DNA of 64,000 nucleotides, taken from Stappia indica. GTDB lineage: Bacteria > Pseudomonadota > Alphaproteobacteria > Rhizobiales > Stappiaceae. Under the pieces are notes generated by a model, which searched no databases, had not been told where the DNA came from, and saw only the letters and a program-made list of their open reading frames with translations. The stretch spans positions 1,426,001 to 1,490,000 of the forward strand of contig NZ_CP046908.1 in the NCBI RefSeq assembly GCF_009789575.1. Reading direction: 5' to 3'. Positions 1-64,000 of this stretch are shown piece after piece; position 1 is the stretch's first letter; each line of letters starts with the position of its first letter. Both the position numbers and the translations under genes were made by a program.

Positions 1-306
1 CACCGGCACGCCGAGCGCGGCCTGCAGGTCGCGCTGGAACAGGGAGAGAAAACCGCAATTGGTGGTGATGCCGTCGACCCCGTCGGCGACGAGCTCGCGC
101 CCGGCCGCGATGAAGGCGTCGAGCAGCCCGCTTGCCCCCTGCCGCACCGCCCGGTCGGGCGTCGCATCGCGCACGATGCGGTAATGCACCGGGAACGGCC
201 AGGTCAGCGCATTGCCCATGTCGCCGGGGATGCGGGGAAAGCGCGCCTCCAGCATCAGGATTCCCACCGCCGCGCCGTAAAGCGCCTTGCCGCCACGCAC
301 CGTCAT
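1..306 (-). CDS. Aspartate/glutamate racemase family protein (partial, 3' end outside window)
   Basis: The reading frame begins with ATG at 306 and runs off the left edge without a stop, giving the first 102 residues. The protein begins MTVRGGKALYGAAVGILMLE and contains DGVDGITTNCGFLSLFQ, a run with the cysteine-centred ITTNCGF motif typical of proteins annotated as aspartate/glutamate or hydantoin racemases. Family members invert amino acids or hydantoins with paired cysteines; only the first Cys region is visible here. It is divergent from the FAD oxidoreductase at 515, and the shared intergenic space holds the 440-463 repeat element. With an oxoprolinase and a TRAP transporter nearby, a role in racemising an imported cyclic or D-amino acid is inferred. 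The family call is fairly sure; the substrate is unknown. Confidence 0.72.
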   Translation of the reverse strand, partial: MTVRGGKALYGAAVGILMLEARFPRIPGDMGNALTWPFPVHYRIVRDATPDRAVRQGASGLLDAFIAAGRELVADGVDGITTNCGFLSLFQRDLQAALGVPV

Positions 307-439
307 CTCGTTCCTCCCGAAACGGCGTTGCTGCCCCGCCTGCCGAAAACCCTGCGTCAACCTTGGCAAGAACGCCCCCTGTCCAGGAACTGTGCACCGG
401 AAGGACTGCAATTCAAGGACCTTGCGCAGACTATTGAGG

Positions 440-465
440 ACATTTTGTCGATAAATTGTTGACAA
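440..465. promoter_or_regulatory. Putative operator, copy 1 of a shared 24-bp element
   Basis: Positions 440-463 match 5007-5030 at 23 of 24 bases; the core is TCGATAAATTGTTGAC. Here the element sits inside an imperfect dyad, TTGTC at 445-449 facing GACAA at 461-465, with 8 of 10 positions pairing around centre 455. It lies between the divergent racemase-like gene and the oxidoreductase, about 50 bp upstream of the latter. A second small dyad, TGACA-CT-TGTCA, lies at 481-492. A regulator site is inferred; no cognate regulator gene is in the window. Confidence 0.6.
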
Positions 466-514
466 CAGAACCTGACCCCATGACACTTGTCACAATTGGC
501 CGGGGAGAGGCAGA

Positions 515-1777
515 GTGCAGCAGCACGACAGCGGGCGTTTGCGGATTGTGGTGATCGGCGCGGGGATCGTCGGCGTCAGCGCCGCGCTCCGCCTCCTTGC
601 CGACGGTCATGAGGTCACCCTGCTCGACCGCGCCGGCCCCGGCGAGGGCACGTCCCACGGCAATGGCGGCGTGCTCGCTTCCTGCGCCGTCGTGCCGGTC
701 ACCGTACCCGGCCTGCCGGCCAAGGCGCCGCGCATGCTGATGGACCCGGACAGCCCGCTGTTCCTGCGCTGGTCCTACCTGCCGCGCCTGCTGCCCTGGC
801 TGTCGAAATACCTCTCCCATTGCAACACGGGCGAGACCGAGCGCATCGCCCGCGCGCTGCTGCCCATCGTCGGCAACAGCCTCGAGGAGCACCGATCGCT
901 CGCCGGCGACACGGCGGCCGGACGATGGATCGCCCCGTCCGACTATCTCTACGTCTACCGCGACCGCGCCGCCTTCGAGGGCGACGCCTTCGGCTGGCGG
1001 CTGCGGCGCGAGGCCGGCTTTTCCTGGCAGGAGATGGAAGGCGCCGCGCTCGGTGCCTACGACCCGCTGCTGGGCGAGGCCAACCGCTTCGCCGTCCGCC
1101 TTCTCGATCACGGCGTCATCCGCGATCCGGGCCGCTACGTGAAGGATCTCGCCGCCGAATTCGAGGCGCGCGGCGGCACGCTCCTGCGCGGCGCGCTGCA
1201 GGGCTTCGTGACCGAGAACGGCCGCCTCGCCTCCCTTGCCACCGACGGCGGGCCGCTCGCCTGCGACCGGGCGGTGCTGGCGACCGGCGTGTGGTCGGGG
1301 CCGCTGGCCGACCAGCTCGGCATTTCCGTGCCGCTGGAGAGCGAGCGCGGCTACCATCTGGAGCTGGAGGCGCCGAGCGCGATGCCGCGCGCGCCCTTCA
1401 TGTTCGCCTCCGCGAAATTCGTCGCAACGCCGCTCGACGGGCGCATCCGCCTTGCCGGCGTCGTCGAGTTCGGCGGCCTTGCCGCGGGACCGGCAAAGGC
1501 GCCGTTCGAGCTTCTGGAGCGCCAGCTGCGCCGGGCCATGCCCGCGCTGCGCTGGGACGCCACGCGCCAATGGATGGGTCACCGGCCGGCGCCGGCCGAT
1601 TCCATCCCCGTGATCGGGCCGTCGCCGGCATGCGGCGACGTCCTGATGGCTTTCGGCCACCATCATATCGGCCTGACCGGCGGTCCCAGGACCGGTCGCC
1701 TCGTCGCCGACATGATCGCCGGCCGCAAGCCGAATATCGACCCCGCCCCCTATTCGCCTGCCCGTTTCGCTGTCTAG
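515..1777 (+). CDS. FAD-dependent D-amino-acid dehydrogenase-like oxidoreductase (DadA family)
   Basis: A 420-residue protein with an N-terminal Rossmann dinucleotide-binding motif (IVVIGAGIVGVSAALRL, residues about 10-26) and the family C-terminal block HRPAPADSIPVIGP followed by GHHHIGLTGGP near residue 375-390, where DadA/glycine-oxidase members contact FAD. Such enzymes oxidise D-amino or secondary amino acids to imino acids and pass electrons to the respiratory chain or oxygen. The length matches DadA (about 410-435). It is first in a run of co-directional genes (oxidoreductase, TRAP transporter, oxoprolinase). Together with the divergent racemase this suggests oxidation of an imported D-amino acid or cyclic imino acid. 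The exact substrate cannot be read from sequence. Confidence 0.82.
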   Translation: MQQHDSGRLRIVVIGAGIVGVSAALRLLADGHEVTLLDRAGPGEGTSHGNGGVLASCAVVPVTVPGLPAKAPRMLMDPDSPLFLRWSYLPRLLPWLSKYLSHCNTGETERIARALLPIVGNSLEEHRSLAGDTAAGRWIAPSDYLYVYRDRAAFEGDAFGWRLRREAGFSWQEMEGAALGAYDPLLGEANRFAVRLLDHGVIRDPGRYVKDLAAEFEARGGTLLRGALQGFVTENGRLASLATDGGPLACDRAVLATGVWSGPLADQLGISVPLESERGYHLELEAPSAMPRAPFMFASAKFVATPLDGRIRLAGVVEFGGLAAGPAKAPFELLERQLRRAMPALRWDATRQWMGHRPAPADSIPVIGPSPACGDVLMAFGHHHIGLTGGPRTGRLVADMIAGRKPNIDPAPYSPARFAV

Positions 1778-1875
1778 AGTGAGGCATTGGGCACTGGGCT
1801 GCGGGAACACCGACCAGAGACCTGGAGTGCCGCGAGATCCGGAACAATCGGATCCCGGCCGATGGAGGACCGAAC

Positions 1876-2865
1876 ATGACTGACCTGCTGAAGAGCACCA
1901 CCGGCATCGTAACCGCGGCGCTTCTTGCCGCCGCAGCCGCCTCCCCGGCGCTTGCCGCCGAGAAGTGGGACATGCCGCTCGCCTATCCGGCGACCAACTT
2001 CCATTCCGAGAACGCGGCCGCCTTCGCCGCCTGCGTCACGTCGGGCAGCGGCGGCGAGATCGAGATCGTCACGCATCCGGGCGGCTCGCTGTTCGGCGGC
2101 GCCGACATCAAGCGCGCCGTGCAGACCGGCCAGGTGCCGATCGGCGAGCGCCTGCTCTCCGCCCATGCCAACGAGGACGCGATCTTCGGCGTCGACAGCA
2201 TTCCCTTCCTCGCCACCTCCTTCGACGATTCGGTGAAGCTGTGGACCGCCGCCGAGGGCGCGGTGGAAGAGGCGCTGGACGGCCAGAACCTCGTCCTTCT
2301 CTACAGCGTGCCGTGGCCGCCGCAGGGCCTGTACTTCAACAAGGAAGTCAATTCCGGCTCCGACATGAAGGGCATCAAGTTCCGCGCCTACAACGCCGCC
2401 ACCGCCAAGCTCGCCGAGCTGACCGGCATGCTCCCGGTGCAGATCGAGGCCGCCGAGGTCTCCCAGGCCTTCGCCACCGGCGTTGCCGAATCGATGATCT
2501 CCTCCGGCGCCACCGGCTACGACAGCAAGCTGTGGGAGAACGTCTCGCACTTCTACGAGGTCGACGCCTGGCTGCCGCGCAACTCGGTGATGGTCAACAA
2601 GGACACCTGGGCCGGCCTGTCGGACGACATGAAGAAGGTCTTCACCGACTGCGCCGCCAAGGCCGAGGCCGACGGCCTGCAGAAGGCCAAGGACTACACC
2701 AAGCTGACGCTGGACGGCCTGGCCTCCAACGGCATGAAGGTGCTGAAGCCCAGCGACCAGCTCAAGGCCGACCTGGCGGTCGTTGGCGAGGCCATGACCG
2801 ACGAGTGGCTGAAGGCTGCCGGCGACAAGGGCAAGGCCATCGTCGACGCCTACAAGGCCAACTGA
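1876..2865 (+). CDS. dctP: TRAP transporter solute-binding protein (DctP family)
   Basis: A 329-residue periplasmic protein with a clear signal peptide (hydrophobic VTAALLAAAAASPALA, cleavage probably after ALA near residue 27). The block DMKGIKFRAYNA around residues 163-174 carries the arginine that, in characterised TRAP binding proteins, pairs with the ligand carboxylate. The family captures organic or amino acids in the periplasm and delivers them to the DctQ/DctM membrane pair. The start has GGAGGACCGAAC just upstream. A 223-bp gap with a strong hairpin separates it from dctQ, as expected if the binding protein is made in excess. The ligand is unknown; the flanking oxidoreductase and oxoprolinase suggest a carboxylated amino acid or lactam. 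Confidence 0.9.
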   Translation: MTDLLKSTTGIVTAALLAAAAASPALAAEKWDMPLAYPATNFHSENAAAFAACVTSGSGGEIEIVTHPGGSLFGGADIKRAVQTGQVPIGERLLSAHANEDAIFGVDSIPFLATSFDDSVKLWTAAEGAVEEALDGQNLVLLYSVPWPPQGLYFNKEVNSGSDMKGIKFRAYNAATAKLAELTGMLPVQIEAAEVSQAFATGVAESMISSGATGYDSKLWENVSHFYEVDAWLPRNSVMVNKDTWAGLSDDMKKVFTDCAAKAEADGLQKAKDYTKLTLDGLASNGMKVLKPSDQLKADLAVVGEAMTDEWLKAAGDKGKAIVDAYKAN

Positions 2866-3005
2866 GCGGCGGGATCTCCCGCCTCCGTCACCGACGGTTC
2901 GGGCGCGCCGCCCTGCGGCAGGCGCGCCGGGTCTGCCGCAGTCTCCCGATCGCGGCAGAACGCCGTCCCTGACAGCCGGGCTTCCGCCCGTGCCGGCCTG
3001 CCGGC

Positions 3006-3048
3006 CTGCCGGCTGCCGGACCGCTCCTTGCGGCCCGGCAGCCGGCAG
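3006..3048 (+). promoter_or_regulatory. Intercistronic stem-loop between dctP and dctQ
   Basis: CTGCCGGCTGCCGG (3006-3019) is perfectly complementary to CCGGCAGCCGGCAG (3035-3048), a 14-bp GC-only stem with a 15-nt loop that can itself fold (CCGC/GCGG). No U-tract follows, so it is more likely an mRNA-stabilising or processing hairpin than a terminator. It would raise binding-protein yield over the membrane subunits. Confidence 0.6.
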
Positions 3049-3088
3049 TCGCGCCGTGGCCGGTCCGAGACACACACGGAACACGACC

Positions 3089-3622
3089 ATGATCGCATTC
3101 GGGCGCGGACTTCGCCGCCTTCTGGACGGTCTGTATCTGGCCGGCGGCATGCTCGCCGCGCTGGCGCTGGTCTCCATCCTCGCCATCATCGTGGCGCAGA
3201 TGGTTGCCCGCTGGACCGGCCTCATCTTCCCGGGCGCTGCCAGCTATGCCGGCTACGCCATGGCCTCGGCCTCCTTCTTCGCCTTCGCCCACGCGCTCAA
3301 CCGCGGCGCCCATATCCGCGTCAGCATCCTGCTCAACGCGCTCGGCAGCCGCCGCCGCTGGCTCGAGGTCTGGTGCTTCGGCATCGGCGCCGCCCTCACC
3401 TGGTACCTGTCCTACTACGCGATCAAGGCCGTCTACTGGTCGCACAAGCTGCATGACGTCAGCCAGGGCCAGGACGCCACACCCCTTTGGATCCCCCAGT
3501 CGGCCATGGCCGCCGGCGCGGTCCTTCTCGCCATCGCCATGACGGATCACCTGGTCCGCGTTCTCGTCCTCGGCTCGTCGGGCATCGTCGCCGACACGGT
3601 CGAACAGAGCCACGGGGAGTAA
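3089..3622 (+). CDS. dctQ: TRAP transporter small permease subunit (DctQ family)
   Basis: A 177-residue integral membrane protein. ATG at 3089 is chosen because the longer open frame upstream is GC-rich, arginine/proline-rich read-through of the hairpin region. Hydrophobic segments are visible at about residues 15-40 (YLAGGMLAALALVSILAIIV), 50-70, 90-115 and 130-160, matching the four-helix DctQ plan. The family partners with DctM to form the sodium-coupled transporter that accepts solute from DctP. It lies 6 bp before dctM, so the two are almost certainly co-translated. Confidence 0.88.
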   Translation: MIAFGRGLRRLLDGLYLAGGMLAALALVSILAIIVAQMVARWTGLIFPGAASYAGYAMASASFFAFAHALNRGAHIRVSILLNALGSRRRWLEVWCFGIGAALTWYLSYYAIKAVYWSHKLHDVSQGQDATPLWIPQSAMAAGAVLLAIAMTDHLVRVLVLGSSGIVADTVEQSHGE

Positions 3623-3628
3623 GCCGCC

Positions 3629-4936
3629 ATGGAAACCTTCGCTCCCATCATTCTCTTCCTCTTCGTGCTGTTCCTGCTGCTGGGCACCGGCGTATGGGTC
3701 GGCCTTGCCCTGCTCGGCGTCGCCTTCGTCGGCATGGAGCTGTTCACCTCGCGCCCGGCGGGCGACGCCATGATCACGGTGATCTGGGCCGCCTCCTCGT
3801 CCTGGACGCTGACCGCCCTGCCGCTGTTCATCTGGATGGGCGAGATCCTCTACCGAACGCGCCTGTCGGAAGACATGTTCCGCGGCCTTGCCCCGTGGAT
3901 GGCCCGCCTGCCCGGCGGCCTGCTGCACACCAACGTGGTCGGCTGCACGGTCTTTGCCGCCGTCTCCGGCTCCTCCGCCGCCACCCTGACGACGGTCGGC
4001 AAGATGTCGGTGCCGGAACTGCGCAAGCGCGACTATCCGGAAAAGATGGTGATCGGCACGCTGGCGGGCGCCGCCACCCTCGGCCTGATGATCCCGCCCT
4101 CGCTGACGCTGATCGTCTACGGCGTCACCATCAACGAATCCATCACCAAGCTGTTCATGGCCGGCATCCTGCCGGGCCTGGTGCTGGCCAGCCTGTTCAT
4201 GGGCTATATCGCGGTCTACGCGAAGGTCTCGAAGGACTACAAGCCGCAGCCCGAGCCGCAGATGAGCTTCCGCGAAAAGCTCGCCAACTCGCGCTTCCTG
4301 CTGCCGGTGATCGCGCTGATCATCGTCGTCATCGGCTCGATGTATACCGGCCTTGCCACCGCCACCGAGGCCGCGGCCCTCGGCGTCATCGGTTCGCTGC
4401 TGCTTGCCGCCGGCCAGGGCTCGCTCACCTGGAAGACCTTCGGCGAGAGCCTGATGGGCGCCACCCGCACCTCGGCGATGGTGGCGCTGATCCTCGCCGG
4501 CGCCGCCTTCCTGTCGCTGTCCATGGGCTTCACCGGCCTGCCGCGCGCACTGGCCGCCTGGATCGCCGACATGCAGCTCTCGCGCTTCGAGCTGCTGATG
4601 GCGCTGCTGGTCTTCTACATCGTCATCGGCTGCTTCCTGGACGGCATCTCCTCCGTGGTGCTGACCATGGCGGTGGTCGAGCCGATGATCCGCGCCGCCG
4701 GCATCGACGCCATCTGGTTCGGCATCTTCGTCGTGGTGGTCGTGGAGATGGCGCAGATCACGCCGCCCATCGGCTTCAACCTGTTCGTGCTGCAGGGCAT
4801 GACGCGGCACGAGATGACCTATATCGCCCGCGCCGCCCTGCCGATGTTCGCGCTGATGGTGGTGATGGTGTTCATCCTGATCGCCTTCCCGGAGCTGGCG
4901 ACCTGGCTGCCCGAGAACATGCGCAACCGGCCGTAA
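3629..4936 (+). CDS. dctM: TRAP transporter large permease subunit (DctM family)
   Basis: A 435-residue polytopic membrane protein with about a dozen hydrophobic segments. The family blocks AAVSGSSAATLTTVGKM (about residues 110-126) and GLMIPPSLTLIVYGV (about 152-166) are diagnostic of DctM, as is TPPIGFNLFVLQGM near residue 378-391. It catalyses the sodium-driven transport step for the solute delivered by DctP. GGGGAG at 3614-3619 supplies a ribosome site ahead of the ATG. A hairpin follows at 4956-4988. Confidence 0.93.
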   Translation: METFAPIILFLFVLFLLLGTGVWVGLALLGVAFVGMELFTSRPAGDAMITVIWAASSSWTLTALPLFIWMGEILYRTRLSEDMFRGLAPWMARLPGGLLHTNVVGCTVFAAVSGSSAATLTTVGKMSVPELRKRDYPEKMVIGTLAGAATLGLMIPPSLTLIVYGVTINESITKLFMAGILPGLVLASLFMGYIAVYAKVSKDYKPQPEPQMSFREKLANSRFLLPVIALIIVVIGSMYTGLATATEAAALGVIGSLLLAAGQGSLTWKTFGESLMGATRTSAMVALILAGAAFLSLSMGFTGLPRALAAWIADMQLSRFELLMALLVFYIVIGCFLDGISSVVLTMAVVEPMIRAAGIDAIWFGIFVVVVVEMAQITPPIGFNLFVLQGMTRHEMTYIARAALPMFALMVVMVFILIAFPELATWLPENMRNRP

Positions 4937-4955
4937 GGTGCGGCTTCGCAAGGAC

Positions 4956-4988
4956 TTCCCTCGCCCGCCCCGTTTGCGGGCGAGGGAA
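4956..4988 (+). terminator. Hairpin after dctM
   Basis: TTCCCTCGCCCGC (4956-4968) pairs perfectly with GCGGGCGAGGGAA (4976-4988) across a 7-nt loop. There is no downstream T-run on the plus strand, so it could be a weak terminator, an attenuator before the oxoprolinase gene, or an mRNA 3'-end stabiliser. Confidence 0.5.
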
Positions 4989-5006
4989 ATTGCAAAAACA
5001 ACATTG

Positions 5007-5030
5007 ACATTTTCTCGATAAATTGTTGAC
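5007..5030. promoter_or_regulatory. Putative operator, copy 2 of a shared 24-bp element
   Basis: This segment matches 440-463 with a single mismatch (C for G at the eighth base). It lies about 73 bp upstream of the oxoprolinase start, after the dctM hairpin. Its outer dyad is less perfect than in copy 1. The position suggests that the oxoprolinase has its own promoter under the same control as the oxidoreductase/TRAP unit. Confidence 0.6.
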
Positions 5031-5103
5031 GTAGCGCCAATCCAATAACCGGCTCCCCGCGCAAAGCGGACGGCGGCCGGACCGACCAGCGGAGAAACGC
5101 ATC

Positions 5104-8100
5104 ATGACGAGCGGCAAGTGGGACTTCTGGATCGATCGCGGCGGCACCTTCACCGACATCGTCGCCCGTGATCCCGAGGGCGGCATCCGCGCCCACAAGG
5201 TCCTGTCGGAGAACCCGGAAGCCTATCGCGACGCCGCCATCCAGGGCATCCGCGAGCTGATGGGCGTCGCCTCCGGCGAGCGCATCCCGGCCGAGCGCAT
5301 CGCCACCGTCAAGATGGGCACCACCGTCGCCACCAATGCACTGCTGGAGCGCAAGGGCGACCGCACCCTGCTGGTCACCACCCGCGGCTTCCACGATGCG
5401 CTGGAGATCGGCTACCAGGCCCGGCCCGACATCTTCGCCAAGGAGATCGTCAAGCCGGAACTGCTTTACGAGCGCGTCGTCGAGGTCGCCGAGCGCGTGC
5501 GCGCCGACGGCACCATCGAGGCCGAGCCGGACCTCACTGAGGTCGAGCGCGACCTCAAGGCCGCCTATGACAGCGGCATCCGCTCAGCCGCCATCGTCTT
5601 CATGCACGCCTACGCCTTCCCCGAGCACGAGAAGAAGGTCGCCGAGATCGCCCGCAAGGTCGGCTTCCCGCAGGTCTCCGTCAGCCACGAGGTCTCGCCG
5701 CTGATGAAGCTGGTCGGGCGCGGCGACACCACCGTGGTCGATGCCTATCTCTCGCCGATCCTGCGCCGCTATGTCGAGCAGGTGGCGAGCGAGCTGCAGA
5801 TCGAGGGCACCGACTGCCGGCTGATGTTCATGCAGTCTTCCGGCGGCCTCACCGCCGCCGACCTCTTCCAGGGCAAGGACGCGATTCTCTCCGGTCCCGC
5901 CGGCGGCGTCGTCGGCGCCATCGAGACCTCGAAGATGGCCGGCTTCGATGCGGTCATCGGCTTCGACATGGGCGGCACCTCCACGGACGTCTCCCATTAC
6001 AACGGCGAATACGAGCGCGCCTTCGAGACCGAGGTGGCGGGCGTGCGCATGCGCGCGCCGATGATGATGATCCACACGGTCGCGGCCGGCGGCGGCTCGA
6101 TCCTCCACTACAAGGACGGCCGCTTCCAGGTCGGCCCGGATTCGGCCGGCGCCAATCCCGGCCCCGCCTGCTACCGCCGCGGCGGCCCGCTCGCCGTCAC
6201 CGATGCCAACGTCATGGTCGGCAAGCTGCGCCCCGACTTCTTCCCGAAGATCTTCGGACCGGGGCGCGACGAGCCGCTCGACCGCGATGCGGTGGTGGCG
6301 AAGTTCGAGGAAATGGCCGCCCGCATCGGCGACGGCCGCTCGGCCGCCGAGGTCGCCGACGGCTTCCTGAAGATCGCCGTCGAGAACATGGCCAACGCCA
6401 TCAAGAAGATCTCCGTCCAGCGCGGCTACGACGTCACCGAATATGCGCTGACCTGCTTCGGCGGCGCCGGCGGCCAGCACGCCTGCTCGGTCGCCGACAG
6501 CCTCGGCATGACCACGGTGATCGTCCACCCGCTGTCGGGCATCCTGTCCGCCTACGGCATGGGCCTTGCCGACATCCGCGCCACCCGCCAGCAGGCGGTC
6601 GTGCGCCGTCTCGAGCCGGCGATGCTGGACGACCTTCAGGCTCTTGCCGACCGCCTGTCGGCCGAGACCCGCACCGAGGTCGCCGGCCAGGGCGTCGCGG
6701 ATGCCGGGATCCGCAACCTGCCGCGCGCCCTGCTGCGCTATGAGGGCACGGACACGCCGATCCCGGTCGCCTATGTCGCCGGCGACATCGACGCCATGGT
6801 CGGCGCCTTCGCCGATGCGCACCGCGCCCAGTTCGGCTTCGTCTACGAGAACAAGCCGATCGTCGTGGAAGCGCTCGAGGTGGAATCCGTCGGCGGCGGC
6901 TCCGGCATCGACGAGCCGGACCTGCCGGTCGTCTCCGGCACGCCAGAGCCGGCCGACACCGGCGCCATCTTCGCCGAGGGCGAGTGGCGCGAGGCGGGCT
7001 TCTTCGCCCGTGCCGGCCTCAAGCCCGGCCACAGGCTCTCCGGCCCCGCGCTCATCGTCGAGCCGCACCAGACCATCGTCGTGGAGCCGGGCTGGCAGGC
7101 GGAAATCACCGCCAAGGACCATGTCGTCCTGCGCCGCGTCGAAAAGCTCGCCCGCGCCGAGGCCATCGGCACCAAGGCCGACCCGGTCATGCTCGAGGTC
7201 TTCAACAACCTCTTCATGTCCATCGCCGAGCAGATGGGCGTGACGCTGCAGAACACCGCCTATTCGGTGAACGTCAAGGAGCGGCTCGACTTCTCCTGCG
7301 CGGTCTTCGACGCCTCCGGCGCGCTGGTCGCCAATGCCCCGCACATGCCGGTGCATCTGGGTTCCATGGACCGCTCCGTCGAGACGGTGATCAAGCTCAA
7401 CGCCGGCCAGATCCGCCCCGGAGACGTCTTCGCGCTCAACGCCCCCTATAACGGCGGCACCCACCTGCCGGACATCACCGTCGTCTCGCCGGTCTTCGAC
7501 GATGCGGGCAAGGAGATCCTGTTCTGGGCGGCAAGCCGCGGCCACCATGCCGATGTCGGCGGCTCGGCCCCCGGCTCCATGACCCCGCGCGCCACCACGG
7601 TGGACGAGGAAGGCGTGCTGATCGACAACTTCAAGCTCGTCGATCAGGGCCGTTTCCGCGAGGAAGAGCTGGTCGAGGTCCTCACCGACCATCCCTGGCC
7701 GGTGCGCAACGTCACGCAGAACGTCGCCGACCTGAAGGCGCAGATCGCCGCCAACGAGAAGGGCGTGCAGGAGTTGCGCAAGATGGTCTCCCACTTCGGC
7801 CTCGAAGTGGTGCAGGCCTATATGGGCCACGTCCAGGACAATGCCGAGGAGAGCGTGCGCCGGGTCATCGAGGCGCTGACCGACAGCGAGTACGAGTACC
7901 CGACCGACCAGGGCTCGGTGATCCGCGTCCGGATCACCGTCGACAAGGCGAAGCGCGAGGCGACCGTCGACTTCACCGGCACCAGCGACGTGAAGCCGAA
8001 CAACTTCAACGCGCCCGAGCCCGTCACCCGCGCGGCCGTGCTCTACTGCTTCCGCGTCATGGTCGAGGGCCACATCCCGATGAACGCGGGCTGCCTGCGG

Positions 8101-8706
8101 CCGATCCACATCGTCATTCCCGACGGCTGCATGCTGAAGCCGGCCTACCCGGCCGCCGTCGTCGCCGGCAATGTGGAGACCAGCCAGCACGTCACCAACG
8201 CCCTGTTCGGCGCGCTGGGAGCCATGGCCAACAGCCAGGGCTCGATGAACAACCTGACCTTCGGCAACGCCACCTACCAGTACTACGAGACCCTGTGCTC
8301 CGGCTCGCCCGCCGGTCCCGGCTTCAACGGCACCGACGGCGTCCATGTGCACATGACCAACTCGCGCCTCACCGATCCGGAGGTGCTGGAATTCCGCTAT
8401 CCGGTGCTGCTGGAGGACTTCCACATCCGCGAGGGCTCGGGCGGCACGGGCAAGTGGCATGCCGGCAACGGCACCAAACGCACCATCCGCTTCCTGGAGG
8501 AGATGGAACTGGCGATCCTGTCGTCCCACCGCACCATCGCCCCGAAGGGCGGCGACGGCGGCGGCGATGGTCAGCTCGGCAAGACCCTGGTGCGCCGTCT
8601 CGGCGGCAGCATTGAGGAACTCGCCGGCTGCGACCAGACGGTGCTGAAGGCGGGCGAGGCGGTCACCGTCATCACCCCGACCGCCGGCGGCTGGGGCAAG
8701 GCCTGA
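5104..8706 (+). CDS. Fused hydantoinase A/B, 5-oxoprolinase-type ATP-dependent amidohydrolase
   Basis: A 1200-residue protein that joins two domains often encoded separately. The HyuA part has an N-terminal phosphate-binding block, [15 protein letters not shown] (residues about 10-24), and a second ASKHA-type block, [12 protein letters not shown] (about 286-297). The HyuB part starts near residue 692 with [17 protein letters not shown] and contains [13 protein letters not shown] and [13 protein letters not shown]. The family opens 5-oxoproline or hydantoins with ATP hydrolysis; the fused form is the length of OplAH-type 5-oxoprolinases. The start is preceded by GGAGAAACGCATC. It is last in the locus, after its own copy of the operator. 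5-oxoproline is the first-guess substrate, but N-methylhydantoin or a related lactam fits equally well. Confidence 0.88.
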
Positions 8707-8745
8707 CACCGGCGGACGTCCCCCGCACCATCCGAACACCACCTG

Positions 8746-8770
8746 ACGGCCGCGCCCATGGCGCGGCCGT
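8746..8770 (+). terminator. Hairpin after the oxoprolinase gene
   Basis: ACGGCCGCGCC (8746-8756) and GGCGCGGCCGT (8760-8770) form a perfect 11-bp stem with a 3-nt loop, 40 bp beyond the stop. Only a short T-containing stretch follows, so termination is probable but not strongly marked. Confidence 0.55.
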
Positions 8771-8981
8771 CTTGGCATCCGGCACCACTGCCGAATTCCG
8801 TCGAATTTTATTCAAATTTAGCCGTTGCGACTCAGAGGAAACTAAGTATTCAATTCAAACAAATCTCGAAGTGATCTGACTTTACGTGTCTCGCATCAGG
8901 AAAATTTAAGAGCTTACGCAGCCTGATGGAGGCGCGACCCTTGCTGTTGGTCGTTCTTTCATTCGTCGAGGAATTCCTGCA

Positions 8982-10745
8982 ATGCGCGATGTTCGTGCCG
9001 GCTCCTCCCGCCTGCGTTCCGTGGCCGCCAAGATCCTCGGCCTCGTTGGTTTTCTAAGTCTGATGATGCTGATGATCGCCGCCGTCGGGCTGGTGCAGAT
9101 GCGTCAGATCGGCACCGAGCTTGAAGAGATCGCGGACGAGACGATCCCCCTGACGACCAATGTCAGCAAGGTGACCGTCCACCAGCTCGAGCAGGCTCTC
9201 CTGCTCGAACGTCTCTTCCGTGCCGCCGACCTCGAGGCCGCGCCCGCGTCCGGGACGACCGAAGACCTGTCGCAGCGCGTGCTGTCGCTGGCCGCGCAAG
9301 TCGATGAGGAGATCAGGGCGGCGGAGGAGATCGCCTTGAAGGGGCAGACCCTTGCCGCCACCCCGGAGAACGCGGCCAAGTACCAGACCATCCTGACGAC
9401 CCTGAAGCAGATCGAGGCCGAGCACCGGGCCTATGGCCAGAAGGTCGAGCGCATCGTCGACCTGCTGAAGGCGAACGACATCCCGGCAGCGACGGCCCTG
9501 GCGGCAGAAGTCGAGATCGAGCAGGAGCGGCTGGACCACGAACTGGTGGGCCTGACGCAGGATCTCGACCGCTTCGCCATGGCGGCCAGCGCACTGGCCA
9601 AGCAGCACGAGCAGCAGGGTCTGGTGATCATGAGCACCACGACGCTGGTCGCGATCCTGGCAGGCATGGCGATTGCGAGCCTGCTTGCCGTCTTCGGCAT
9701 CAGCCGGCCCCTCCGCAGCGTCGTCACCGCCCTCAACCGGCTTGCCATGGACGACACCTCGGTCACCGTTTCCGTCCGCTCGCGCGACGAGGTCGGGGAA
9801 CTCGCCCGCGCCTTCGAGGCGTTCCGCGAGAAGACCATCGAGATCAAGCGCCTGCAGGAGCAGGCCCGCGAGGAGGAGGAGCGCATCGAGATCGAGAAGC
9901 GCGAGGCGACCCTCCGTCTGGCGGACAGCCTGGAATCGACCCTGAAGACGGTCTCGAACGGCATCGCGGAGGCCGTCGGGGAGCTCCAGCAGGCGGCCGG
10001 CATGATGGCCCGCAACGCCGAGGTGACCTCGGACAATGCCGGCGCGGTCGCGGCGGCGGCCGAACAGTCGGCAACCGGCGTCCAGTCGGTCGCCAGCGCG
10101 GCAGAGGAGCTGAGCGCCTCCATCGGAGAGATCAGCCGGCAGGTCACGGCCGCCCTGTCCGCCGCAGACCAGTCCACCAGCAATGCGCAGCGCTCCAGCA
10201 GCACGGTCAGCAGTCTGGCCGATGCGGCACGGCGCATCGACGATGTGGTCAAGCTGATCAACGACATCGCCTCCCAGACCAACCTGCTGGCGCTCAACGC
10301 GACGATCGAGGCCGCACGCGCCGGCGAGGCCGGCAAGGGCTTTGCGGTCGTCGCCGGCGAGGTCAAGGCGCTGGCCAACCAGACCGGCCGCGCCACCGAG
10401 GACATCAGCGCCCAGGTGCAGGACATGCAGAACGGCGCCACCCGCACCTCGGAGGCCATCGGATCCGTCGTTCGGTCCATCGACAGCATCAACGGCCAGA
10501 TCTCGGCCATTGCCACGGCCATCGAGGAGCAGAGCGCGGTGACGGCGGAGATTGCCCGCAACGTCAACGAGGTGGCCGCCGGCAGCACCGAGATCACGCG
10601 CACCATCGGATCGGTCCGCGAGCGGGCGGTCGATTCCAGCGCCGGAGCGCGCCAGGTCCTGACCAGCGTCGAGACGCTGGCCTACCAGTCCGGCACGCTG
10701 CAGAAGGAACTCGACGCCTTCCTGCGCAACATTCGCGCCGCCTGA
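8982..10745 (+). CDS. Methyl-accepting chemotaxis protein
   Basis: A 587-residue transducer. TM1 lies at about residues 13-35 and TM2 at about 215-242 ([20 protein letters not shown]), bracketing a mostly helical periplasmic sensor of about 180 residues. A HAMP domain follows (about 240-295). The hallmark signalling tip is [20 protein letters not shown], then [18 protein letters not shown], near residues 428-465. These proteins relay ligand binding to CheA/CheW. There is no C-terminal CheR-binding pentapeptide; the chain ends LRNIRAA. The helical sensor resembles four-helix-bundle types, but the ligand is unknown. GAGGAATTCCTGCA precedes the start. The upstream 275 bp is conspicuously AT-rich for this window, fitting a stand-alone promoter, and a terminator follows. 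Confidence 0.93.
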
Positions 10746-10770
10746 CCGGCAATACCGGCGCACGGAACGC

Positions 10771-10806
10771 AAAAGGGCGGCGCCGCAAGGGGCCGCCCTT
10801 TTTCTT
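10771..10806 (+). terminator. Rho-independent terminator of the chemoreceptor gene
   Basis: AAGGGCGGC (10773-10781) pairs with GCCGCCCTT (10792-10800) and is followed directly by TTTC, a classical intrinsic terminator 26 bp after the stop. Confidence 0.85.
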
Positions 10807-10911
10807 GCGCAAACAAGCGCAAAGACGCGCGGTTAGCGCTGGCAATGCGCCCGGCGGCCTCCCATATGACGAGCGTTGATCTCGACCTGATCCCAGTGGA
10901 GGAAATCCCCT

Positions 10912-11931
10912 ATGCAAGCTGCCGCCAGCCGGATGCGCAAGACGACAGCCGTTATTGCCCTTGGAATTGCCGCGCTTTTCGCCGCCGTCGATTTTGCCGA
11001 AGCGCGCCGGGCCGGCGGCAGCGGCTTCGGCAGCCGCGGCGCCCGCACCTTTTCCGCCCCCGCCCCGACCAACACCGCGCCCGGCACGGCCGCACCCGTC
11101 CAGCGCACGATGACGCCGCAGCCCGCACAGGGCCAGCAGGCGACGCCGGGCGCCGGTGCCCGCCAGCAGCAGGCGGCCCAGCCCTCGCGCGGCCTGTTCG
11201 GCGGCATGGGCGGCGCGCTGCTCGGCGGCCTGCTGATGGGCGGCCTGCTCGGCATGCTGTTCGGCGGCGGCATGGGCGGCTTCGCCGGCTTCCTCGGCCT
11301 GATCCTGCAGGTCGCGCTGATCGGCTTCCTCGTCGTGCTGGCGATGCGCTTCTTCGGACGGCGCCAGCAGCCGGCGGCAGCCGCGTCCGGCGGCGCTGCG
11401 CCGAGTTTCGGCGGCACTGGCCCCGACACCACCCGCACCCCGTTCAGCTTCGGCGGCATGGGCGGCACCGGCAGCACGGGCAGCGGCTCGGCCGCCCCGT
11501 TCCAGGCTCCGGTCATGGAAACCCCGCTCGACCTGGAAGAAGCCGACTTCGACCGCTTCGAGCAGATGCTCGCAGAAGTGCAGGAGGCCTATGGCCGCGA
11601 GGACTATGCAGCGCTGCGCCGTCTCGCCACGCCCGAGGCCATGTCCTTCCTCGCCGAGGAGCTGGGCGAGCTCGCCTCCGCAGGCAGGCGCAACGCCGTC
11701 TCGGACGTGAAGCTGCTGCAGGGCGACCTCTCGGAAGCCTGGAGCGAAGGCAGCGACGATTACGCGACCGTCGCCATGCGCTTCTCCGCCCTTGATGCCG
11801 TCCTCGACCGCAATTCCGGCCGGGTGATCTCGGGCAGCCTGGAAGAGCCGCAGGAAAGCACCGAGCTGTGGACCTTCCGCCGCCAGCAGGGCGGCGAGTG
11901 GATGCTCGCGGCCATCCAGGGCACCGAATAG
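10912..11931 (+). CDS. Tim44-like domain membrane protein
   Basis: A 339-residue protein. A signal or anchor segment lies at about residues 11-30, then a proline/alanine/glutamine-rich linker. A very glycine-rich hydrophobic region follows at about 97-150, containing GGLLMGGLLGMLFGGGMGGF, and then a soluble C-terminal domain (about 200-335) of the Tim44/MRPL45 type, beginning DLEEADFDRFEQMLAEVQEA. Bacterial Tim44-domain proteins (TimA) are known from alphaproteobacteria and are membrane-associated; the C-terminal fold may bind lipid or protein. The architecture is that of the family. It is monocistronic, flanked by intrinsic terminators. Its biochemical role cannot be inferred further from sequence. 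Confidence 0.8.
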   Translation: MQAAASRMRKTTAVIALGIAALFAAVDFAEARRAGGSGFGSRGARTFSAPAPTNTAPGTAAPVQRTMTPQPAQGQQATPGAGARQQQAAQPSRGLFGGMGGALLGGLLMGGLLGMLFGGGMGGFAGFLGLILQVALIGFLVVLAMRFFGRRQQPAAAASGGAAPSFGGTGPDTTRTPFSFGGMGGTGSTGSGSAAPFQAPVMETPLDLEEADFDRFEQMLAEVQEAYGREDYAALRRLATPEAMSFLAEELGELASAGRRNAVSDVKLLQGDLSEAWSEGSDDYATVAMRFSALDAVLDRNSGRVISGSLEEPQESTELWTFRRQQGGEWMLAAIQGTE

Positions 11932-11970
11932 GCGCCCGCCGCGATCCTTGCGCCTTGCGAAAGACCTGAG

Positions 11971-11998
11971 AAACCGCCCCCTTCGGGGCGGTTTTTCT
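11971..11998 (+). terminator. Rho-independent terminator of the Tim44-like gene
   Basis: AAACCGCCCC (11971-11980) and GGGGCGGTTT (11985-11994) form a 10-bp stem with a CTTC loop, followed by a T-rich run. Confidence 0.88.
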
Positions 11999-12131
11999 TG
12001 GCGCAGCTTCCCGGCCTCCGCCGCCGGATCGGGCCGCGCCAGAGGAAAAATTATCCGCCTATCCAGGAAAATGGCGCGGCTGTATCGTCCTGCGCCGGCG
12101 ATTGGGCCGCGCTTGATCCTGGGATTAGACC

Positions 12132-12464
12132 ATGACTGCAAAAACACTTCTGGCCGCCGTGGCCGTGCTGCTCGTCGCCACCGGCGCTGCTGCCGCAAAC
12201 GAGTGGAAGTTCGATCTGGAAAACCGCTCGACGGCCAACGTCACTTCGTTCCGCACCCAGGAAAACGGCGCGTGGAGCGACAACTGGCTGGACGAGATCA
12301 TCGTGCCGGGCGACACGTTCGAGATGGACTTCGGCACCGATGAGGGCAATTGCACCGTGCGCACCCGCATCGACTTCACCGACGGCACCTATGTCGATGC
12401 CGACATCGATTATTGCGACATGAAGACGATCACCGTCCGCAACAAGGACGTGGTCTGGAAGTAA
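12132..12464 (+). CDS. Small secreted protein of unknown function
   Basis: A 110-residue protein with a signal peptide (LLAAVAVLLVATGAAAA, cleavage near residue 21) leaving an acidic mature domain of about 89 residues. Two cysteines, in EGNCTVRTRIDF and IDYCDMKTITV, could form a disulfide in the periplasm. The alternating pattern around them suggests a beta-sandwich-like domain. I do not recognise the family. It has its own intrinsic terminator and no clear operon partner, so it is a single-gene unit. Codon use matches its neighbours, so it is almost certainly a real gene. Confidence 0.78.
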   Translation: MTAKTLLAAVAVLLVATGAAAANEWKFDLENRSTANVTSFRTQENGAWSDNWLDEIIVPGDTFEMDFGTDEGNCTVRTRIDFTDGTYVDADIDYCDMKTITVRNKDVVWK

Positions 12465-12490
12465 CCTGTCCGCTCGCGAGAGCCTTGGGA

Positions 12491-12524
12491 AGCGGGCCGT
12501 CCCATGGGGCGGCCCGCTTTTTAT
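12491..12524. terminator. Intrinsic terminator between convergent genes
   Basis: AGCGGGCCG-TCCC is complementary to GGGCGGCCCGCT, with the stem spanning 12491-12518, followed by TTTTTATT. It ends the small secreted-protein gene on the plus strand and may also serve the convergent hydrolase gene. Confidence 0.8.
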
Positions 12525-12564
12525 TGCAGCAACAGAACCGGTCCGGGCAGCGCCTCCGCCGCTC

Positions 12565-13476
12565 CTACCGGCCGGTGGCCGCGAACATCCAGTTGAGGAT
12601 CAGCCGCCAGTCGGTCATGCGGATCGGCGTGCCGTGGGTGCCGGTCTCGAACAGCGCGAACCGCGCCGGATAGTCGGACTTGCGCGCCTTCAGCCGCTCG
12701 TAGAACGCGGCCTGCTTCTTCCAGTCGTAGACCTCGTCCCAGCTGCCGTGGCCGAAATAGATCGGCAGCCGCCCGCCCCGGAACGTGCCGCTCGACAGGA
12801 ACGCATCGTCCCAGGTCGAGCCCATCAGCAGCATGCCGCCCATCATCGCCGCCGCGCCGCTGTCGCGCGCCAGCTCCCAGCACAGGAAGCCGCCCATCGA
12901 GCCGCAGGCGACATAGGCCCGCGCCTGCGGCGCCTGGCGCGTGTAGTGCTGCATCAACGCCTTGACGTCGCCCGCCCCGCGCCCGTCGAAATTCTTGACG
13001 TCGAGCGTGATGTAGATGCCGGCATTGCGCACCATCAGGTTCTTGATGCGGTTGAAGTTGCCGCCGAAGCTGACGTCGTTCATGCCCTGGAAGCGGTTGC
13101 CGCCCTGCCCGTGCACGTAGATGACGATGCTGCGCGCGCCGCGCGGCTCGCCGACGCGCATGTAGCTGATCGTGCGCCCGTTCGCCTTCAGCGTCAGGTC
13201 TTCCTGCGAGCCGCTCGGCTTCATCGACACGTATTCGCCGTAGACCTCCCGCTCCCACACCTTGTCGCGGCGGTGGATGTCGCGGCGCTTGTCGTAGTCG
13301 ACGATGACGAACGGATCGTCCGCCTTGCCGGCCAGAAGGCCCGGATAGGAGAACAGCCGGTCCTTGAACGGCTCCAGCCGGTAGGCCGCAGCCGGGCTCG
13401 CACCGAGCGCGACTGCCAGAAGAACGAGAACCGCGACGACGAGCGGCGGGACGGGCAGGATGCGGGTCGCAGTCAC
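12565..13476 (-). CDS. Secreted alpha/beta-hydrolase-fold protein
   Basis: GTG at 13476 is chosen because it begins directly before a signal peptide (PPLVVAVLVLLAVALGASPAAA) and follows GAGGAG; this gives 303 residues. The longer open frame upstream overlaps the HugZ-like gene and reads as arginine-rich noise. The fold is suggested by SIVIYVHGQGGNRFQGM (oxyanion-loop HG region) and the nucleophile elbow ACGSMGGFLCW (G-x-S-x-G), with FETGTHGTPIR near the C-terminus supplying a plausible catalytic histidine. The predicted location is the periplasm. The substrate is unknown; an esterase or peptidase-like activity is possible. The HugZ-like gene lies upstream on the same strand, 73 bp away. Confidence 0.78.
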   Translation of the reverse strand: MTATRILPVPPLVVAVLVLLAVALGASPAAAYRLEPFKDRLFSYPGLLAGKADDPFVIVDYDKRRDIHRRDKVWEREVYGEYVSMKPSGSQEDLTLKANGRTISYMRVGEPRGARSIVIYVHGQGGNRFQGMNDVSFGGNFNRIKNLMVRNAGIYITLDVKNFDGRGAGDVKALMQHYTRQAPQARAYVACGSMGGFLCWELARDSGAAAMMGGMLLMGSTWDDAFLSSGTFRGGRLPIYFGHGSWDEVYDWKKQAAFYERLKARKSDYPARFALFETGTHGTPIRMTDWRLILNWMFAATGR

Positions 13477-13549
13477 GATGTCGGTTTTCTCCTCGAAGGC
13501 CTGCAGATGTGTCGGCTCAGGTCTCTGCCCGGGTTTCCAGTCAGGGCGA

Positions 13550-14329
13550 TCATTCACCAGCCCTTGCCTGTTTCGCAAGGGCGACCAGGCGCGTGCGCAA
13601 CTCGCCCGCGCTCGCCAGCGGCGGATCGAAGTCGAGACGCGCCACCTTGTCGCCGTCGACGAGATCGAGCCCCGCCGGGTCGAGCGAGGACAGGCGCCAG
13701 GCGCCGCTGCCGGCCTTCGCCAGCTTCTCCGCATAGAGCGCGACCGCGTCGAGGTGATCCTCGTTCATGTGGTCGACGGCCCCCGCCTCCGCGCCGGCCA
13801 GATCCGCCAGGGCCGGCCCCGACAGCAGCAGGTCCTCCGCCGTCAGGTGATAGGCCTTGCCGAAGCCGCCGTTGAGGCTCGCACGCTCCGGGCGCAGGCG
13901 GAAGAACGCGAAATCGGGAAAGTCGACATAGAGCTTCGCCTTGGGATGGCGCAGCAGGTAGCGGCGGCGCACGGCCGCATGCGCCGGATCGGCCGGGTCG
14001 ATCCGCTCCGCGCGGGCAACGATGGTCAGGCGCGGATGGGCCAGCGGGTCGCCCTTGCCCGGCTCGCCCACCAGCAGCGAGCAGCGCGGGTCGGCAGCGA
14101 CCGCGCTCGTGTGCTGCGACAGGCGCGAGACCAGCATCGCCGGCGTGCCGTCCATTTCGGTGGCAAGGCCCACGCGCGAGACGAACGGCATCCCGTCTTC
14201 AGGGTCGATGACCCCGAGCGCACCGAAGCGCGCCAGGCGCACCAGCCGGCGCGACAACAGCCTTGCTTCGTCGTCGGTGGGGCGGATCACCTGCGGTCGA
14301 TCGTTTTCAGCCACGGAACGCCTTTCCAT
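13550..14329 (-). CDS. HugZ-like pyridoxamine-5'-phosphate-oxidase-related protein
   Basis: A 259-residue protein. The N-terminal split-barrel flavin/heme-binding-like domain (about residues 15-165) includes MLVSRLSQHTSAVAADPRCS and LLVGEPGKGDPLAHPRLT. The C-terminal helical domain carries AVDHMNEDHLDAVALYA (about 185-201), the DUF2470-type element found in HugZ heme oxygenases and related proteins. The family binds FMN or heme, and some members degrade heme for iron; the assignment here is only to the family. ATG at 14329 or GTG at 14314 could be the start; the latter has GGAAAGG six bases upstream. It is co-directional with the hydrolase downstream. Confidence 0.85.
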   Translation of the reverse strand: MERRSVAENDRPQVIRPTDDEARLLSRRLVRLARFGALGVIDPEDGMPFVSRVGLATEMDGTPAMLVSRLSQHTSAVAADPRCSLLVGEPGKGDPLAHPRLTIVARAERIDPADPAHAAVRRRYLLRHPKAKLYVDFPDFAFFRLRPERASLNGGFGKAYHLTAEDLLLSGPALADLAGAEAGAVDHMNEDHLDAVALYAEKLAKAGSGAWRLSSLDPAGLDLVDGDKVARLDFDPPLASAGELRTRLVALAKQARAGE

Positions 14330-14545
14330 GTTCGGGAGTTATCCTTGCGTGAACTGGCTACCGCTGCATCGCGTGGCTCTCGCCCTTTTGCCTGCGCCAC
14401 CGGCGGAAAGCAATGGTTCCCATGGCGTCCGGTTCCCGCCGCTTCGGCACTCGGGCAAGGGCGGCATCGACCCGCCGGGCCTTGCTCTCGCCACAAAAGA
14501 GGCAATGGTAAAGAAGGGTTAATCTCTTTCGAAAGGAGGCCTGTC

Positions 14546-15121
14546 ATGGCCGCATCCGCCGCATATCGCACAGGGCGACTGACTTCCTGGGCCGTCCGGG
14601 GGGCGCTCGTTGCCGTGCTCGCCCTCACCGCCCAGATCGCCGCGCCGGGCCGTGCTTCGGCCGAGCAGATCGGCCGCTCGGCCGTCAGCGACAACATCAT
14701 CCTGGCCCAGGGCCGAAGGTACGACGAGAAGGACAACCACGACGGTTACCGCCCCTATCGCCGCATCAAGCCGGTCCCGGGCAACATGCCCAACTACCGC
14801 GGGAACCGGCCCAACCGCGGCTGGCACGACGACCGGCGCTGGCGTGACGACCGCCGCTGGCGCGACCGTCGCGGCTATCGCCACCGCAACAACGGTGCCG
14901 CCATTGGCGGCGCGGCGATCTTCGGCCTTGCCACCGGCGCGATCCTCGGTTCGGCGCTGAGCGGCGGCGGACGGGAATATATCGATCCGCCGGTCCGTCG
15001 CGGCGGCTACGCGCCCTGGACGCCCGAGTGGTACTCCTACTGCTCGCGCAAGTACCGGAGCTTCAATCCCGAGACCGGCTATTTCCTTGCCTATTCCGGC
15101 AAGTACCGGTTCTGCCGCTGA
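14546..15121 (+). CDS. BA14K family secreted protein (copy 1 of a tandem pair)
   Basis: A 191-residue protein. ATG at 14546 follows an excellent GAAAGGAGG site. A signal peptide (GALVAVLALTAQIAAPGRASA, cleavage near residue 40) is followed by a strongly basic low-complexity segment rich in Arg/Asp/Trp (WRDDRRWRDRRGYRHRNN). A short hydrophobic glycine-rich stretch, AAIGGAAIFGLATGAILGSA, comes next. The C-terminal BA14K signature is PEWYSYCSRKYRSFNPETG ending YRFCR. BA14K proteins are immunoreactive, lectin-like secreted proteins of Brucella and relatives; the two C-terminal cysteines are conserved between copies here. The next gene is a paralogue 180 bp downstream. Confidence 0.85.
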   Translation: MAASAAYRTGRLTSWAVRGALVAVLALTAQIAAPGRASAEQIGRSAVSDNIILAQGRRYDEKDNHDGYRPYRRIKPVPGNMPNYRGNRPNRGWHDDRRWRDDRRWRDRRGYRHRNNGAAIGGAAIFGLATGAILGSALSGGGREYIDPPVRRGGYAPWTPEWYSYCSRKYRSFNPETGYFLAYSGKYRFCR

Positions 15122-15124
15122 TTA

Positions 15125-15180
15125 GGGACAGGACCCATCAACATGGCCGCAATGGTCGTCAGATTGACGGGTCCTGCCCC
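15125..15180. repeat. Long imperfect inverted repeat between tandem BA14K genes
   Basis: GGGACAGGACCCATCAA (15125-15141) mirrors TTGACGGGTCCTGCCCC (15164-15180) with two mismatches over 17 positions and a 22-nt loop. It begins 3 bp after the first BA14K stop. It could be a transcript 3'-end structure or a REP-like element. No second copy was seen in the window. Confidence 0.5.
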
Positions 15181-15302
15181 CCCAGGGCGGATGGGGCGCC
15201 GGAACCTGAACGCCAGATGAACGGGCATCTCAGACCCCGTTCAATTGCGCAGTGGCATTGTCGCCCCATCGGAACATCGAAGCCACTGGAAGGAACGACC
15301 CC

Positions 15303-15824
15303 ATGGCCCTCAAGCAAATCTCTGCCCGCGTCCTTGCCGTCGCGCTTGCCGGCGCCCTGCTCGTGCCCTCGCTCGCGCCGTCTGCCGAGGCCCGCGACGG
15401 CCGTCGCGGCTGGGGCAATGGCGGCGGCTACAAGCACCACCGGGTCCACCGCCCGCATCGTCCGAACTACGGCTATCGCCATCACCGCGGCAATCGCGGC
15501 AACGATGCCGGCGCCGCTGTCGCTGCTGGCGTGATCGGCCTTGCCGCCGGCGCGATCATCGGTTCGGCGCTGAGCGCTCCGGAGCGGGTCTACGAGCCGG
15601 AATACATCTATCGCGATCCGGCGCCGGTGGGCGGAAACGTCTATATCGACCCGGCCAATCGCGGCAATCCGATCTACACCCCGGCTGCCCCGGTCGTGGT
15701 GGGCGGCGGCCTGGAGCCCTACACCCCGGAGTGGTACCGCTACTGCTCTTCCAAGTACCGGAGCTTCAACCCGAACACCGGAACCTACACCACCTACTCG
15801 GGTCAGCAGCGCTTCTGCCAGTAA
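15303..15824 (+). CDS. BA14K family secreted protein (copy 2 of a tandem pair)
   Basis: A 173-residue protein, with ATG at 15303 after GGAAGGAACGACCCC. The plan matches copy 1: signal peptide (VLAVALAGALLVPSLAPSAEA), histidine/arginine-rich stretch (HHRVHRPHRPNYGYRHHR), hydrophobic glycine-rich segment (AGVIGLAAGAIIGSALSAP), and the C-terminal signature PEWYRYCSSKYRSFNPNTG ending QQRFCQ. A proline-rich insert (PAPVGGNVYIDPANRGNP) is specific to this copy. Local duplication of the preceding gene is inferred from the shared architecture and nearly identical C-termini. An intrinsic terminator follows. Confidence 0.86.
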   Translation: MALKQISARVLAVALAGALLVPSLAPSAEARDGRRGWGNGGGYKHHRVHRPHRPNYGYRHHRGNRGNDAGAAVAAGVIGLAAGAIIGSALSAPERVYEPEYIYRDPAPVGGNVYIDPANRGNPIYTPAAPVVVGGGLEPYTPEWYRYCSSKYRSFNPNTGTYTTYSGQQRFCQ

Positions 15825-15855
15825 TGGCAAGAGGTTGAACCTGGCCCCCTCCCCG

Positions 15856-15888
15856 AACGGCCCGGCTCCTCCCGCCGGGCCGTTTCGC
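15856..15888 (+). terminator. Intrinsic terminator after the BA14K pair
   Basis: AACGGCCCGGC (15856-15866) pairs with GCCGGGCCGTT (15874-15884) across a 7-nt loop, followed by a short T/C stretch. Confidence 0.75.
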
Positions 15889-15996
15889 GTTTCGGTCACA
15901 GAGCGCCGCGCATAGCAGCCACAGCGTGCAATTACCTGAAAAAACTTGCAGTCTCGGCGCGGCTGGTGATGATCGTCCCCCGCTGAGGAGGAACCC

Positions 15997-17253
15997 ATGC
16001 TGTCTGCCCTGGAACTCGCCCGCGCCCTCGACGCCGGGACGCTGGATATCGACGCGCTCTACGACGACATCGCCGCGCGCATCGCCGAGCAGGAAGGCGC
16101 GATCCGTGCTTTCGTCTGCCATGACGTCGAGGCCGCCCGCCGCGCCGCCCGCTCCGCGCGCGGTCCGCTCATGGGCCTGCCGCTGGCGGTGAAGGACAAT
16201 ATCGACACGGCCGACTTTCCCTCGCGCTACGGCTCGCCGATCCACGAGAACCACCAGCCGGCAGTGGATGCGGTGACCGTCGCCCTTGCCCGCCGCGCCG
16301 GTGCAGCCGTTCTCGGCAAGACCGTCACCACGGAATTCGCCTTCTTCCAGCCCGGGCCGACGCGCAATCCGCACAATCTCGAGCACACGCCGGGCGGCTC
16401 GTCCTCCGGCTCGGCCGCAGGTGTTGCCGCCGGCTTCTTTCCGCTCGCCATCGGCACCCAGACCGGCGGCTCGGTCGTTCGCCCCGCCTCCTTCTGCGGC
16501 GTCGTCGGCTTCAAGCCGTCCTTCGACCACCTGCCGACAGTCGGCATGAAGTACTTCTCCTGGACGCTGGACACGCTCGGCCTGTTCGGCAAGGGCGTCG
16601 TCGACGTCGCCTTCGCCGGCAGCGCGCTGTCCGCGCGCGACTGGCGGGTCGACGCCATGGTGCCCATGCCGCCGCGCATCGGCGTGGTCGAGCCGCAACC
16701 CTGGGCCCAGGCCGACGAAGACATGCAGGGCGCGCTGGAAACCGCCGTTGCCCGCGCCACTCGCGCCGGGGCCGCCGTTTCGCGCATCTCGCTGCCCCCG
16801 GTCTTCCGCGAGGCCTTCGCCGCCCACCAGACCATCCAGGATTTCGAGGCGACGCGTGCGCTCGCCGCCGAGGTCGACGCCGCGCCCGAGCTGATCAGCC
16901 CGGTCCTGATGCGCACGCTGGAGGACGGCGCGGCCATCGAGCCGGCCGCCTATGACGCCGCGCTCGAGGTCGCGCGGCAGGCACGCCACGCCTTCGCCGA
17001 GGTGATGTCGCAGGTCGATGTGCTGATGATGCCGTCGGCGCCGGGCGCCGCGCCCGCAGGCCTTGCCTCCACCGGCTCCTCGGTGTTCAACCGGGTGTGG
17101 ACGCTGATGGGCGGGCCGTCGGTCAACGTGCCGGGCCTCGCCACCACAGGTGGCTTGCCGCTCGGCATCCAGCTGATCGGCCCCTACGGGCGCGACCGCG
17201 CCACGCTGCTCGCCGCCCGCTGGCTGGAGGAGTGCCTGGCGAAGGCCCGCTGA
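15997..17253 (+). CDS. Amidase signature family hydrolase
   Basis: A 418-residue enzyme with the Ser-cisSer-Lys amidase core. The catalytic lysine block GLPLAVKDNIDTADF lies near residues 61-75, and the glycine/serine-rich signature TPGGSSSGSAAGVAAGF near 131-147, followed by GTQTGGSVVRPASFCGVVGF. The family hydrolyses amides in metabolism, in some cases GatA-like or indole-acetamide/urea-derived substrates; nothing here identifies the amide. The start has GAGGAGGAACCC directly upstream. It stands alone, convergent with a DUF2336 gene. It is shorter than GatA (about 485), so a stand-alone amidase is favoured. Confidence 0.88.
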   Translation: MLSALELARALDAGTLDIDALYDDIAARIAEQEGAIRAFVCHDVEAARRAARSARGPLMGLPLAVKDNIDTADFPSRYGSPIHENHQPAVDAVTVALARRAGAAVLGKTVTTEFAFFQPGPTRNPHNLEHTPGGSSSGSAAGVAAGFFPLAIGTQTGGSVVRPASFCGVVGFKPSFDHLPTVGMKYFSWTLDTLGLFGKGVVDVAFAGSALSARDWRVDAMVPMPPRIGVVEPQPWAQADEDMQGALETAVARATRAGAAVSRISLPPVFREAFAAHQTIQDFEATRALAAEVDAAPELISPVLMRTLEDGAAIEPAAYDAALEVARQARHAFAEVMSQVDVLMMPSAPGAAPAGLASTGSSVFNRVWTLMGGPSVNVPGLATTGGLPLGIQLIGPYGRDRATLLAARWLEECLAKAR

Positions 17254-17336
17254 CGCCGCCCTTCTTCCGGGGACAGGCCGCCACTGCGGCCGGGGACAGA
17301 ACGGGGATAGACAGAAAAGAGAGACCGGCGGGGGCG

Positions 17337-18425
17337 TCAGCCCCCGGCGATCTCCACCGGCAGCTTCATCTTGCGAGCCATGGCGATGAACTCGCCGCGC
17401 GCCGCTTCCAGCGTCAGCGCGCCGTATCTGCGCGCCGACTCGCTCGCGCTCGCCGACGACAGGCGCATCTTCTTGCCGCGCATGCGCACCAGCTTTCCAT
17501 AGGCCTCGTCGGAGACGCCGGCGATCCGCGCCAGCACGAAGAGCGGATGCTCGTCGTCGCGATAGAGCAGCGGCACCACCACGTTTTCCGGCCAGCCGAT
17601 CTTGCCCGCCAGCACCTTGCCCAGATCGAAGGCCCGGTCCTTGTCGGCGAAGACCACCACCGCCTGGTCGATCGGGACCGTGCCGGCGATCGCCCCTTCG
17701 ATCAAAAGGTCGATCTTCGACTTGGCGCCGCCGATCTCGCGCATGCGGATCTCGACCTCGCGGGCCGCGTGCTCCGCCATCGCCTTGGTCAGCACCGGAT
17801 TGGCATTCGTGTCGCGCACCTGCTGCGCCAGCTCCTTCGACAGGAACGGCACCAGCTTCGCCGCCACCGGCTCCGGCAGGTCCTGCCGCAGGGCGAGCGC
17901 GCTCTGCAGCTCGGCATCCTTGCGCGAGCGCGCCAGCAGCAGGTCGAAGGAGTCCGCGCCGATCCGCGCCGTCTCGTTGCCCAGCAGCGCGCACAGCACG
18001 CCGCTGTCGCCCTTCTGCGCCAGCACCCGGCTGAGCACCGGCTTGATGCCCTCCCGCTCGCACATCACTTCCAGATGCCGCACCGGGATCCCCTCCTGTG
18101 CGACCTCGGCCAGGTCCTCGTCGGTCAACAGCCCGCCGCCTTCCAGCACCGGCCGGGCGACGGCCAGCTCGGTATCCTTCGCCAGCGCCTTCAGCAGGTC
18201 GCGCGGCGCCTCGGTCTCGGCGCGCATCCGCGAGGCCATCGCCTTGCGGACCGACGTGTCGAGCCGGTCGAGCACGCGCAGCACCACATCGCCGAAAACC
18301 GGACTGACCCGGCTTCGCTCCTGGTCGTCGGCCTTCAGAAACAGCTCGGTGAGCGCGGTGATCAGTTCGCCGATGTTTTCCGGCGAACCGCTGCGGGCCA
18401 GCCCGGTCAGTTCCGCAGTTTTCAT
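17337..18425 (-). CDS. DUF2336 domain protein (first of two in the window)
   Basis: A 362-residue, almost entirely helical protein. ATG at 18425 is preferred over an upstream ATG because GGAAGGACTGGGT precedes it. The N-terminal two thirds have HEAT/armadillo-like helix repeats, with the DUF2336 hallmark ARPVLEGGGLLTDEDLAEVA (about residues 98-117). DUF2336 is an alphaproteobacterial domain of unknown function, often with regulatory or motility-related neighbours. A paralogue lies at 27648-28727 with the same ARPVLEQSTVLRDTDLVEIA block. A stem (CGGGGGC/GCCCCCG, 17329-17346) overlaps the stop codon and probably separates it from the convergent amidase gene. Confidence 0.85.
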   Translation of the reverse strand: MKTAELTGLARSGSPENIGELITALTELFLKADDQERSRVSPVFGDVVLRVLDRLDTSVRKAMASRMRAETEAPRDLLKALAKDTELAVARPVLEGGGLLTDEDLAEVAQEGIPVRHLEVMCEREGIKPVLSRVLAQKGDSGVLCALLGNETARIGADSFDLLLARSRKDAELQSALALRQDLPEPVAAKLVPFLSKELAQQVRDTNANPVLTKAMAEHAAREVEIRMREIGGAKSKIDLLIEGAIAGTVPIDQAVVVFADKDRAFDLGKVLAGKIGWPENVVVPLLYRDDEHPLFVLARIAGVSDEAYGKLVRMRGKKMRLSSASASESARRYGALTLEAARGEFIAMARKMKLPVEIAGG

Positions 18426-18812
18426 ACCCAGTCCTTCCACAGCATGTGGACTCAACGGTAAGCCGATCCTGTTTCCCTCCAGTTAATCCTCAGTCAAACT
18501 GTGTATTTGTCTTCAAACGACTGAAGCATCTTGTCTTTTTCCGTCAGCATCGCCCGTTGGCACAGGATCCGGACGCTGATACCGCACCGCAACATGACTT
18601 TTTGCGCCGGATCGCACCCTCGCGCTGGACTGCATTTTCCCCCGCCAAACGACGATTGGCAGCAGGGCCGAAATCGCCGGTTGCGCTCGCCATTCCTGAC
18701 GAGGCCTGCGGGAAGCTGCGTGGCTGCGACGCAACGCAGCATCTTTTTCGCTTTGCCGGCTGGCTCCGGTAACTTATCCTTCATGTATCGAGAGACTGCG
18801 GGAGGCCACGAC
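18426..18812. other. Intergenic region without a recognisable gene (387 bp)
   Basis: Open frames cross it on both strands but show neither a ribosome site nor recognisable protein character. The first 100 bp next to the DUF2336 start are comparatively AT-rich and T-rich (around 18480-18540), suggesting a promoter for that gene. The last 15 bp carry the GGGAGG site for the small membrane-peptide gene. Confidence 0.5.
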
Positions 18813-18896
18813 ATGACACTTGTCCGCAATATTAATCTCTTGGCCGTGTGTGCGGCATTCGCCTTCGTCGGCGCCATCGTCGTCGGCGTCTTCTGA
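18813..18896 (+). CDS. Candidate 27-residue single-span membrane peptide
   Basis: A short frame starting MTLVRNIN and ending AIVVGVF, preceded by GGGAGG at 18799-18804, nine bases before the ATG. The peptide has a short polar N-terminus with one arginine, then about 20 hydrophobic residues (LLAVCAAFAFVGAIVVG), so it should insert in the inner membrane. Tiny one-helix proteins of this kind occur in rhizobial-type genomes, but I cannot name a family. It is too short for ordinary ORF calling. Support comes from the ribosome site, the coherent helix and its position in an otherwise gene-free 850 bp. It could be a chance frame. Confidence 0.5.
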   Translation: MTLVRNINLLAVCAAFAFVGAIVVGVF

Positions 18897-19360
18897 GGCG
18901 AAAAGGACCAGACAGGGGCATGCAGGTCGAGGCCCGAGCCACCTCCGTCGGACGGAGGAAGCAAGGGACCTCGCGAATTCCGGATTTGTAGAGCCGCGTA
19001 TCGAAATTCGGCGATTTCGGAACGGAATTTTGCAAAATTCGTCGCAAAATTCGCGCAGCCCCGAACGACGATCTCAAGAAACCGGATGCCGGGGACAACC
19101 GGCATCCCCCGATCCTCGGCTGCGGCCGGCGATCCACCAGTTTCGGCGCCCGGGCCTTGCCCGGGCGTTTGCATGTGGAGCCTGTGCCCAGGCGCCCGGC
19201 ATTGCTCGAAGCTAGCGCTTTTGCGCGAGAATCTCCGTCCTTCGGGTGTCTTGCGGAAAGATTCTGTAAGCTTGCCCCGCTATGTTGCCACTAGGGTGGT
19301 GAAGGGCGCGCGGCGCGACGACCGCGCCATGGCGTACGGGGCATCGGGGGGACAGAGTCC
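18897..19360. other. Intergenic region with hairpins (464 bp)
   Basis: No convincing gene. A short dyad, CCTCCGTC/GGACGGAGG, lies around 18941-18958. Direct repeats of GCAAAATTCG lie around 19031-19053 in a low-GC patch. A GC-rich stem, CGCCCGGGC/GCCCGGGCG followed by TTT, lies at about 19147-19170 and could terminate a small transcript carrying the 27-codon frame. The last 100 bp should hold the promoter of the mechanosensitive-channel gene. Confidence 0.45.
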
Positions 19361-21589
19361 ATGAGCAAGGTCTCGCAGCGGATCGCAGGCGGCCGCAGGG
19401 CCGGAATTTTTGCGAGCGCGGTCGCAATCGCCGCAAGCGCGGCCCCCGCTGCCGCCCAGGGCGCAACGGCCATGGAGATGGCGGCCGATAAACCCTTGGT
19501 ACGCCTTGGACTTGAGCTGCGCGCGGGCCTTGCCGACACGCTCGGTGCGGCCGCCGCGATGCCCTCGATGATATCCGCCGCCATTGCCGGCCGGGCCGGG
19601 GACAACCCCGACTGGCTGCTGGCGACGCTCGCCGTGCTCGTCGCCTCGCTCATCGCCGGCAGCTTCGCCCTTCTTGCCGGCGAACGCTGGCTCTTCGCCC
19701 GGCAGCTGCCGGTCCGTCCGCCCGAAGCGACGCGCGCGGCCCGCATCTCCCGCCTGATCGCCCGCGCCTTCGCCATGCTGCTGGCGATTGCGCTGTTTTA
19801 TGTCGTGGCGCTTGCGGTCGCCTTCGTCCTGGCCTCCCATCACGCGGCGGGCCGGGTCACCCTGCTCATTGGGCTTCAGAGCGTTGGAATCCTTCTGCTT
19901 TTGCGCGTCGTTCTGACCGCCGTCCTGGCGCCGGGGAACGGGGCCATCCGCATGCTCGCGCTCGATGATGCCAGCGCGACGAGCCTCTACCGCTGGCTGA
20001 TGGCGACCGGCGCGGTCGCTGCCCTCACCATTGCGCTGCACGAATGGCTGGATGCGATGGACCTCGATCCGGGCGGCCACCGGCTGCTGGCGATCCTCTC
20101 CGTCGGCCTCACCTGCCTGCTGCTCTCGGCCGTCGCCGTCGCCCATCGCCGCGCCCTCGGCGGGCTGCTTTCCGGCGGCTCCTCCGGCGGGGACAGCGAC
20201 CGCCACCGGGTGCTCCGGCGGGTCTGGCTGCCCCTGCTTCTCGTCTATTTCCTCGCCGCCTTCATCGTCTCCTCCGGCCGGCTTTTGCTGGAGCGCGAGG
20301 CCGCCATCGGCCTTGTCGGCGCGCCGGTTCTGGCCGGCCTGATCTGGGCCGCCGCCTATGGCCTGATGGTGCTCGCCATCGACCGTCTCCTGCTTCCGCG
20401 CCTCGACAGCGACGCGCAGCAGACGCGGCGCAGCGAGGATTTGGTGCGCGCCGAAGAGGCTGCCGGCGAGTTCCCGGACCGCGAGGCGGTCGCAGCCCAG
20501 GCGGCAGCCGAGGCCGCGGATGCGGAAGGACAGCGCTCGCCCTATCGCGCCCTGCTGGACCACGGCGCGGCGATCCTGTCGGCGGTGATAGCTATCGGCT
20601 ATGTGCTGTCGCGCTGGGGGATAGATCCGCGCGACGAGACCTCCATCGTCGGCAACCTCTTCGAGATCGGCGTCGTCACCTTCATCGCCTATATGTGCTA
20701 CCGGGCGGTGGAACTGACCATCGACCGGCAGATTGGCCGGGAGCGCGGCCAGTCGGAAGGGCACAGCGAGGACATGGAGATCGGCGGCGTCGGCGAAAGC
20801 CGCCTGGCGACCCTGTTGCCGATTTTCCGCCATTTCCTGCTGATCACCATCGTCGTGATCGGCGGCATGATCGTGCTGTCGCAGGTCGGCATCGACATCG
20901 CCCCGCTCTTTGCCGGTGCCGGCGTCGTCGGCCTTGCCGTCGGCTTCGGCTCGCAGGCGCTGATCCGCGACATCTTCTCCGGCGCCTTCTTCCTGATCGA
21001 CGATGCCTTCCGCAAGGGCGAGTATATCGATCTGGGCAGCGTCAAGGGCACCGTGGAAAAGATCTCGATCCGCTCCATGCAGCTGCGCCACCACAACGGC
21101 CCGCTGAACACCGTGCCCTTCGGGGAAATCAAGTACGTGAAGAACTTCTCCCGCGACTGGGCGGTGATGAAGCTGGCCTTCCGCGTCACCTACGACACGG
21201 ACGTGGAAAAGATGCGCAAGCTGATCAAGAAGTTCGGCGAAGGCCTGATGCATCATCCCGATTACGGACCGAAATTCCTCCAGCCGGTGAAGTCGCAGGG
21301 CGTCACGGCGCTGGAGGATTCGGCGATGATCGTCCGGGTCAAGTTCATGACCCGTCCCGGCGACCAGTTCGAGCTGCGCAAGGTGGTCTATTCCGGCATC
21401 CGCGACCTGTGCGAGGCCAACGACATCCACTTCGCCCATCGCGAGGTGACCGTGCGCGTCGCCCAGGACCCGTCCGATCCGCGCCATTTTTCCGACGCGG
21501 AAAAGCAGGCGATCGCCGGCGCCGTGCGGCCTGTTCTGGAGCAGCCAGCCGCGACGAACCCGCTGACGGATGCCTCGGAATCCCGCTGA
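19361..21589 (+). CDS. Large MscS-family mechanosensitive ion channel
   Basis: A 742-residue protein, much longer than E. coli MscS (286). A signal peptide (residues about 1-34) precedes an array of hydrophobic segments from about residue 85 to 345 and an acidic/alanine-rich linker (about 350-390). Then comes the conserved pore-lining TM3 and beta domain: PLFAGAGVVGLAVGFGSQAL (about 516-535), RDIFSGAFFLIDDAFRKGEY, then NTVPFGEIKYVKNFSRDW. These channels release solutes during hypo-osmotic shock, and long versions resemble the MscM/YbdG/YnaI types. It stands alone; no operon partner is visible. Confidence 0.92.
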   Translation: MSKVSQRIAGGRRAGIFASAVAIAASAAPAAAQGATAMEMAADKPLVRLGLELRAGLADTLGAAAAMPSMISAAIAGRAGDNPDWLLATLAVLVASLIAGSFALLAGERWLFARQLPVRPPEATRAARISRLIARAFAMLLAIALFYVVALAVAFVLASHHAAGRVTLLIGLQSVGILLLLRVVLTAVLAPGNGAIRMLALDDASATSLYRWLMATGAVAALTIALHEWLDAMDLDPGGHRLLAILSVGLTCLLLSAVAVAHRRALGGLLSGGSSGGDSDRHRVLRRVWLPLLLVYFLAAFIVSSGRLLLEREAAIGLVGAPVLAGLIWAAAYGLMVLAIDRLLLPRLDSDAQQTRRSEDLVRAEEAAGEFPDREAVAAQAAAEAADAEGQRSPYRALLDHGAAILSAVIAIGYVLSRWGIDPRDETSIVGNLFEIGVVTFIAYMCYRAVELTIDRQIGRERGQSEGHSEDMEIGGVGESRLATLLPIFRHFLLITIVVIGGMIVLSQVGIDIAPLFAGAGVVGLAVGFGSQALIRDIFSGAFFLIDDAFRKGEYIDLGSVKGTVEKISIRSMQLRHHNGPLNTVPFGEIKYVKNFSRDWAVMKLAFRVTYDTDVEKMRKLIKKFGEGLMHHPDYGPKFLQPVKSQGVTALEDSAMIVRVKFMTRPGDQFELRKVVYSGIRDLCEANDIHFAHREVTVRVAQDPSDPRHFSDAEKQAIAGAVRPVLEQPAATNPLTDASESR

Positions 21590-21773
21590 AAACAGCGGAT
21601 CTTCAGACGCGGCAGCGTGCCATCGGCGATCAGCCGTTCTTCCGGCACCTTTGCGCCGCGCCGGGGATAACCCGGGCGCCCCGCGCGTACGCCGGGACAA
21701 CTCCCAGCGCAATTCGCCATGTGGACGGCGACCCTGAACACCGACCCGCCCCTTGCATCCATTGCGATAGAGG

Positions 21774-21791
21774 TATAAAGATATCTTTATA
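21774..21791. promoter_or_regulatory. Perfect 18-bp palindrome, probable SahR-type operator
   Basis: TATAAAGATATCTTTATA is a perfect palindrome, strikingly AT-rich for the region, 49 bp upstream of the ArsR-methyltransferase gene that opens the metF-metH operon. ArsR-type SahR regulators of the methionine cycle are reported to bind AT-rich palindromes of this kind. Autoregulation by the downstream gene is inferred. Confidence 0.75.
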
Positions 21792-21839
21792 TCTTCCTGC
21801 GAGATTGCATTTCGAGCAGGGTCGCCTTTCGAGGATGCG

Positions 21840-22898
21840 ATGACCACCAACGCGAACACCGCCGGCACGACTGCCGCCTCCGCCACCGGGGCGGGCGAGC
21901 CTCTGCTCAGCGCCGAGCAGCTGCTGGCCGGCCTGCGCACGGTCGGCGAGGATACGCGCCTGCGCCTCCTGGCCCTGCTGGCCGATGGCGAGCTGACCGT
22001 CAAGGACGCGACCGTCATTCTCGGCCAGAGCCAGCCGCGAATCTCTCGTCATCTCAAGCTCTTGACCGAGGCCGGCCTCGTCCAGCGCTTCCCCGAAGGC
22101 GCCTGGGTGTTCTACCGCCTCGGCGACGGCCCGATGGGCGACCTCGCCCGCCTGCTGCTGTCCCGGCTCGACCCGCAGGACGCGGTGCTGGCCGGCGACC
22201 GGGTGCGCCTTGCCGCCACCCGCCGCGCCAAGGCCGAGGCTGCGGCTGCCTTCTTCGCCTCCCGCGCCAAGACCTGGGACCAGGAGCGCTCGCTGCATGT
22301 GCCGGAAGCGGCCGTGGAGCAGGCCCTGCGCGAGATGGTCGGCGAGCGGCCGTTCCGCTCGCTGCTGGATCTCGGCACCGGCACCGGCAGCCTGATCTCG
22401 CTCTTTGCCGGCCAGTACGAGCAGGCGGTCGGCCTCGACGCCAGCCACGACATGCTGACCGTCGCCCGCGCCAATCTCGCCCGCCAGGGCCTGCGCAACG
22501 TGCAGGTCCGCCAGGGCGACATCTACGCGCTCAACATTCCGGCCGAAAGCCACGACCTGATCACCCTTCACCAGGTGCTGCACTTCCTCGACGACCCGGG
22601 CCGGGCCATCGAGGAGGCGGCGCGGGTGCTCAGGCCCGGCGGCCGGCTGCTGATCGTCGACTTCGCCCCGCACGAACTGGAGTTCCTGCGCGACGAACAC
22701 GCCCATCGCCGCCTCGGATTTTCCCGCGACCAGATGGACCGCTGGCTGCACGCAGCCGGCCTCGAAGTGATCGAGACCCGCGACCTCAACCCGGAAGCGG
22801 GCGAGGCCGACCGGCTCACGGTCACCATCTGGCTCGCCCGCGATCCGCGGATCATTTCCGATCTTCCAGAACTTAGCCTGACCCAGGAGGTCGCCTGA
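21840..22898 (+). CDS. ArsR-type regulator fused to a SAM-dependent methyltransferase (SahR-like)
   Basis: A 352-residue two-domain protein. The N-terminal winged helix (about residues 25-100) contains the recognition stretch ILGQSQPRISRHLKLLTEAG. The C-terminal class I methyltransferase domain starts near 140, with SAM-binding motif I SLLDLGTGTGSLISLF (about 174-189), an HQVLHFLDDP block and LRPGGRLLIVDFAPHE. The fusion directly upstream of metF and metH is the arrangement of proteobacterial SahR regulators, which respond to S-adenosylhomocysteine; sensing through the methyltransferase pocket is an attractive inference. It is separated by one base from metF, so it is the first gene of the operon, behind the palindrome at 21774. 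Confidence 0.85.
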   Translation: MTTNANTAGTTAASATGAGEPLLSAEQLLAGLRTVGEDTRLRLLALLADGELTVKDATVILGQSQPRISRHLKLLTEAGLVQRFPEGAWVFYRLGDGPMGDLARLLLSRLDPQDAVLAGDRVRLAATRRAKAEAAAAFFASRAKTWDQERSLHVPEAAVEQALREMVGERPFRSLLDLGTGTGSLISLFAGQYEQAVGLDASHDMLTVARANLARQGLRNVQVRQGDIYALNIPAESHDLITLHQVLHFLDDPGRAIEEAARVLRPGGRLLIVDFAPHELEFLRDEHAHRRLGFSRDQMDRWLHAAGLEVIETRDLNPEAGEADRLTVTIWLARDPRIISDLPELSLTQEVA

Positions 22899-22899
22899 T

Positions 22900-23817
22900 A
22901 TGTCATCGCCCGAGAGATTCCGCCGTTTCGAGCTGGACCAGGGAACCGGGGTTTCCGTCTCCTTCGAGTTCTTTCCCCCGAAGACCGACAAGATGGAAGC
23001 CTCGCTGTGGTCGGCCGTCCAGCGGCTTGAGCCGCTCGGACCGTCCTTCGTCTCCGTGACCTACGGCGCCGGCGGCTCCACCCGCGAACGCACCCACCGC
23101 ACGGTCGAGCGGATGCTGACCGAGACGCGCCTGGCCCCGGCCGCGCACCTGACCTGCGTCGGCTCGTCCCGCGACGAGGTCGACGAGATCGTGCGCGCCT
23201 ATCACGAGATCGGCGTGCGCCACATCGTGGCCCTGCGCGGTGATCCGCTGGAGGGGCTCGGCGCCATCTACCACCCGCATCCGGACGGCTACGCCTATGC
23301 CTCCGATCTGGTCGCCGGCATCCGCCGCGTCTCCGACGATTTCGAGGTGTCCGTCTCCGCCTATCCGGAGCGTCACCCGGAAAGCCCGGACTGGTCGGCC
23401 GAGATCGACAACCTGAAGCGCAAGGTGGACGCCGGGGCGACCCGGGCGATCACCCAGTACTTCTTCGATAACGATCTGTTCGAGACCTTCATGGAGAAGG
23501 TGCGCGCGGCCGGCATCGACATTCCGATCGTTCCGGGCATCCTGCCGATCGTCAATTTCGAGACGACCATGGTGTTCTCCGCCAAGTGCGGCACCTCGAT
23601 CCCGCACTGGCTGGCGCGGCGCTTCGCCGGGCTCGACCAGGACGCGGAGACGCGCAAGCTGGTCGCCTCGGCGGTCGCCTGCGAGCAGGTGCTGGACCTG
23701 GTCGACCGCGGCGTCACCAACTTCCACTTCTACACGATGAACCGCGCGGACCTGACTTTCGCGATCTGCCACATGCTGGGCCTGCGCCCGGCTCCCCTGG
23801 AACAGCAGGCGGCCTGA
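22900..23817 (+). CDS. metF: 5,10-methylenetetrahydrofolate reductase
   Basis: A 305-residue TIM-barrel flavoenzyme that reduces 5,10-methylene-THF to 5-methyl-THF, the methyl donor for MetH. Family motifs are [17 protein letters not shown] (about residues 20-36), [42 protein letters not shown] and [15 protein letters not shown] (about 183-197). The length is as expected for the bacterial enzyme. It begins one base after the regulator's stop and ends 8 bp before metH, indicating translational coupling along the operon. Confidence 0.96.
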
Positions 23818-23825
23818 GACTGATC

Positions 23826-26800
23826 ATGCAAGACAAGACCAAGACCGCGGCGTCGGCCCTGACCGCTGCCGCCCGCGACCGCATCCTCGTCCTCGACGGC
23901 GCCATGGGCACGATGATCCAGGCCTTGAGGCTGGACGAGGACGGCTATCGCGGCGACCGGTTCAAGGACTGGACGCAGGACGTGAAGGGCAACAACGACC
24001 TGCTCAACCTGACGCAGGGCCCGGCGATCCGCGACATCCACGTCGCCTACCTGGAGGCCGGTGCCGACATCGTCGAGACCAACACCTTCTCCTCCACCAC
24101 CATCGCCCAGGCCGACTACGCCATGGAGGAGCTGGCCTACGAGTTGAACCTCGTCGGTGCCCGGCTCGCCCGCGAGGCCTGCGACATCGTCACGGCCCGC
24201 GATCCTGCGCGTCCGCGCTTCGTCGCCGGCGCGCTCGGCCCGACCAATCGCACGCTCTCCATCTCGCCGGACGTCAACAATCCGGGCTATCGCGCCGTCA
24301 CCTTCGACCAGATGAGGGAAGCCTATGCGGAGGCCGTGCGCGGCCTCATCGATGGCGGCTCCGACATCCTGCTCGTCGAGACCATCTTCGACACGCTGAA
24401 CGCCAAGGCCGCCCTCTTCGCCATCGACGAGGTGCTGGAGGAAAAGGGCGTGAGCCTGCCGGTGATGATCTCCGGCACGATCACCGACCTGTCCGGCCGC
24501 ACCCTGTCCGGCCAGACGCCGGAGGCCTTCTGGTATTCGGTGCGCCACTCGCAGCCGTTCTCCATCGGCCTCAACTGCGCGCTCGGCGCCAAGGAAATGC
24601 GCGCCCATGTGGCGGAGCTGTCGCGCGTTGCCGACACGCTGGTCTGCGCCTATCCGAATGCCGGCCTGCCGAACGAGTTCGGCGAGTATGACGAAAGCCC
24701 CGAGGCGATGGCCGAGCTGGTCGGCGAGTTCGCCGCGAGCGGCCTCGTCAACATCGTCGGCGGCTGTTGCGGCACCACGCCCGACCATATCCGCGCCATC
24801 GCGCAGGCCGTTGCCGGCCATGCTCCGCGCAAGCCGGCGGAGCCGCCGCGCCACATGCGCCTGTCGGGCCTGGAGCCCTTCGTGCTCACGCCGGAGATCA
24901 ACTTCGTCAATGTCGGCGAACGCACCAACGTCACCGGCTCGGCCCGTTTCCGCAAGCTGATCAAGGAAGACAACTACCCGACAGCGCTGGAAGTCGCCCG
25001 CCAGCAGGTGGAGAGCGGCGCCCAGATCATCGACGTCAACATGGACGAGGGCCTGCTCGACTCCAAGGAGGCGATGGTCACCTTCCTGAACCTGATCGCC
25101 GCCGAGCCGGACATCGCCCGCGTGCCGGTGATGATCGACAGCTCCAAATGGGAGGTGATCGAGGCCGGCCTGAAATGCGTCCAGGGCAAGGCGGTGGTGA
25201 ACTCCATCTCCATGAAGGAAGGCAAGGACGCCTTCATCGCCCAAGCGAAGCTGGTGCGCCGCCACGGCGCGGCGGTCGTCGTGATGGCCTTCGACGAGCA
25301 GGGCCAGGCCGACACCCAGGCCCGCAAGACCGAGATCTGCCAGCGCTCCTACGAGATCCTGGTGAACGAGGTCGGCTTCCCGCCCGAGGACATCATCTTC
25401 GACCCGAACATCTTCGCCGTCGCCACCGGCATTGCCGAGCACGACAATTACGGCGTCGATTTCATCGAGGCGACCCGCTGGATCCGCCAGAACCTGCCGC
25501 ATGCGCATGTGTCGGGCGGCGTGTCCAACCTGTCCTTCTCCTTCCGCGGCAACGAGCCCGTGCGCGAGGCGATGCACTCGGTGTTCCTGTACCACGCGAT
25601 CGCGGCCGGTATGGACATGGGCATCGTCAATGCCGGCCAGCTCGCCGTCTACGACGACGTCGATCCGGAGCTGCGCGAGCTCTCCGAGGACGTGGTGCTG
25701 AACAAGCGCTCCGATTCCACCGACCGGCTGCTGGAGATCGCCGAGCGCTTCCGCGGCAAGGGCGGCAAGCAGCAGGTGCAGGACCTTTCCTGGCGCGAGC
25801 GCCCGGTCGAGGAACGCCTGTCCCACGCGCTGGTCAGCGGCATCACCGACTATATCGAGGAAGATGTCGAGGAGGCCCGCGCCAAGGCCGAGCGCCCGCT
25901 GCACGTCATCGAGGGGCCCTTGATGGCCGGCATGAACATCGTCGGCGACCTGTTCGGCGCCGGCAAGATGTTCCTGCCGCAGGTGGTGAAGTCGGCCCGC
26001 GTGATGAAGCAGGCGGTCGCCTACCTGATGCCCTACATGGAGCAGGAGAAGCTGGAGCAGGGCATCGTGGACATGCCGAGCGCCGGCAAGATCCTGCTCG
26101 CCACCGTCAAGGGCGATGTCCACGACATCGGCAAGAATATCGTCGGCGTCGTGCTCCAGTGCAACAATTTCGAGGTGATCGACCTCGGCGTCATGGTGCC
26201 GGCGGCGAAGATCCTCGAGACGGCGCGCAAGGAGAAGGTCGACGTGATCGGCCTGTCGGGTCTCATCACCCCGTCGCTGGACGAGATGTGCCACGTCGCG
26301 GCCGAGATGGAGCGCGAAGGCTTCGACCTGCCGCTCCTGATCGGCGGTGCGACGACGAGCCTGATCCACACGGCGGTGAAGATCCACCCGAACTATCGCC
26401 GCTCGCAGGCCGTCTACGTGACGGATGCCAGCCGCGCGGTCGGCGTAGTCTCGAAGCTCTTGAGCAAGACGGATCGCGACGGCTATGTCGAGGCCCTGCG
26501 CGCCGACTACGCCAAGGCGGCGGAGGGGCACTCGCGCTCGCGCGGCCAGTCCCGGCGTACCAGCCTGGAGGACGCGCGCAAGAACCGCTTCCGCCCGTCC
26601 TTCGACAGCTACCGGCCGCAGCGCCCCTCCTTCCTCGGCATCCGCCCGATCGAGGTGCCGCTGCAGGATCTGGCCGAGGTCATCGACTGGACGCCCTTCT
26701 TCTCCACCTGGGAGATCAAGGGCACCTATCCGGCGGTGCTGACAGACAACCGCTACGGACCGGCCGCCAAGGCGCTCTACGACGATGCCCGCAAGATGCT

Positions 26801-27557
26801 CGACGAGATCGTCCGCGACAAGCTGGTGCAGCCGAGGGGCGTCGTCGGCTTCTGGCCGGCGGCCGCACGCGGCGACGACATCGTGCTCTACGAGGACGAG
26901 GAGCGGACCCGCGAGCGCACCGTGCTGCACACGCTGCGCCAGCAGATGGCCCGCGCCGAAGGCGCGCGTGCCAACGTGGCGATGGCCGACTTCGTCGCAG
27001 CCGAGGACAGCGGCATCCCCGACTGGGTCGGCGGCTTCGCGGTGACCTCCGGCCATGGCGAGGAGGAGTTCATCTCGCGCTACGTCAAGGCGGGCGACGA
27101 CTACAACAAGATCCTCGCCCAGGCCCTGTGCGACCGCCTCGCCGAGGCCTTCGCGGAGAAGCTGCACCAGATCGTGCGCACCTCGCTATGGGGCTATGCC
27201 CCGCAGGAGAAGGCCAGCGTCGAGGAGCTGATCGGCGAGACCTACCAGGGCATCCGCCCGGCACCGGGCTATCCGGCCCAGCCGGACCACACGGAAAAGG
27301 GCACCCTGTTCGACCTGCTGGACGCGACGCAGACGGCCGGGATCGAGCTGACGGAAAGCTACGCCATGTGGCCGGGCTCCTCGGTGTCGGGGCTCTACTT
27401 CGCCCATCCCGACAGCCACTATTTCGGCGTCGGGCGCATCGAGCGCGACCAGGTCGAGGACTATGCCCTGCGCAAGGGCTGGGACATCGCCACCGCCGAG
27501 CGCTGGCTTGCCCCGATCCTCAACTACGATCCGCACAAGCTGGAGGCGGCGGAGTAA
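23826..27557 (+). CDS. metH: Cobalamin-dependent methionine synthase
   Basis: A 1243-residue, full-length four-module enzyme. The homocysteine domain (about 15-330) has [13 protein letters not shown] and zinc ligands in [12 protein letters not shown] (about Cys250) and [10 protein letters not shown] (about Cys312-313). The methyl-THF domain follows (about 355-620; [22 protein letters not shown]). The cobalamin cap and Rossmann domain (about 650-890) contains [15 protein letters not shown] with the axial histidine near 766. The C-terminal SAM-binding reactivation domain (about 920-1240) includes [16 protein letters not shown]. It transfers the methyl group from 5-methyl-THF to homocysteine. 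The start at 23826 follows metF by 8 bp; a longer frame upstream only reads through metF. It is co-regulated with metF. Confidence 0.97.
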
Positions 27558-27589
27558 TCCGCCCCCTTGCAGCCGGAGCACAAAACAAG

Positions 27590-27615
27590 ACGGGCGGGAC
27601 CATGGTCCCGCCCGT
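27590..27615. terminator. Palindromic hairpin between convergent metH and DUF2336 genes
   Basis: ACGGGCGGGACC (27590-27601) pairs with GGTCCCGCCCGT (27604-27615) around a 2-base centre, a near-perfect 26-bp palindrome. TGTCGTT follows on the plus strand and a run ending TTGTTTTG is read on the minus strand, so bidirectional termination is likely. Confidence 0.75.
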
Positions 27616-27647
27616 TGTCGTTGAACGACGTGTCCCCAGCCTGCCGA

Positions 27648-28727
27648 TCAGGCGACCCGGCCGTGCCACTGGCTCAGCAGCAGGCGCGCGGACTGCGGCT
27701 TGATGCCCTGGAAACGGTCGAGGATGCGCGCCCGGTCTTCCGCCTGCAGGCGATAGCGCCACGGCCCCATGTTCAGCAGTTTTTCCACTGTCGGGAGCGC
27801 AAGGCCGGACGCCTTTGCAACGATCAGGAACGGGTCCGTGTCGACCCGCACCATCCAGTGCTTGGCTTCCTCGATGCCGATGTCGCCGATCATCGCGAAA
27901 GTGGCGACCGCCTCCGGGAACCGGTCCTCCTCGGCGAAACGCACCAGCGTGTCCTCGTCGATGCCGGGGCCGCGGGCCAGCGCATAGACGCGGCCGATCG
28001 CGGTCTCGAAGTCGTAACGGCCAAGCCAGAACTCGTTGGACAGCTTCTGCGCGGCGACACGGGCGGCACGCGGGACCTCGCCGCCCTCGGACGTGCCGGT
28101 CTCCAGCAGGCGCATGCGCACCCGCTCGCTCGCCAGCGCCGCCAGTGTCGACACCGCGCGCTCGTCGAGATCCTGACGGTCGGCAAGCGCCATCTGCAGG
28201 TCCTCGTCGAGGCCGGAAGACTGAATGAGACCGAGAACGCCGCGGGCGGACAGGCTTGCCCCGCCGTTGCGCGCAACCGTACGGTGCACGGCCGAACTGC
28301 CGCTCTCCACCAGCACGTCGGTGACCATCTCGGACAGGATCTCGCGCGCCGCGATCGCCACCTTGTGGTCCTCGCCGCGCTTGAGCGCGATCTCGACGAG
28401 GTCGGTGTCGCGCAGCACCGTGGACTGCTCCAGCACCGGACGCGCGACCTCGATCTCGTCGCCGGCCAGACGGCGGATCGTGCCCTCGGGCGCCCGGCGC
28501 AGCGAGGCCAGACGGCCGGCGATGAAGGCGCGGGCCTGCATCTCCACCATGTCGGACAGGCGTACCAGCACCGAATCGTAGACCTCGATCTGCTCGTCCG
28601 AGCATTTCTCGGACGTCAGCGAGAACAAGGTCGCGACATTGCGTGCAAGCTCGTTGCGCCGCGCCATGTCCGGTTCGTTCGCCAGCGCCTCGAAATTCAC
28701 GAGCTCGGTATTTGGCATGTTCGACAT
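27648..28727 (-). CDS. DUF2336 domain protein (second of two in the window)
   Basis: A 359-residue helical protein, with ATG at 28727 behind GGGGAAATAGCA; an upstream ATG adds 20 residues without a better ribosome site. The DUF2336 core is DEIEVARPVLEQSTVLRDTD (about residues 90-109), and helix-rich repeats follow. It ends in a basic segment, KPQSARLLLSQWHGRVA. It is paralogous to the protein encoded at 17337-18425 in domain plan and length, though overall identity looks modest. The function of the family is not known; no partner gene is adjacent except the convergent metH. Confidence 0.85.
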   Translation of the reverse strand: MSNMPNTELVNFEALANEPDMARRNELARNVATLFSLTSEKCSDEQIEVYDSVLVRLSDMVEMQARAFIAGRLASLRRAPEGTIRRLAGDEIEVARPVLEQSTVLRDTDLVEIALKRGEDHKVAIAAREILSEMVTDVLVESGSSAVHRTVARNGGASLSARGVLGLIQSSGLDEDLQMALADRQDLDERAVSTLAALASERVRMRLLETGTSEGGEVPRAARVAAQKLSNEFWLGRYDFETAIGRVYALARGPGIDEDTLVRFAEEDRFPEAVATFAMIGDIGIEEAKHWMVRVDTDPFLIVAKASGLALPTVEKLLNMGPWRYRLQAEDRARILDRFQGIKPQSARLLLSQWHGRVA

Positions 28728-28959
28728 TGCTATTTCCCCGACCGAGAATCCTGGTTTCGTCGTGGATAGCATGAGCCCCTTAAACAAAACATCGACACGA
28801 ACAGGTCATTACTTACCTATATTTTAGAACAATACTTGCTGAATTCGAAGTAAATTTGATTAAAAATTGAACCATGGCGGGATGCGGCAAATCGCAGGCA
28901 GACGAAGGCCGCACACCGTGGGATAAACACCCCAGATACGCATCAGCCCGGAGGTGAAG

Positions 28960-29508
28960 GTGAGCGAAAGAGCTGTGGACGAAACGCCGGCGCGGCCCGG
29001 TGAGGAAGCCTTCGACCACGACCCGGCACAGGGACCGTTCGACGCCGGTCTCGTCTTCATCGGACACGTGGAAACGCCCTGGGCGACACGCGCCGAATGT
29101 CCGCGCAACGGTCGCGCCACCGACGCCGTCTGCCGCGTCCGCCTCAAGCCGGAATACCGTAAGGGGCTGAAGTCGGTGGAGGAATGCAGCCACCTCATCC
29201 TGCTCTACTGGATGCACAAGGCCAGGCGCGACCTTGCGGTGCTCGCCCCCGGTTTCGCCGACGAGACCCACGGTTGCTTCGGCCTGCGCGCACCGGTCCG
29301 GCCGAACCCGGTATCGCTGTCGGTGGTTCAGTTGCTGGAGATGACGGAGGACGGGTTTCTCGTGCGCGGGCTCGATTGCCTGAACAGCACGCCGCTGATC
29401 GACATCAAGCCCTATTTCGCGACGACCGACGCCGTGCCGGAGGCGCGGGTGCGCTGGCGCGAGCGCCTGAAGGACGTCGAGGCGGTCAGCCCGCCGGGCG
29501 GCGCCTGA
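28960..29508 (+). CDS. trmO: TsaA-like tRNA (t6A37) N6-methyltransferase, TrmO family
   Basis: A 182-residue protein. GTG at 28960 is chosen because GGAGG lies five bases upstream; another GTG two codons earlier is possible. The TsaA beta-barrel is recognised by FIGHVETPWATRAECPRNGR (about residues 33-52), SVEECSHLILLYWMHKARRD and the signature GLRAPVRPNPVSLSVVQLLE (about 109-128), corresponding to the SAM-binding RSPxRPNPIG block. The family methylates threonylcarbamoyl-adenosine at tRNA position 37. It is shorter than E. coli TrmO (235), lacking its C-terminal extension, as in many bacteria. Its last 23 bp overlap the 3' end of the convergent acyltransferase gene. Confidence 0.82.
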   Translation: MSERAVDETPARPGEEAFDHDPAQGPFDAGLVFIGHVETPWATRAECPRNGRATDAVCRVRLKPEYRKGLKSVEECSHLILLYWMHKARRDLAVLAPGFADETHGCFGLRAPVRPNPVSLSVVQLLEMTEDGFLVRGLDCLNSTPLIDIKPYFATTDAVPEARVRWRERLKDVEAVSPPGGA

Positions 29509-30562
29509 ACGACAGGGCCCGCAGCCGAACCCACTCGCCCGCCCCGCGCACCGCCCGCGCCGCCGGCCGCTCGACGATGACGGTCAGCACCAGCGCCGCA
29601 AGCGCGACCGCGGCAAGAATGACGAGCGCCGAGACGCCGGGCCCGAGCGCAGGCGCGAGCAGGAAGAAGCCGGCATAGCCGATGTGCTGGTGCAGCAGGT
29701 AGAACGGATAGGTGGCCCGCCCGGCCACCGCTACCGGGCCGACGGGCAGCCACGGCACGTCCAGCCGCGTTGCCAGCGCCAGCACGAGGAGCGAGACGGC
29801 AACGATGCCGGCAACCGCAATCGGAGAGAACGGCGCGCCGCGATAGAGCTCGACCAGCCCTCCGGCGAACAGGATCGCCGCGGCAGTGGCCTGCACGAAG
29901 GCCGCCGCGAGAACGAGGCTCGCCCCCGCCTCCCCGCGCTCGCGCGCCCGCAGCATCATCCCGAAGGCGAAGAAACCGGCAAAGTCGGTCAGAAGAAGCC
30001 GGCGGAGAACGTCGCTGCCGATCACGGCCTGATCGAGCGCGGCAACCGCCAGCCAGACAAGGGCAATGGCAACCTGGTGACGCGACCACAGGCCGACGAG
30101 CATCAGCAGCCCGACCCAGCCATAGAACAGGATCTCGGCGACGATGGACCAGTAGGCCCCGTCCATGAAGGGCTGGCCGAGAAACGGCGACAGCATCGTC
30201 AGGTTGGCGAGATATTGCGGCAGCGACAGGGGAAAGCCGAGCGCCGGCACGGCAAGGGTGACCAGCGCGGTCAGCGTCATCGCCACCACATAGACGGGCC
30301 ACAGCCGCGCGATGCGGGCAACGGCGAAGGTGAAAGGATCGCGCCCTTCCGTCGAGATCGAGATGACATAGCCGGAAATGGCGAAGAAGACCGAGACGCC
30401 GAGATAGCCGAACCGCGCCCACTCTCCCGGAGAGCCTGCCCCGGCAACCGGCCCGGCCTCGCCGGTGACCTGCATGCGAAAGCCGTAGTGGAACCAGGCG
30501 ACCGCCGCCACAGCCGCCACCCGCATCAGATCGAGACCCGGCCGTCTTGCGGCAGCGCTCAT
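29486..30562 (-). CDS. Acyltransferase 3 family membrane protein
   Basis: A 358-residue polytopic protein with about ten hydrophobic segments. ATG at 30562 is preferred for the GGGAGTGGAGTTG ribosome site. Family features are the N-terminal LDLMRVAAVAAVAWFHYGF with a conserved histidine in TM1, LGVSVFFAISGYVIS (about residues 60-74), ARIARLWPVYVV with conserved arginines, and ANLTMLSPFLGQPFMDGAYW. Such proteins O-acetylate or otherwise acylate surface polysaccharides at the inner membrane. It is divergent from oxyR, with no dedicated partner beside it; a link to the surface-glycan genes at 35-40 kb is conceivable but unproven. Confidence 0.85.
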   Translation of the reverse strand: MSAAARRPGLDLMRVAAVAAVAWFHYGFRMQVTGEAGPVAGAGSPGEWARFGYLGVSVFFAISGYVISISTEGRDPFTFAVARIARLWPVYVVAMTLTALVTLAVPALGFPLSLPQYLANLTMLSPFLGQPFMDGAYWSIVAEILFYGWVGLLMLVGLWSRHQVAIALVWLAVAALDQAVIGSDVLRRLLLTDFAGFFAFGMMLRARERGEAGASLVLAAAFVQATAAAILFAGGLVELYRGAPFSPIAVAGIVAVSLLVLALATRLDVPWLPVGPVAVAGRATYPFYLLHQHIGYAGFFLLAPALGPGVSALVILAAVALAALVLTVIVERPAARAVRGAGEWVRLRALSFRRRPAG

Positions 30563-30687
30563 CAACTCCACTCCCCTCGCCTCAGGCACAGAGTATCGCC
30601 GGGCCCCGGTTAAGGGGAGTTGAAACGACGGGGCGCTCCCTGATCAGCAACAATCGCATTGAAGGCCGCACGCGATAAGCTTATCCA

Positions 30688-31650
30688 ATGGCGATGATCA
30701 CGCTTCGCCAGCTGCGCTATTTCGATGCGCTTGCCCGTCACCTGCATTTCGGCCGCGCCGCCGAGGCCGTCGCCGTATCCCAGCCGGCGCTGTCCATGCA
30801 GATCCGCGAGCTGGAGGCGATCCTCGGCGTTGCGCTGGTCGAGCGGCGGCCGGCCGGCGTTCGCCTGACGGCGGAAGGACAGGAGATCGCGCGCCGGGCC
30901 CGGCGCATCCTCGCCGAAACCCGAGATCTGCTCGATTACGGCCAGCATGCCAGCCAGGTGATGAGCGGCACGCTCCGTCTCGGCATCATTCCCTCCATCG
31001 CCCCCTATCTCCTGCCGCGCATCCTGCCGGCGCTGATCCGGAGCCACCCTGAAGCCGAACTGCAGCTGCGCGAGACGCTGACCCAGGCGCTGGTCGGCGA
31101 GCTGTTGCAGGGCGAACTCGACGTCATCCTGGCCGCCCTGCCCGTCGCCGGCGCAGAATTCGAGACCCGGCCGCTGTTCCAGGACCGCTTCCTGCTGGCC
31201 GTGCAGTCGCGCCCGGACCTCGACGAACGCCAGCGCGTCGACCCGCGGACCGTCAACGGCTCGTCCCTGCTGCTGCTGGAGGAAGGCCACTGCCTGCGCG
31301 ATCAGGCGCTGAACTACTGCGAGGGATTGCAGCCGACCGCCCGTTCGGGCTTCGGCGCCACCAGCCTGTCGACGGTGATGCAGATGGTCGCGGCCGGCTA
31401 CGGCGTGACCCTGCTGCCCGAGCTCTGCGCCTCGGTGGAAGTGCGCGACGAACGGGTGGCGCTGCTGCGCTTCCAGGAGCCGCAACCGCAACGCACCGTC
31501 GGGCTGGTCTGGCGGCGCTCCTCCCCGCGCAAGCGCGACTTCGAGGCGCTCGGTGCCTGCATCCTGGAGGCGCTGGAGCCGAGCGGCCAGCCGCTCCTGC
31601 CGCCGGTGGTCGGTGAGGATCCTCGCGCCGGACAGCGCCCCGATGCCTGA
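30688..31650 (+). CDS. oxyR: LysR-type peroxide sensor OxyR
   Basis: A 320-residue LysR-type regulator. The N-terminal winged helix has LRQLRYFDALARHLHFGRAA and the helix-turn-helix VSQPALSMQIRELEAILG (about residues 30-47). The effector domain carries the OxyR redox pair: Cys202 in EEGHCLRDQALNYCEG and Cys211, spaced nine residues as in E. coli C199/C208. Oxidation by hydrogen peroxide forms a disulfide and activates antioxidant genes. No catalase, peroxiredoxin or Dps gene is adjacent, so its usual divergent target is absent; the divergent neighbour is an acyltransferase. The start may be either of two ATGs two codons apart. Confidence 0.9.
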   Translation: MAMITLRQLRYFDALARHLHFGRAAEAVAVSQPALSMQIRELEAILGVALVERRPAGVRLTAEGQEIARRARRILAETRDLLDYGQHASQVMSGTLRLGIIPSIAPYLLPRILPALIRSHPEAELQLRETLTQALVGELLQGELDVILAALPVAGAEFETRPLFQDRFLLAVQSRPDLDERQRVDPRTVNGSSLLLLEEGHCLRDQALNYCEGLQPTARSGFGATSLSTVMQMVAAGYGVTLLPELCASVEVRDERVALLRFQEPQPQRTVGLVWRRSSPRKRDFEALGACILEALEPSGQPLLPPVVGEDPRAGQRPDA

Positions 31651-31665
31651 GCGGAGCGTGCTGCC

Positions 31666-32007
31666 ATGATGTTGGGCGGGAAAGCCTCAGGCGGCACGCG
31701 CCGCCAGAAGGAGATGCGCAAGGCGCTGCGGGTGACCGCACCGCGCATCCCTTTCGCGGATGCCGAGCCGGTGCTGGCCGGGGCGCTCGCCCCGCATCTG
31801 CGGCACATGCCGCCCTCCGTCGCCGTCTGGCTTGCCCTCGTCGCCCATGTTCGCCACGCCCATAGCGACTACGACGCGCTGCTCGAGGAAGGCTACGAGC
31901 GCGACGCGGCCCGCTATTTCGCGCTCCCCTCGATCAACGACACGCTGCTCGACTGGGGCGCGACACGACAGGTCAGCGCGGACGAGGACGAGATCAGCGG
32001 GGACTGA
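31666..32007 (+). CDS. DUF2293 domain protein
   Basis: A 113-residue protein starting 16 bp after oxyR. The C-terminal two thirds show the DUF2293 pattern: AVWLALVAHVRHAHSDYDAL then GYERDAARYFALPSINDTL (about residues 55-98). The N-terminus is basic (GGTRRQKEMRKALR). The function of this alphaproteobacterial domain is unknown. The small gap suggests co-transcription with oxyR. It ends 10 bp from the stop of the convergent MOSC gene. Confidence 0.82.
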   Translation: MMLGGKASGGTRRQKEMRKALRVTAPRIPFADAEPVLAGALAPHLRHMPPSVAVWLALVAHVRHAHSDYDALLEEGYERDAARYFALPSINDTLLDWGATRQVSADEDEISGD

Positions 32008-32017
32008 GGGCGAACCC

Positions 32018-32632
32018 TCAGCGGTAGATCCAGTGCTCGGGGATATGCGCGGTGACCGCCTCGCCGGGGCGGATGACGCCGGGCCGTTCCACATAGGCAA
32101 CGAGGCCGCGGCGGCGACGCGCCGTCTTGGGGAACAGCAGGTCGATGCCCTCGCGGTCGGGATAGTGCTCGCCGATGGAGGCTCCGGCGATCCGGCAGGG
32201 CATGTTGTCGCCGTCGACCCTCAGCACCGCACCGCCGGCGAAGACGAGACGTGTGCGCGGCGGCATCAGCGACAGGCGCGGCAAGCCCTCCAGAAGGACA
32301 TTGCCCCCGATCCACTCCGCCTCGATGCGCGGCAGGCCCATGTCGGCGGCGACCTCGGCCAGTTCCTCCACGGACAGGATCGACACCTGCCGCTCGTTGC
32401 ACATCTCGGTGCCGCGCGGATACCAGGGCTCGCGCGAGCCCGAGCGGCGGGTGTAGCCGGTGTGGCGCCCTCCGGGGATGCCCTCGAAGCAGAGCTTCAA
32501 TGCCGCCGTCCAGGTGGTGCGGAAGTCGTCCGGCGTCTGGGTGGCGAGCACCTTGACCGTGGTGGCGCCGAGCTTGCGCGCCGGCACGCTCTGCAACTCA
32601 TCCATGTGCTCGCGTCCGAACAGATCCGCCAT
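32018..32632 (-). CDS. MOSC domain protein
   Basis: A 204-residue protein of MOSC type, the C-terminal domain of molybdenum-cofactor sulfurases, also found alone. Recognisable blocks are YPRGTEMCNERQVSILSVEE (about residues 71-90), WIGGNVLLEGLPRLSLMPP, and the conserved-cysteine segment GDNMPCRIAGASIGEHY (about 140-156). MOSC proteins are thought to carry sulfur on that cysteine or bind molybdopterin. It stands alone; no molybdoenzyme gene is nearby. HTGYTRRSGSREPWYPRG resembles small stand-alone alphaproteobacterial MOSC proteins. Confidence 0.82.
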   Translation of the reverse strand: MADLFGREHMDELQSVPARKLGATTVKVLATQTPDDFRTTWTAALKLCFEGIPGGRHTGYTRRSGSREPWYPRGTEMCNERQVSILSVEELAEVAADMGLPRIEAEWIGGNVLLEGLPRLSLMPPRTRLVFAGGAVLRVDGDNMPCRIAGASIGEHYPDREGIDLLFPKTARRRRGLVAYVERPGVIRPGEAVTAHIPEHWIYR

Positions 32633-32747
32633 CGCTTACCTTCCTGCCTCATCGCCCGCAGGCAGAACCTGCGCGGAAACACGAGGGATACAATGAGTCC
32701 TGCGGGCAGGAAAGCCGCGCTTTTCCGACCGGCGGACGGCAGAAACG

Positions 32748-32779
32748 AAAACGGCGGCGCGAACCCGCACCGCCGTTTC
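32748..32779 (-). terminator. Intrinsic terminator downstream of ettA
   Basis: Read on the minus strand, AAACGGCGG pairs with CCGCCGTTT (plus-strand arms about 32749-32757 and 32770-32778), followed by TCGTTTCTG, about 28 bp beyond the ettA stop. Confidence 0.75.
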
Positions 32780-32806
32780 CTGTCATGGGCGTGTGTCGCT
32801 GGCGCC

Positions 32807-34456
<1,650 letters not shown>

Positions 34457-34597
34457 AGGTGCTTGCCGCTCCATTCTGGACATGAGGGGAAACTGGCCGC
34501 TTCTTAGTCGATGGCGGCCTTCGGGGCAAGGGAAAGTCCCCGGACGCAAGCCCTTTCGGCCCCCCCGGCCTCCATTCGCGCCCCCTCTCCGCCCGCC

Positions 34598-34632
34598 TTG
34601 CCACCCGCTTGGCCACCCGCTTGGCCACCCGC
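34598..34632. repeat. Short tandem repeat, three 12-bp units
   Basis: TTGGCCACCCGC occurs twice perfectly (34609-34620, 34621-34632), preceded by a one-base-shorter copy (34598-34608). It lies in the 285-bp spacer between ettA and the small lipoprotein gene, upstream of both divergent starts. It may simply be a slippage product. Confidence 0.7.
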
Positions 34633-34741
34633 TGTGCAGATGTGCCGGATCGGCACGACGGCCGCCTCGTCGGCGTTTACCTCCCGTTCACCGTCGACCA
34701 GCATTCTGGCGACGGGCTGGGCCCTCAGAAGGATTCAAGTC

Positions 34742-34999
34742 ATGCGTATCCCGAGACCGGCCGGACTTGCCGGCGTTCTTGCTCTTTCCCTGCTGGTCGC
34801 GGCCTGCGGCTCGAACCGTTTCGAGCGCGGCGTGACGGGTGGTGCCATCGGCGGTGCAGCCGGCGCAGGCGCGCTGGCGCTGGCCGGCGGTCCCGTTCTG
34901 GTCGGCATGGCGGCCGGCGCCGTCGGCGGCGCTGCCATCGGCGCGCTGACCAACGAGTGCCAGATCGACCTCGGACCGCAGCGCCCCAACAACTGCTGA
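34742..34999 (+). CDS. Small glycine-zipper-like lipoprotein
   Basis: An 85-residue protein with a lipoprotein signal peptide (GVLALSLLVAACGSN; lipobox LVAAC, lipidated Cys near residue 22). The mature part is dominated by glycine/alanine repeats with small-residue spacing, GVTGGAIGGAAGAGALALAG and GMAAGAVGGAAIGALTN, typical of glycine-zipper outer-membrane lipoproteins. It ends with two cysteines (NECQIDL, NNC). The role is unknown; envelope association is the safe inference. It is divergent from ettA. A stem at 35054-35088 follows. Confidence 0.8.
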   Translation: MRIPRPAGLAGVLALSLLVAACGSNRFERGVTGGAIGGAAGAGALALAGGPVLVGMAAGAVGGAAIGALTNECQIDLGPQRPNNC

Positions 35000-35053
35000 G
35001 GCGGCATCGGCGCTCGCCGAAGCAGGCTTTCCCCGCACACAGAAGCACGTTCC

Positions 35054-35088
35054 CGGGACCGGCATGTCGAAGGACAGGGCCGGTCCCG
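35054..35088 (+). terminator. Hairpin after the small lipoprotein gene
   Basis: CGGGACCGGC (35054-35063) pairs with GCCGGTCCCG (35079-35088) across a 15-nt loop; CGCTTT follows. It is a plausible but weak terminator. Confidence 0.5.
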
Positions 35089-35226
35089 CGCTTTCGCGCG
35101 TCCGCCGGTTGCTGGTGCGCCGACCCACCAACGCATCGCAACGCCTTGATATCATGAAGTATCTTCTCGCGAGTTCCGCTGCAGACCTGCACGTTCTTAA
35201 AGCAACAACATTGTAAAAAATTACTA

Positions 35227-36006
35227 TTGCAACGAAATGCTTTGATTTCGCATCCGGCGGAGTCATATTTTCGCCAGAAAAGAGAGACCAATAAAGCCGG
35301 CAAGGCCGAGGCAACGCCCAGCAGAAACGGGACGGACAGAAGTTTGCTTGTTCCGAAAAACAAAAGGCAGGCCTTCTCCAGGCGCGGGAAGGCGAACATC
35401 CTTTTCCTGCATGTGCCGAAATGCGGCGGATCCTTCGTGGAGCAGGCCTTCCTGCCCTGGATCCTGAAATGCCCCTCGCGCCGCATTCGCGATGCCCGCG
35501 GCCACCTTACCTATCGCGAATACGCAAAGGTTTTCGACCGGCACCGGGTCGACCTGTCCGCCATGCATGTCTTCACCGTCGTGCGCAATCCCTGGGACTG
35601 GCACGTCTCCTGGTTCCACTATCTCAAGGAAGACCTCGGCCGCGGCCGATCGGGCATGCCCACCGAGGTGGAGCTGTTCCAGAACTACGGCTTTTCCGAC
35701 TACCTGCGCTGGCTGGCGGACGACGAGGCGCCGACCTCCCCCACCCGCTACATCCGCAAGCAGCAGCTCGACTACCTGACCGACGCGGCCGGCACGCTCG
35801 CCGTCCAGCGCATCCTGCGGCAGGAACGGCTGGCCGACGACCTTGCCAAGATGGCGGCGGAGCTGGACCTTGCCGTCACCGTTCCCGAGCGCCGCGCCAA
35901 TCCGTCGTCGCACGGCCACTACCGCGAGTATTACGACGACTTCGGGATCGAGCTGATCGCCAGGCGTCACAAGGACGACGTCGAGACCTTCGGCTATACG
36001 TTCTGA
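35227..36006 (+). CDS. Sulfotransferase family protein
   Basis: Up to 259 residues. The frame opens with TTG at 35227 and the true start is uncertain, since no ATG lies before the conserved core. The core has the PAPS 5'-phosphosulfate loop NILFLHVPKCGGSFVEQAF (about residues 57-75) and the 3'-phosphate block HVFTVVRNPWDWHVSWFH (about 118-135), the two signatures of membrane-type or carbohydrate sulfotransferases. It would transfer sulfate from PAPS to a glycan or lipid-linked sugar. The 5' region (35157-35300) is markedly AT-rich, unlike its surroundings. It is followed by FkbM methyltransferase and glycosyltransferase-like genes, so a surface-polysaccharide decoration role is inferred. Confidence 0.8.
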   Translation: MQRNALISHPAESYFRQKRETNKAGKAEATPSRNGTDRSLLVPKNKRQAFSRRGKANILFLHVPKCGGSFVEQAFLPWILKCPSRRIRDARGHLTYREYAKVFDRHRVDLSAMHVFTVVRNPWDWHVSWFHYLKEDLGRGRSGMPTEVELFQNYGFSDYLRWLADDEAPTSPTRYIRKQQLDYLTDAAGTLAVQRILRQERLADDLAKMAAELDLAVTVPERRANPSSHGHYREYYDDFGIELIARRHKDDVETFGYTF

Positions 36007-36097
36007 AGCAATTCGCGGCGGGCTGCGGACTTGCAATTCGCCGCCCAAGCTGCGATGCCTCAGCCCTTCCGTCCCTCTTGCGAGTTCACGATCCCCA

Positions 36098-36751
36098 ATG
36101 GGCTTCAACCTGATCCGCTTCGCCCTCGACCCGCACTACCGGGCCGTCAAGCGCTGGAAACTCGCAAAGGGCGACGAACGCCTGCTGACCGATGTGCCGT
36201 TGGACGGGAATTCCCTGGTCGTCGATGCCGGCTTCTACAAGGGCGACTTTTCCGCCCGCATCTCCCAGAAGGGTTCGCCGAAGGTTCTGGCCTTCGAGCC
36301 GGCGCCGGAATTCTGCGAGCGCGCCCGCCCGCTGCTCGCCGCCATGCCGAACGTCACGCTCGACTGCGCCGGCCTGTCGGATTTCAACGGCACGGCGAAG
36401 CTCGTCTACGACAATGACGGCAGCAGCACCCAGCGGCAGCAAGAAGGCGAGAGCGTCGAGGTCCAGCTGCGACGCGCCTCGGACATCGTGCGTGCGGCCG
36501 GCCGGCCGATCGACCTGATGAAGCTCAACATCGAGGGCGACGAATACCCGGTCCTGGAGAATCTGATCGCGGAAGGCCTGATGGGCGAGGTGCGCCATCT
36601 CGTGGTGCAGTTCCACCTGATCGACGGGACCAGCCGCGAGCGCTACGCCCGGATCGCCGAAGGTCTGTCGAAGACCCACGATCTTGCCTGGCGCTACCCG
36701 TTCGTCTGGGAACGCTGGGACCTGCGCGACAGCGTCTCGCCAAGTAGATAG
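36098..36751 (+). CDS. FkbM family methyltransferase
   Basis: A 217-residue SAM-dependent methyltransferase. Motif I is seen in LVVDAGFYKGDFSARI (about residues 40-55), motif II in KVLAFEPAPEFCERARPLL (about 62-80), and the FkbM block IDLMKLNIEGDEYPVLENL (about 138-156). Family members O-methylate sugars in capsules, LPS and antibiotics. It lies 91 bp after the sulfotransferase gene on the same strand. Its last 58 bp overlap the 3' end of the convergent glycosyltransferase-like gene, an unusually large convergent overlap. Confidence 0.85.
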   Translation: MGFNLIRFALDPHYRAVKRWKLAKGDERLLTDVPLDGNSLVVDAGFYKGDFSARISQKGSPKVLAFEPAPEFCERARPLLAAMPNVTLDCAGLSDFNGTAKLVYDNDGSSTQRQQEGESVEVQLRRASDIVRAAGRPIDLMKLNIEGDEYPVLENLIAEGLMGEVRHLVVQFHLIDGTSRERYARIAEGLSKTHDLAWRYPFVWERWDLRDSVSPSR

Positions 36752-37452
36752 AGCCGGCGGCGAATGCCGTCGCTGAAGCGCAGCCGGCGGCCGTCGAGAT
36801 GACCGACCGTGCGCGGATGGCCGTAAGGGCCGTAGATGTAGCCGCCGCCGACATAGCGGCAGACCCCGCCTTCCAGCCCGACCGAACGCCCGTCCGGCCC
36901 CTTCAGCAGCGGCAGCACCACCTCGCGATACCGCACGATGTCGAGGATATGCGGGTTGTTGGACCGCCCGCTGATCCGGCAGATCGGAAACTCGGCATCG
37001 CCCGCCGGCTCCAGCCCGAGATCGAAGGCGGCCGGCCGGTTCCGCCGCTTGTTGAAGCGCAGGTAGTCGATGCCGCGCGCGCGCATCTCGTCCACCATCC
37101 GGTCGAGGGAATGATGGATGCGGCTCTTCACGAAGACGAAGTCGTGCTCCAGCTGCATCGCATAGGCGCCCTCGCAGACCTCCAGCGAGCGGCAGAAGCC
37201 GTCGAGCATGCCGTTGGTCTGCACCAGCTCGAAGGGAATGTCCGGCAGCCCGTCGTGGATCGTCGCGACCCAGGGCTCGAACATGTCCGGGTTCGGATTG
37301 GGATCGATGAAGATGCGGGTGACGATGCGGTGACGGCTGTCCTTGCCGAAGACATCGAAAAACGAGCGCACGGCATGGTGGGCGAGGCAGTGGGACGGAT
37401 CCCGCGATGCCACGTTGGTGAAGACGTTGAGGTTGAAGACCTCGGACTTCAT
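36694..37452 (-). CDS. Putative glycosyltransferase (GT-A-like), family not named
   Basis: A 252-residue protein starting at ATG 37452, nine bases after GGAG. The N-terminal part alternates strands and helices (VFNLNVFTNVASRDP; HRIVTRIFIDPNPNPDMF), as in nucleotide-sugar-binding domains. A DxD-like acidic cluster appears in AYAMQLEHDFVFVKS (about residues 113-127). C-terminal glycine/tyrosine-rich RYVGGGYIYGPYGHPRTVGH is distinctive. No signal peptide or membrane span is seen. A glycosyltransferase role is inferred from the fold pattern and from the neighbouring FkbM, sulfotransferase and GT10-like genes; I cannot name the family. It is divergent from the gene at 37538. Confidence 0.55.
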   Translation of the reverse strand: MKSEVFNLNVFTNVASRDPSHCLAHHAVRSFFDVFGKDSRHRIVTRIFIDPNPNPDMFEPWVATIHDGLPDIPFELVQTNGMLDGFCRSLEVCEGAYAMQLEHDFVFVKSRIHHSLDRMVDEMRARGIDYLRFNKRRNRPAAFDLGLEPAGDAEFPICRISGRSNNPHILDIVRYREVVLPLLKGPDGRSVGLEGGVCRYVGGGYIYGPYGHPRTVGHLDGRRLRFSDGIRRRLYLLGETLSRRSQRSQTNG

Positions 37453-37537
37453 GCGGACTCCATGCTTGCTTTCCCGCTGCGCCGACCGTAAGCGTGGCGC
37501 GTCCCGACCCATTTCGCAGCCTTATAGGTGGCCCGAC

Positions 37538-38542
37538 GTGTCAAAGCCAGTCCCGCGACGCTGGATGAAGCGGCTGGACGCCGTGCTCATGCCAGCCCCC
37601 TACCGGGCGCTGGCGAGCCGTGTGATGCTGCCCGCCTGGCCGCGCGCGCGCCTTGCGGAAAGCCGCATCGAGCGCATCGGCGAGGAACTGACCTCGACCC
37701 GGCTGGGCGCTGATCGTGCCGGCTGCCTGCGCGTTTCCGGCCCGCTCGACATCGATCCGCTCTCCGGTCTTCTCTTCGACGACGCCCGCCTGGTCGCCCC
37801 GCAACCGGGCGAGGAGCTTCTGCCCTGGCCGCAGGCCCGGCCCGACGTGACCCGGCGGCTGCGGATGAACCCGGTGCGGCGCGAGCCGCTGACCGTGCTG
37901 CATCACGGCAGCGGCGGCACGCTCGCCGCCTTCTGCTCGGACGTGCTGCCGCGCTTTTTCGCGCTCGACCATTTCGCCCTGCCCCAGGACCTGCTCGTCG
38001 TGGTGCCGGTCTCCATGGGCATGACCGACCATTTCCAGGACGCGCTCACCGACGGTGTGTTCCGGCCGCGCCCGGTCGAGTTGATGCGCCAGGGCCGCGT
38101 GACCCGCACCGATGCGGCCTATGTGATCGAGCGACCGCTTGCCCATGCCGGCATCCTTGCCCGGATCGCGGCCAAGCTCGCGGCGGTCTATCCGTCGGAC
38201 GGCGCATCGGGAGAACCGAGCGATCTCATCCTGTGCGACGGCGGAGCCCCGCGCGCCGAACGGCTGCTGGCCGGGCACGCAGAGCTTCGCAAGGCGGTGG
38301 CCGACAACCGCCTCGACATCGTCGATCCGTCCGATCTTCCCTTGCGCGCGCTCGTGCAGCGTCTGCGCCGCGCCCGCACGCTGTTCGCCCCGTCCACCGG
38401 CGAGCTGTCCGCGGCCGTATTGGCCAGCGGTTCCCTGCAGCGTCTCGTCGAGATCGCCGACCCGTCGCGCCGGCCCGATCCGCGCCCGGCACTGATCGCC
38501 GACGGGCTCGGCCTCGCTCTGGAGCACCTCAGCGCCCGGTGA
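37538..38542 (+). CDS. Putative GT61-like glycosyltransferase
   Basis: A 334-residue protein, with GTG at 37538 seven bases after AGGTGG; a downstream ATG at 37565 is possible. TVLHHGSGGTLAAFCSDVLP followed by RFFALDHFALPQDLLVVVP (about residues 115-150) resembles the H-W-L-P region of family 61 capsule glycosyltransferases. The C-terminal order (helix, DIVDPSDLPLRALVQRLRRA, then LFAPSTGELSAAVLASG) resembles the nucleotide-sugar-binding half. The usual HGA motif is replaced by TGELSAA, so it is divergent or not active in the standard way. Gene context (surface glycan locus) supports the idea; identity is uncertain. Confidence 0.42.
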   Translation: MSKPVPRRWMKRLDAVLMPAPYRALASRVMLPAWPRARLAESRIERIGEELTSTRLGADRAGCLRVSGPLDIDPLSGLLFDDARLVAPQPGEELLPWPQARPDVTRRLRMNPVRREPLTVLHHGSGGTLAAFCSDVLPRFFALDHFALPQDLLVVVPVSMGMTDHFQDALTDGVFRPRPVELMRQGRVTRTDAAYVIERPLAHAGILARIAAKLAAVYPSDGASGEPSDLILCDGGAPRAERLLAGHAELRKAVADNRLDIVDPSDLPLRALVQRLRRARTLFAPSTGELSAAVLASGSLQRLVEIADPSRRPDPRPALIADGLGLALEHLSAR

Positions 38543-38566
38543 TACCGGCAGGCGTGCGGCCCAGGC

Positions 38567-38694
38567 CGTGGACTCATAATTGTGCCGGCAACGGCGTCGC
38601 AAAACCTTGAAAACCGAATGGTTTCCTGCGGTCTTGCTCCTTGTATCCGAACAGGTTCGCGCAGACCGTTTCTCGCCAGAATTATGAGTTCACG
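38567..38694. mobile_element. MITE-like 128-bp element with 21-bp terminal inverted repeats
   Basis: The left end (38567-38587) begins CGTGGACTCATAATTGTGCC, and the right end (38674-38694), read in reverse complement, begins CGTGAACTCATAATTCTGGC; 18 of 21 bases match. The 86-bp interior has no open frame of note and no similarity to either flanking gene. Size, inverted ends and lack of coding capacity are those of a miniature inverted-repeat element or a deleted insertion sequence. It lies between the GT61-like gene and the stop codon of the GT10-like gene (2 bp away). No clear target-site duplication was seen. Confidence 0.68.
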
Positions 38695-38696
38695 AC

Positions 38697-39734
38697 CTAG
38701 CCGCGTTCGAACAGCGCCAGATGCAGCCGGTCGGCCACCCGCCGCAGCGGCCTCAGCGCCTGCGTGAGCCGGCGATAGGGCGCGCGTGCCGGCGGGCGGA
38801 TTGCCTGCGCCTCGGCCAGCAGGGCCGGCGCGCCCTCCCCGCGCCCCTTCACCAGCCGTTCGAGCACCGGAAACACCTGGTGCTCCTCCATCAGCCGGCG
38901 GCGGTTTTCGCGCATCGCCGCTTGCACCTCGGGCCGCGACACCGGATCGTCTTCCACGACGGCGAGCAGCGTCTTCAGCGCCGTTTCCGGCCGGGTGATG
39001 TCCAGCGCGGTGAAACCGAGCGGATCGAAATAGCGCTCCAGCCCCGGCCCGCCGGCAACGATGGGATAGGCCCCGGCCAGCAGCGGATCGGCGAGTTTTT
39101 CCGTCCAGCAATGCGGATCGAGGTTGTTCTCCAGCACCAGGTGGTAGCGGTAGCCGTCGAGCCCTTCGGCCTTGTCGGCGACCTCGCGAAAACCGCGCCC
39201 GTAGATGTCGAGCCGCTCGCCCAGCGCCGCCTTGGCACGGCGCAGGAAACGGAGCCGGCGCACCTGGTTGCGGTTCAGCGCCTTGGTCGAGCAGACGGCC
39301 GAAATCAGTCCGCGCACCGGCTCGCAAGGAACAGGCCGCGCTGCAAGCTCGGCAAAGCCGAGCCGCGGCGGACCGCCGGCGGAGGCGCCGAGCCCCGTCC
39401 CGTAGAACCACGGCGAGGACGGCTGCATGTGCAAGGCCTCGCCGTCGAAACCGGGCAGCGGCGACGAGGTGACGGCAATCCCGAACTGCGAGATGAAGGC
39501 CGGATCGTAATGCTTGATCGACACCGGCTCGGGCAGGAAGACGATGCGGCGCTCACGCGGCAGAAGCGTCAGCAGCCCGCGCGGCGGCTGGTCGTAGACC
39601 ACCAGCCAGTCCGCTCCCTCGCCCGTGCCGTTGCCGGGCACAAGGTGGATGTCGCCCCATCGCCCGTCGCCTTCCCGGCTTTGGCGCAGCAGAAAGTCGA
39701 AGGATTGGGCGGTGGCGAGCTGGATGACGGTCAT
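38697..39734 (-). CDS. Glycosyltransferase family 10-like (fucosyltransferase C-terminal domain) protein
   Basis: A 345-residue protein. ATG at 39734 (MTVIQLATAQS) is chosen because a longer open frame runs back through the terminator of the next gene. The C-terminal half has the alpha-1,3-fucosyltransferase domain: YHLVLENNLDPHCWTEKL (about residues 205-222), then ADPLLAGAYPIVAGGPGLERYFDP, the donor-binding region of GT10. The N-terminal half (RRIVFLPEPVSIKHYDPAFI) fits an acceptor domain. It would add a fucose-like or other GDP-sugar residue to a surface glycan. The stop lies 2 bp from the MITE-like element, raising the possibility that the 3' end was reshaped by the insertion. Confidence 0.72.
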   Translation of the reverse strand: MTVIQLATAQSFDFLLRQSREGDGRWGDIHLVPGNGTGEGADWLVVYDQPPRGLLTLLPRERRIVFLPEPVSIKHYDPAFISQFGIAVTSSPLPGFDGEALHMQPSSPWFYGTGLGASAGGPPRLGFAELAARPVPCEPVRGLISAVCSTKALNRNQVRRLRFLRRAKAALGERLDIYGRGFREVADKAEGLDGYRYHLVLENNLDPHCWTEKLADPLLAGAYPIVAGGPGLERYFDPLGFTALDITRPETALKTLLAVVEDDPVSRPEVQAAMRENRRRLMEEHQVFPVLERLVKGRGEGAPALLAEAQAIRPPARAPYRRLTQALRPLRRVADRLHLALFERG

Positions 39735-39828
39735 GCCTGGAAGGCCCTGCGTTTGCTGTGTCCTGCCGGAAAGATCCGGCTTCCCGCAGCGATAGCGCAT
39801 GGCGGCATCCCGGCAAAGACCGGAACGC

Positions 39829-39864
39829 AAAAAGGCCGCCGCCGAGAAGAACCCGGCGGCGGCC
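39829..39864 (-). terminator. Intrinsic terminator of the third BA14K gene
   Basis: Read on the minus strand, GGCCGCCGCCG pairs with CGGCGGCGGCC (plus-strand arms 39854-39864 and 39834-39844), followed by TTTTT, 28 bp after the BA14K stop. Confidence 0.85.
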
Positions 39865-39891
39865 ATGGATCATCGCACGATGTATCCGCCC

Positions 39892-40302
39892 TTAGCGGAT
39901 ATAGGGCGAGATGCAGAGGCGACGCGGCCCGTTATAGGGCTGGAAGCTGTTGTCGGACGCCCGGTAGGACCGGTAGCGCTGGTTGCACCAGGCATAGTGG
40001 GCCCGGGGCAGGCCGCGCGCACGCGGCGGGACACGGTAGCGCGGACGCGGCGCATAGACGGGCGGACCCCAGCGATAACGCGGGCGCCAGCGGTGGCGCG
40101 GACGCACCCGGTGCGGCCGGCCGCGATGCCAGGTCTTCTCGACCAGGCCGCCCTGACGGGCGTCGGGCGCCACATCGATGATCGGGGCAAGTGCCCTCGC
40201 CGCATTGCCGGCTGTTGCAGCCTCGGCCGGCGCGCCGGCTCCGAAGCCGATCATTGAGGCAACGGCAATCGCCGCCGCCGCGCAAGTGTGTCTGAAACGC
40301 AT
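39892..40302 (-). CDS. BA14K-like secreted basic protein (third in the window)
   Basis: A 136-residue protein with a signal peptide ([21 protein letters not shown], cleavage near residue 28). The mature region is extremely arginine/proline-rich ([20 protein letters not shown]), and the BA14K-type C-terminal signature is [20 protein letters not shown], ending with a second conserved cysteine in [10 protein letters not shown]. It differs from the tandem pair at 14.5-15.8 kb by lacking the glycine-rich hydrophobic stretch. GAGGAGACAGGACC precedes the ATG. It is monocistronic with its own terminator. Confidence 0.8.
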
Positions 40303-40621
40303 GGTCCTGTCTCCTCTCGGCCTTGCGGTCCGAACCGCCTGTCCGGCAGCACGCGCTGCCGGCGGGGGAAAGGCGGGGCGGACATTCTCGCGGCGCCTTG
40401 CAAGGGTCTTCCGCGATACGACCCGACGCCCTGGCGCCGCACACCATCGCGATCAGCGATCATGATGGAGAAAGCTTAGTCCTGTGAGCGGGGCAGGACT
40501 GTGACGCAGATCATCACGGCGACGTTCACACCCGAAAACGCGGCAGCGGGACGCGAAGTTCCCCTTATCTTGTCAATTGGCATAAAATTCATATATCATG
40601 ACAAATGACAGGAGGTACACC
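40303..40621. other. Intergenic region with two divergent promoters (319 bp)
   Basis: It contains the BA14K leader on the minus side and, from 40560, an AT-rich promoter/operator for the toxin-antitoxin pair. No convincing gene lies between. Confidence 0.6.
40570..40610 (+). promoter_or_regulatory. Toxin-antitoxin promoter with overlapping dyad
   Basis: TTGTCA (40570-40575) and TATCAT (40594-40599) make a sigma-70-like pair with an 18-bp spacer. TTGTCA is mirrored by TGACAA at 40599-40604, and a further TGACA follows at 40606-40610. The inverted and direct copies around the -35/-10 boxes fit an autorepressor site for the antitoxin, as usual in Xre-RES modules. Confidence 0.6.
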
Positions 40622-41035
40622 ATGCCCGCAATTCGTCCCGTATCGCCTGTAACGCCCGAACCGGTGCCGCAGTTCTCCGGAGCGGAAATCCGCGCCATGC
40701 AGCGCGCGGTGGTGAACCTCTTCGCGCGCTGGGGGCTTACCGACGAGCAGGCGAGCCGCCTCCTGGGAGATATCTCGGTGCGCACCTACCAGCGCTGGAA
40801 AGCGGGTTCGCCCGGCCGTGCCGGCATCGACCTTGCCGAGCGCATGTCCAACCTCCTGGGCATCCACAAGGCGCTGCGCCTGCTGTTTCGCGATGCAGAG
40901 CGCGGCTATGGCTGGGTAACGCGCGCCAATGCCGATTTCGCCGGCCGCTCGGCCCTCGAGGTGATGCTGGATGGGCGCATCACCGATCTCATGCGCGTGC
41001 GGCGCTATCTCGACGCCCGCCGCGGCCAGTGGTGA
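40622..41035 (+). CDS. Xre/MbcA/ParS-type antitoxin (DUF2384 toxin-binding domain)
   Basis: A 137-residue protein. ATG at 40622 is picked because AGGAGG lies seven bases upstream. The N-terminal Xre-like helix-turn-helix (about residues 20-65) is seen in LFARWGLTDEQASRLLGDIS followed by VRTYQRWK. The C-terminal MbcA/ParS domain ends with the typical ADFAGRSALEVMLDGRITDL (about 102-121), which wraps the partner toxin and blocks NAD+ access. It overlaps the next gene's start, giving coupled translation, and probably represses its own promoter through the 40570-40610 dyads. Confidence 0.9.
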   Translation: MPAIRPVSPVTPEPVPQFSGAEIRAMQRAVVNLFARWGLTDEQASRLLGDISVRTYQRWKAGSPGRAGIDLAERMSNLLGIHKALRLLFRDAERGYGWVTRANADFAGRSALEVMLDGRITDLMRVRRYLDARRGQW

Positions 41036-41037
41036 CC

Positions 41038-41778
41038 ATGTCCGCGTCCCGGACGGCCGGCCTTGCCACCACGCGGATCGCCTGGCCACGCTATCACCGC
41101 CTGATCAGCTCCGCCTATCCGCCCATCGACCTGTTCGAGGACATTGCCGACCCGGCCGACTGGGAGCTGCTTGCCGCCGCCGAGGCCAAGAGCAACCCGC
41201 GCGTTGCCGAGACGGTCGGCTCGCTGGATCTCGTGCCGGCGGGGCGCAGGGTCAGCGGCCCCGGAGCATCCTATGTGATGGCGCCGTTCACCCATGTCTC
41301 GCCGGAGCGCAAGGGCCGCTTCCACGACGGCAGCTTCGGCGCCTTCTATGCGGCACGGGTTTTCGATACGGCCCTGTTCGAGGTCGCCCATCACCAGGCG
41401 CGGTTCTTTGCGGCAACGGGCGAGGCGCCCGGCTGGATCGCCGACATGCGCGAATTGGTCGGGGACATCGACGCGGAGCTGATCGACCTGACCACCGGTG
41501 ACCCGGCGCTCGCGGACCTGCTGAACCCGGACGACTACGGCCCCTCCCAGGCCTTTGCGGCCGAGATCCGGGCCGCGGGGCACAACGGCATTGCCTATCC
41601 CAGCGTTCGCCACGCCGGCGGCGCGTGTTTCGCAGCCTTCCATCCGGACGTGATGTCCGTGCCGGTACAGGCGAGCCACCTCACCTGCCACTGGGACGGC
41701 ACCCGCATCGACATGGTCAAGATCCATGAGGCAACGGGCGAAGACCGGCGCGGCAGGATCTTCCGGATCGAGGCCTGA
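41038..41778 (+). CDS. RES domain toxin (NAD+-consuming)
   Basis: A 246-residue protein; two GTG codons at 41029 and 41032 overlapping the antitoxin stop are alternative starts to ATG 41038. The RES family residues are visible: arginine in WPRYHRLISSAYPP, tyrosine/glutamate in GAFYAARVFDTALFEVAHH, and serine in NGIAYPSVRHAGGACFAAF. RES toxins such as MbcT and the Pseudomonas Res proteins destroy NAD+ and arrest growth unless bound by their Xre-type antitoxin. The order antitoxin-toxin with overlapping genes is the standard layout. Confidence 0.9.
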   Translation: MSASRTAGLATTRIAWPRYHRLISSAYPPIDLFEDIADPADWELLAAAEAKSNPRVAETVGSLDLVPAGRRVSGPGASYVMAPFTHVSPERKGRFHDGSFGAFYAARVFDTALFEVAHHQARFFAATGEAPGWIADMRELVGDIDAELIDLTTGDPALADLLNPDDYGPSQAFAAEIRAAGHNGIAYPSVRHAGGACFAAFHPDVMSVPVQASHLTCHWDGTRIDMVKIHEATGEDRRGRIFRIEA

Positions 41779-41806
41779 CCCGCACCGCCGTTCCGGGTGC
41801 AGCGCC

Positions 41807-43246
41807 TTATGCGGTCGCGCCGCCGCCCGTCTCCACCCTGTTGCGACCCTTTTCCTTCGCCGCATACAGCAGCTTGTCGGCCTCGGGCAGAAGCTCGTCG
41901 ATGCTGCGCCCATCTCCCGGCCGAATGGTGAGGAGACCGATGCTCGCCGTCACCACCAGCGAGGCGCCGTTCTCCATCGGGATCGGAGCGCTGATCACCG
42001 CGCGAAGCCGCTCTGCCAGGCCCGCCGCACCCTGCTGGTCGCAGCCGGGCACCAGAATGGCGAATTCCTCTCCCCCCATACGGCCCAGAATGTCGCCGGG
42101 CCGCAGACAACCCCTCGCATGCTCGCCGAACCAGGCCAGAGCCCTGTCACCTGCCGCATGGCCGAAGCGGTCGTTCACCGCCTTGAAGTGGTCGAGATCG
42201 ACCATCATCAGGGCAAAGGTCCCGTCCCGATCCTTGTCGAGGGCGAGTTGGGCGGCCGCCCGGAAGGAATCGCGGTTGCGCGCGCCTGTCAGCGGATCGT
42301 GCATGGCCATGTAATGGAGACGGGCCAGCAACTCGTTGCGGCTTTGCATGACGCAGGCGAGCATGATCGGCGCGAGCGCGACCAGCGAAATCCCCAGCCG
42401 GATCGAGACCAGATCCACTTCGTTGTCCGGGACGAACTGGCTGCCGACCAAGCCCGTGGAAACGGCAGCGAGCGTCCACACACCGGAAATCAAGGTGAGA
42501 GCCGCTGTCGGGAAGATGGGGTAGACGATCGCGCACCAAAGCAGGGCGGGAACCGGAAAGGCGACGGAGCCGGCCCCTCCGATCAACGACGCAGCGCCTC
42601 CGGCTGCGATCACCGCCAGAACGGGCAAGATATCGGGGCCCCGGATGGAAAGCCGCGAGGTCTTCCAGCGTTCTGCAAGCGTTGCCAGAGGCGGGGCCGA
42701 GAGCAGGACGGGCAAGATGGTGACGTAGTTGACGAACTCCGTGGCGAACCAGAACGACCAGCCGGTCGCGATGCTGCGCTGAAACAGCAGCGGGTTCGCC
42801 AGCATGCCGAACAGACCGGCAGAGGCCGCCGCAGCCGCGGCAATGAAGGCCAGCCAGAGCACGGATACAGGTTCCTTGAGCGCGCGTATCCTGTCCGGGT
42901 GCCACAAATGCACGGCATACCCCACACCTACGCCGAAGAGGTTCGCGGCGGTGAGAACCAGGGTCATCACAGGCGAGGAGCCGGTCATCAGGTCGGCGGC
43001 CATGAAGCCGATCGCCGCGAAGACCCAGCCCGCAGGCCGCGCTGCTCCAGGAATGCGGATGAACATCGCGAGGAGGATCGCGTTGGCCGGCCAGAGTGTC
43101 GCAAGAAAATCGGCAGGCCGCGTATAGATGCCGAACAGGCAGGCAATCAGCACCACCGACCCGATCAACAAGGGAATGCCAATCGCAAACGTGCCCTGAC
43201 GTCCGGCGGCCGTCCCTTCGGGCGAGGTATCAACACTCACGGACAC
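41807..43246 (-). CDS. Membrane-bound diguanylate cyclase with MASE1-like sensor
   Basis: About 479 residues, with GTG at 43246 (or 43240) after AAGGGG; the frame upstream has only a TTG. Eight or so transmembrane segments occupy residues about 20-290 in a MASE1-like arrangement (TLWPANAILLAMFIRIP is typical). The GGDEF domain starts at HDPLTGARNRDSF (about 315-327), with the active-site variant MGGEEF in GDILGRMGGEEFAILVPG (about 393-410). The HFKAVNDRFGHAAGD block binds GTP. GGEEF is a catalytically competent form, so c-di-GMP synthesis in response to a membrane signal is predicted. No inhibitory RxxD is evident before the motif. The neighbour on each side is unrelated. Confidence 0.88.
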   Translation of the reverse strand: MSVSVDTSPEGTAAGRQGTFAIGIPLLIGSVVLIACLFGIYTRPADFLATLWPANAILLAMFIRIPGAARPAGWVFAAIGFMAADLMTGSSPVMTLVLTAANLFGVGVGYAVHLWHPDRIRALKEPVSVLWLAFIAAAAAASAGLFGMLANPLLFQRSIATGWSFWFATEFVNYVTILPVLLSAPPLATLAERWKTSRLSIRGPDILPVLAVIAAGGAASLIGGAGSVAFPVPALLWCAIVYPIFPTAALTLISGVWTLAAVSTGLVGSQFVPDNEVDLVSIRLGISLVALAPIMLACVMQSRNELLARLHYMAMHDPLTGARNRDSFRAAAQLALDKDRDGTFALMMVDLDHFKAVNDRFGHAAGDRALAWFGEHARGCLRPGDILGRMGGEEFAILVPGCDQQGAAGLAERLRAVISAPIPMENGASLVVTASIGLLTIRPGDGRSIDELLPEADKLLYAAKEKGRNRVETGGGATA

Positions 43247-43457
43247 GGAGCCCCTTACAGCACATTTTGCAACCCGCCTTCCCCTTGCGGCAATCCGCAA
43301 GAGGCTTATGCGATAATTTAAATCAAATCAACGACGACTTGCAGACCGCAAATTTCGAGAGACATAAAACAAGAACACAAAGCAAAAATTGAAAATCGGA
43401 AGAAAATCACCAGTTCAAAATCCTTATATCCATCATCTTTATTGAAAGGCGCCGCGA

Positions 43458-44465
43458 TCACTCCTGCGCCATGTGCGGATCGGCAAGCGCGGCGCTGGGG
43501 CGGCTGACCGGGACAGAGGTCTTCGACGTGCGCCGGGACAGGGCTTCCTCGCCGTCGCGCTGCAGCAACTGGCGGAAGGCCGGATGCATGCCCCCGTCCG
43601 AATAGGACGGCGCGCTGAGGGCAAGGCCGCTGGAGATCAACGACTCCATGGCCACGCGGTCCGCTTCCGCCTTGCTCGCCACCGCTTCCGGCACCTTGCT
43701 GACCGCCGGCGGGCACGCGGCAAGAGGATTCTTCGGCTCGCCGCCGACGAACTCCTTGTCGAACACGTAGCGCCCGCCGCACATGGAGACCTTCGGCGGC
43801 TGGCGGGTCACCTCGAAAATGTCGTAGCCGGTCTTGAGATTGCTCCAGAACGCAAAATTCCCGTCATGCCGGTGCCTTGCCATGTTCTCCGGCGTCATGC
43901 GGAACGGGAAGACCTGGACCTGGAAGGCGGACTGCCCGCCCTTCAGCGCCTCGCGCACCACCGGGTAGATTTCCTCCACCCCCTCGTCGGTCAGCGCATA
44001 GCAGCCCGACGAGGAACAGGCGCCGTGCACCATCAGGGCGCTGCCCGAATAGCCGAGCGCGCGCTCCAGCTTGTTGGGAAAGCCGAGGTTGAAGGCGAGA
44101 TGGTATTGCGAGCGCGGGTTCAGCAGGCCGGCATTGACGTGATAGAAGCCTTCCGGCGCCTGGCGGTCGCCCTGCTTGCGCTTCGGCCCCAGCTTTCCGG
44201 ACCAGCGGCAGATCGGGTAGGTCTTGAGCAGGGCAAACCGGCCCGACCGGTCCTTCTTCCAGACCTCGAGCTCGCTCTCCTGCTTGAAGATGCGCACCAC
44301 GACGGGCGCCGACGGCGACATCGACTTCTCCGACATCATCGACAGAAGTCTTGAGGGGATCGGCTTCGATCCCCGGCCGTCATCGGCATATTCGTTCGTG
44401 GCGCAACCGCTCAACAGGGCTGCGAGAACCAGGAAGGTCGCCGCTTTTGCTGCTTTAAACATCAT
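43458..44465 (-). CDS. L,D-transpeptidase-family lipoprotein (YkuD/YafK-like)
   Basis: A 335-residue envelope protein with a lipobox (LVLAALLSGCATN, Cys near residue 21). The catalytic YkuD-type signature is SALMVHGACSSSGCYALTDE (about residues 142-161), with the nucleophilic cysteine in SGCY. Upstream, VRIFKQESELEVWKKDRSGR and YPICRWSGKLGPKRKQGDRQ (about 58-100) fit the YafK-like murein L,D-transpeptidase subfamily. It would cross-link peptidoglycan or act on linked proteins. The C-terminal 80 residues are a low-complexity tail. It is divergent from the metal-responsive regulator gene; the 160-bp spacer would carry both promoters. Confidence 0.86.
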   Translation of the reverse strand: MMFKAAKAATFLVLAALLSGCATNEYADDGRGSKPIPSRLLSMMSEKSMSPSAPVVVRIFKQESELEVWKKDRSGRFALLKTYPICRWSGKLGPKRKQGDRQAPEGFYHVNAGLLNPRSQYHLAFNLGFPNKLERALGYSGSALMVHGACSSSGCYALTDEGVEEIYPVVREALKGGQSAFQVQVFPFRMTPENMARHRHDGNFAFWSNLKTGYDIFEVTRQPPKVSMCGGRYVFDKEFVGGEPKNPLAACPPAVSKVPEAVASKAEADRVAMESLISSGLALSAPSYSDGGMHPAFRQLLQRDGEEALSRRTSKTSVPVSRPSAALADPHMAQE

Positions 44466-44625
44466 TCGCTTGCCAGGATCTCGTGCGTGCCGCCCCGCCC
44501 GCCGACAGATGTCCAGTCTCGCCGGACACGGTTAATGCCAAGTTGCTCGCGCCGCAATTCGCGATTGCGTGAACTTGACGTCGCAGCGGGTACGGGCCCA
44601 TATCTCCAGAAACTGGAGGTTTGCG

Positions 44626-45039
44626 ATGTACTCTATCGGCGATCTTTCGCGGCAGACCGGCGTCAAGGTGCCGACGATCCGCTACTACGAGCAGATGGGC
44701 CTGCTGGAGGCGGCCGGCCGCACCGAAGGCAACCAGCGGCGCTACGACGCGGCGCACCGGGACCGTCTGGCCTTCATCAAGCATGCCCGCGACCTCGGCT
44801 TCACGCTCGAAGCCGTGCGCGAGCTTCTCGATCTCAGCGGCCATCCGGAGCGTCCCTGCACCCATGCCGACGAGATCGCCGCGCGCCAGCTCGACATCGT
44901 CCGCGACAAGATCACGCGGCTGCAGCGGTTGGAAAACGAACTGTCCCGTATGGTCGGCACCTGTCACGGCGATCATGTGAGGGATTGCTACGTCATCCGC
45001 TCGCTGGCGAACCACGAGATGTGCAGCACCGACCATTGA
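44626..45039 (+). CDS. MerR-family metal-responsive regulator (ZntR/CadR-like)
   Basis: A 137-residue protein after CTGGAGG. The MerR DNA-binding part is MYSIGDLSRQTGVKVPTIRY then YEQMGLLEAAGR (residues 1-33). A dimerisation helix follows (about 80-115), with likely metal ligands Cys in HPERPCTHADE (about 77) and GTCHGDHVRDCYVI (about 110-124). The C-x3-H-x3-C arrangement recalls ZntR, which uses cysteines and histidine for zinc; CadR/PbrR-like sensing is the alternative. The gene directly precedes the P-type ATPase whose promoter has the MerR-type dyad, so it is the presumed activator. A possible own promoter (TTGACG at 44575) precedes it. Confidence 0.86.
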   Translation: MYSIGDLSRQTGVKVPTIRYYEQMGLLEAAGRTEGNQRRYDAAHRDRLAFIKHARDLGFTLEAVRELLDLSGHPERPCTHADEIAARQLDIVRDKITRLQRLENELSRMVGTCHGDHVRDCYVIRSLANHEMCSTDH

Positions 45040-45041
45040 CG

Positions 45042-45053
45042 CCCCCCCCCCCC
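45042..45053. repeat. Homopolymeric C12 tract
   Basis: Twelve consecutive C bases lie 3 bp after the metal regulator's stop and about 40 bp upstream of the ATPase promoter. A run this long is rare outside contingency loci and is prone to slippage and sequencing error; its length is the least certain datum here. Confidence 0.8.
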
Positions 45054-45094
45054 TGCCCGTCGACGCAGGCCGGAAAAAAGAGCGACGCGCCCTC

Positions 45095-45125
45095 TTGATC
45101 CTCTAGTCGCTAGAGGTCCTATTGT
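45095..45125 (+). promoter_or_regulatory. MerR-type promoter/operator of the metal ATPase gene
   Basis: TTGATC (-35, 45095-45100) and TATTGT (-10, 45120-45125) are separated by exactly 19 bp, the over-long spacer that MerR regulators correct by DNA distortion. The spacer holds the perfect dyad CCTCTAG-TCG-CTAGAGG (45100-45116). The ATPase start lies 30 bp downstream. Confidence 0.9.
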
Positions 45126-45154
45126 CCTGCTCCTGAACAACAGGAGTTGACGAT

Positions 45155-47383
45155 ATGAGCGCATCGCAGCGCCTTACCCGCTTCCGGGTGGAAGGCATGG
45201 ACTGTGCAAGTTGCGCGGCAAAGATCGACCGCGCGGTCCGCCGCCTGCCCGAGATCTCCGATGTCCGCGTCTCGGTCGTGGCCGGCACGATGACCGTAGC
45301 CCATGGCGAGGGCACCGATCTTGCCGACGTCGCCCGCAAGGTCGACAGCCTCGGCTACCGCACCTCGCTGCTCGCCCGCGAGCCTGCCTCCGGCAGGGAT
45401 GGCGAAAGTACCAGCGATGGCGCGGCCTGCTGCAGCGGGCACGATCACGATCATGGCGGCCATGACCACGACCATGGGGACGATCATGGCCACCAGCACC
45501 ATCACGCCCGGATCGACGGCCCGTGGTGGCGCAGTTCCAAGGCACGGCTGACGATCCTGTGCACCCTGGCTCTCGCCGCGGCCTTCGCCGTCGCTCACAT
45601 TTTCCCGCAGACCGCGTTCTGGAGCTTCACCCTCGCCATGGCGGTGGGGCTCGTGCCGATCGCCCGCCGCGCACTTGCCGGCGCGATGAACGGCAGCCCC
45701 TTCTCAATCGAGACCTTGATGACGGTGGCCGCAGCCGGTGCCGTCGTCATCGACGCTGCCGAGGAAGCGGCCGTGGTCGTCGTGCTGTTCCTGATCGGCG
45801 AGCTGCTCGAGGGCATCGCCACCGGCCGTGCCCGCGCCTCGATCCGCGCCCTTGCCGAGCTGATGCCGAAAACCGCCCTGCTGGAGCGCGACGGCACGAC
45901 CGAGACGGTTCCGGCCGACAGCCTCAAGGTCGGCGCTGTGGTGCTGGTGCGTCCCGGCGACCGGGTCCCGGCCGACGGCACCGTCCTGTCGGGCGAAAGC
46001 GCGGTCGACGAGGCCCCTGTGACCGGCGAATCCGTGCCCAAGCGCAAGGAGCCGGGCGACACGGTCTTTGCCGGAACGGTGAACCAGGAGGGCGTGCTGC
46101 GCGTCGAAGTCACTGCCACTGCGGCCGACAACACCATCTCCCGCGTCATCGCCCTCGTCGAGGAGGCGCAGGAGTCCAAGGCTCCGACCGAGCGCTTCAT
46201 CGACCGCTTCTCGCGCTACTACACGCCCGCCGTCATGGTCGTCGCCGCGCTGATCGCCGTGCTGCCGCCGCTCCTCGGCGGGGCGGACTGGGCCACCTGG
46301 ATCTATCGCGGCCTTGCCGTCCTGTTGATCGGCTGCCCCTGCGCCCTCGTCATCTCGACCCCGGCCGCCATCGCCGCCGCGCTTTCGGCCGGCGCCCGCC
46401 GCGGCCTCCTGATGAAGGGCGGCGCCGTACTCGAAGGGCTCGGCCGCATCGACCATGTCGCCTTCGACAAGACCGGCACGCTCACAGAAGGCAAGCCGCA
46501 GGTCACGGATATCGCCGGCATCGACATGGACGAACGCGAGGTGCTCCGCCTTGCCGCCGCCCTGGAGGCCGGATCCAGCCATCCGCTGGCCCGCGCGATC
46601 CTCGCCCGGGCGCAAGCCGACGGCATCGCCGTGACGCCCGCCTCCGATGCGGCCGCCCTTGGCGGCAAGGGCGTCACCGGCATGCTGGAGGGGCGCCGGC
46701 TGCTCCTCGCCTCCCCGCGTGCCGCCGCCGAGACCGTGCCGCTGGGCGGCGCGCTGGCGGCGCGCGTCGCCGCGCTCAACGACGACGGCAAGACGGTTTC
46801 CCTGCTTCTGGTCGACGGCAGGATCGCCGGCCTCGTCGCCCTGCGCGACGAGCCGCGCGAGGACGCCGTCGGGGGCCTCGCGGCCCTGCGAGGGCTGGGG
46901 GCAGAGGCCGTGATGCTGACCGGCGACAACGCCCGCACGGCGAGCGCCATTGCGGCTGCGCTCGGCATCGAGGCCCGGGCGGAACTGCTGCCGCAGGACA
47001 AGCAGCGGATCGTCATGGAGATGCGAGGCAAGGGTTACCGGGTCGCCAAGGTCGGCGACGGCATCAACGATGCCCCCGCGCTTGCCGCTGCCGATATCGG
47101 CATCGCCATGGGCGGCGGTACCGATGTCGCGCTGGAGACCGCGGATGCGGCGATCCTGCACGGCCGCGTCACCGATGTCGCCGACATGATCGTCCTGTCC
47201 CGTGCGACCATGCGCAACATCTGGCAGAACATCACCATCGCGCTCGGCCTGAAGGCCGTGTTCCTGGTGACCACCGTGCTCGGCATCACCGGCCTGTGGC
47301 CGGCCATCCTTGCCGACACCGGCGCCACCGTGCTGGTGACCGCCAACGCCATGCGCCTGCTCGCCTGGCGCGGAACGAAGTGA
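45155..47383 (+). CDS. zntA: Zinc/cadmium/lead-exporting P1B-type ATPase
   Basis: A 742-residue inner-membrane pump. The N-terminal heavy-metal-associated domain has GMDCASC (Cys17, Cys20). A histidine/aspartate-rich linker (about residues 95-120, HDHDHGGHDHDHGDDHGHQ) probably gathers zinc. Transport motifs are LIGCPCALVIS (CPC near 395), phosphorylation site FDKTGTLTEG (Asp near 437), SSHPLARAI (HP motif near 474) and GDGINDAPAL (about 634-643). The CPC form with a histidine-rich leader fits the Zn/Cd/Pb subgroup ZntA. AGGAG lies ten bases before the ATG. Control by the adjacent MerR regulator is strongly indicated by the 45095-45125 operator. A perfect 15-bp hairpin follows the stop. Confidence 0.94.
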   Translation: MSASQRLTRFRVEGMDCASCAAKIDRAVRRLPEISDVRVSVVAGTMTVAHGEGTDLADVARKVDSLGYRTSLLAREPASGRDGESTSDGAACCSGHDHDHGGHDHDHGDDHGHQHHHARIDGPWWRSSKARLTILCTLALAAAFAVAHIFPQTAFWSFTLAMAVGLVPIARRALAGAMNGSPFSIETLMTVAAAGAVVIDAAEEAAVVVVLFLIGELLEGIATGRARASIRALAELMPKTALLERDGTTETVPADSLKVGAVVLVRPGDRVPADGTVLSGESAVDEAPVTGESVPKRKEPGDTVFAGTVNQEGVLRVEVTATAADNTISRVIALVEEAQESKAPTERFIDRFSRYYTPAVMVVAALIAVLPPLLGGADWATWIYRGLAVLLIGCPCALVISTPAAIAAALSAGARRGLLMKGGAVLEGLGRIDHVAFDKTGTLTEGKPQVTDIAGIDMDEREVLRLAAALEAGSSHPLARAILARAQADGIAVTPASDAAALGGKGVTGMLEGRRLLLASPRAAAETVPLGGALAARVAALNDDGKTVSLLLVDGRIAGLVALRDEPREDAVGGLAALRGLGAEAVMLTGDNARTASAIAAALGIEARAELLPQDKQRIVMEMRGKGYRVAKVGDGINDAPALAAADIGIAMGGGTDVALETADAAILHGRVTDVADMIVLSRATMRNIWQNITIALGLKAVFLVTTVLGITGLWPAILADTGATVLVTANAMRLLAWRGTK

Positions 47384-47389
47384 AGAGGT

Positions 47390-47423
47390 GCTCCCCGGGG
47401 CCTGGCGACAGGCCCCGGGGAGC
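47390..47423. terminator. Perfect 15-bp hairpin between convergent zntA and secDF
   Basis: GCTCCCCGGGGCCTG (47390-47404) pairs fully with CAGGCCCCGGGGAGC (47409-47423) around a GCGA loop. There is no long T-run on either side, but the stem is among the strongest in the window and sits exactly between two converging stops. Confidence 0.7.
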
Positions 47424-47434
47424 GCGATGATCCC

Positions 47435-49957
47435 TCAGGCCGTGCGTTCAGCCTCCGGCGCGGCAGCGGCTGCCGCCTCCTTCCTCCGCGTCCACCAGTC
47501 GCCGAGCAGAAGCAGGATCGGCGCCGCTATGAAGATCGACGAGCTCGTCGCGATCACCACGCCGAACAGCATCGGCAGGGCGAAGTTCTCCACCGCATTG
47601 CCGCCCCATATCGCCATCGGCAACATGGCCAGGAACGTGGTGGCCGACGTGAAGAGACAGCGCGCCAGCACCTGGTTGATGCTGAGGTCGATGATCGACC
47701 TCAAGTCCCGCTTCTTCGACATGCGGATGTTCTCGCGCATGCGGTCGTAGACCACCACCTTGTCGTTCACCGAATAGCCGATGATGGTCAGCAGCGCGGC
47801 AATCGCCGTGAGGTTGAAGTCCAGCCCGAACAGAGCGAAGAAGCCGACCGTCTTTGTCGTGTCCAGCACCAGCGTCGCGATGGCGCCGATGGCGAAGTTC
47901 CATTCGAACCGCCACCAGATGTAGGCGAGCATGGCAAGGCTGGCGAGCACCACGGCGATGACGCCGTTGCGCGCCAGCTCGCCGCTGACCTTCGGCCCGA
48001 CGACCTCCGTCCTCTCGATGCCGATGCCCGGATCGATCCGCTGCAGCGTGTTACGAACCTCGCTTACCGCGCGGGTCTGGGCGGTCTCTCCGCCCTCCTG
48101 CCGCTGGATGCGGATCAGCACGTTCTCGCCGATCTGCTGCAGCGACACCTCGCCGAGATCGAGCCGGCCGAGTTCGTCGCGCAGGCTCGCGAGGCTGACG
48201 CCGTCAGGCGTCGATGCCTCCACCTGGATGCCGCCCTTGAAGTCGATGCCGTAGTTGAGGCCCGGCTTGATGAACAGGCCGATGGAGGCGAGCGACAGCA
48301 CGATGGAAAGCCCGATGCCGAAGAAGCGCGCCTTCATGAACGAGATCGAGGTCCCGTCCGGCACGATGCGGATCAGCGGCTCGACCGAGATCGTCTTGAG
48401 CTTGCGCCGGCGCACCCACTCGGTCATCAGGATGCGCACCACCGCAACGGCGGTGAACATCGACACGCAGATGCCGATCATCATGGTGATCGCGAAGCCG
48501 CGCACCGGCCCCGAGCCGAACAGGAACAACAGACCCGTTGCGATCAGCGAGGTCACATTCGCATCGACGATGGTGGAATAGGCCCGGCTGAAGCCACGGT
48601 CGAGGGCGGCGAAGGCGCTGGCACCGGCCCTCGCCTCCTCGCGTATGCGCTCGTTGATCAGGATGTTGGCATCCACGGCAAGGCCGATGCCGAGAATGAT
48701 GCCGGCAATGCCCGGCAGGGTCAGCGTCGCCCCCAGGAGGCTGAGCAGGCCGACAGTCAGCGCCACGTTGAGGAACAGCGCGAAATTGGCGAAGAGGCCC
48801 CAGCCGCCGTAGAGCGCGACCATGAAGACCACCACCGCCGCAAAACCGGCAAGGCCGGTAACGATACCCATCTCGATGACGTCGCCGCCGAGATCCGGGC
48901 CGACCGTGCGCTCCTCGATGACGACCAGAGGCACCGGCAGCGCACCGGCACGCAGCAGCGCCGACAGGACCACCGTATCCTCGACGGTGAAGGAGCCGCT
49001 GATCTGGCCGGTGCCGCCGGTGATCGGTTCGCGGATCACCGGGGCACTCAGCACCTTGCCGTCGAGCACGATGGCGAAGGGCTTGCCGACATTCTGGCTG
49101 GTGATGCGGGCGAACTGCCGCGCACCGGAACTGTCGAAGCGGAAGCTGACGATGGGCTCGTTGGTGCGCTGGTCGAAGCCGGCGCGGGCATCGGTCAGAT
49201 GATCGCCGCCGAGCGCGACCCGATCCTCGACCGCAACGCGCCGTCCGGTCTTTTCCTCCGGCAACAGGCTGACGCCCGCCGGCAGGCGGGCCCCGGGAAC
49301 GGTGTCCGCCACCATGTGAAAGGACATCTGGGCGGTGGAGCCGAGCAGCTCGCGCAGCCGGGTCGGGTCGTTGAGGCCCGGCAGCTGGACGAGGATGCGG
49401 TCGGCGCCGACCCGCTGGATCGTCGGCTCGGCAACACCCACCTGGTCGACGCGCTGGCGGACGATCTCCAGGCTCTGGTCGATCGCCTGGTTCAGCCGGT
49501 CGCGAAAGCCCGCCTCGCTGAAGCCGAGCCGGATACGCTCGCCTTCGGTACTCATCTCGATGTCCGAGACGGCGGGGCCGAAGCCGCCATTGGCAACGGG
49601 CGTCGCCAGATCGCGCAGCTGCTTGACGATGCCGGCGCGGGCCGCCTCGTCGGGAACAGAGACCGCGACGCCGTCGCCGACCCGGCGCACGGTGCCTTCT
49701 ACCTGCTCCTTGCGCAGCAGCGCCCGCGCCTCGGCAACGAGGCTCTTGAGCCGGTCGGCCTTGAGCGCATCCGCATCGACCTCGAGGACGAGATGCGACC
49801 CGCCGCGCAGGTCGAGGCCGAGCGTGACCTGCTGTTTGGGGAACCAGCCCGGCAGCCGTTCCAGCTGGGCAGGCGTGAACACGTTGGGCAATGCGGCGAG
49901 CAGCCCGAAGAGAATGATGAGAGTGTAGGTCACGAGGACCCATCGGGACGTTTTCAT
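47435..49957 (-). CDS. secDF: Fused protein-export membrane protein SecDF
   Basis: An 840-residue protein; ATG at 49957 (MKTSRWVLVTYTLIILFG) is the natural start, and the long extension upstream overlaps another gene. The SecD half has VTLGLDLRGGSHLVLEVD (about residues 44-61), the P1 head domain, IMIGICVSMFTAVAVVRILM at its end and GIAGIILGIGLAVDANILIN (about 410). The SecF half begins near 545 with KPGLNYGIDFKGGIQVEAS and ends with ALLTIIGYSVNDKVVVYDRM. Twelve membrane spans are expected. SecDF uses proton motive force to pull translocating proteins across the membrane. No yajC is adjacent; a canonical separate secD/secF set may exist elsewhere. Three small membrane-protein genes lie directly upstream. 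Confidence 0.94.
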   Translation of the reverse strand: MKTSRWVLVTYTLIILFGLLAALPNVFTPAQLERLPGWFPKQQVTLGLDLRGGSHLVLEVDADALKADRLKSLVAEARALLRKEQVEGTVRRVGDGVAVSVPDEAARAGIVKQLRDLATPVANGGFGPAVSDIEMSTEGERIRLGFSEAGFRDRLNQAIDQSLEIVRQRVDQVGVAEPTIQRVGADRILVQLPGLNDPTRLRELLGSTAQMSFHMVADTVPGARLPAGVSLLPEEKTGRRVAVEDRVALGGDHLTDARAGFDQRTNEPIVSFRFDSSGARQFARITSQNVGKPFAIVLDGKVLSAPVIREPITGGTGQISGSFTVEDTVVLSALLRAGALPVPLVVIEERTVGPDLGGDVIEMGIVTGLAGFAAVVVFMVALYGGWGLFANFALFLNVALTVGLLSLLGATLTLPGIAGIILGIGLAVDANILINERIREEARAGASAFAALDRGFSRAYSTIVDANVTSLIATGLLFLFGSGPVRGFAITMMIGICVSMFTAVAVVRILMTEWVRRRKLKTISVEPLIRIVPDGTSISFMKARFFGIGLSIVLSLASIGLFIKPGLNYGIDFKGGIQVEASTPDGVSLASLRDELGRLDLGEVSLQQIGENVLIRIQRQEGGETAQTRAVSEVRNTLQRIDPGIGIERTEVVGPKVSGELARNGVIAVVLASLAMLAYIWWRFEWNFAIGAIATLVLDTTKTVGFFALFGLDFNLTAIAALLTIIGYSVNDKVVVYDRMRENIRMSKKRDLRSIIDLSINQVLARCLFTSATTFLAMLPMAIWGGNAVENFALPMLFGVVIATSSSIFIAAPILLLLGDWWTRRKEAAAAAAPEAERTA

Positions 49958-50033
49958 TGTCTGATCCGAAGCAAAGGATATCGGGCGGGCGCCCACGGGA
50001 CGCCCGGCAAAACCGGCTCGGAAAGCCGGACGA

Positions 50034-50450
50034 TCAGACAGGAAGAGGCGGTCCCCGCGCGCGGGCGCAGTGCGGGCCGGAAGCGCCCGCGGCATCTCGC
50101 CTCGACGCACCGACGGCGGCGATCCAGGTTGCGGGCAGCTCGACGGGATCTGCGGCCAGTTGGTCGCGCGGATCGGGACCGGTCGACGTGTTCAGGCCCT
50201 GGCGTCGGAGGCTCGTCTGGAGCTGGTGGCGTGCCCGGTCGCGGTCGATGACCGCGCGGGGCGTCGTCGCACCGCCGCCGAGGCGGCTTTCACCGCTGGC
50301 CTGCGAGGGTGCTGCCGGAGCGCCTCCAGGCATAGCTCCGCCACCTGCCGCCGCCAGCAGGAGCAGCAGCGCAGGCAGCAGGAGCCAAGGCAGGAAGCCA
50401 CGGTCGGCGGCGCGGCTACGCCGCCCGACGACAGTCCGCAAGCGGTTCAT
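50034..50450 (-). CDS. Hypothetical protein with one N-terminal membrane anchor
   Basis: A 138-residue frame with a basic start (MNRLRTVVGRRSRAADRG), one hydrophobic span (FLPWLLLPALLLLLAAAGGG, about residues 19-38) and a low-complexity Pro/Ala/Arg-rich remainder. It lies 76 bp upstream of secDF and 27 bp downstream of a better-supported small gene, all on the same strand. The ribosome site is weak. Membrane topology and position favour a real gene, but the C-terminal half reads poorly and the frame could be shorter or spurious. Confidence 0.45.
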   Translation of the reverse strand: MNRLRTVVGRRSRAADRGFLPWLLLPALLLLLAAAGGGAMPGGAPAAPSQASGESRLGGGATTPRAVIDRDRARHQLQTSLRRQGLNTSTGPDPRDQLAADPVELPATWIAAVGASRRDAAGASGPHCARARGPPLPV

Positions 50451-50477
50451 GTGATGACGGCAGGTCTCGTGCGGGCC

Positions 50478-50690
50478 TCAGCCCGCGGCGGCCGGCAACA
50501 CGACTTCGGCAACCCCGGAGACCGTCAGGATCACCCCGCCCATGAGGAGCGCGGTGATCGCCAGCGCCATGACCGAGGCCATGCCCGGCTGGGCGGCAAG
50601 AACGGCGAACATGCCCTTCTCGCGGGGGGTGCTGTAGACGATGGAAAAGATTGCGGCCAAGAAAATGGCCAGCCCTACGGTGATCTGCAT
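50478..50690 (-). CDS. Small two-span membrane protein
   Basis: A 70-residue protein starting MQITVGLAIFLAAIFSIVYS, with a second helix AVMALAITALLMGG-like (residues about 40-62) before VSGVAEVVLPAAAG. GGAGAC lies seven bases upstream of the ATG. The reading frame is embedded in a much longer spurious frame, so ordinary ORF lists hide it. Two helices with a short basic loop (STPREKG) give a hairpin topology. It is unrecognised; it may form a unit with the flanking small genes and secDF. Confidence 0.62.
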   Translation of the reverse strand: MQITVGLAIFLAAIFSIVYSTPREKGMFAVLAAQPGMASVMALAITALLMGGVILTVSGVAEVVLPAAAG

Positions 50691-50776
50691 GGGATGTCTC
50701 CGCGCCGGCACGCCCGCATCCTCTTGCGGCACGCGCCCTGAAATCGCTCGCCGCTCGAAGGCGGCATCGGCAGGTT

Positions 50777-51163
50777 TCAGGCGGAAACGGGAGGCGCGCG
50801 CGGCGCATGCGCGGCTCCGGCACGCCCCGGAACAGCCGCGCAGCAGGCAATCAGCCCAAGGTCGCCGCCCGCCACGATTTCGGCGGGCATGAGCGGAACC
50901 AGGGCCACCGCGTCGTCGTGGTCGCTGCCCGAGGGCGGCGACACAGGAAGGGACCGCTGGCGGATGTCGTGGTCCAGCTTCGGCAGCACGGCCGAGGCGG
51001 CGGAGCCGATGTCGTTGGCGACAACGGTCTGGACGAGCTTCGGCGTCGGATAGCGCGCGCCGTAGGGAACGGCGGCGGAAAACGCAAAGAGCACCGCCAG
51101 GAATGCGATGATCCATCGCTCCGGGCGGAGCGGGCGTCTGGCATCCGTTCCGTTCGTCGTCAT
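50777..51163 (-). CDS. Hypothetical single-span membrane protein
   Basis: A 128-residue protein with a basic N-terminus (MTTNGTDARRPLRPERW), one span (IIAFLAVLFAFSAAVPYG, about residues 18-35) and a polar extracytoplasmic part containing TPKLVQTVVANDIGSAASAV. It may be anchored with the bulk in the periplasm. It is the first of three small genes between the thiolase and secDF. I do not recognise the family; the C-terminal 40 residues are low in information. Confidence 0.5.
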   Translation of the reverse strand: MTTNGTDARRPLRPERWIIAFLAVLFAFSAAVPYGARYPTPKLVQTVVANDIGSAASAVLPKLDHDIRQRSLPVSPPSGSDHDDAVALVPLMPAEIVAGGDLGLIACCAAVPGRAGAAHAPRAPPVSA

Positions 51164-51268
51164 CCCGCCAACCTACACCATCGGCCGGCGAAAAACGACG
51201 GGAATAGCGTGCAGGCAGCGCTCGGCCCCGCCGCGCCCTCCCCGCCACACCTTCCCCAGGGCGTCGTC

Positions 51269-52447
51269 CTATCGCTCGACGATCACGGCAATACCCTGCC
51301 CGCCGCCGATGCACATGGTGACGAGGCCGTAGCGCCCGCCGATCCGCTTCAGCTCGTGCACCAGCTTGACCATCAGGATGGCACCCGACGCGCCGATCGG
51401 ATGGCCGAGCGCCACGGCCCCGCCATTCGGATTGGTCCTGTCCTCGGGCAGGCCGAGCTCGCGTGCAACCGCCAACGCCTGCACCGCGAAGGCCTCGTTG
51501 GATTCGATCACATCCATGTCGGAGACCTGGAGCCCCGCCCGCATCAACGCCTGGCGCACCGCGGGCACCGGTCCCATGCCCATGAGGCCGGGCGCAACGC
51601 CGCCGAGCCCGTAGGCAACGATCCGGCCCAGGCTTTCCAGCCCGCGCTCGGCGGCGCGGTCCGCCTCCATCAGCACCAGCGCCGCGGCCCCGTCGTTGAT
51701 GCCGGAGGCGTTGCCGGCGGTCACCGAGCCGTCCCGGTCGAAGGCGGGGCGCAGCTTCGACAGGTCCTGCGGCGCAACATCGGTGCGCACATGCTCGTCC
51801 GTGTCGAACACGGCGTCCGCCCGTCCCTTGCGCACGGTCATCGGCAGGATCTGCTCGCGGAACCGTCCTTCCGCGATGGCCTGCGCCGCCCTGCGGTGGG
51901 ACTTGAGAGCGAACGCATCCTGCGCCTCCCGGTCGATCCCCTTCTGCCGGGCGATGTTCTCGGCCGTATTGCCCATGTGACCGTTGCCGAACGGATCGGT
52001 CAGCGCGCCGACCATCATGTCGGTCGCGGAAACGTCGCCCATCTTCTGGCCGAAGCGGGCCTGGCTCATCAGGTGGCCGGCGCGGCTCATGGACTCCGCC
52101 CCTCCAGCCAGCGCCGTATCGGCATTGCCCAGCATGATCGCCTCTGCCGCCGTCACGATGGCCTGCAGGCCGGAGCCGCACAGCCGGTTCAAGGTGAGCG
52201 CCGGCGACATCTGCGGCACCCCCGCGCGCAAGGCGACGACGCGCGACAGATACATGTCCTCCGGCGCCGTGTGGATGACGTTGCCGAACACCGCCTGGCC
52301 GATCTCGTCCGCCGGCACGCCCGCCCGGGCGATGGCCTCGCGCGCAACGGCCGCCCCCAGCTCGCACGGGGCAAGCCCGGAGAGTGCGCCCGCGAAATCT
52401 CCGATGGCGGTGCGGACGGCGGAGGTGATGACGACGTTTCTGGTCAT
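51269..52447 (-). CDS. Acetyl-CoA C-acetyltransferase / beta-ketothiolase
   Basis: A 392-residue thiolase with ATG at 52447. The nucleophilic cysteine is Cys90 in LTLNRLCGSGLQAIV; the histidine block GGAVALGHPIGASGA (about residues 337-351) and the second cysteine in GLVTMCIGGGQG (about 375-386) complete the catalytic set. It condenses or cleaves beta-ketoacyl-CoA in fatty-acid, branched-chain or polyhydroxybutyrate metabolism. It lies immediately downstream of a short-chain dehydrogenase and the Liv-type transporter on the same strand, suggesting that the imported substrate is degraded through a CoA thioester. Confidence 0.92.
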   Translation of the reverse strand: MTRNVVITSAVRTAIGDFAGALSGLAPCELGAAVAREAIARAGVPADEIGQAVFGNVIHTAPEDMYLSRVVALRAGVPQMSPALTLNRLCGSGLQAIVTAAEAIMLGNADTALAGGAESMSRAGHLMSQARFGQKMGDVSATDMMVGALTDPFGNGHMGNTAENIARQKGIDREAQDAFALKSHRRAAQAIAEGRFREQILPMTVRKGRADAVFDTDEHVRTDVAPQDLSKLRPAFDRDGSVTAGNASGINDGAAALVLMEADRAAERGLESLGRIVAYGLGGVAPGLMGMGPVPAVRQALMRAGLQVSDMDVIESNEAFAVQALAVARELGLPEDRTNPNGGAVALGHPIGASGAILMVKLVHELKRIGGRYGLVTMCIGGGQGIAVIVER

Positions 52448-52538
52448 GGTGATGTCTTTCGAAAAGGAAGTGGGCGCGGCAAGCCGGGAGGTGATCCGCC
52501 ACGCGGGAGGAACCGGACGCGAAAGCCCGGCCGACAGG

Positions 52539-53246
52539 TCAGGCGATGGCGAAGCCGCCATCGACCCTCAAGGTCACGCCGTTGATGTAGCTGGCGGCCG
52601 GCGACACCAGGAAGCCGACGGCCTCGGCCACTTCCGACGGTTCTCCCCAGCGAGCCATGGGAATGCGCGCGAGGATCGGTCCGGCCCGTTCCGGCGTGTT
52701 CATCGCGTTGATCGACATGCGCGTCTTCACCCAGCCGGGCGCCACCGCATTGGTGCGTACGCCGTCGGCAGACCAGGCGGCGGCAAGCGCACGGGTGAAG
52801 GAATCCACTGCCCCCTTGCTCGCCGAATAGGCCGGATTGCGCGAGGAGCCGAAGGTCGACCACATGGAGGCGAAGTTGACGATGGCCCCGCGCCGCGCCT
52901 TCAGCGCCCCTTCCAGCGCGAAGCAGATTTCCTGGGTACCGCGCAGGTTCACCTCCATCACCCGGGCAAAGCCCTCGTTGGTGAACTCCTGCCCCTCGTG
53001 GACGATGATGCCGGCCGCCGTGACCAGCGCATCGACCGCATCGAACTCGCGGGCGAGCGCCGCGATGGCCGCGCTGTCGGTGACATCGAACCTTCGTTCC
53101 TCGTGCAAGGGATGGTCGATCTTTTCCTCGACATCGAGGCCGAGCGACACCACCCGGTAGCCGTCATCCAGCAGCTTGCGCACGCAAGCCTGCCCCAGTC
53201 CCGTGCCGCCACCGGTCACGAGCGCGATCTTTCCTGGCTGTTCCAT
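52539..53246 (-). CDS. Short-chain dehydrogenase/reductase
   Basis: A 235-residue enzyme, with ATG at 53246 five bases after the livF stop. The NAD(P)-binding glycine motif is ALVTGGGTGLGQACV (about residues 8-22), the NAG-like motif is VTAAGI (about 76-81), and the catalytic SxnYxxxK is seen as NPAYSASKGAVDSF (about 137-150) with FASMWS upstream. The C-terminal FLVSPAASYINGVTLRVDGG is classical. The substrate is unknown; alongside thiolase and acyl-CoA synthetase it may be a hydroxyacyl or alcohol dehydrogenase step. Tight coupling to the transporter genes places it in the same operon. Confidence 0.9.
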   Translation of the reverse strand: MEQPGKIALVTGGGTGLGQACVRKLLDDGYRVVSLGLDVEEKIDHPLHEERRFDVTDSAAIAALAREFDAVDALVTAAGIIVHEGQEFTNEGFARVMEVNLRGTQEICFALEGALKARRGAIVNFASMWSTFGSSRNPAYSASKGAVDSFTRALAAAWSADGVRTNAVAPGWVKTRMSINAMNTPERAGPILARIPMARWGEPSEVAEAVGFLVSPAASYINGVTLRVDGGFAIA

Positions 53247-53251
53247 CGCCG

Positions 53252-53968
53252 TCAAAGTCCCAGATAGGTTGAACGTAGATGCGGATCGGCAAGCAGTTCC
53301 TGCCCTCCGCCCTGCTTGGCGATCTCGCCGTTCTCGAGCACGTAGGCGTGGTCCGCCATCTTCAGCACCTGGAAGATGTTCTGCTCGATGATCAGGATCG
53401 AAAGGTCGCGATGGCGGATCTGCTCGATGGATTCCATCAGCCGCGACACCATGATCGGGGCAAGGCCGAGCGAGGGCTCGTCCAGCGCCAGCACCTTCGG
53501 CAGCGCCATCAGCGCCCGGCCGACCGCGATCATCTGCTGCTGCCCGCCCGACATGGTGCCGGCCCGCTGCCGCGCCCGCTCGCGCAAGATCGGGAACAGC
53601 TCGAAGACCTCTTCCATGGTCTCCTCGCGCCGTGCACGTGCGCGTTTCGAATGCGCACCGACCATCAGGTTCTCGGCGATGGTCATCTCCGGGAACAGCT
53701 GCTTGCCCTCTGGCGACTGCACGAAGCCGGCCTCGACCACCTTGTGCGGCGCCAGGCCGCCGATCGGCTCTCCGTTGATGCGGACCTCGCCGCCCCTCAG
53801 GGGAAGAAGGCCGGAGATGGTCTTCAGCAGCGTCGTCTTTCCAGCCCCGTTGGCACCGATCAGCGCAACGACGGACTTCGGCGGCAGGGCGATGTCGATC
53901 CCGCGCAGGACCTCGACATCGCCATAGCCGGCCCTGATACCAACGCCCTCAAGCACCGGGGATGTCAT
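53252..53968 (-). CDS. livF: Branched-chain amino-acid-type ABC transporter ATPase (LivF)
   Basis: A 238-residue ATPase with Walker A GANGAGKTT (about residues 37-45), Q-loop FVQSPEGKQLFPEMT, signature GTMSGGQQQMIAVGRAL (about 137-153, MSGGQ in place of LSGGQ), Walker B VLALDEPSLGLAP and the switch IIEQN. It powers the LivHM permease with LivG. It overlaps livG's end by 20 bp. The ligand is set by the LivK-type protein and need not be an amino acid; such systems also import aromatic and other organic acids. Confidence 0.92.
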   Translation of the reverse strand: MTSPVLEGVGIRAGYGDVEVLRGIDIALPPKSVVALIGANGAGKTTLLKTISGLLPLRGGEVRINGEPIGGLAPHKVVEAGFVQSPEGKQLFPEMTIAENLMVGAHSKRARARREETMEEVFELFPILRERARQRAGTMSGGQQQMIAVGRALMALPKVLALDEPSLGLAPIMVSRLMESIEQIRHRDLSILIIEQNIFQVLKMADHAYVLENGEIAKQGGGQELLADPHLRSTYLGL

Positions 53969-54686
53969 GGTTCTCTCCGAAATAGGCTTTCAGGACTTCC
54001 GGCTTGGAAACGACGGCGGCCGGCTCGCCTTCCGCGATCAGCTCGCCGTGGTCGAACACGATCACCCGGTCGCTCAGCGACATGATCACCTTCATCACGT
54101 GCTCGACGATCAGGATCGAGACACCCCGGTCGCGAACCTTGCGGACCAGCTTGACCATCTCTTCGGCTTCCGAGGGCGTTGCCCCGGCCACCACCTCGTC
54201 CATCAGCAGAAGCTCGGGCTCGGTGCACAGCGCCCTGGCCAGTTCCAGGCGGCGCCGGTCGAAGGCGGTGAGGTTCTGCGCCTCCGTCTCAACCAGCGGC
54301 CCGAGCCCCAGGAAGTCGGCAACCTCGAGCGCCCTTTCCCGGTTGCGCGAACGGTCGGTGTGCCGGGCGAAGCCGCCCACCATCAGGTTGTCGATGACGG
54401 TCATGTCGCCGAAGGGCTTGGACAGCTGGAACGTGCGCGCCACGCCCGCCTTGCAGACATCCCAGGGCTTGCTCCCCGTCATGTCGCGTCCGTCGAAATG
54501 GACGCTGCCCGCGCTCGGCTTCAGGAAGCCGGCGATCATATTGAACGCCGTCGTCTTGCCGGCGCCGTTCGGTCCGATCAGGCCGAGGATCTCGCCCCGG
54601 CGCATCGAGAAGCTGACGTCCTTGACCGCCTGCAGGCCGCCGAACCACTTGCTCAGCCCTTCGACGCGAAGGATTTGCTCGCTCAT
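53949..54686 (-). CDS. livG: Branched-chain amino-acid-type ABC transporter ATPase (LivG)
   Basis: A 245-residue ATPase starting at 54686 ([20 protein letters not shown]). Walker A is GPNGAGKTT (about 38-46), Walker B is [15 protein letters not shown], and the switch is [12 protein letters not shown]. The ABC signature is unusual: the position of LSYGQ/LSGGQ reads [16 protein letters not shown], with neither SGG nor YGQ. I recall such variants from a LivG subgroup, so loss of function is not implied. It overlaps livM by four bases (ATGA) and livF by 20, showing tight coupling. Confidence 0.9.
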
Positions 54687-55711
54687 TTCGCGCCTCCCGC
54701 GACAATCCTGCGGAAGAGCTTGCGGACGGGATCGATGGCGCCCTTGGGGAAGTAGAGCACGCAAGCCATCAACGCGAAGCCGTAGACGACCAGATGCAGG
54801 CCGAGCAGTCCGCCGCCGAAGGCGCCCCGTGCCAGCTCCGAAATGGGCGTCAGGATCGCCGCCCCCAGGAGCGGGCCGAGCACGGTGCCCTGGCCGCCGA
54901 TGATCGCCATCACCGCCATGTCGATGGACAGTTCCAGCCCCATGCTCCGCTCCGGATTGATGTAGCGGAAGAACTGGGCATAGAAGCTGCCGCCGATCGC
55001 CGTCATGAAGGCGCTGAGCGCAAAGGCGATCGAGGTGTAGCGGGTCGGGTTGACGCCGAGCGCCTCGGCCGCATCCCGGTCGCCGCGGATCGCCTTCAGG
55101 CAGAAGCCGAGCTTGGAGCGCTCCATCCAGGCCGTGGCGGCGAGCGCCAGCGCCAGGAAGGTGAGGATGATGTAGTAGTAGGGCACCTTGCCGGAGAACT
55201 GGAACGCCCAGAAATCGTCGCCCCGGTTCGGGACGATCAGTCCTTCCGCGCCCTTCAGCGGAATGCCGGCGAAGTCGTTGGTGTTCTCCACCCAGATGCG
55301 GACGATCTCGGCGAAGGCGATCATCGTCAGCGTGAAATACGGCCCCTTCAGACGGAAGGTCGGCAGCCCGATCAGCACGGCGAGCACCATCGCCAGCACG
55401 CCGCCGAACAACATGCCGAGCCAGGGGCTGAGGCCGAGCTGGGTGAACATCAGCACGCTGACATAGCCGCCGACGCCGTTGAACATGGCGTGGCCGAGCG
55501 ACAGCTGGCCGACATAGCCGCAGACCAGGTTCCAGGACGTCGCCATGTAGGCGAAGAACAGGATCATGATGATCGAGTGCAGCGTGAAGCTGTCGGTGAC
55601 CACCAGCGGCACGAAGGCCAGCCCGGCCACGATCACGAGGAGCACATGCGTCTGCGTCAGGCGCAGGCCGCGTGCCTGTGGTGTCTTGTCGAGTGCAGCG
55701 AACCGGGTCAT
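54683..55711 (-). CDS. livM: Branched-chain amino-acid-type ABC permease (LivM)
   Basis: A 342-residue permease with ATG at 55711. It has about ten hydrophobic segments and the LivM blocks [20 protein letters not shown] (about residues 60-79), [20 protein letters not shown] (about 119-138) and [20 protein letters not shown] (about 213-232), the last being the cytoplasmic coupling region. It pairs with LivH. It overlaps livH's stop by 4 bp and livG's start by 4 bp. Confidence 0.93.
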
Positions 55712-56592
55712 GCGCGCCCCATGATGCCCTGCGGGCGAAAAACCAGGATGAGGATGAACAGCACCAGCGAGCCGATGGACGCGGAGGTGGCCGTGACGAA
55801 CTGCGAGGCGACGGCCTCGAACACGCCGATGACGATGCCGCCGACGATCGCGCCCGAGATGCTGCCGAGCCCGCCGAGCACCACCACCACGAAGGACTTG
55901 ATGCCAAAGGCGAGGCCGATGGACGGGGAAATCGGCAGGAACGGCGAGATCAGGGCCCCGAACAGGCCCAGGATCGAGCAGCCGATGCCGAAGGTGACCG
56001 CGTAGACCGCCGGCACGTTGATGCCCGACATCGACGCCGCGTCGCGGTTCTGCGCGGTCGCGCGGATCGCCCGGCCCATGTCCGAATGGCGCAGCCAGTA
56101 GGAGATGCCGAGCGCCACGACGAAGGCCGCGAGCGCGCCGATCAGCCGCTGACCCGAGATCGGGATGCCGCCGATGAAGATCGTGGGAATGTAATAGGCG
56201 CCTTGCAGCGCCCTGACGTCCGGCCCGAAGGCCATCAGCGCCATGTTGTCCATGACGAGGAAGACGCCGGCCGTCAGCAGCAGGGCACTGAGCGGCTCCA
56301 CCACCATCGCGCTCTCGCGCCGGATCAGCGGGGCGATGACCACAGACTGGACCATGTAGCCGAGGGCGAACATCACCGGCACGGTGATCAGCGCCGACAG
56401 GTAGGGGTCCATCCCGAGCAGGCTCCAGCACCAGAACGAGATGTAGAGCGAGAGCATCAGGAACGAGCCGTGCGCGAAGTTGACCACGCGCAGGACGCCG
56501 AAGATCAGGCTCAGTCCAAGGGCAACTCCACCGTATATGGCCCCCTGCAGGAGGCCGTTGACCACGGCGTAGGATAGAATGAAGGCGTCCAT
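55708..56592 (-). CDS. livH: Branched-chain amino-acid-type ABC permease (LivH)
   Basis: A 294-residue permease with ATG at 56592. Typical features are QGAIYGGVALGLSLIFGVLR then VVNFAHGSFLMLSLYISF (about residues 16-53), a long cytoplasmic loop with RAIRATAQNRDAASMSGI (about 186-203) and GGLGSISGAIVGGIVIGVFE near the C-terminus. It forms the channel with LivM. It is 94 bp downstream of the binding-protein gene. Confidence 0.93.
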   Translation of the reverse strand: MDAFILSYAVVNGLLQGAIYGGVALGLSLIFGVLRVVNFAHGSFLMLSLYISFWCWSLLGMDPYLSALITVPVMFALGYMVQSVVIAPLIRRESAMVVEPLSALLLTAGVFLVMDNMALMAFGPDVRALQGAYYIPTIFIGGIPISGQRLIGALAAFVVALGISYWLRHSDMGRAIRATAQNRDAASMSGINVPAVYAVTFGIGCSILGLFGALISPFLPISPSIGLAFGIKSFVVVVLGGLGSISGAIVGGIVIGVFEAVASQFVTATSASIGSLVLFILILVFRPQGIMGRA

Positions 56593-56686
56593 TTCGTTCG
56601 TCTTCCCGAGAATGCAGGCGCAAGGCGCGAAAGGCGGGACCGGAGGACGCGCCGACAGCAACGGCCGGCGCGCCCATCGGCGAGGG

Positions 56687-57949
56687 TCAGCGCTCGGACC
56701 AGCCCGGAACCGGCCACACGGGGGTCGTGCCGCCAGCGCGATTGGCCTTCGGCCAGATGGTCTGGCGCTCGCCATCGAGGTTCTGGGAGATCACGCCATG
56801 GGCGAAGGTGTTCTGCCCCTGCTCGTCGAACTTGATCCGCTGATAGCCGGTGATCAGCGCCGGCCCTTCCTGGATGTCCGTCCCGACAAGCGCCTCGCGC
56901 AGCTTCTCGCGGTCGGCAGACCCGGCCCGCTCCAGCGCATCCGCGATCACGTAGATCGCCGAAAAGCCCTGGGCGGAATAGGCCGACAGGCCATAGCCGA
57001 GCGCCTCGACAGAGGCCTCGTTCGCCGCCTGGATCACCGGATCGTCGGTCACCTTGAGCTTGTCGATCTGCCAGTCTTCCTGGACGAAGGCGTAGGAAAC
57101 AGCTTCAGCCGGCAGCGCCTTGTAGAAGGAGGGATCCTCCATGCCGCCGCCGACCGAATGCACGCCGAACGGCAGGTCGAGGCGCTGCTCCATCATCTGG
57201 CGGGTGAACAGCAGATGGTCGGGCGTGTAGAGCGCGACGATCACCGCATCGGGCCGTGCCGCGCGGATCTTCAGCAGCTGGTTGCCGAAGTCGGTCTGGT
57301 TCGGCGGGGCCGCCTCGTCGAGGACGATCTCGTAGCCGCGCTCGGCGGCGATCTTCTTGACGTTGGCCGCATGCGAACGACCCCAGTCGGAGCCCTCGTA
57401 GAGCATGGCGATGGTCTTCGGGCCCGTGCCGGTCTCCTCCTTCAGCAGGTCGATGGCGTCGATCTGCTCGCGGGCGTCGTAGGTCGCCTTGTTGTTGATG
57501 CGGAAGACATACTTGAAGTCGCGCTCGGTGATCTCGTCCTTGACCGAACCGACCACCACCCAGGGCGTCTTCATCCGCTCGGCGACCTCGGTCGCCGGGA
57601 AGGTCACCGCGCTGTTGAACGCGCCGCACAGGACCGAGACATTCTCACGCGAGATGACGCGCTCGGTCTCGGTCACGCCGACATCCGGCTTGGACTGGGA
57701 ATCGGCGAACACCACCTCCAGCGGCGCACCGTCGAGCGCCTTGATGCCGCCGGCCTCGTTGATCAGGCGGGTGGCGATCTCGGCGCCCACCCGCGTCTGG
57801 TTGCCGACCGCCGCCGAGCCGCCGGACAGCGGCAGCACGCAGCCGACCTTCACCGGATCGGCAGCCTGCGCCACCGAGCCCAGCGCAGCGACAGCCGCGC
57901 CTGCCAAGAGAACGCGCTGCAGCGCCTTTCCCAGGTTTCCAGAAAGCAT
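56687..57949 (-). CDS. livK: Branched-chain amino-acid-type ABC substrate-binding protein
   Basis: A 420-residue periplasmic protein. ATG at 57949 is preferred, since GGGAGGAG lies just upstream. A signal peptide (VLLAGAAVAALGSVAQA, cleavage near residue 30) precedes a type I periplasmic-binding fold: VKVGCVLPLSGGSAAVGNQT (about 34-53), VSVLCGAFNSAVTFPATEVA and TIAMLYEGSDWGRSHAANV. At 420 residues it is longer than LivJ/K (about 367) and resembles family members that bind aromatic or other non-amino-acid ligands. It is first gene of livK-H-M-G-F plus the SDR. Confidence 0.9.
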   Translation of the reverse strand: MLSGNLGKALQRVLLAGAAVAALGSVAQAADPVKVGCVLPLSGGSAAVGNQTRVGAEIATRLINEAGGIKALDGAPLEVVFADSQSKPDVGVTETERVISRENVSVLCGAFNSAVTFPATEVAERMKTPWVVVGSVKDEITERDFKYVFRINNKATYDAREQIDAIDLLKEETGTGPKTIAMLYEGSDWGRSHAANVKKIAAERGYEIVLDEAAPPNQTDFGNQLLKIRAARPDAVIVALYTPDHLLFTRQMMEQRLDLPFGVHSVGGGMEDPSFYKALPAEAVSYAFVQEDWQIDKLKVTDDPVIQAANEASVEALGYGLSAYSAQGFSAIYVIADALERAGSADREKLREALVGTDIQEGPALITGYQRIKFDEQGQNTFAHGVISQNLDGERQTIWPKANRAGGTTPVWPVPGWSER

Positions 57950-58314
57950 GTTCACTCCTCCCATTTGCCGCCCGGGCAGTTTCCCGGGACGTGGAAATTT
58001 CTTCCCGCGGCCAGTATTTCGGCCTTTGAAAACGGGGCAACGCAGTCACTGGCTTCCACCACGTACCAATTCGCCCGCCCGCTCGGCGCCGCCAGGAAAA
58101 ATCCATCAGATTCAATGCATTGAAAGATCAGGAGAGATGGCTCCACTCGCCGCACGGCCGCTCGGGCGCACGTTCGCGGTCACCCGCTCCGGTGACGGAG
58201 CAGGTACGGGAACGGCAGTTGCCGGACGCGAAGGATCGGGCGCGCGGAACGGTGTTCCGAGCGGGTGCTTTGTCCGCTGGCGTGCGGGGCTCCCTGTCGC
58301 CTTCAGGGCCGCTT
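57950..58314. other. Intergenic region upstream of livK (365 bp)
   Basis: It holds a stem CCCGGG..CCCGGG at about 57971-57988, an AT-rich stretch around 57990-58020, and the perfect palindrome at 58111-58124. No convincing gene: a plus-strand ATG at 58138 has AGGAGAG before it, but its frame turns into arginine/serine-rich antisense of the next gene. Confidence 0.55.
58111..58124. promoter_or_regulatory. Perfect 14-bp palindrome upstream of livK
   Basis: TTCAATGCATTGAA is a perfect palindrome about 160 bp upstream of livK, in a locally AT-rich patch. It is a candidate operator for a dimeric regulator such as an IclR or GntR protein; no regulator gene is adjacent. Confidence 0.5.
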
Positions 58315-59409
58315 TCAGGCGGCCAGCGTCTCGATCCGGCGGATCGCGGCGGCCAGCATCTGCGGGGTCACCAGGCGGTCCAGATTGGCCAGATGCGGGG
58401 CGACCATCGTCCACTCCGCCATCTGGTCGATCTCGGCGCCGGACGGCGCCTTCATGCCCAACTCGGGCAGCGAGGCCGGCAGGCCGATCTGGCGATAGAA
58501 CGCCATCAGGTCGAGGATCTCCTCGTCGCCCCGATCCTCCGCCGCCCACTGCACCAGGAGCGCCCAGGCGATCTGGTAGCCGTGGATCGCCTCCATCGCG
58601 TCGCGCGTCCTCACCAGCCCCCGCGTCAGCGAATGGGCAAGCGACAGCCCGCCATTCTCGAAGCCGAGACCGCTCATCAGGACGGTAGCCTCCACCACCG
58701 CCTCCAGATCCGCATCCGCCTCGCCCCGCCCGCAGGCAGCAACAGCCGCCGCGCCGTGCCGGCGGATGGTCGTGTAGCAGCGGTCGGCGATGGCGATGGC
58801 GGTCAGCAGCGGGCGCGTGCCGAACGGCGTCACGCCGGTTCCCGCCAGGCAGCCGTCGGCCTCGAACTTCTTGGAGATGGCATCGCCGATGCCGGCCAGC
58901 AGGAAGCGGACCGGTGCCTTGGCGATCAGGTCCGTATCGACCAGCACCAGGTCGGGGTTGCGCGCCATCCTGTCGACGGCGACCATCACGTGGTGCTCGT
59001 CGTAGATGGCGATGGAGGCGCTGGTTGGGGAATCGTTGGAGGCGATGGTCGGCACGGTGAAGACCGGCTTGCCGAGCAGTTGCGCAACGCCCTTGGCCGC
59101 GTCCAGCGACTTGCCGCCGCCCAGACCGATGACGAGGCTGACCTCCTCGCCCCGGACCTGATCGCCAAGCCCGGCGATGGCTGCGCGGGTGATCTCGCCC
59201 TCCAGCACCAGCAGCCGCGGCCGCAAGCCCGCGCCCATCATGGCGGAGGTCACGCGCTCGCCGAGCATCGCCACCACATGCGCATCGCCGATCAGCACCG
59301 GCACCGCGCCATAGGGCGCGGCATGTTCGGCCAATACGTCGATGGCACCCGGCCCCTGCAGATAGCGCGAGGGCGCGCCGAAGAGGCGCAAGGCGGAGGG
59401 CGCGGTCAT
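58315..59409 (-). CDS. Iron-containing / glycerol-dehydrogenase-like alcohol dehydrogenase
   Basis: A 364-residue enzyme of the Fe-ADH/glycerol dehydrogenase superfamily. The nucleotide-binding block is VSLVIGLGGGKSLDAAKGVA (about residues 88-107), followed by FTVPTIASNDSPTSASIAIY (about 113-132). Likely metal ligands are in LLAGIGDAISKKFE (Asp), GLSLAHSLTRG (His) and AIHGYQIAWA (His). The chain pattern is close to GldA, which interconverts glycerol and dihydroxyacetone, but sugar-like or diol substrates are equally possible. It overlaps the cupin gene by four bases and is last in the tkN-tkC-cupin-adh operon. Confidence 0.86.
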   Translation of the reverse strand: MTAPSALRLFGAPSRYLQGPGAIDVLAEHAAPYGAVPVLIGDAHVVAMLGERVTSAMMGAGLRPRLLVLEGEITRAAIAGLGDQVRGEEVSLVIGLGGGKSLDAAKGVAQLLGKPVFTVPTIASNDSPTSASIAIYDEHHVMVAVDRMARNPDLVLVDTDLIAKAPVRFLLAGIGDAISKKFEADGCLAGTGVTPFGTRPLLTAIAIADRCYTTIRRHGAAAVAACGRGEADADLEAVVEATVLMSGLGFENGGLSLAHSLTRGLVRTRDAMEAIHGYQIAWALLVQWAAEDRGDEEILDLMAFYRQIGLPASLPELGMKAPSGAEIDQMAEWTMVAPHLANLDRLVTPQMLAAAIRRIETLAA

Positions 59410-59948
59410 CGCACCAGCCTCATGGCATGGTCGGCGCCCAGGCCGCAGCTCTCGTAGTGCCGGCGCGTCGCCTCCAGCTTGGTGAAGACGTCCTCGTAGC
59501 CCATCGCCCGCCCTTCCGGGTCGACATAGACGTAGCCACCGGTGACGTGGAACAGGGTGATCATCTCCTCCACATCGTCGGGCACGATCAGCGTATGGGT
59601 TTCGCCGGCCGGCTCGAACGCATAGCTCGACGGCACCGCCTCCCAGTCGTGCTCCAGATAGCGCCAGCGGCCACGCAGCGTGATCGCATGGACCGGACCG
59701 GCATGGCGATGCCGGGAGAGAACGCCGGAGCTGCGCACGCGCAGCAGATTGACGAAATAGCCCTGGCTCACGCACAGGAGCAGCGGCTTGAAGGCGACGC
59801 CGTTGGCCTGCGGCACCCACTCGCGCTCGTCCCCGTCGAGATCGAGAGCGCCGGGCACGAAGGCGTCGTCGATCATCCCGAACGGCGGCGGCCCCATATA
59901 GGCCTGCTTCGCCGGATCCATCCCTGCCGAAACGTTGCGGCTGTCCAT
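59406..59948 (-). CDS. Cupin of the 2,4'-dihydroxyacetophenone dioxygenase family
   Basis: A 180-residue single-cupin protein. Metal-binding residues are suggested by SRHRHAGPVHAITLRGRW (HxH, about residues 78-95), a glutamate in YLEHDWEAVP and the histidine in FEPAGETHTLIVP (about 113-125). Size and motifs match the family named for 2,4'-dihydroxyacetophenone dioxygenase, which cleaves an aliphatic C-C bond next to a carbonyl; many members have untested substrates. It sits 65 bp after the transketolase C-half and overlaps the dehydrogenase, so it acts in the same pathway. Confidence 0.75.
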   Translation of the reverse strand: MDSRNVSAGMDPAKQAYMGPPPFGMIDDAFVPGALDLDGDEREWVPQANGVAFKPLLLCVSQGYFVNLLRVRSSGVLSRHRHAGPVHAITLRGRWRYLEHDWEAVPSSYAFEPAGETHTLIVPDDVEEMITLFHVTGGYVYVDPEGRAMGYEDVFTKLEATRRHYESCGLGADHAMRLVR

Positions 59949-60013
59949 GTCTTCTCCCTCCCTTTTTGCTGTCCCGCTTGCCGGCATCCTCGGGCCGGCG
60001 CGGAGGCTGCCTC

Positions 60014-61000
60014 CTATCCCCCTCGGATGACCTCCAGAAAGCGCGGCAGGTCGACCTGGTACTTGGCCTCCAGGTATTCCTGCGAGCCGCATTCGAAGAA
60101 GCCGTCGGCAAGGCCGATGCGCGACAGCGGCTTGCAGATGCCGGCGTCGTAGAGCGCCTCGATGACGAGGGTGCCGAGGCCGCCCGTCGTCTTGTGGTTC
60201 TCCGCGACGATCAGGCGCTTGTGACGGCGGGCGAACTCCAGCACCCCGGCACTGTCGAAAGGCTTGATCGTGCCCACATGCAGCAGGCCGACATCGCGCC
60301 CCTCCCCGGCGACGATCCTCGCCGCGTCCAGCGCGCGGGCGCTCATGTAGCCGGTGGCGATGATGCCGGTCTCGCCGTCGCCTTCCCTCAGAACCTTCGC
60401 CTTGCCCACCTCGAAGCGGTAGTCGGCAGGCAGTTCCACCGGCACCTTGCCGCGCAGGTTGCGCACGTAGACCGTGCCCGGAATGTCGGCGACGGCCCGC
60501 ACCACCTGCTTCAGCTCGGTCGCGTCGCACGGATCGATGATCGTCAGGTCGGCGATGCCGCGCATCATGTTGAGGTCTTCGGTCGCCTGGTGGGTGGCGC
60601 CATAGCCGTTCACCAGGCCGGGCATGCCGGCGAAGATCTTCACATTCGCCCGCGAATGGGCACAGGCGATCGCGACGAAGTCGTAGGCTCGCCGCGTGAT
60701 GAAGACCGAATACGTGGTGCAATAGGCGATCTTGCCGACCTTGGAGAGACCGGCGGCGATCATGATCAGGTTCTGCTCCGCCATGCCGACATTGAAGAAC
60801 CGGTCGGCATGGGCATCGCGGAACGGCAGGATGTCGCTGTAGCGGCCCATGTCGGCGGTCAGGCCGACGATCTCCGGCCGGCTCGATGCCATCTCGGCCA
60901 GCGTGTTGCCGAACGGGGCGAGCTCGGTCGCCTTGCCGGCGACCTCGACGATCTCGCCCATGCCGCGCGTGCGGTCACCGAGGGTCTTGCTCTCAGGCAT
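60014..61000 (-). CDS. Transketolase C-terminal subunit
   Basis: A 328-residue protein equal to the second half of transketolase: a Pyr domain with FFNVGMAEQNLIMIAAGLSK (about residues 68-87), where the catalytic glutamate that activates thiamine diphosphate resides (AEQN), and a C-terminal regulatory domain (about 190-320) with GTIKPFD and VAENHKTTGGLGTLVIEAL. It functions only with the N-terminal subunit encoded upstream, with which it overlaps by 8 bp. Split transketolases are common in sugar or sugar-acid catabolic operons and often have substrates other than the pentose phosphates. Confidence 0.9.
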   Translation of the reverse strand: MPESKTLGDRTRGMGEIVEVAGKATELAPFGNTLAEMASSRPEIVGLTADMGRYSDILPFRDAHADRFFNVGMAEQNLIMIAAGLSKVGKIAYCTTYSVFITRRAYDFVAIACAHSRANVKIFAGMPGLVNGYGATHQATEDLNMMRGIADLTIIDPCDATELKQVVRAVADIPGTVYVRNLRGKVPVELPADYRFEVGKAKVLREGDGETGIIATGYMSARALDAARIVAGEGRDVGLLHVGTIKPFDSAGVLEFARRHKRLIVAENHKTTGGLGTLVIEALYDAGICKPLSRIGLADGFFECGSQEYLEAKYQVDLPRFLEVIRGG

Positions 61001-61835
61001 TTTCTCTCTCCAGTTCCTCGATCAGCGAGTCCCACTCGTCGTTGCCGACACGCACGAAATGCGCCCGCTCGCGGGCCATGATCGTGGGAATTCCGAAGCC
61101 CGGCGTGGTGCGCAGCACGATGGCCTTCGGCTTGCCGTTGGCCTCGCGGCAGGCCGCCAGCGCCTCGACCAGCGCCGCCATGTCGTTGCCGTTGATCTCG
61201 TAGGTCTCGAAGCCGAAGGCCCGCATCTTGTCGGCGACCGGCTCGATGGCGACCGTTACCGGTCCGTCCGCCTGAATGCCGTTGCAGTCGATCAGCGCCA
61301 CCAGCCTGTCGCACTTGAAGGTCGCCGCACCCATGGCGGCCTCCCAGGTCGAGCCCTCGTCCAGCTCGCCGTCGGAGAATTCGCAAAAGACGCGGGCGGA
61401 CGAGTTGTCCAGCCGCAGGCCCATCGCCATTCCGACCGCCTGCCCCAGCCCGTGGCCGAGCGAACCGCCGACGATCTCCACGCCGACGGTCTCGTCGAAC
61501 GTGCTCATCGGCAGGGCCGAGCCGTTGAGGCCGTAGGTCGGCAGCTCGCCGTCTTCCAGATAGCCGGCCTCGGCCAACACCGCGTACATCGCGATGGAAT
61601 AGTGCCCGGTGGACAGCAGGAAGCGGTCGCGGTCGTGCCAGTCAGGATTGGCCGGATCGTGCCGCATCTCGTGGAAATACAGGGCGGCGAGGCAGTCGGC
61701 GATACCGAGCCCCTGGGCGATGTATCCCTCGCCCTTGCCGGATGCCATGCCCATCATCTTGCGTCGCAGGTTGAGCGCGCGCGCCTTCAGCGCCGGCACG
61801 TCCGGTCCGCTCGGCGGGTGATTGCGGAGTTCCAT
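60993..61835 (-). CDS. Transketolase N-terminal subunit
   Basis: A 280-residue protein equal to the PP (thiamine-diphosphate-binding) half. The start is ATG at 61835, or GTG at 61841. The ThDP/Mg motif is seen in GELDEGSTWEAAMGAATFKC (GDG replaced by DGELDEG, about residues 155-174) ending with ALIDCNGIQADG. The histidine blocks RFLLSTGHYSIAMYAVLAEA and GGSLGHGLGQAVGMAMGLRL line the active site. It opens the tkN-tkC-cupin-adh operon, the arrangement implying ketol transfer linked to the cupin and dehydrogenase reactions. Confidence 0.9.
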   Translation of the reverse strand: MELRNHPPSGPDVPALKARALNLRRKMMGMASGKGEGYIAQGLGIADCLAALYFHEMRHDPANPDWHDRDRFLLSTGHYSIAMYAVLAEAGYLEDGELPTYGLNGSALPMSTFDETVGVEIVGGSLGHGLGQAVGMAMGLRLDNSSARVFCEFSDGELDEGSTWEAAMGAATFKCDRLVALIDCNGIQADGPVTVAIEPVADKMRAFGFETYEINGNDMAALVEALAACREANGKPKAIVLRTTPGFGIPTIMARERAHFVRVGNDEWDSLIEELERENA

Positions 61836-62149
61836 CGCCACTGGATCCTTGCCTTTGGGAACTGTCGGATCCGGAAACCGGCCGCACCTGTGGGGACACG
61901 CGCGAAGGCCGATGCCGGGACGGGTCGGGACGGCGGGGAAAGTCTGGCCTCCCGAAAGACAAGGGCACTATACGAACCGTCTCCGGCCTTGCGCCGGCCC
62001 TGCTGGCCTTCGCGGCAGACCACAGGCGTTCCCCGGAAGGCCTTCGGCCGGCCGGCGCGCATTGGTCCTCTCCCGTGGCCAGCCGCGAGATTGCGGCAAG
62101 GCCCTTGCCCGTGACGCAGTAGGGCGCTCATCCGCAACGGGAGAACAAG
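61836..62149. other. Divergent intergenic region (314 bp)
   Basis: This GC-rich spacer separates the split-transketolase operon (minus) from the tautomerase gene (plus). A TATACG-like box lies around 61971 in an otherwise GC-rich context, and GCCGG-rich dyads lie around 61983-62055. No gene or clear operator is visible. Confidence 0.5.
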
Positions 62150-62356
62150 ATGCCGATTGTCGACATGAAGATGCTGGAAGGGTTTTCGCAGGATCAGAAG
62201 GAGGCGATGTACGCGGAAGTCACGGACGCGCTCTGCCGCACCCTGGGCTGCCGGCCGGACCAGGTCCGCATCATGGTGAGCGACCTTGCCACCGGCGACT
62301 TCGCGATTGCCGGCAAGAGCGTTGCCGCGATGCGTAAGGCGCCGCCTTCCTCCTGA
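62150..62356 (+). CDS. 4-oxalocrotonate tautomerase-like small enzyme
   Basis: A 68-residue protein beginning MPIVDMKMLEGFSQDQ; after Met removal the catalytic Pro1 is exposed, the family hallmark. The following helix (QKEAMYAEVTDALCRTLG) and strand VRIMVSDLATGDFAIAGKS match 4-OT subunits, which assemble as hexamers or dimers and tautomerise keto-enol dienoates in aromatic meta-cleavage pathways. The middle differs from typical 4-OT (no obvious RS..R pair), so the substrate is open. It is the only plus-strand gene among the 51-64 kb catabolic genes. GGGAGAACAAG precedes the start. Confidence 0.85.
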   Translation: MPIVDMKMLEGFSQDQKEAMYAEVTDALCRTLGCRPDQVRIMVSDLATGDFAIAGKSVAAMRKAPPSS

Positions 62357-62408
62357 TCGGGGAAGACACGAGACCGGGCCGGATCGCTCCGGCCCGGCGA
62401 TCCCGGCC

Positions 62409-63977
62409 TTACGCCGGGCTTTCGAACAGCTTGCGCAGCTCCGCCTTCAGCACCTTGCCCATCGGGTTCTTCGGCAGCTCGTCGAGGATGCGCCAGTGGC
62501 GCGGGCATTCGTAGTCGGCGAGCTTTTCCCCGCATAGTGCCCGCAGCGCCTCGACATCGACCTCGCTCCCTTCCGCCGGCACGATGCAGGCGGCGACGTC
62601 CTCGCCGAGCGAGCGGTGCGGCACGGCAACCACCGCCGCCTCCTTCACTGACGGGCTGGAATAGAGCACCTCCTCGACCGCGATCGAGGCGATCTTCAGC
62701 CCGCCGCGATTGATGATGTCCTTCAAACGGTCGGTGAAGAACAGGAAGCCGTCCGCGTCGAGATAGCCGACGTCGCCGGTGCGGATGCCGCCGAGGTCGA
62801 AGGCCTTCGCGGTGCCGTCCGGATTGCGGAAATATCCCGCGGCGACCGCCGGCCCGCGAATGACGATCTCTCCCCGCTCGCCGCTCGCCAGTTCCCTGCC
62901 AGCCTCGTCGACAATGGCGATGCCGCAATGGGGCATCGCCCGGCCGACCGAGCCGAACTTCGCGAAGGTCTCGTCCGGCAAAAGCACCGTTCCGTTCGGC
63001 CCGCTTTCGGTCATGCCGTAGATCTGCACCTGCTCCACATGCGGCCAGCGGCGCGCCAGCTTCTCCGCCACCTCGCGCGGCATCGCCGAGCCGCCATAGC
63101 CGATGCGCCGCAGCGAGGAGACGTCGTAGTCTCCCTTGGCGACCTCCTCGATCATGAAATGCACGACCGACGGGACCCCGTGATAGAAGCTCGAGCGCTC
63201 CCGAGCGATCAGGTTGAGCCGGCCCGCATTGTCCAGCACTCCCTCGAAGACGAGCCCCGCACCGCTGACCCAGGCCGACGAGCAGCCGAGATTGAGCCCG
63301 GACGAGGTGAAGAACGGCCAGCCGCCCTGGTAGAGATCGCCCGGCCTCAGGCCCAGCGCTTCGGAGCTGCATATGCCGGAAGCGATGGTCGTGCGATGCG
63401 TGTGCATCACCGCCTTCGACTTTGCCGTCGTACCGGAGGTGAACAGCAGCGAGGCGAGCGTATCCGGGTCTTGCGGGGCCGCCGGCGCCTTCTCCTGCAG
63501 ATGGTCCTCGGGCCGCGGCCAGGGCGCGGCGTTCCCCTCGCCCGCACCGTCTCCGTCGACGACGAGCAGCAGCGCCCGCCCGTGGGCGGCCCGCATCCGC
63601 GGCATGTCGCCCGCGCGGCAGACGATGGCGACCGGATCGACCAGCTCCATCGCATGCTCGATCTCGCCGGCCGAATAGCGGGTGTTCAGCGGAGCGATGG
63701 TCGCGCCCAGGCGAAACAGGCCGAGCGCCGTCAGGATCGCCTCAAGCCCGGCATCGTTGTCGAGGAAGACGGCGACCCGCTCGCCGGCGGCGATGCCGCG
63801 CGCGCTCAGGCCGGCCGCGACGGCCTCCATGTGCCCGACCAGCTGGGCATAGCCCAGCCGCTCGCGATGGCCCGCGACCGAGCGCGCCGATAGCGCGATA
63901 GCCGTCGGCCGTTCGCGGGCGTGCCACTCCAGGAGGGCCGGCACCGTCATTTCGAGAAGCTTGTCTGGTTTGCGCAT
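62409..63977 (-). CDS. AMP-forming acyl-CoA synthetase / ligase
   Basis: A 522-residue member of the ANL superfamily, full-length. The ATP-binding P-loop is TLASLLFTSGTTAKSKAVMH (about residues 172-191), the YGMTESG motif follows near 318-324, the hinge FFTDRLKDIINRGGLKI lies near 418-434 and the catalytic lysine is in LPKNPMGKVLKAELR near 502-516. It activates a carboxylic acid to its acyl-CoA. The substrate could be a fatty, aromatic or branched acid. It is convergent with the tautomerase gene and co-directional with the transketolase and Liv genes. The start is 23 bp from the window's right edge. Confidence 0.92.
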   Translation of the reverse strand: MRKPDKLLEMTVPALLEWHARERPTAIALSARSVAGHRERLGYAQLVGHMEAVAAGLSARGIAAGERVAVFLDNDAGLEAILTALGLFRLGATIAPLNTRYSAGEIEHAMELVDPVAIVCRAGDMPRMRAAHGRALLLVVDGDGAGEGNAAPWPRPEDHLQEKAPAAPQDPDTLASLLFTSGTTAKSKAVMHTHRTTIASGICSSEALGLRPGDLYQGGWPFFTSSGLNLGCSSAWVSGAGLVFEGVLDNAGRLNLIARERSSFYHGVPSVVHFMIEEVAKGDYDVSSLRRIGYGGSAMPREVAEKLARRWPHVEQVQIYGMTESGPNGTVLLPDETFAKFGSVGRAMPHCGIAIVDEAGRELASGERGEIVIRGPAVAAGYFRNPDGTAKAFDLGGIRTGDVGYLDADGFLFFTDRLKDIINRGGLKIASIAVEEVLYSSPSVKEAAVVAVPHRSLGEDVAACIVPAEGSEVDVEALRALCGEKLADYECPRHWRILDELPKNPMGKVLKAELRKLFESPA

Positions 63978-64000
63978 TCCTGCCTCGTCTGCGGCGACGT

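Follow-up and report, generated by a model that had tools for sequence, protein, structure and literature searches.

Near the left end of the window, by which we mean the whole stretch of 64,000 nucleotides analysed here (C1:1426001-1490000 of the 5.1-Mb genome of Stappia indica), two nearly identical 24-bp elements precede the gene of an FAD-dependent oxidoreductase (DAO) and that of a 5-oxoprolinase-like enzyme. This raises the question of what these elements are and by which protein they are read. The answer that we favour, with a probability of roughly 0.75, is that both copies serve as operators for REG, a MarR-like (HTH_27) repressor encoded close by, in the control of uptake and ring opening of 5-oxoproline. 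Coordinates of the features concerned are given in Table 1.

An earlier note on this DNA had described the two copies as identical but for one base. Indeed, positions 440-463 and 5007-5030 agree in 23 of 24 bases and share an exact 16-bp core (448-463 and 5015-5030). With up to three mismatches allowed the core has no match in the window besides the two copies, and two of 100 shuffled windows contained at least two such matches. Pairs of 24-mers with at most one mismatch, counted on both strands, number four in the real window, the twin element among them, and none of 60 windows simulated with a first-order Markov model contained any. The other three near-exact pairs (14935/15548, 33052/33898 and 33384/54550) are G+C-rich. 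The distance of 50-75 bp to the genes was also given correctly, with 51 bp between the end of copy 1 and the GTG start of DAO (515) and 73 bp between the end of copy 2 and the ATG start of the oxoprolinase gene (5104), as was the position of copy 1 between divergent genes, those of the racemase and DAO. The outer TTGTC/GACAA dyad which had been pointed out is present in copy 1 (445-449/461-465), but copy 2 has TTCTC/GACGT there, so that this dyad is not the feature common to both copies. The common and conserved feature is a longer imperfect dyad of 28 bp, which contains the 24-mers.

Table 1. Features of the cluster and its predicted control elements; positions are those of the window unless prefixed by C1.
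Feature	Position	Strand	Remark
REG, proposed regulator	C1:1424967-1425509	-	behind the racemase gene, 491 bp (~0.5 kb) left of the window edge
Racemase gene (PF01177), 5' part	1..306	-	runs left beyond the window to C1:1425587
Operator copy 1 (predicted), 28-bp dyad including 440-463	436..463	.	flanked by the racemase and DAO genes, which diverge
DAO promoter (predicted): -35 TTGACA (459-464), 17-bp spacer, -10-like GACACT (482-487)	459..487	+	-10 predicted from conservation
DAO, FAD-dependent oxidoreductase (PF01266)	515..1777	+	D-amino-acid-dehydrogenase-like, below NCBIfam cutoffs
TRAP solute-binding protein (DctP)	1876..2865	+	nearest are pyroglutamate-binding DctP proteins
TRAP small permease (DctQ)	3089..3622	+	
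TRAP large permease (DctM)	3629..4936	+	
Operator copy 2 (predicted), 28-bp dyad including 5007-5030	5003..5030	.	upstream of the oxoprolinase gene
Fused hydantoinase A/B, 5-oxoprolinase-like, 1200 aa	5104..8706	+	PF05378, PF01968, PF02538

Within the whole genome the dyad pattern, searched with up to three mismatches, was matched at these two places only, and the reversed control gave no match. The scattered copies of a repeat family and the absence from relatives, which the earlier note had named as signs against an operator, were not encountered: the genome contains the pattern nowhere else, and both sites are kept throughout the genus (14 of 14 genomes). Three of these genomes have one more dyad of similar sequence, at 2-3 mismatches and away from the cluster (G004:C26:25077, G006:C74:1334 and G011:C2:406362), which is either a further target or due to chance. 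When the window was scored with a matrix built from 29 sites outside the genus, in other genera of the family, the window copies ranked top (41.1 and 36.0), with the next score at -0.6. The core alone, at 2-3 mismatches, is found at seven other places of the genome, six of which (taken as 3-kb loci, with C1:4959302 left out) score at most 0.5 with the matrix. At no more than one mismatch it is present in 34 of 87 family genomes, the reversed control giving seven matches. In 12 DAO promoters of the genus, selected by the presence of a -10-like hexamer, conservation is 0.85 over the 28 bp versus 0.54 in the 60 bp to the left and 0.61 in the 45 bp to the right. DAO is 90-95% identical to its nearest named relatives, from Stappia, and a DAO-based search of named genomes gave seven loci, with both sites in three Stappia loci and no score above 11 in the other four. 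An Ahrensia MAG (L074) has racemase-DAO-TRAP genes without the site in the contig piece examined (best score -1.0).

According to a matrix from 46 sites of the family (without loci L051, L057 and L066, whose matches pair at only 3-5 of 14 positions), the dyad is centred on TCGA and has T-Y-R-A boxes at its positions 2-5, 13-16 and 24-27, in steps of 11 bp. The arms pair at 9 of 14 positions in each window copy and at 12-13 of 14 in the best relatives; the left arm of copy 1 is degenerate, with AGGA as its first box. A second match above 10 lies within 60 bp in 29 of 109 distinct operators, which come from related genomes and are hence non-independent. The two matches are 11 bp apart in 30 of 32 cases, the remaining two being spaced by 22 bp. 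The matrix is self-similar when slid by 11 bp, and this offset is therefore favoured in such a count; at this slide the scores of the window copies are no higher than 0.2 and -2.3, which means that a second match requires additional boxes.

The predicted promoter of DAO overlaps the site, with its -35 hexamer inside the right arm of copy 1. Of 11 DAO promoters, picked by position alone, 10 combine a TTGAC within the right arm with a downstream GACACT or GAAACT (the exception is L150), and the spacer after TTGACA or TTGACT is 17 bp, or 15 bp in L091. TRAP promoters (n=20) have the consensus TTGAT and a TAgc.T-like hexamer. In oxoprolinase promoters (n=49) the downstream part is unconserved with no recognisable -10 box, and the promoter at copy 2 is not readable.

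REG, a protein of 180 aa, matches HTH_27 (E 2e-19) and MarR_2 (E 1.8e-6), and the same models match 34 and 32, respectively, of 34 REG relatives. Its profile gives weak matches to MarR structures (E 0.001-0.009), and its structure model is of low confidence (pLDDT 44.7). Among 297 genomes of the order, REG (E <=1e-30, two paralogue rows being removed whose genomes keep the true REG) is present in 90, the site pattern (<=2 mismatches; five matches in the reversed control) in 61, and both in 50. The pattern thus occurs in 50 of 90 genomes with REG and in 11 of 207 without it (Fisher p 2e-21, kinship ignored). As REG is found in 87 of 87 genomes of its own family, co-occurrence is informative only outside the family, where 38 of 78 REG genomes have the site versus 11 of 207 (p 4e-16, kinship ignored). 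After merging, REG genomes contain 75 sites, of which 55 are no more than 8 kb away from REG (19 of these no more than 250 bp) and the other 20 are on contigs other than that of REG; some of these 20 still precede oxoprolinase (L141), TRAP (L144, L147) and DAO (L150) genes. In at least 11 families besides its own (f2, f7, f13, f14, f29, f30, f39, f44, f45, f47 and f49), the site separates REG from an oxoprolinase gene that diverges from it.

The association is not complete in either direction, with 40 of 90 REG genomes lacking a pattern match in the order search and 11 genomes having the pattern without REG, five of these being 1.3-1.5 Mb genomes of one family (f4). Nine REG loci outside the family include two without a site above 11 (L102, and L104 on a 3.5-kb contig) and one with a weak site (L100, 12.4), and loci of more distant REG relatives (29-43% identical, L107-L110) have no site, the best score being -1.5. 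At class level REG (E <=1e-25) is present in 40 of 385 genomes; in 3.5-kb pieces around the best 29 loci besides its own, oxoprolinase or TRAP genes were found in 25 and a site above 11 in eight only, one of them barely (11.4); among 580 simulated pieces a single one scored above 11. The genome also has a paralogue of REG (43% identical, C1:626871), which lies beside a second TRAP-hydantoinase A/B cluster (L110, C1:620000-634000) with a PLP-dependent aldolase gene. The best matrix score in the 14 kb of this locus is -4.1, so the paralogue probably uses another site, and its cluster may be a sister regulon with a different operator. The partner of the site in the window is probably REG, a MarR-like HTH_27 winged-helix protein.

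The earlier note had assigned the element to a regulator of the GntR/FCD type, which we now hold to be quite improbable. Short conserved palindromes of the TTGT..ACAA type characterise GntR/FCD regulators, and the TTGTC/GACAA dyad of copy 1 resembles them, but this dyad is missing from copy 2 and the matrix gives a different dyad of 28 bp. The gene beside that of the racemase is HTH_27/MarR-like, REG matching HTH_27 and MarR_2 only, and within 12.6 kb to the left of the window, on which side the note had advised looking for a GntR-type gene, the sole GntR-domain gene called is a GntR-aminotransferase fusion, 8 kb beyond REG. The assignment would fit better with a locus of family f30 (L150), in which a GntR/FCD gene (608-1300) adjoins the site, lying between it and the racemase gene (~0.7 kb from the site) and divergent from DAO; a 53%-identical relative of this FCD protein is found in the genome studied here (C1:863743, one stop within the match). 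However, the FCD gene of L150 is preceded by a separate palindrome, TTGTATACAA, which we take to be FCD-like, and in the 297 genomes FCD relatives show no link to the site (11 of 40 genomes with FCD versus 50 of 257 without, p 0.17, nine candidates scored per genome), for which reason REG was kept as the partner of the element. The site of L150 scores 44, and a second site of the same genome (score 40) stands between REG and the oxoprolinase gene (L129). This locus supports DAO as a member of the regulon, and the DAO branch in family f30 may be under two regulators.

It could also be that operator and regulator are as proposed and REG acts as an activator, which we consider rather unlikely. 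The MarR-family protein LdtR does activate, according to the available text of its description (PMC3999280), and the operator lies at the margin of the -35 region, a position that some activators occupy; yet in DAO promoters the right arm coincides with the -35 hexamer itself, which fits better with occlusion, and the site is often near the start of REG's own gene, as befits a self-limiting repressor. Hardly any credence is left for a recent duplication, a promoter repeat or a mobile repeat without regulatory role: two near-identical copies 4.6 kb apart might be so explained, but the genome has no other copy, the 28 bp are better conserved than their flanks and the position is kept across families. 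A repeat family was rejected on finding the dyad pattern at two genome places only. The MarR-like nature of REG and its occurrence throughout the family had suggested a cell-wall regulon of the LdtR type, which was also dismissed, as the published LdtR site differs in the text available (PMC3999280).

As a repressor, REG would probably bind to the 28 bp in the form of one dimer or two. Because the -35 box of the predicted DAO promoter falls within the right arm of copy 1, REG bound there should block RNA polymerase at this promoter, and the divergent racemase-REG genes may be under its control as well; bound to copy 2, it would silence the oxoprolinase gene. REG would be released by a metabolite of the pathway, for which 5-oxoproline (pyroglutamate) or a closely related compound is the likeliest candidate, whereupon uptake by the TRAP transporter and ring opening by the oxoprolinase would be turned on and, in this genus, racemase and DAO as well, perhaps for a D-form. 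Computation shows the site with its conservation and its genomic rarity, the genes that follow it and the association with REG. Binding, repression and inducer we infer from the anatomy of the site and from the analogous PxpR system. The regulon outlined in the earlier note, under a pathway-specific operator, is retained for the FAD enzyme, the TRAP transporter and the oxoprolinase, while the racemase is a probable member, copy 1 being common to the divergent genes in the genus.

The nutrient imported and broken down is probably glutamate-like, namely pyroglutamate (5-oxoproline), as far as protein comparison can tell. The structures nearest to the TRAP binding protein, whose own structure model is poor (pLDDT 34.8), are 6wgm (4e-105), which we take to be a pyroglutamate binder as well, 2pfz (3e-87) and 2pfy (4e-74), with the next match at 2e-17; a binding protein from genus g7 (G019) groups with the same binders. 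The latter two are DctP6 and DctP7 of Bordetella pertussis, described with pyroglutamic acid in the available parts of PMC3454389 and PMC5812351. A 5-oxoprolinase gene lies near these close relatives according to an excerpt of PMC13274462, and the portions available of all three papers mention no regulator or operator for them. In L103 the neighbourhood of REG includes PxpB/PxpC-like genes, and in L106 that of the REG-TRAP genes includes PxpA/B/C-like ones; some of these matches are below strict cutoffs. The oxoprolinase-like protein, in which hydantoinase A and B domains form a single chain, matches the NCBIfam caprolactamase and acetophenone carboxylase models below cutoff only. We also infer a route for the D-form via racemase and DAO. 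A gene of an MBL-fold hydrolase, distantly lactonase-like in the two loci scanned (L082 and L101), was observed at L079:6389-7075, L081:6123-6896, L082:4309-4995 and L101:2402-3085; it is flanked by two operators in genera g5 and g7, has a single operator next to it in family f21, and perhaps encodes a ring-opening enzyme of the same pathway.

MarR-type regulators are small winged-helix proteins with local targets which recognize an imperfect palindrome, with a site beside their own gene, and their typical sites are shorter than 28 bp. The site described here differs in having three boxes, spaced 11 bp apart within 28 bp, to which some promoters add further ones. Its setting resembles the PxpR-pxpTABC system of Corynebacterium glutamicum, for which the available text reports measured repression and 5-oxoproline binding (PMC13274462), in that a local regulator stands beside genes for 5-oxoproline uptake and 5-oxoprolinase with an inverted-repeat site in front. 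PxpR is, according to the same text, of GntR type, its site measures 17 bp and the transporter belongs to the APC superfamily (PMC13274462), in contrast to the HTH_27/MarR-like regulator, 28-bp dyad, TRAP transporter and fused hydantoinase A/B found here. LdtR of Liberibacter, likened to REG by description only, is likewise a MarR-family protein conserved in related bacteria, but the gene that it activates encodes a cell-wall enzyme, and its 18-nt site has a different sequence, as given in the accessible part of PMC3999280.

In the open-licence literature no MarR-type regulator of oxoprolinase or hydantoinase genes was found by title or abstract start among the matches listed, and the letters of the motif occur in one unrelated paper only. 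The locus is a case of ordinary local control, with regulator, operator and catabolic genes, and in that literature we found no earlier description of this regulator or site. The authors of a 2026 paper state, in the text available, that they know of no study on how bacteria regulate 5-oxoproline metabolism which preceded their work on C. glutamicum (PMC13274462). If our reading is true, a second and unrelated solution to 5-oxoproline regulation exists in another phylum. For hydantoinase/oxoprolinase clusters with TRAP uptake, the locus provides a candidate regulator with its operator and the genes that belong to them. The site could also be used to locate pathway genes away from the cluster, for example at L141, L144, L147 and L150. 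A broader idea, which we put forward only tentatively, is that REG-type regulators read T-Y-R-A boxes spaced by one helical turn (11 bp), at least three and in some promoters more, with dimers stacked along one DNA face. They would then form a so far undescribed, pyroglutamate-sensing group of MarR-like regulators widespread in the class, with racemase and FAD enzyme recruited in the genus of the window into a D-glutamate or D-pyroglutamate route.

A separate observation concerns the other side of the regulator gene, where an element of ~264 bp with inverted terminal repeats (C1:1424693-1424956, or L009:10693-10956) comes to within 10 bp of the REG 3' end. The terminal 18 bp of this element have 55 matches in the genome (<=2 mismatches), many of them paired ~246 bp apart, as in a MITE-like repeat family, and one pair of such ends lies in the window itself (38564-38697), with a spacing of only 116 bp.
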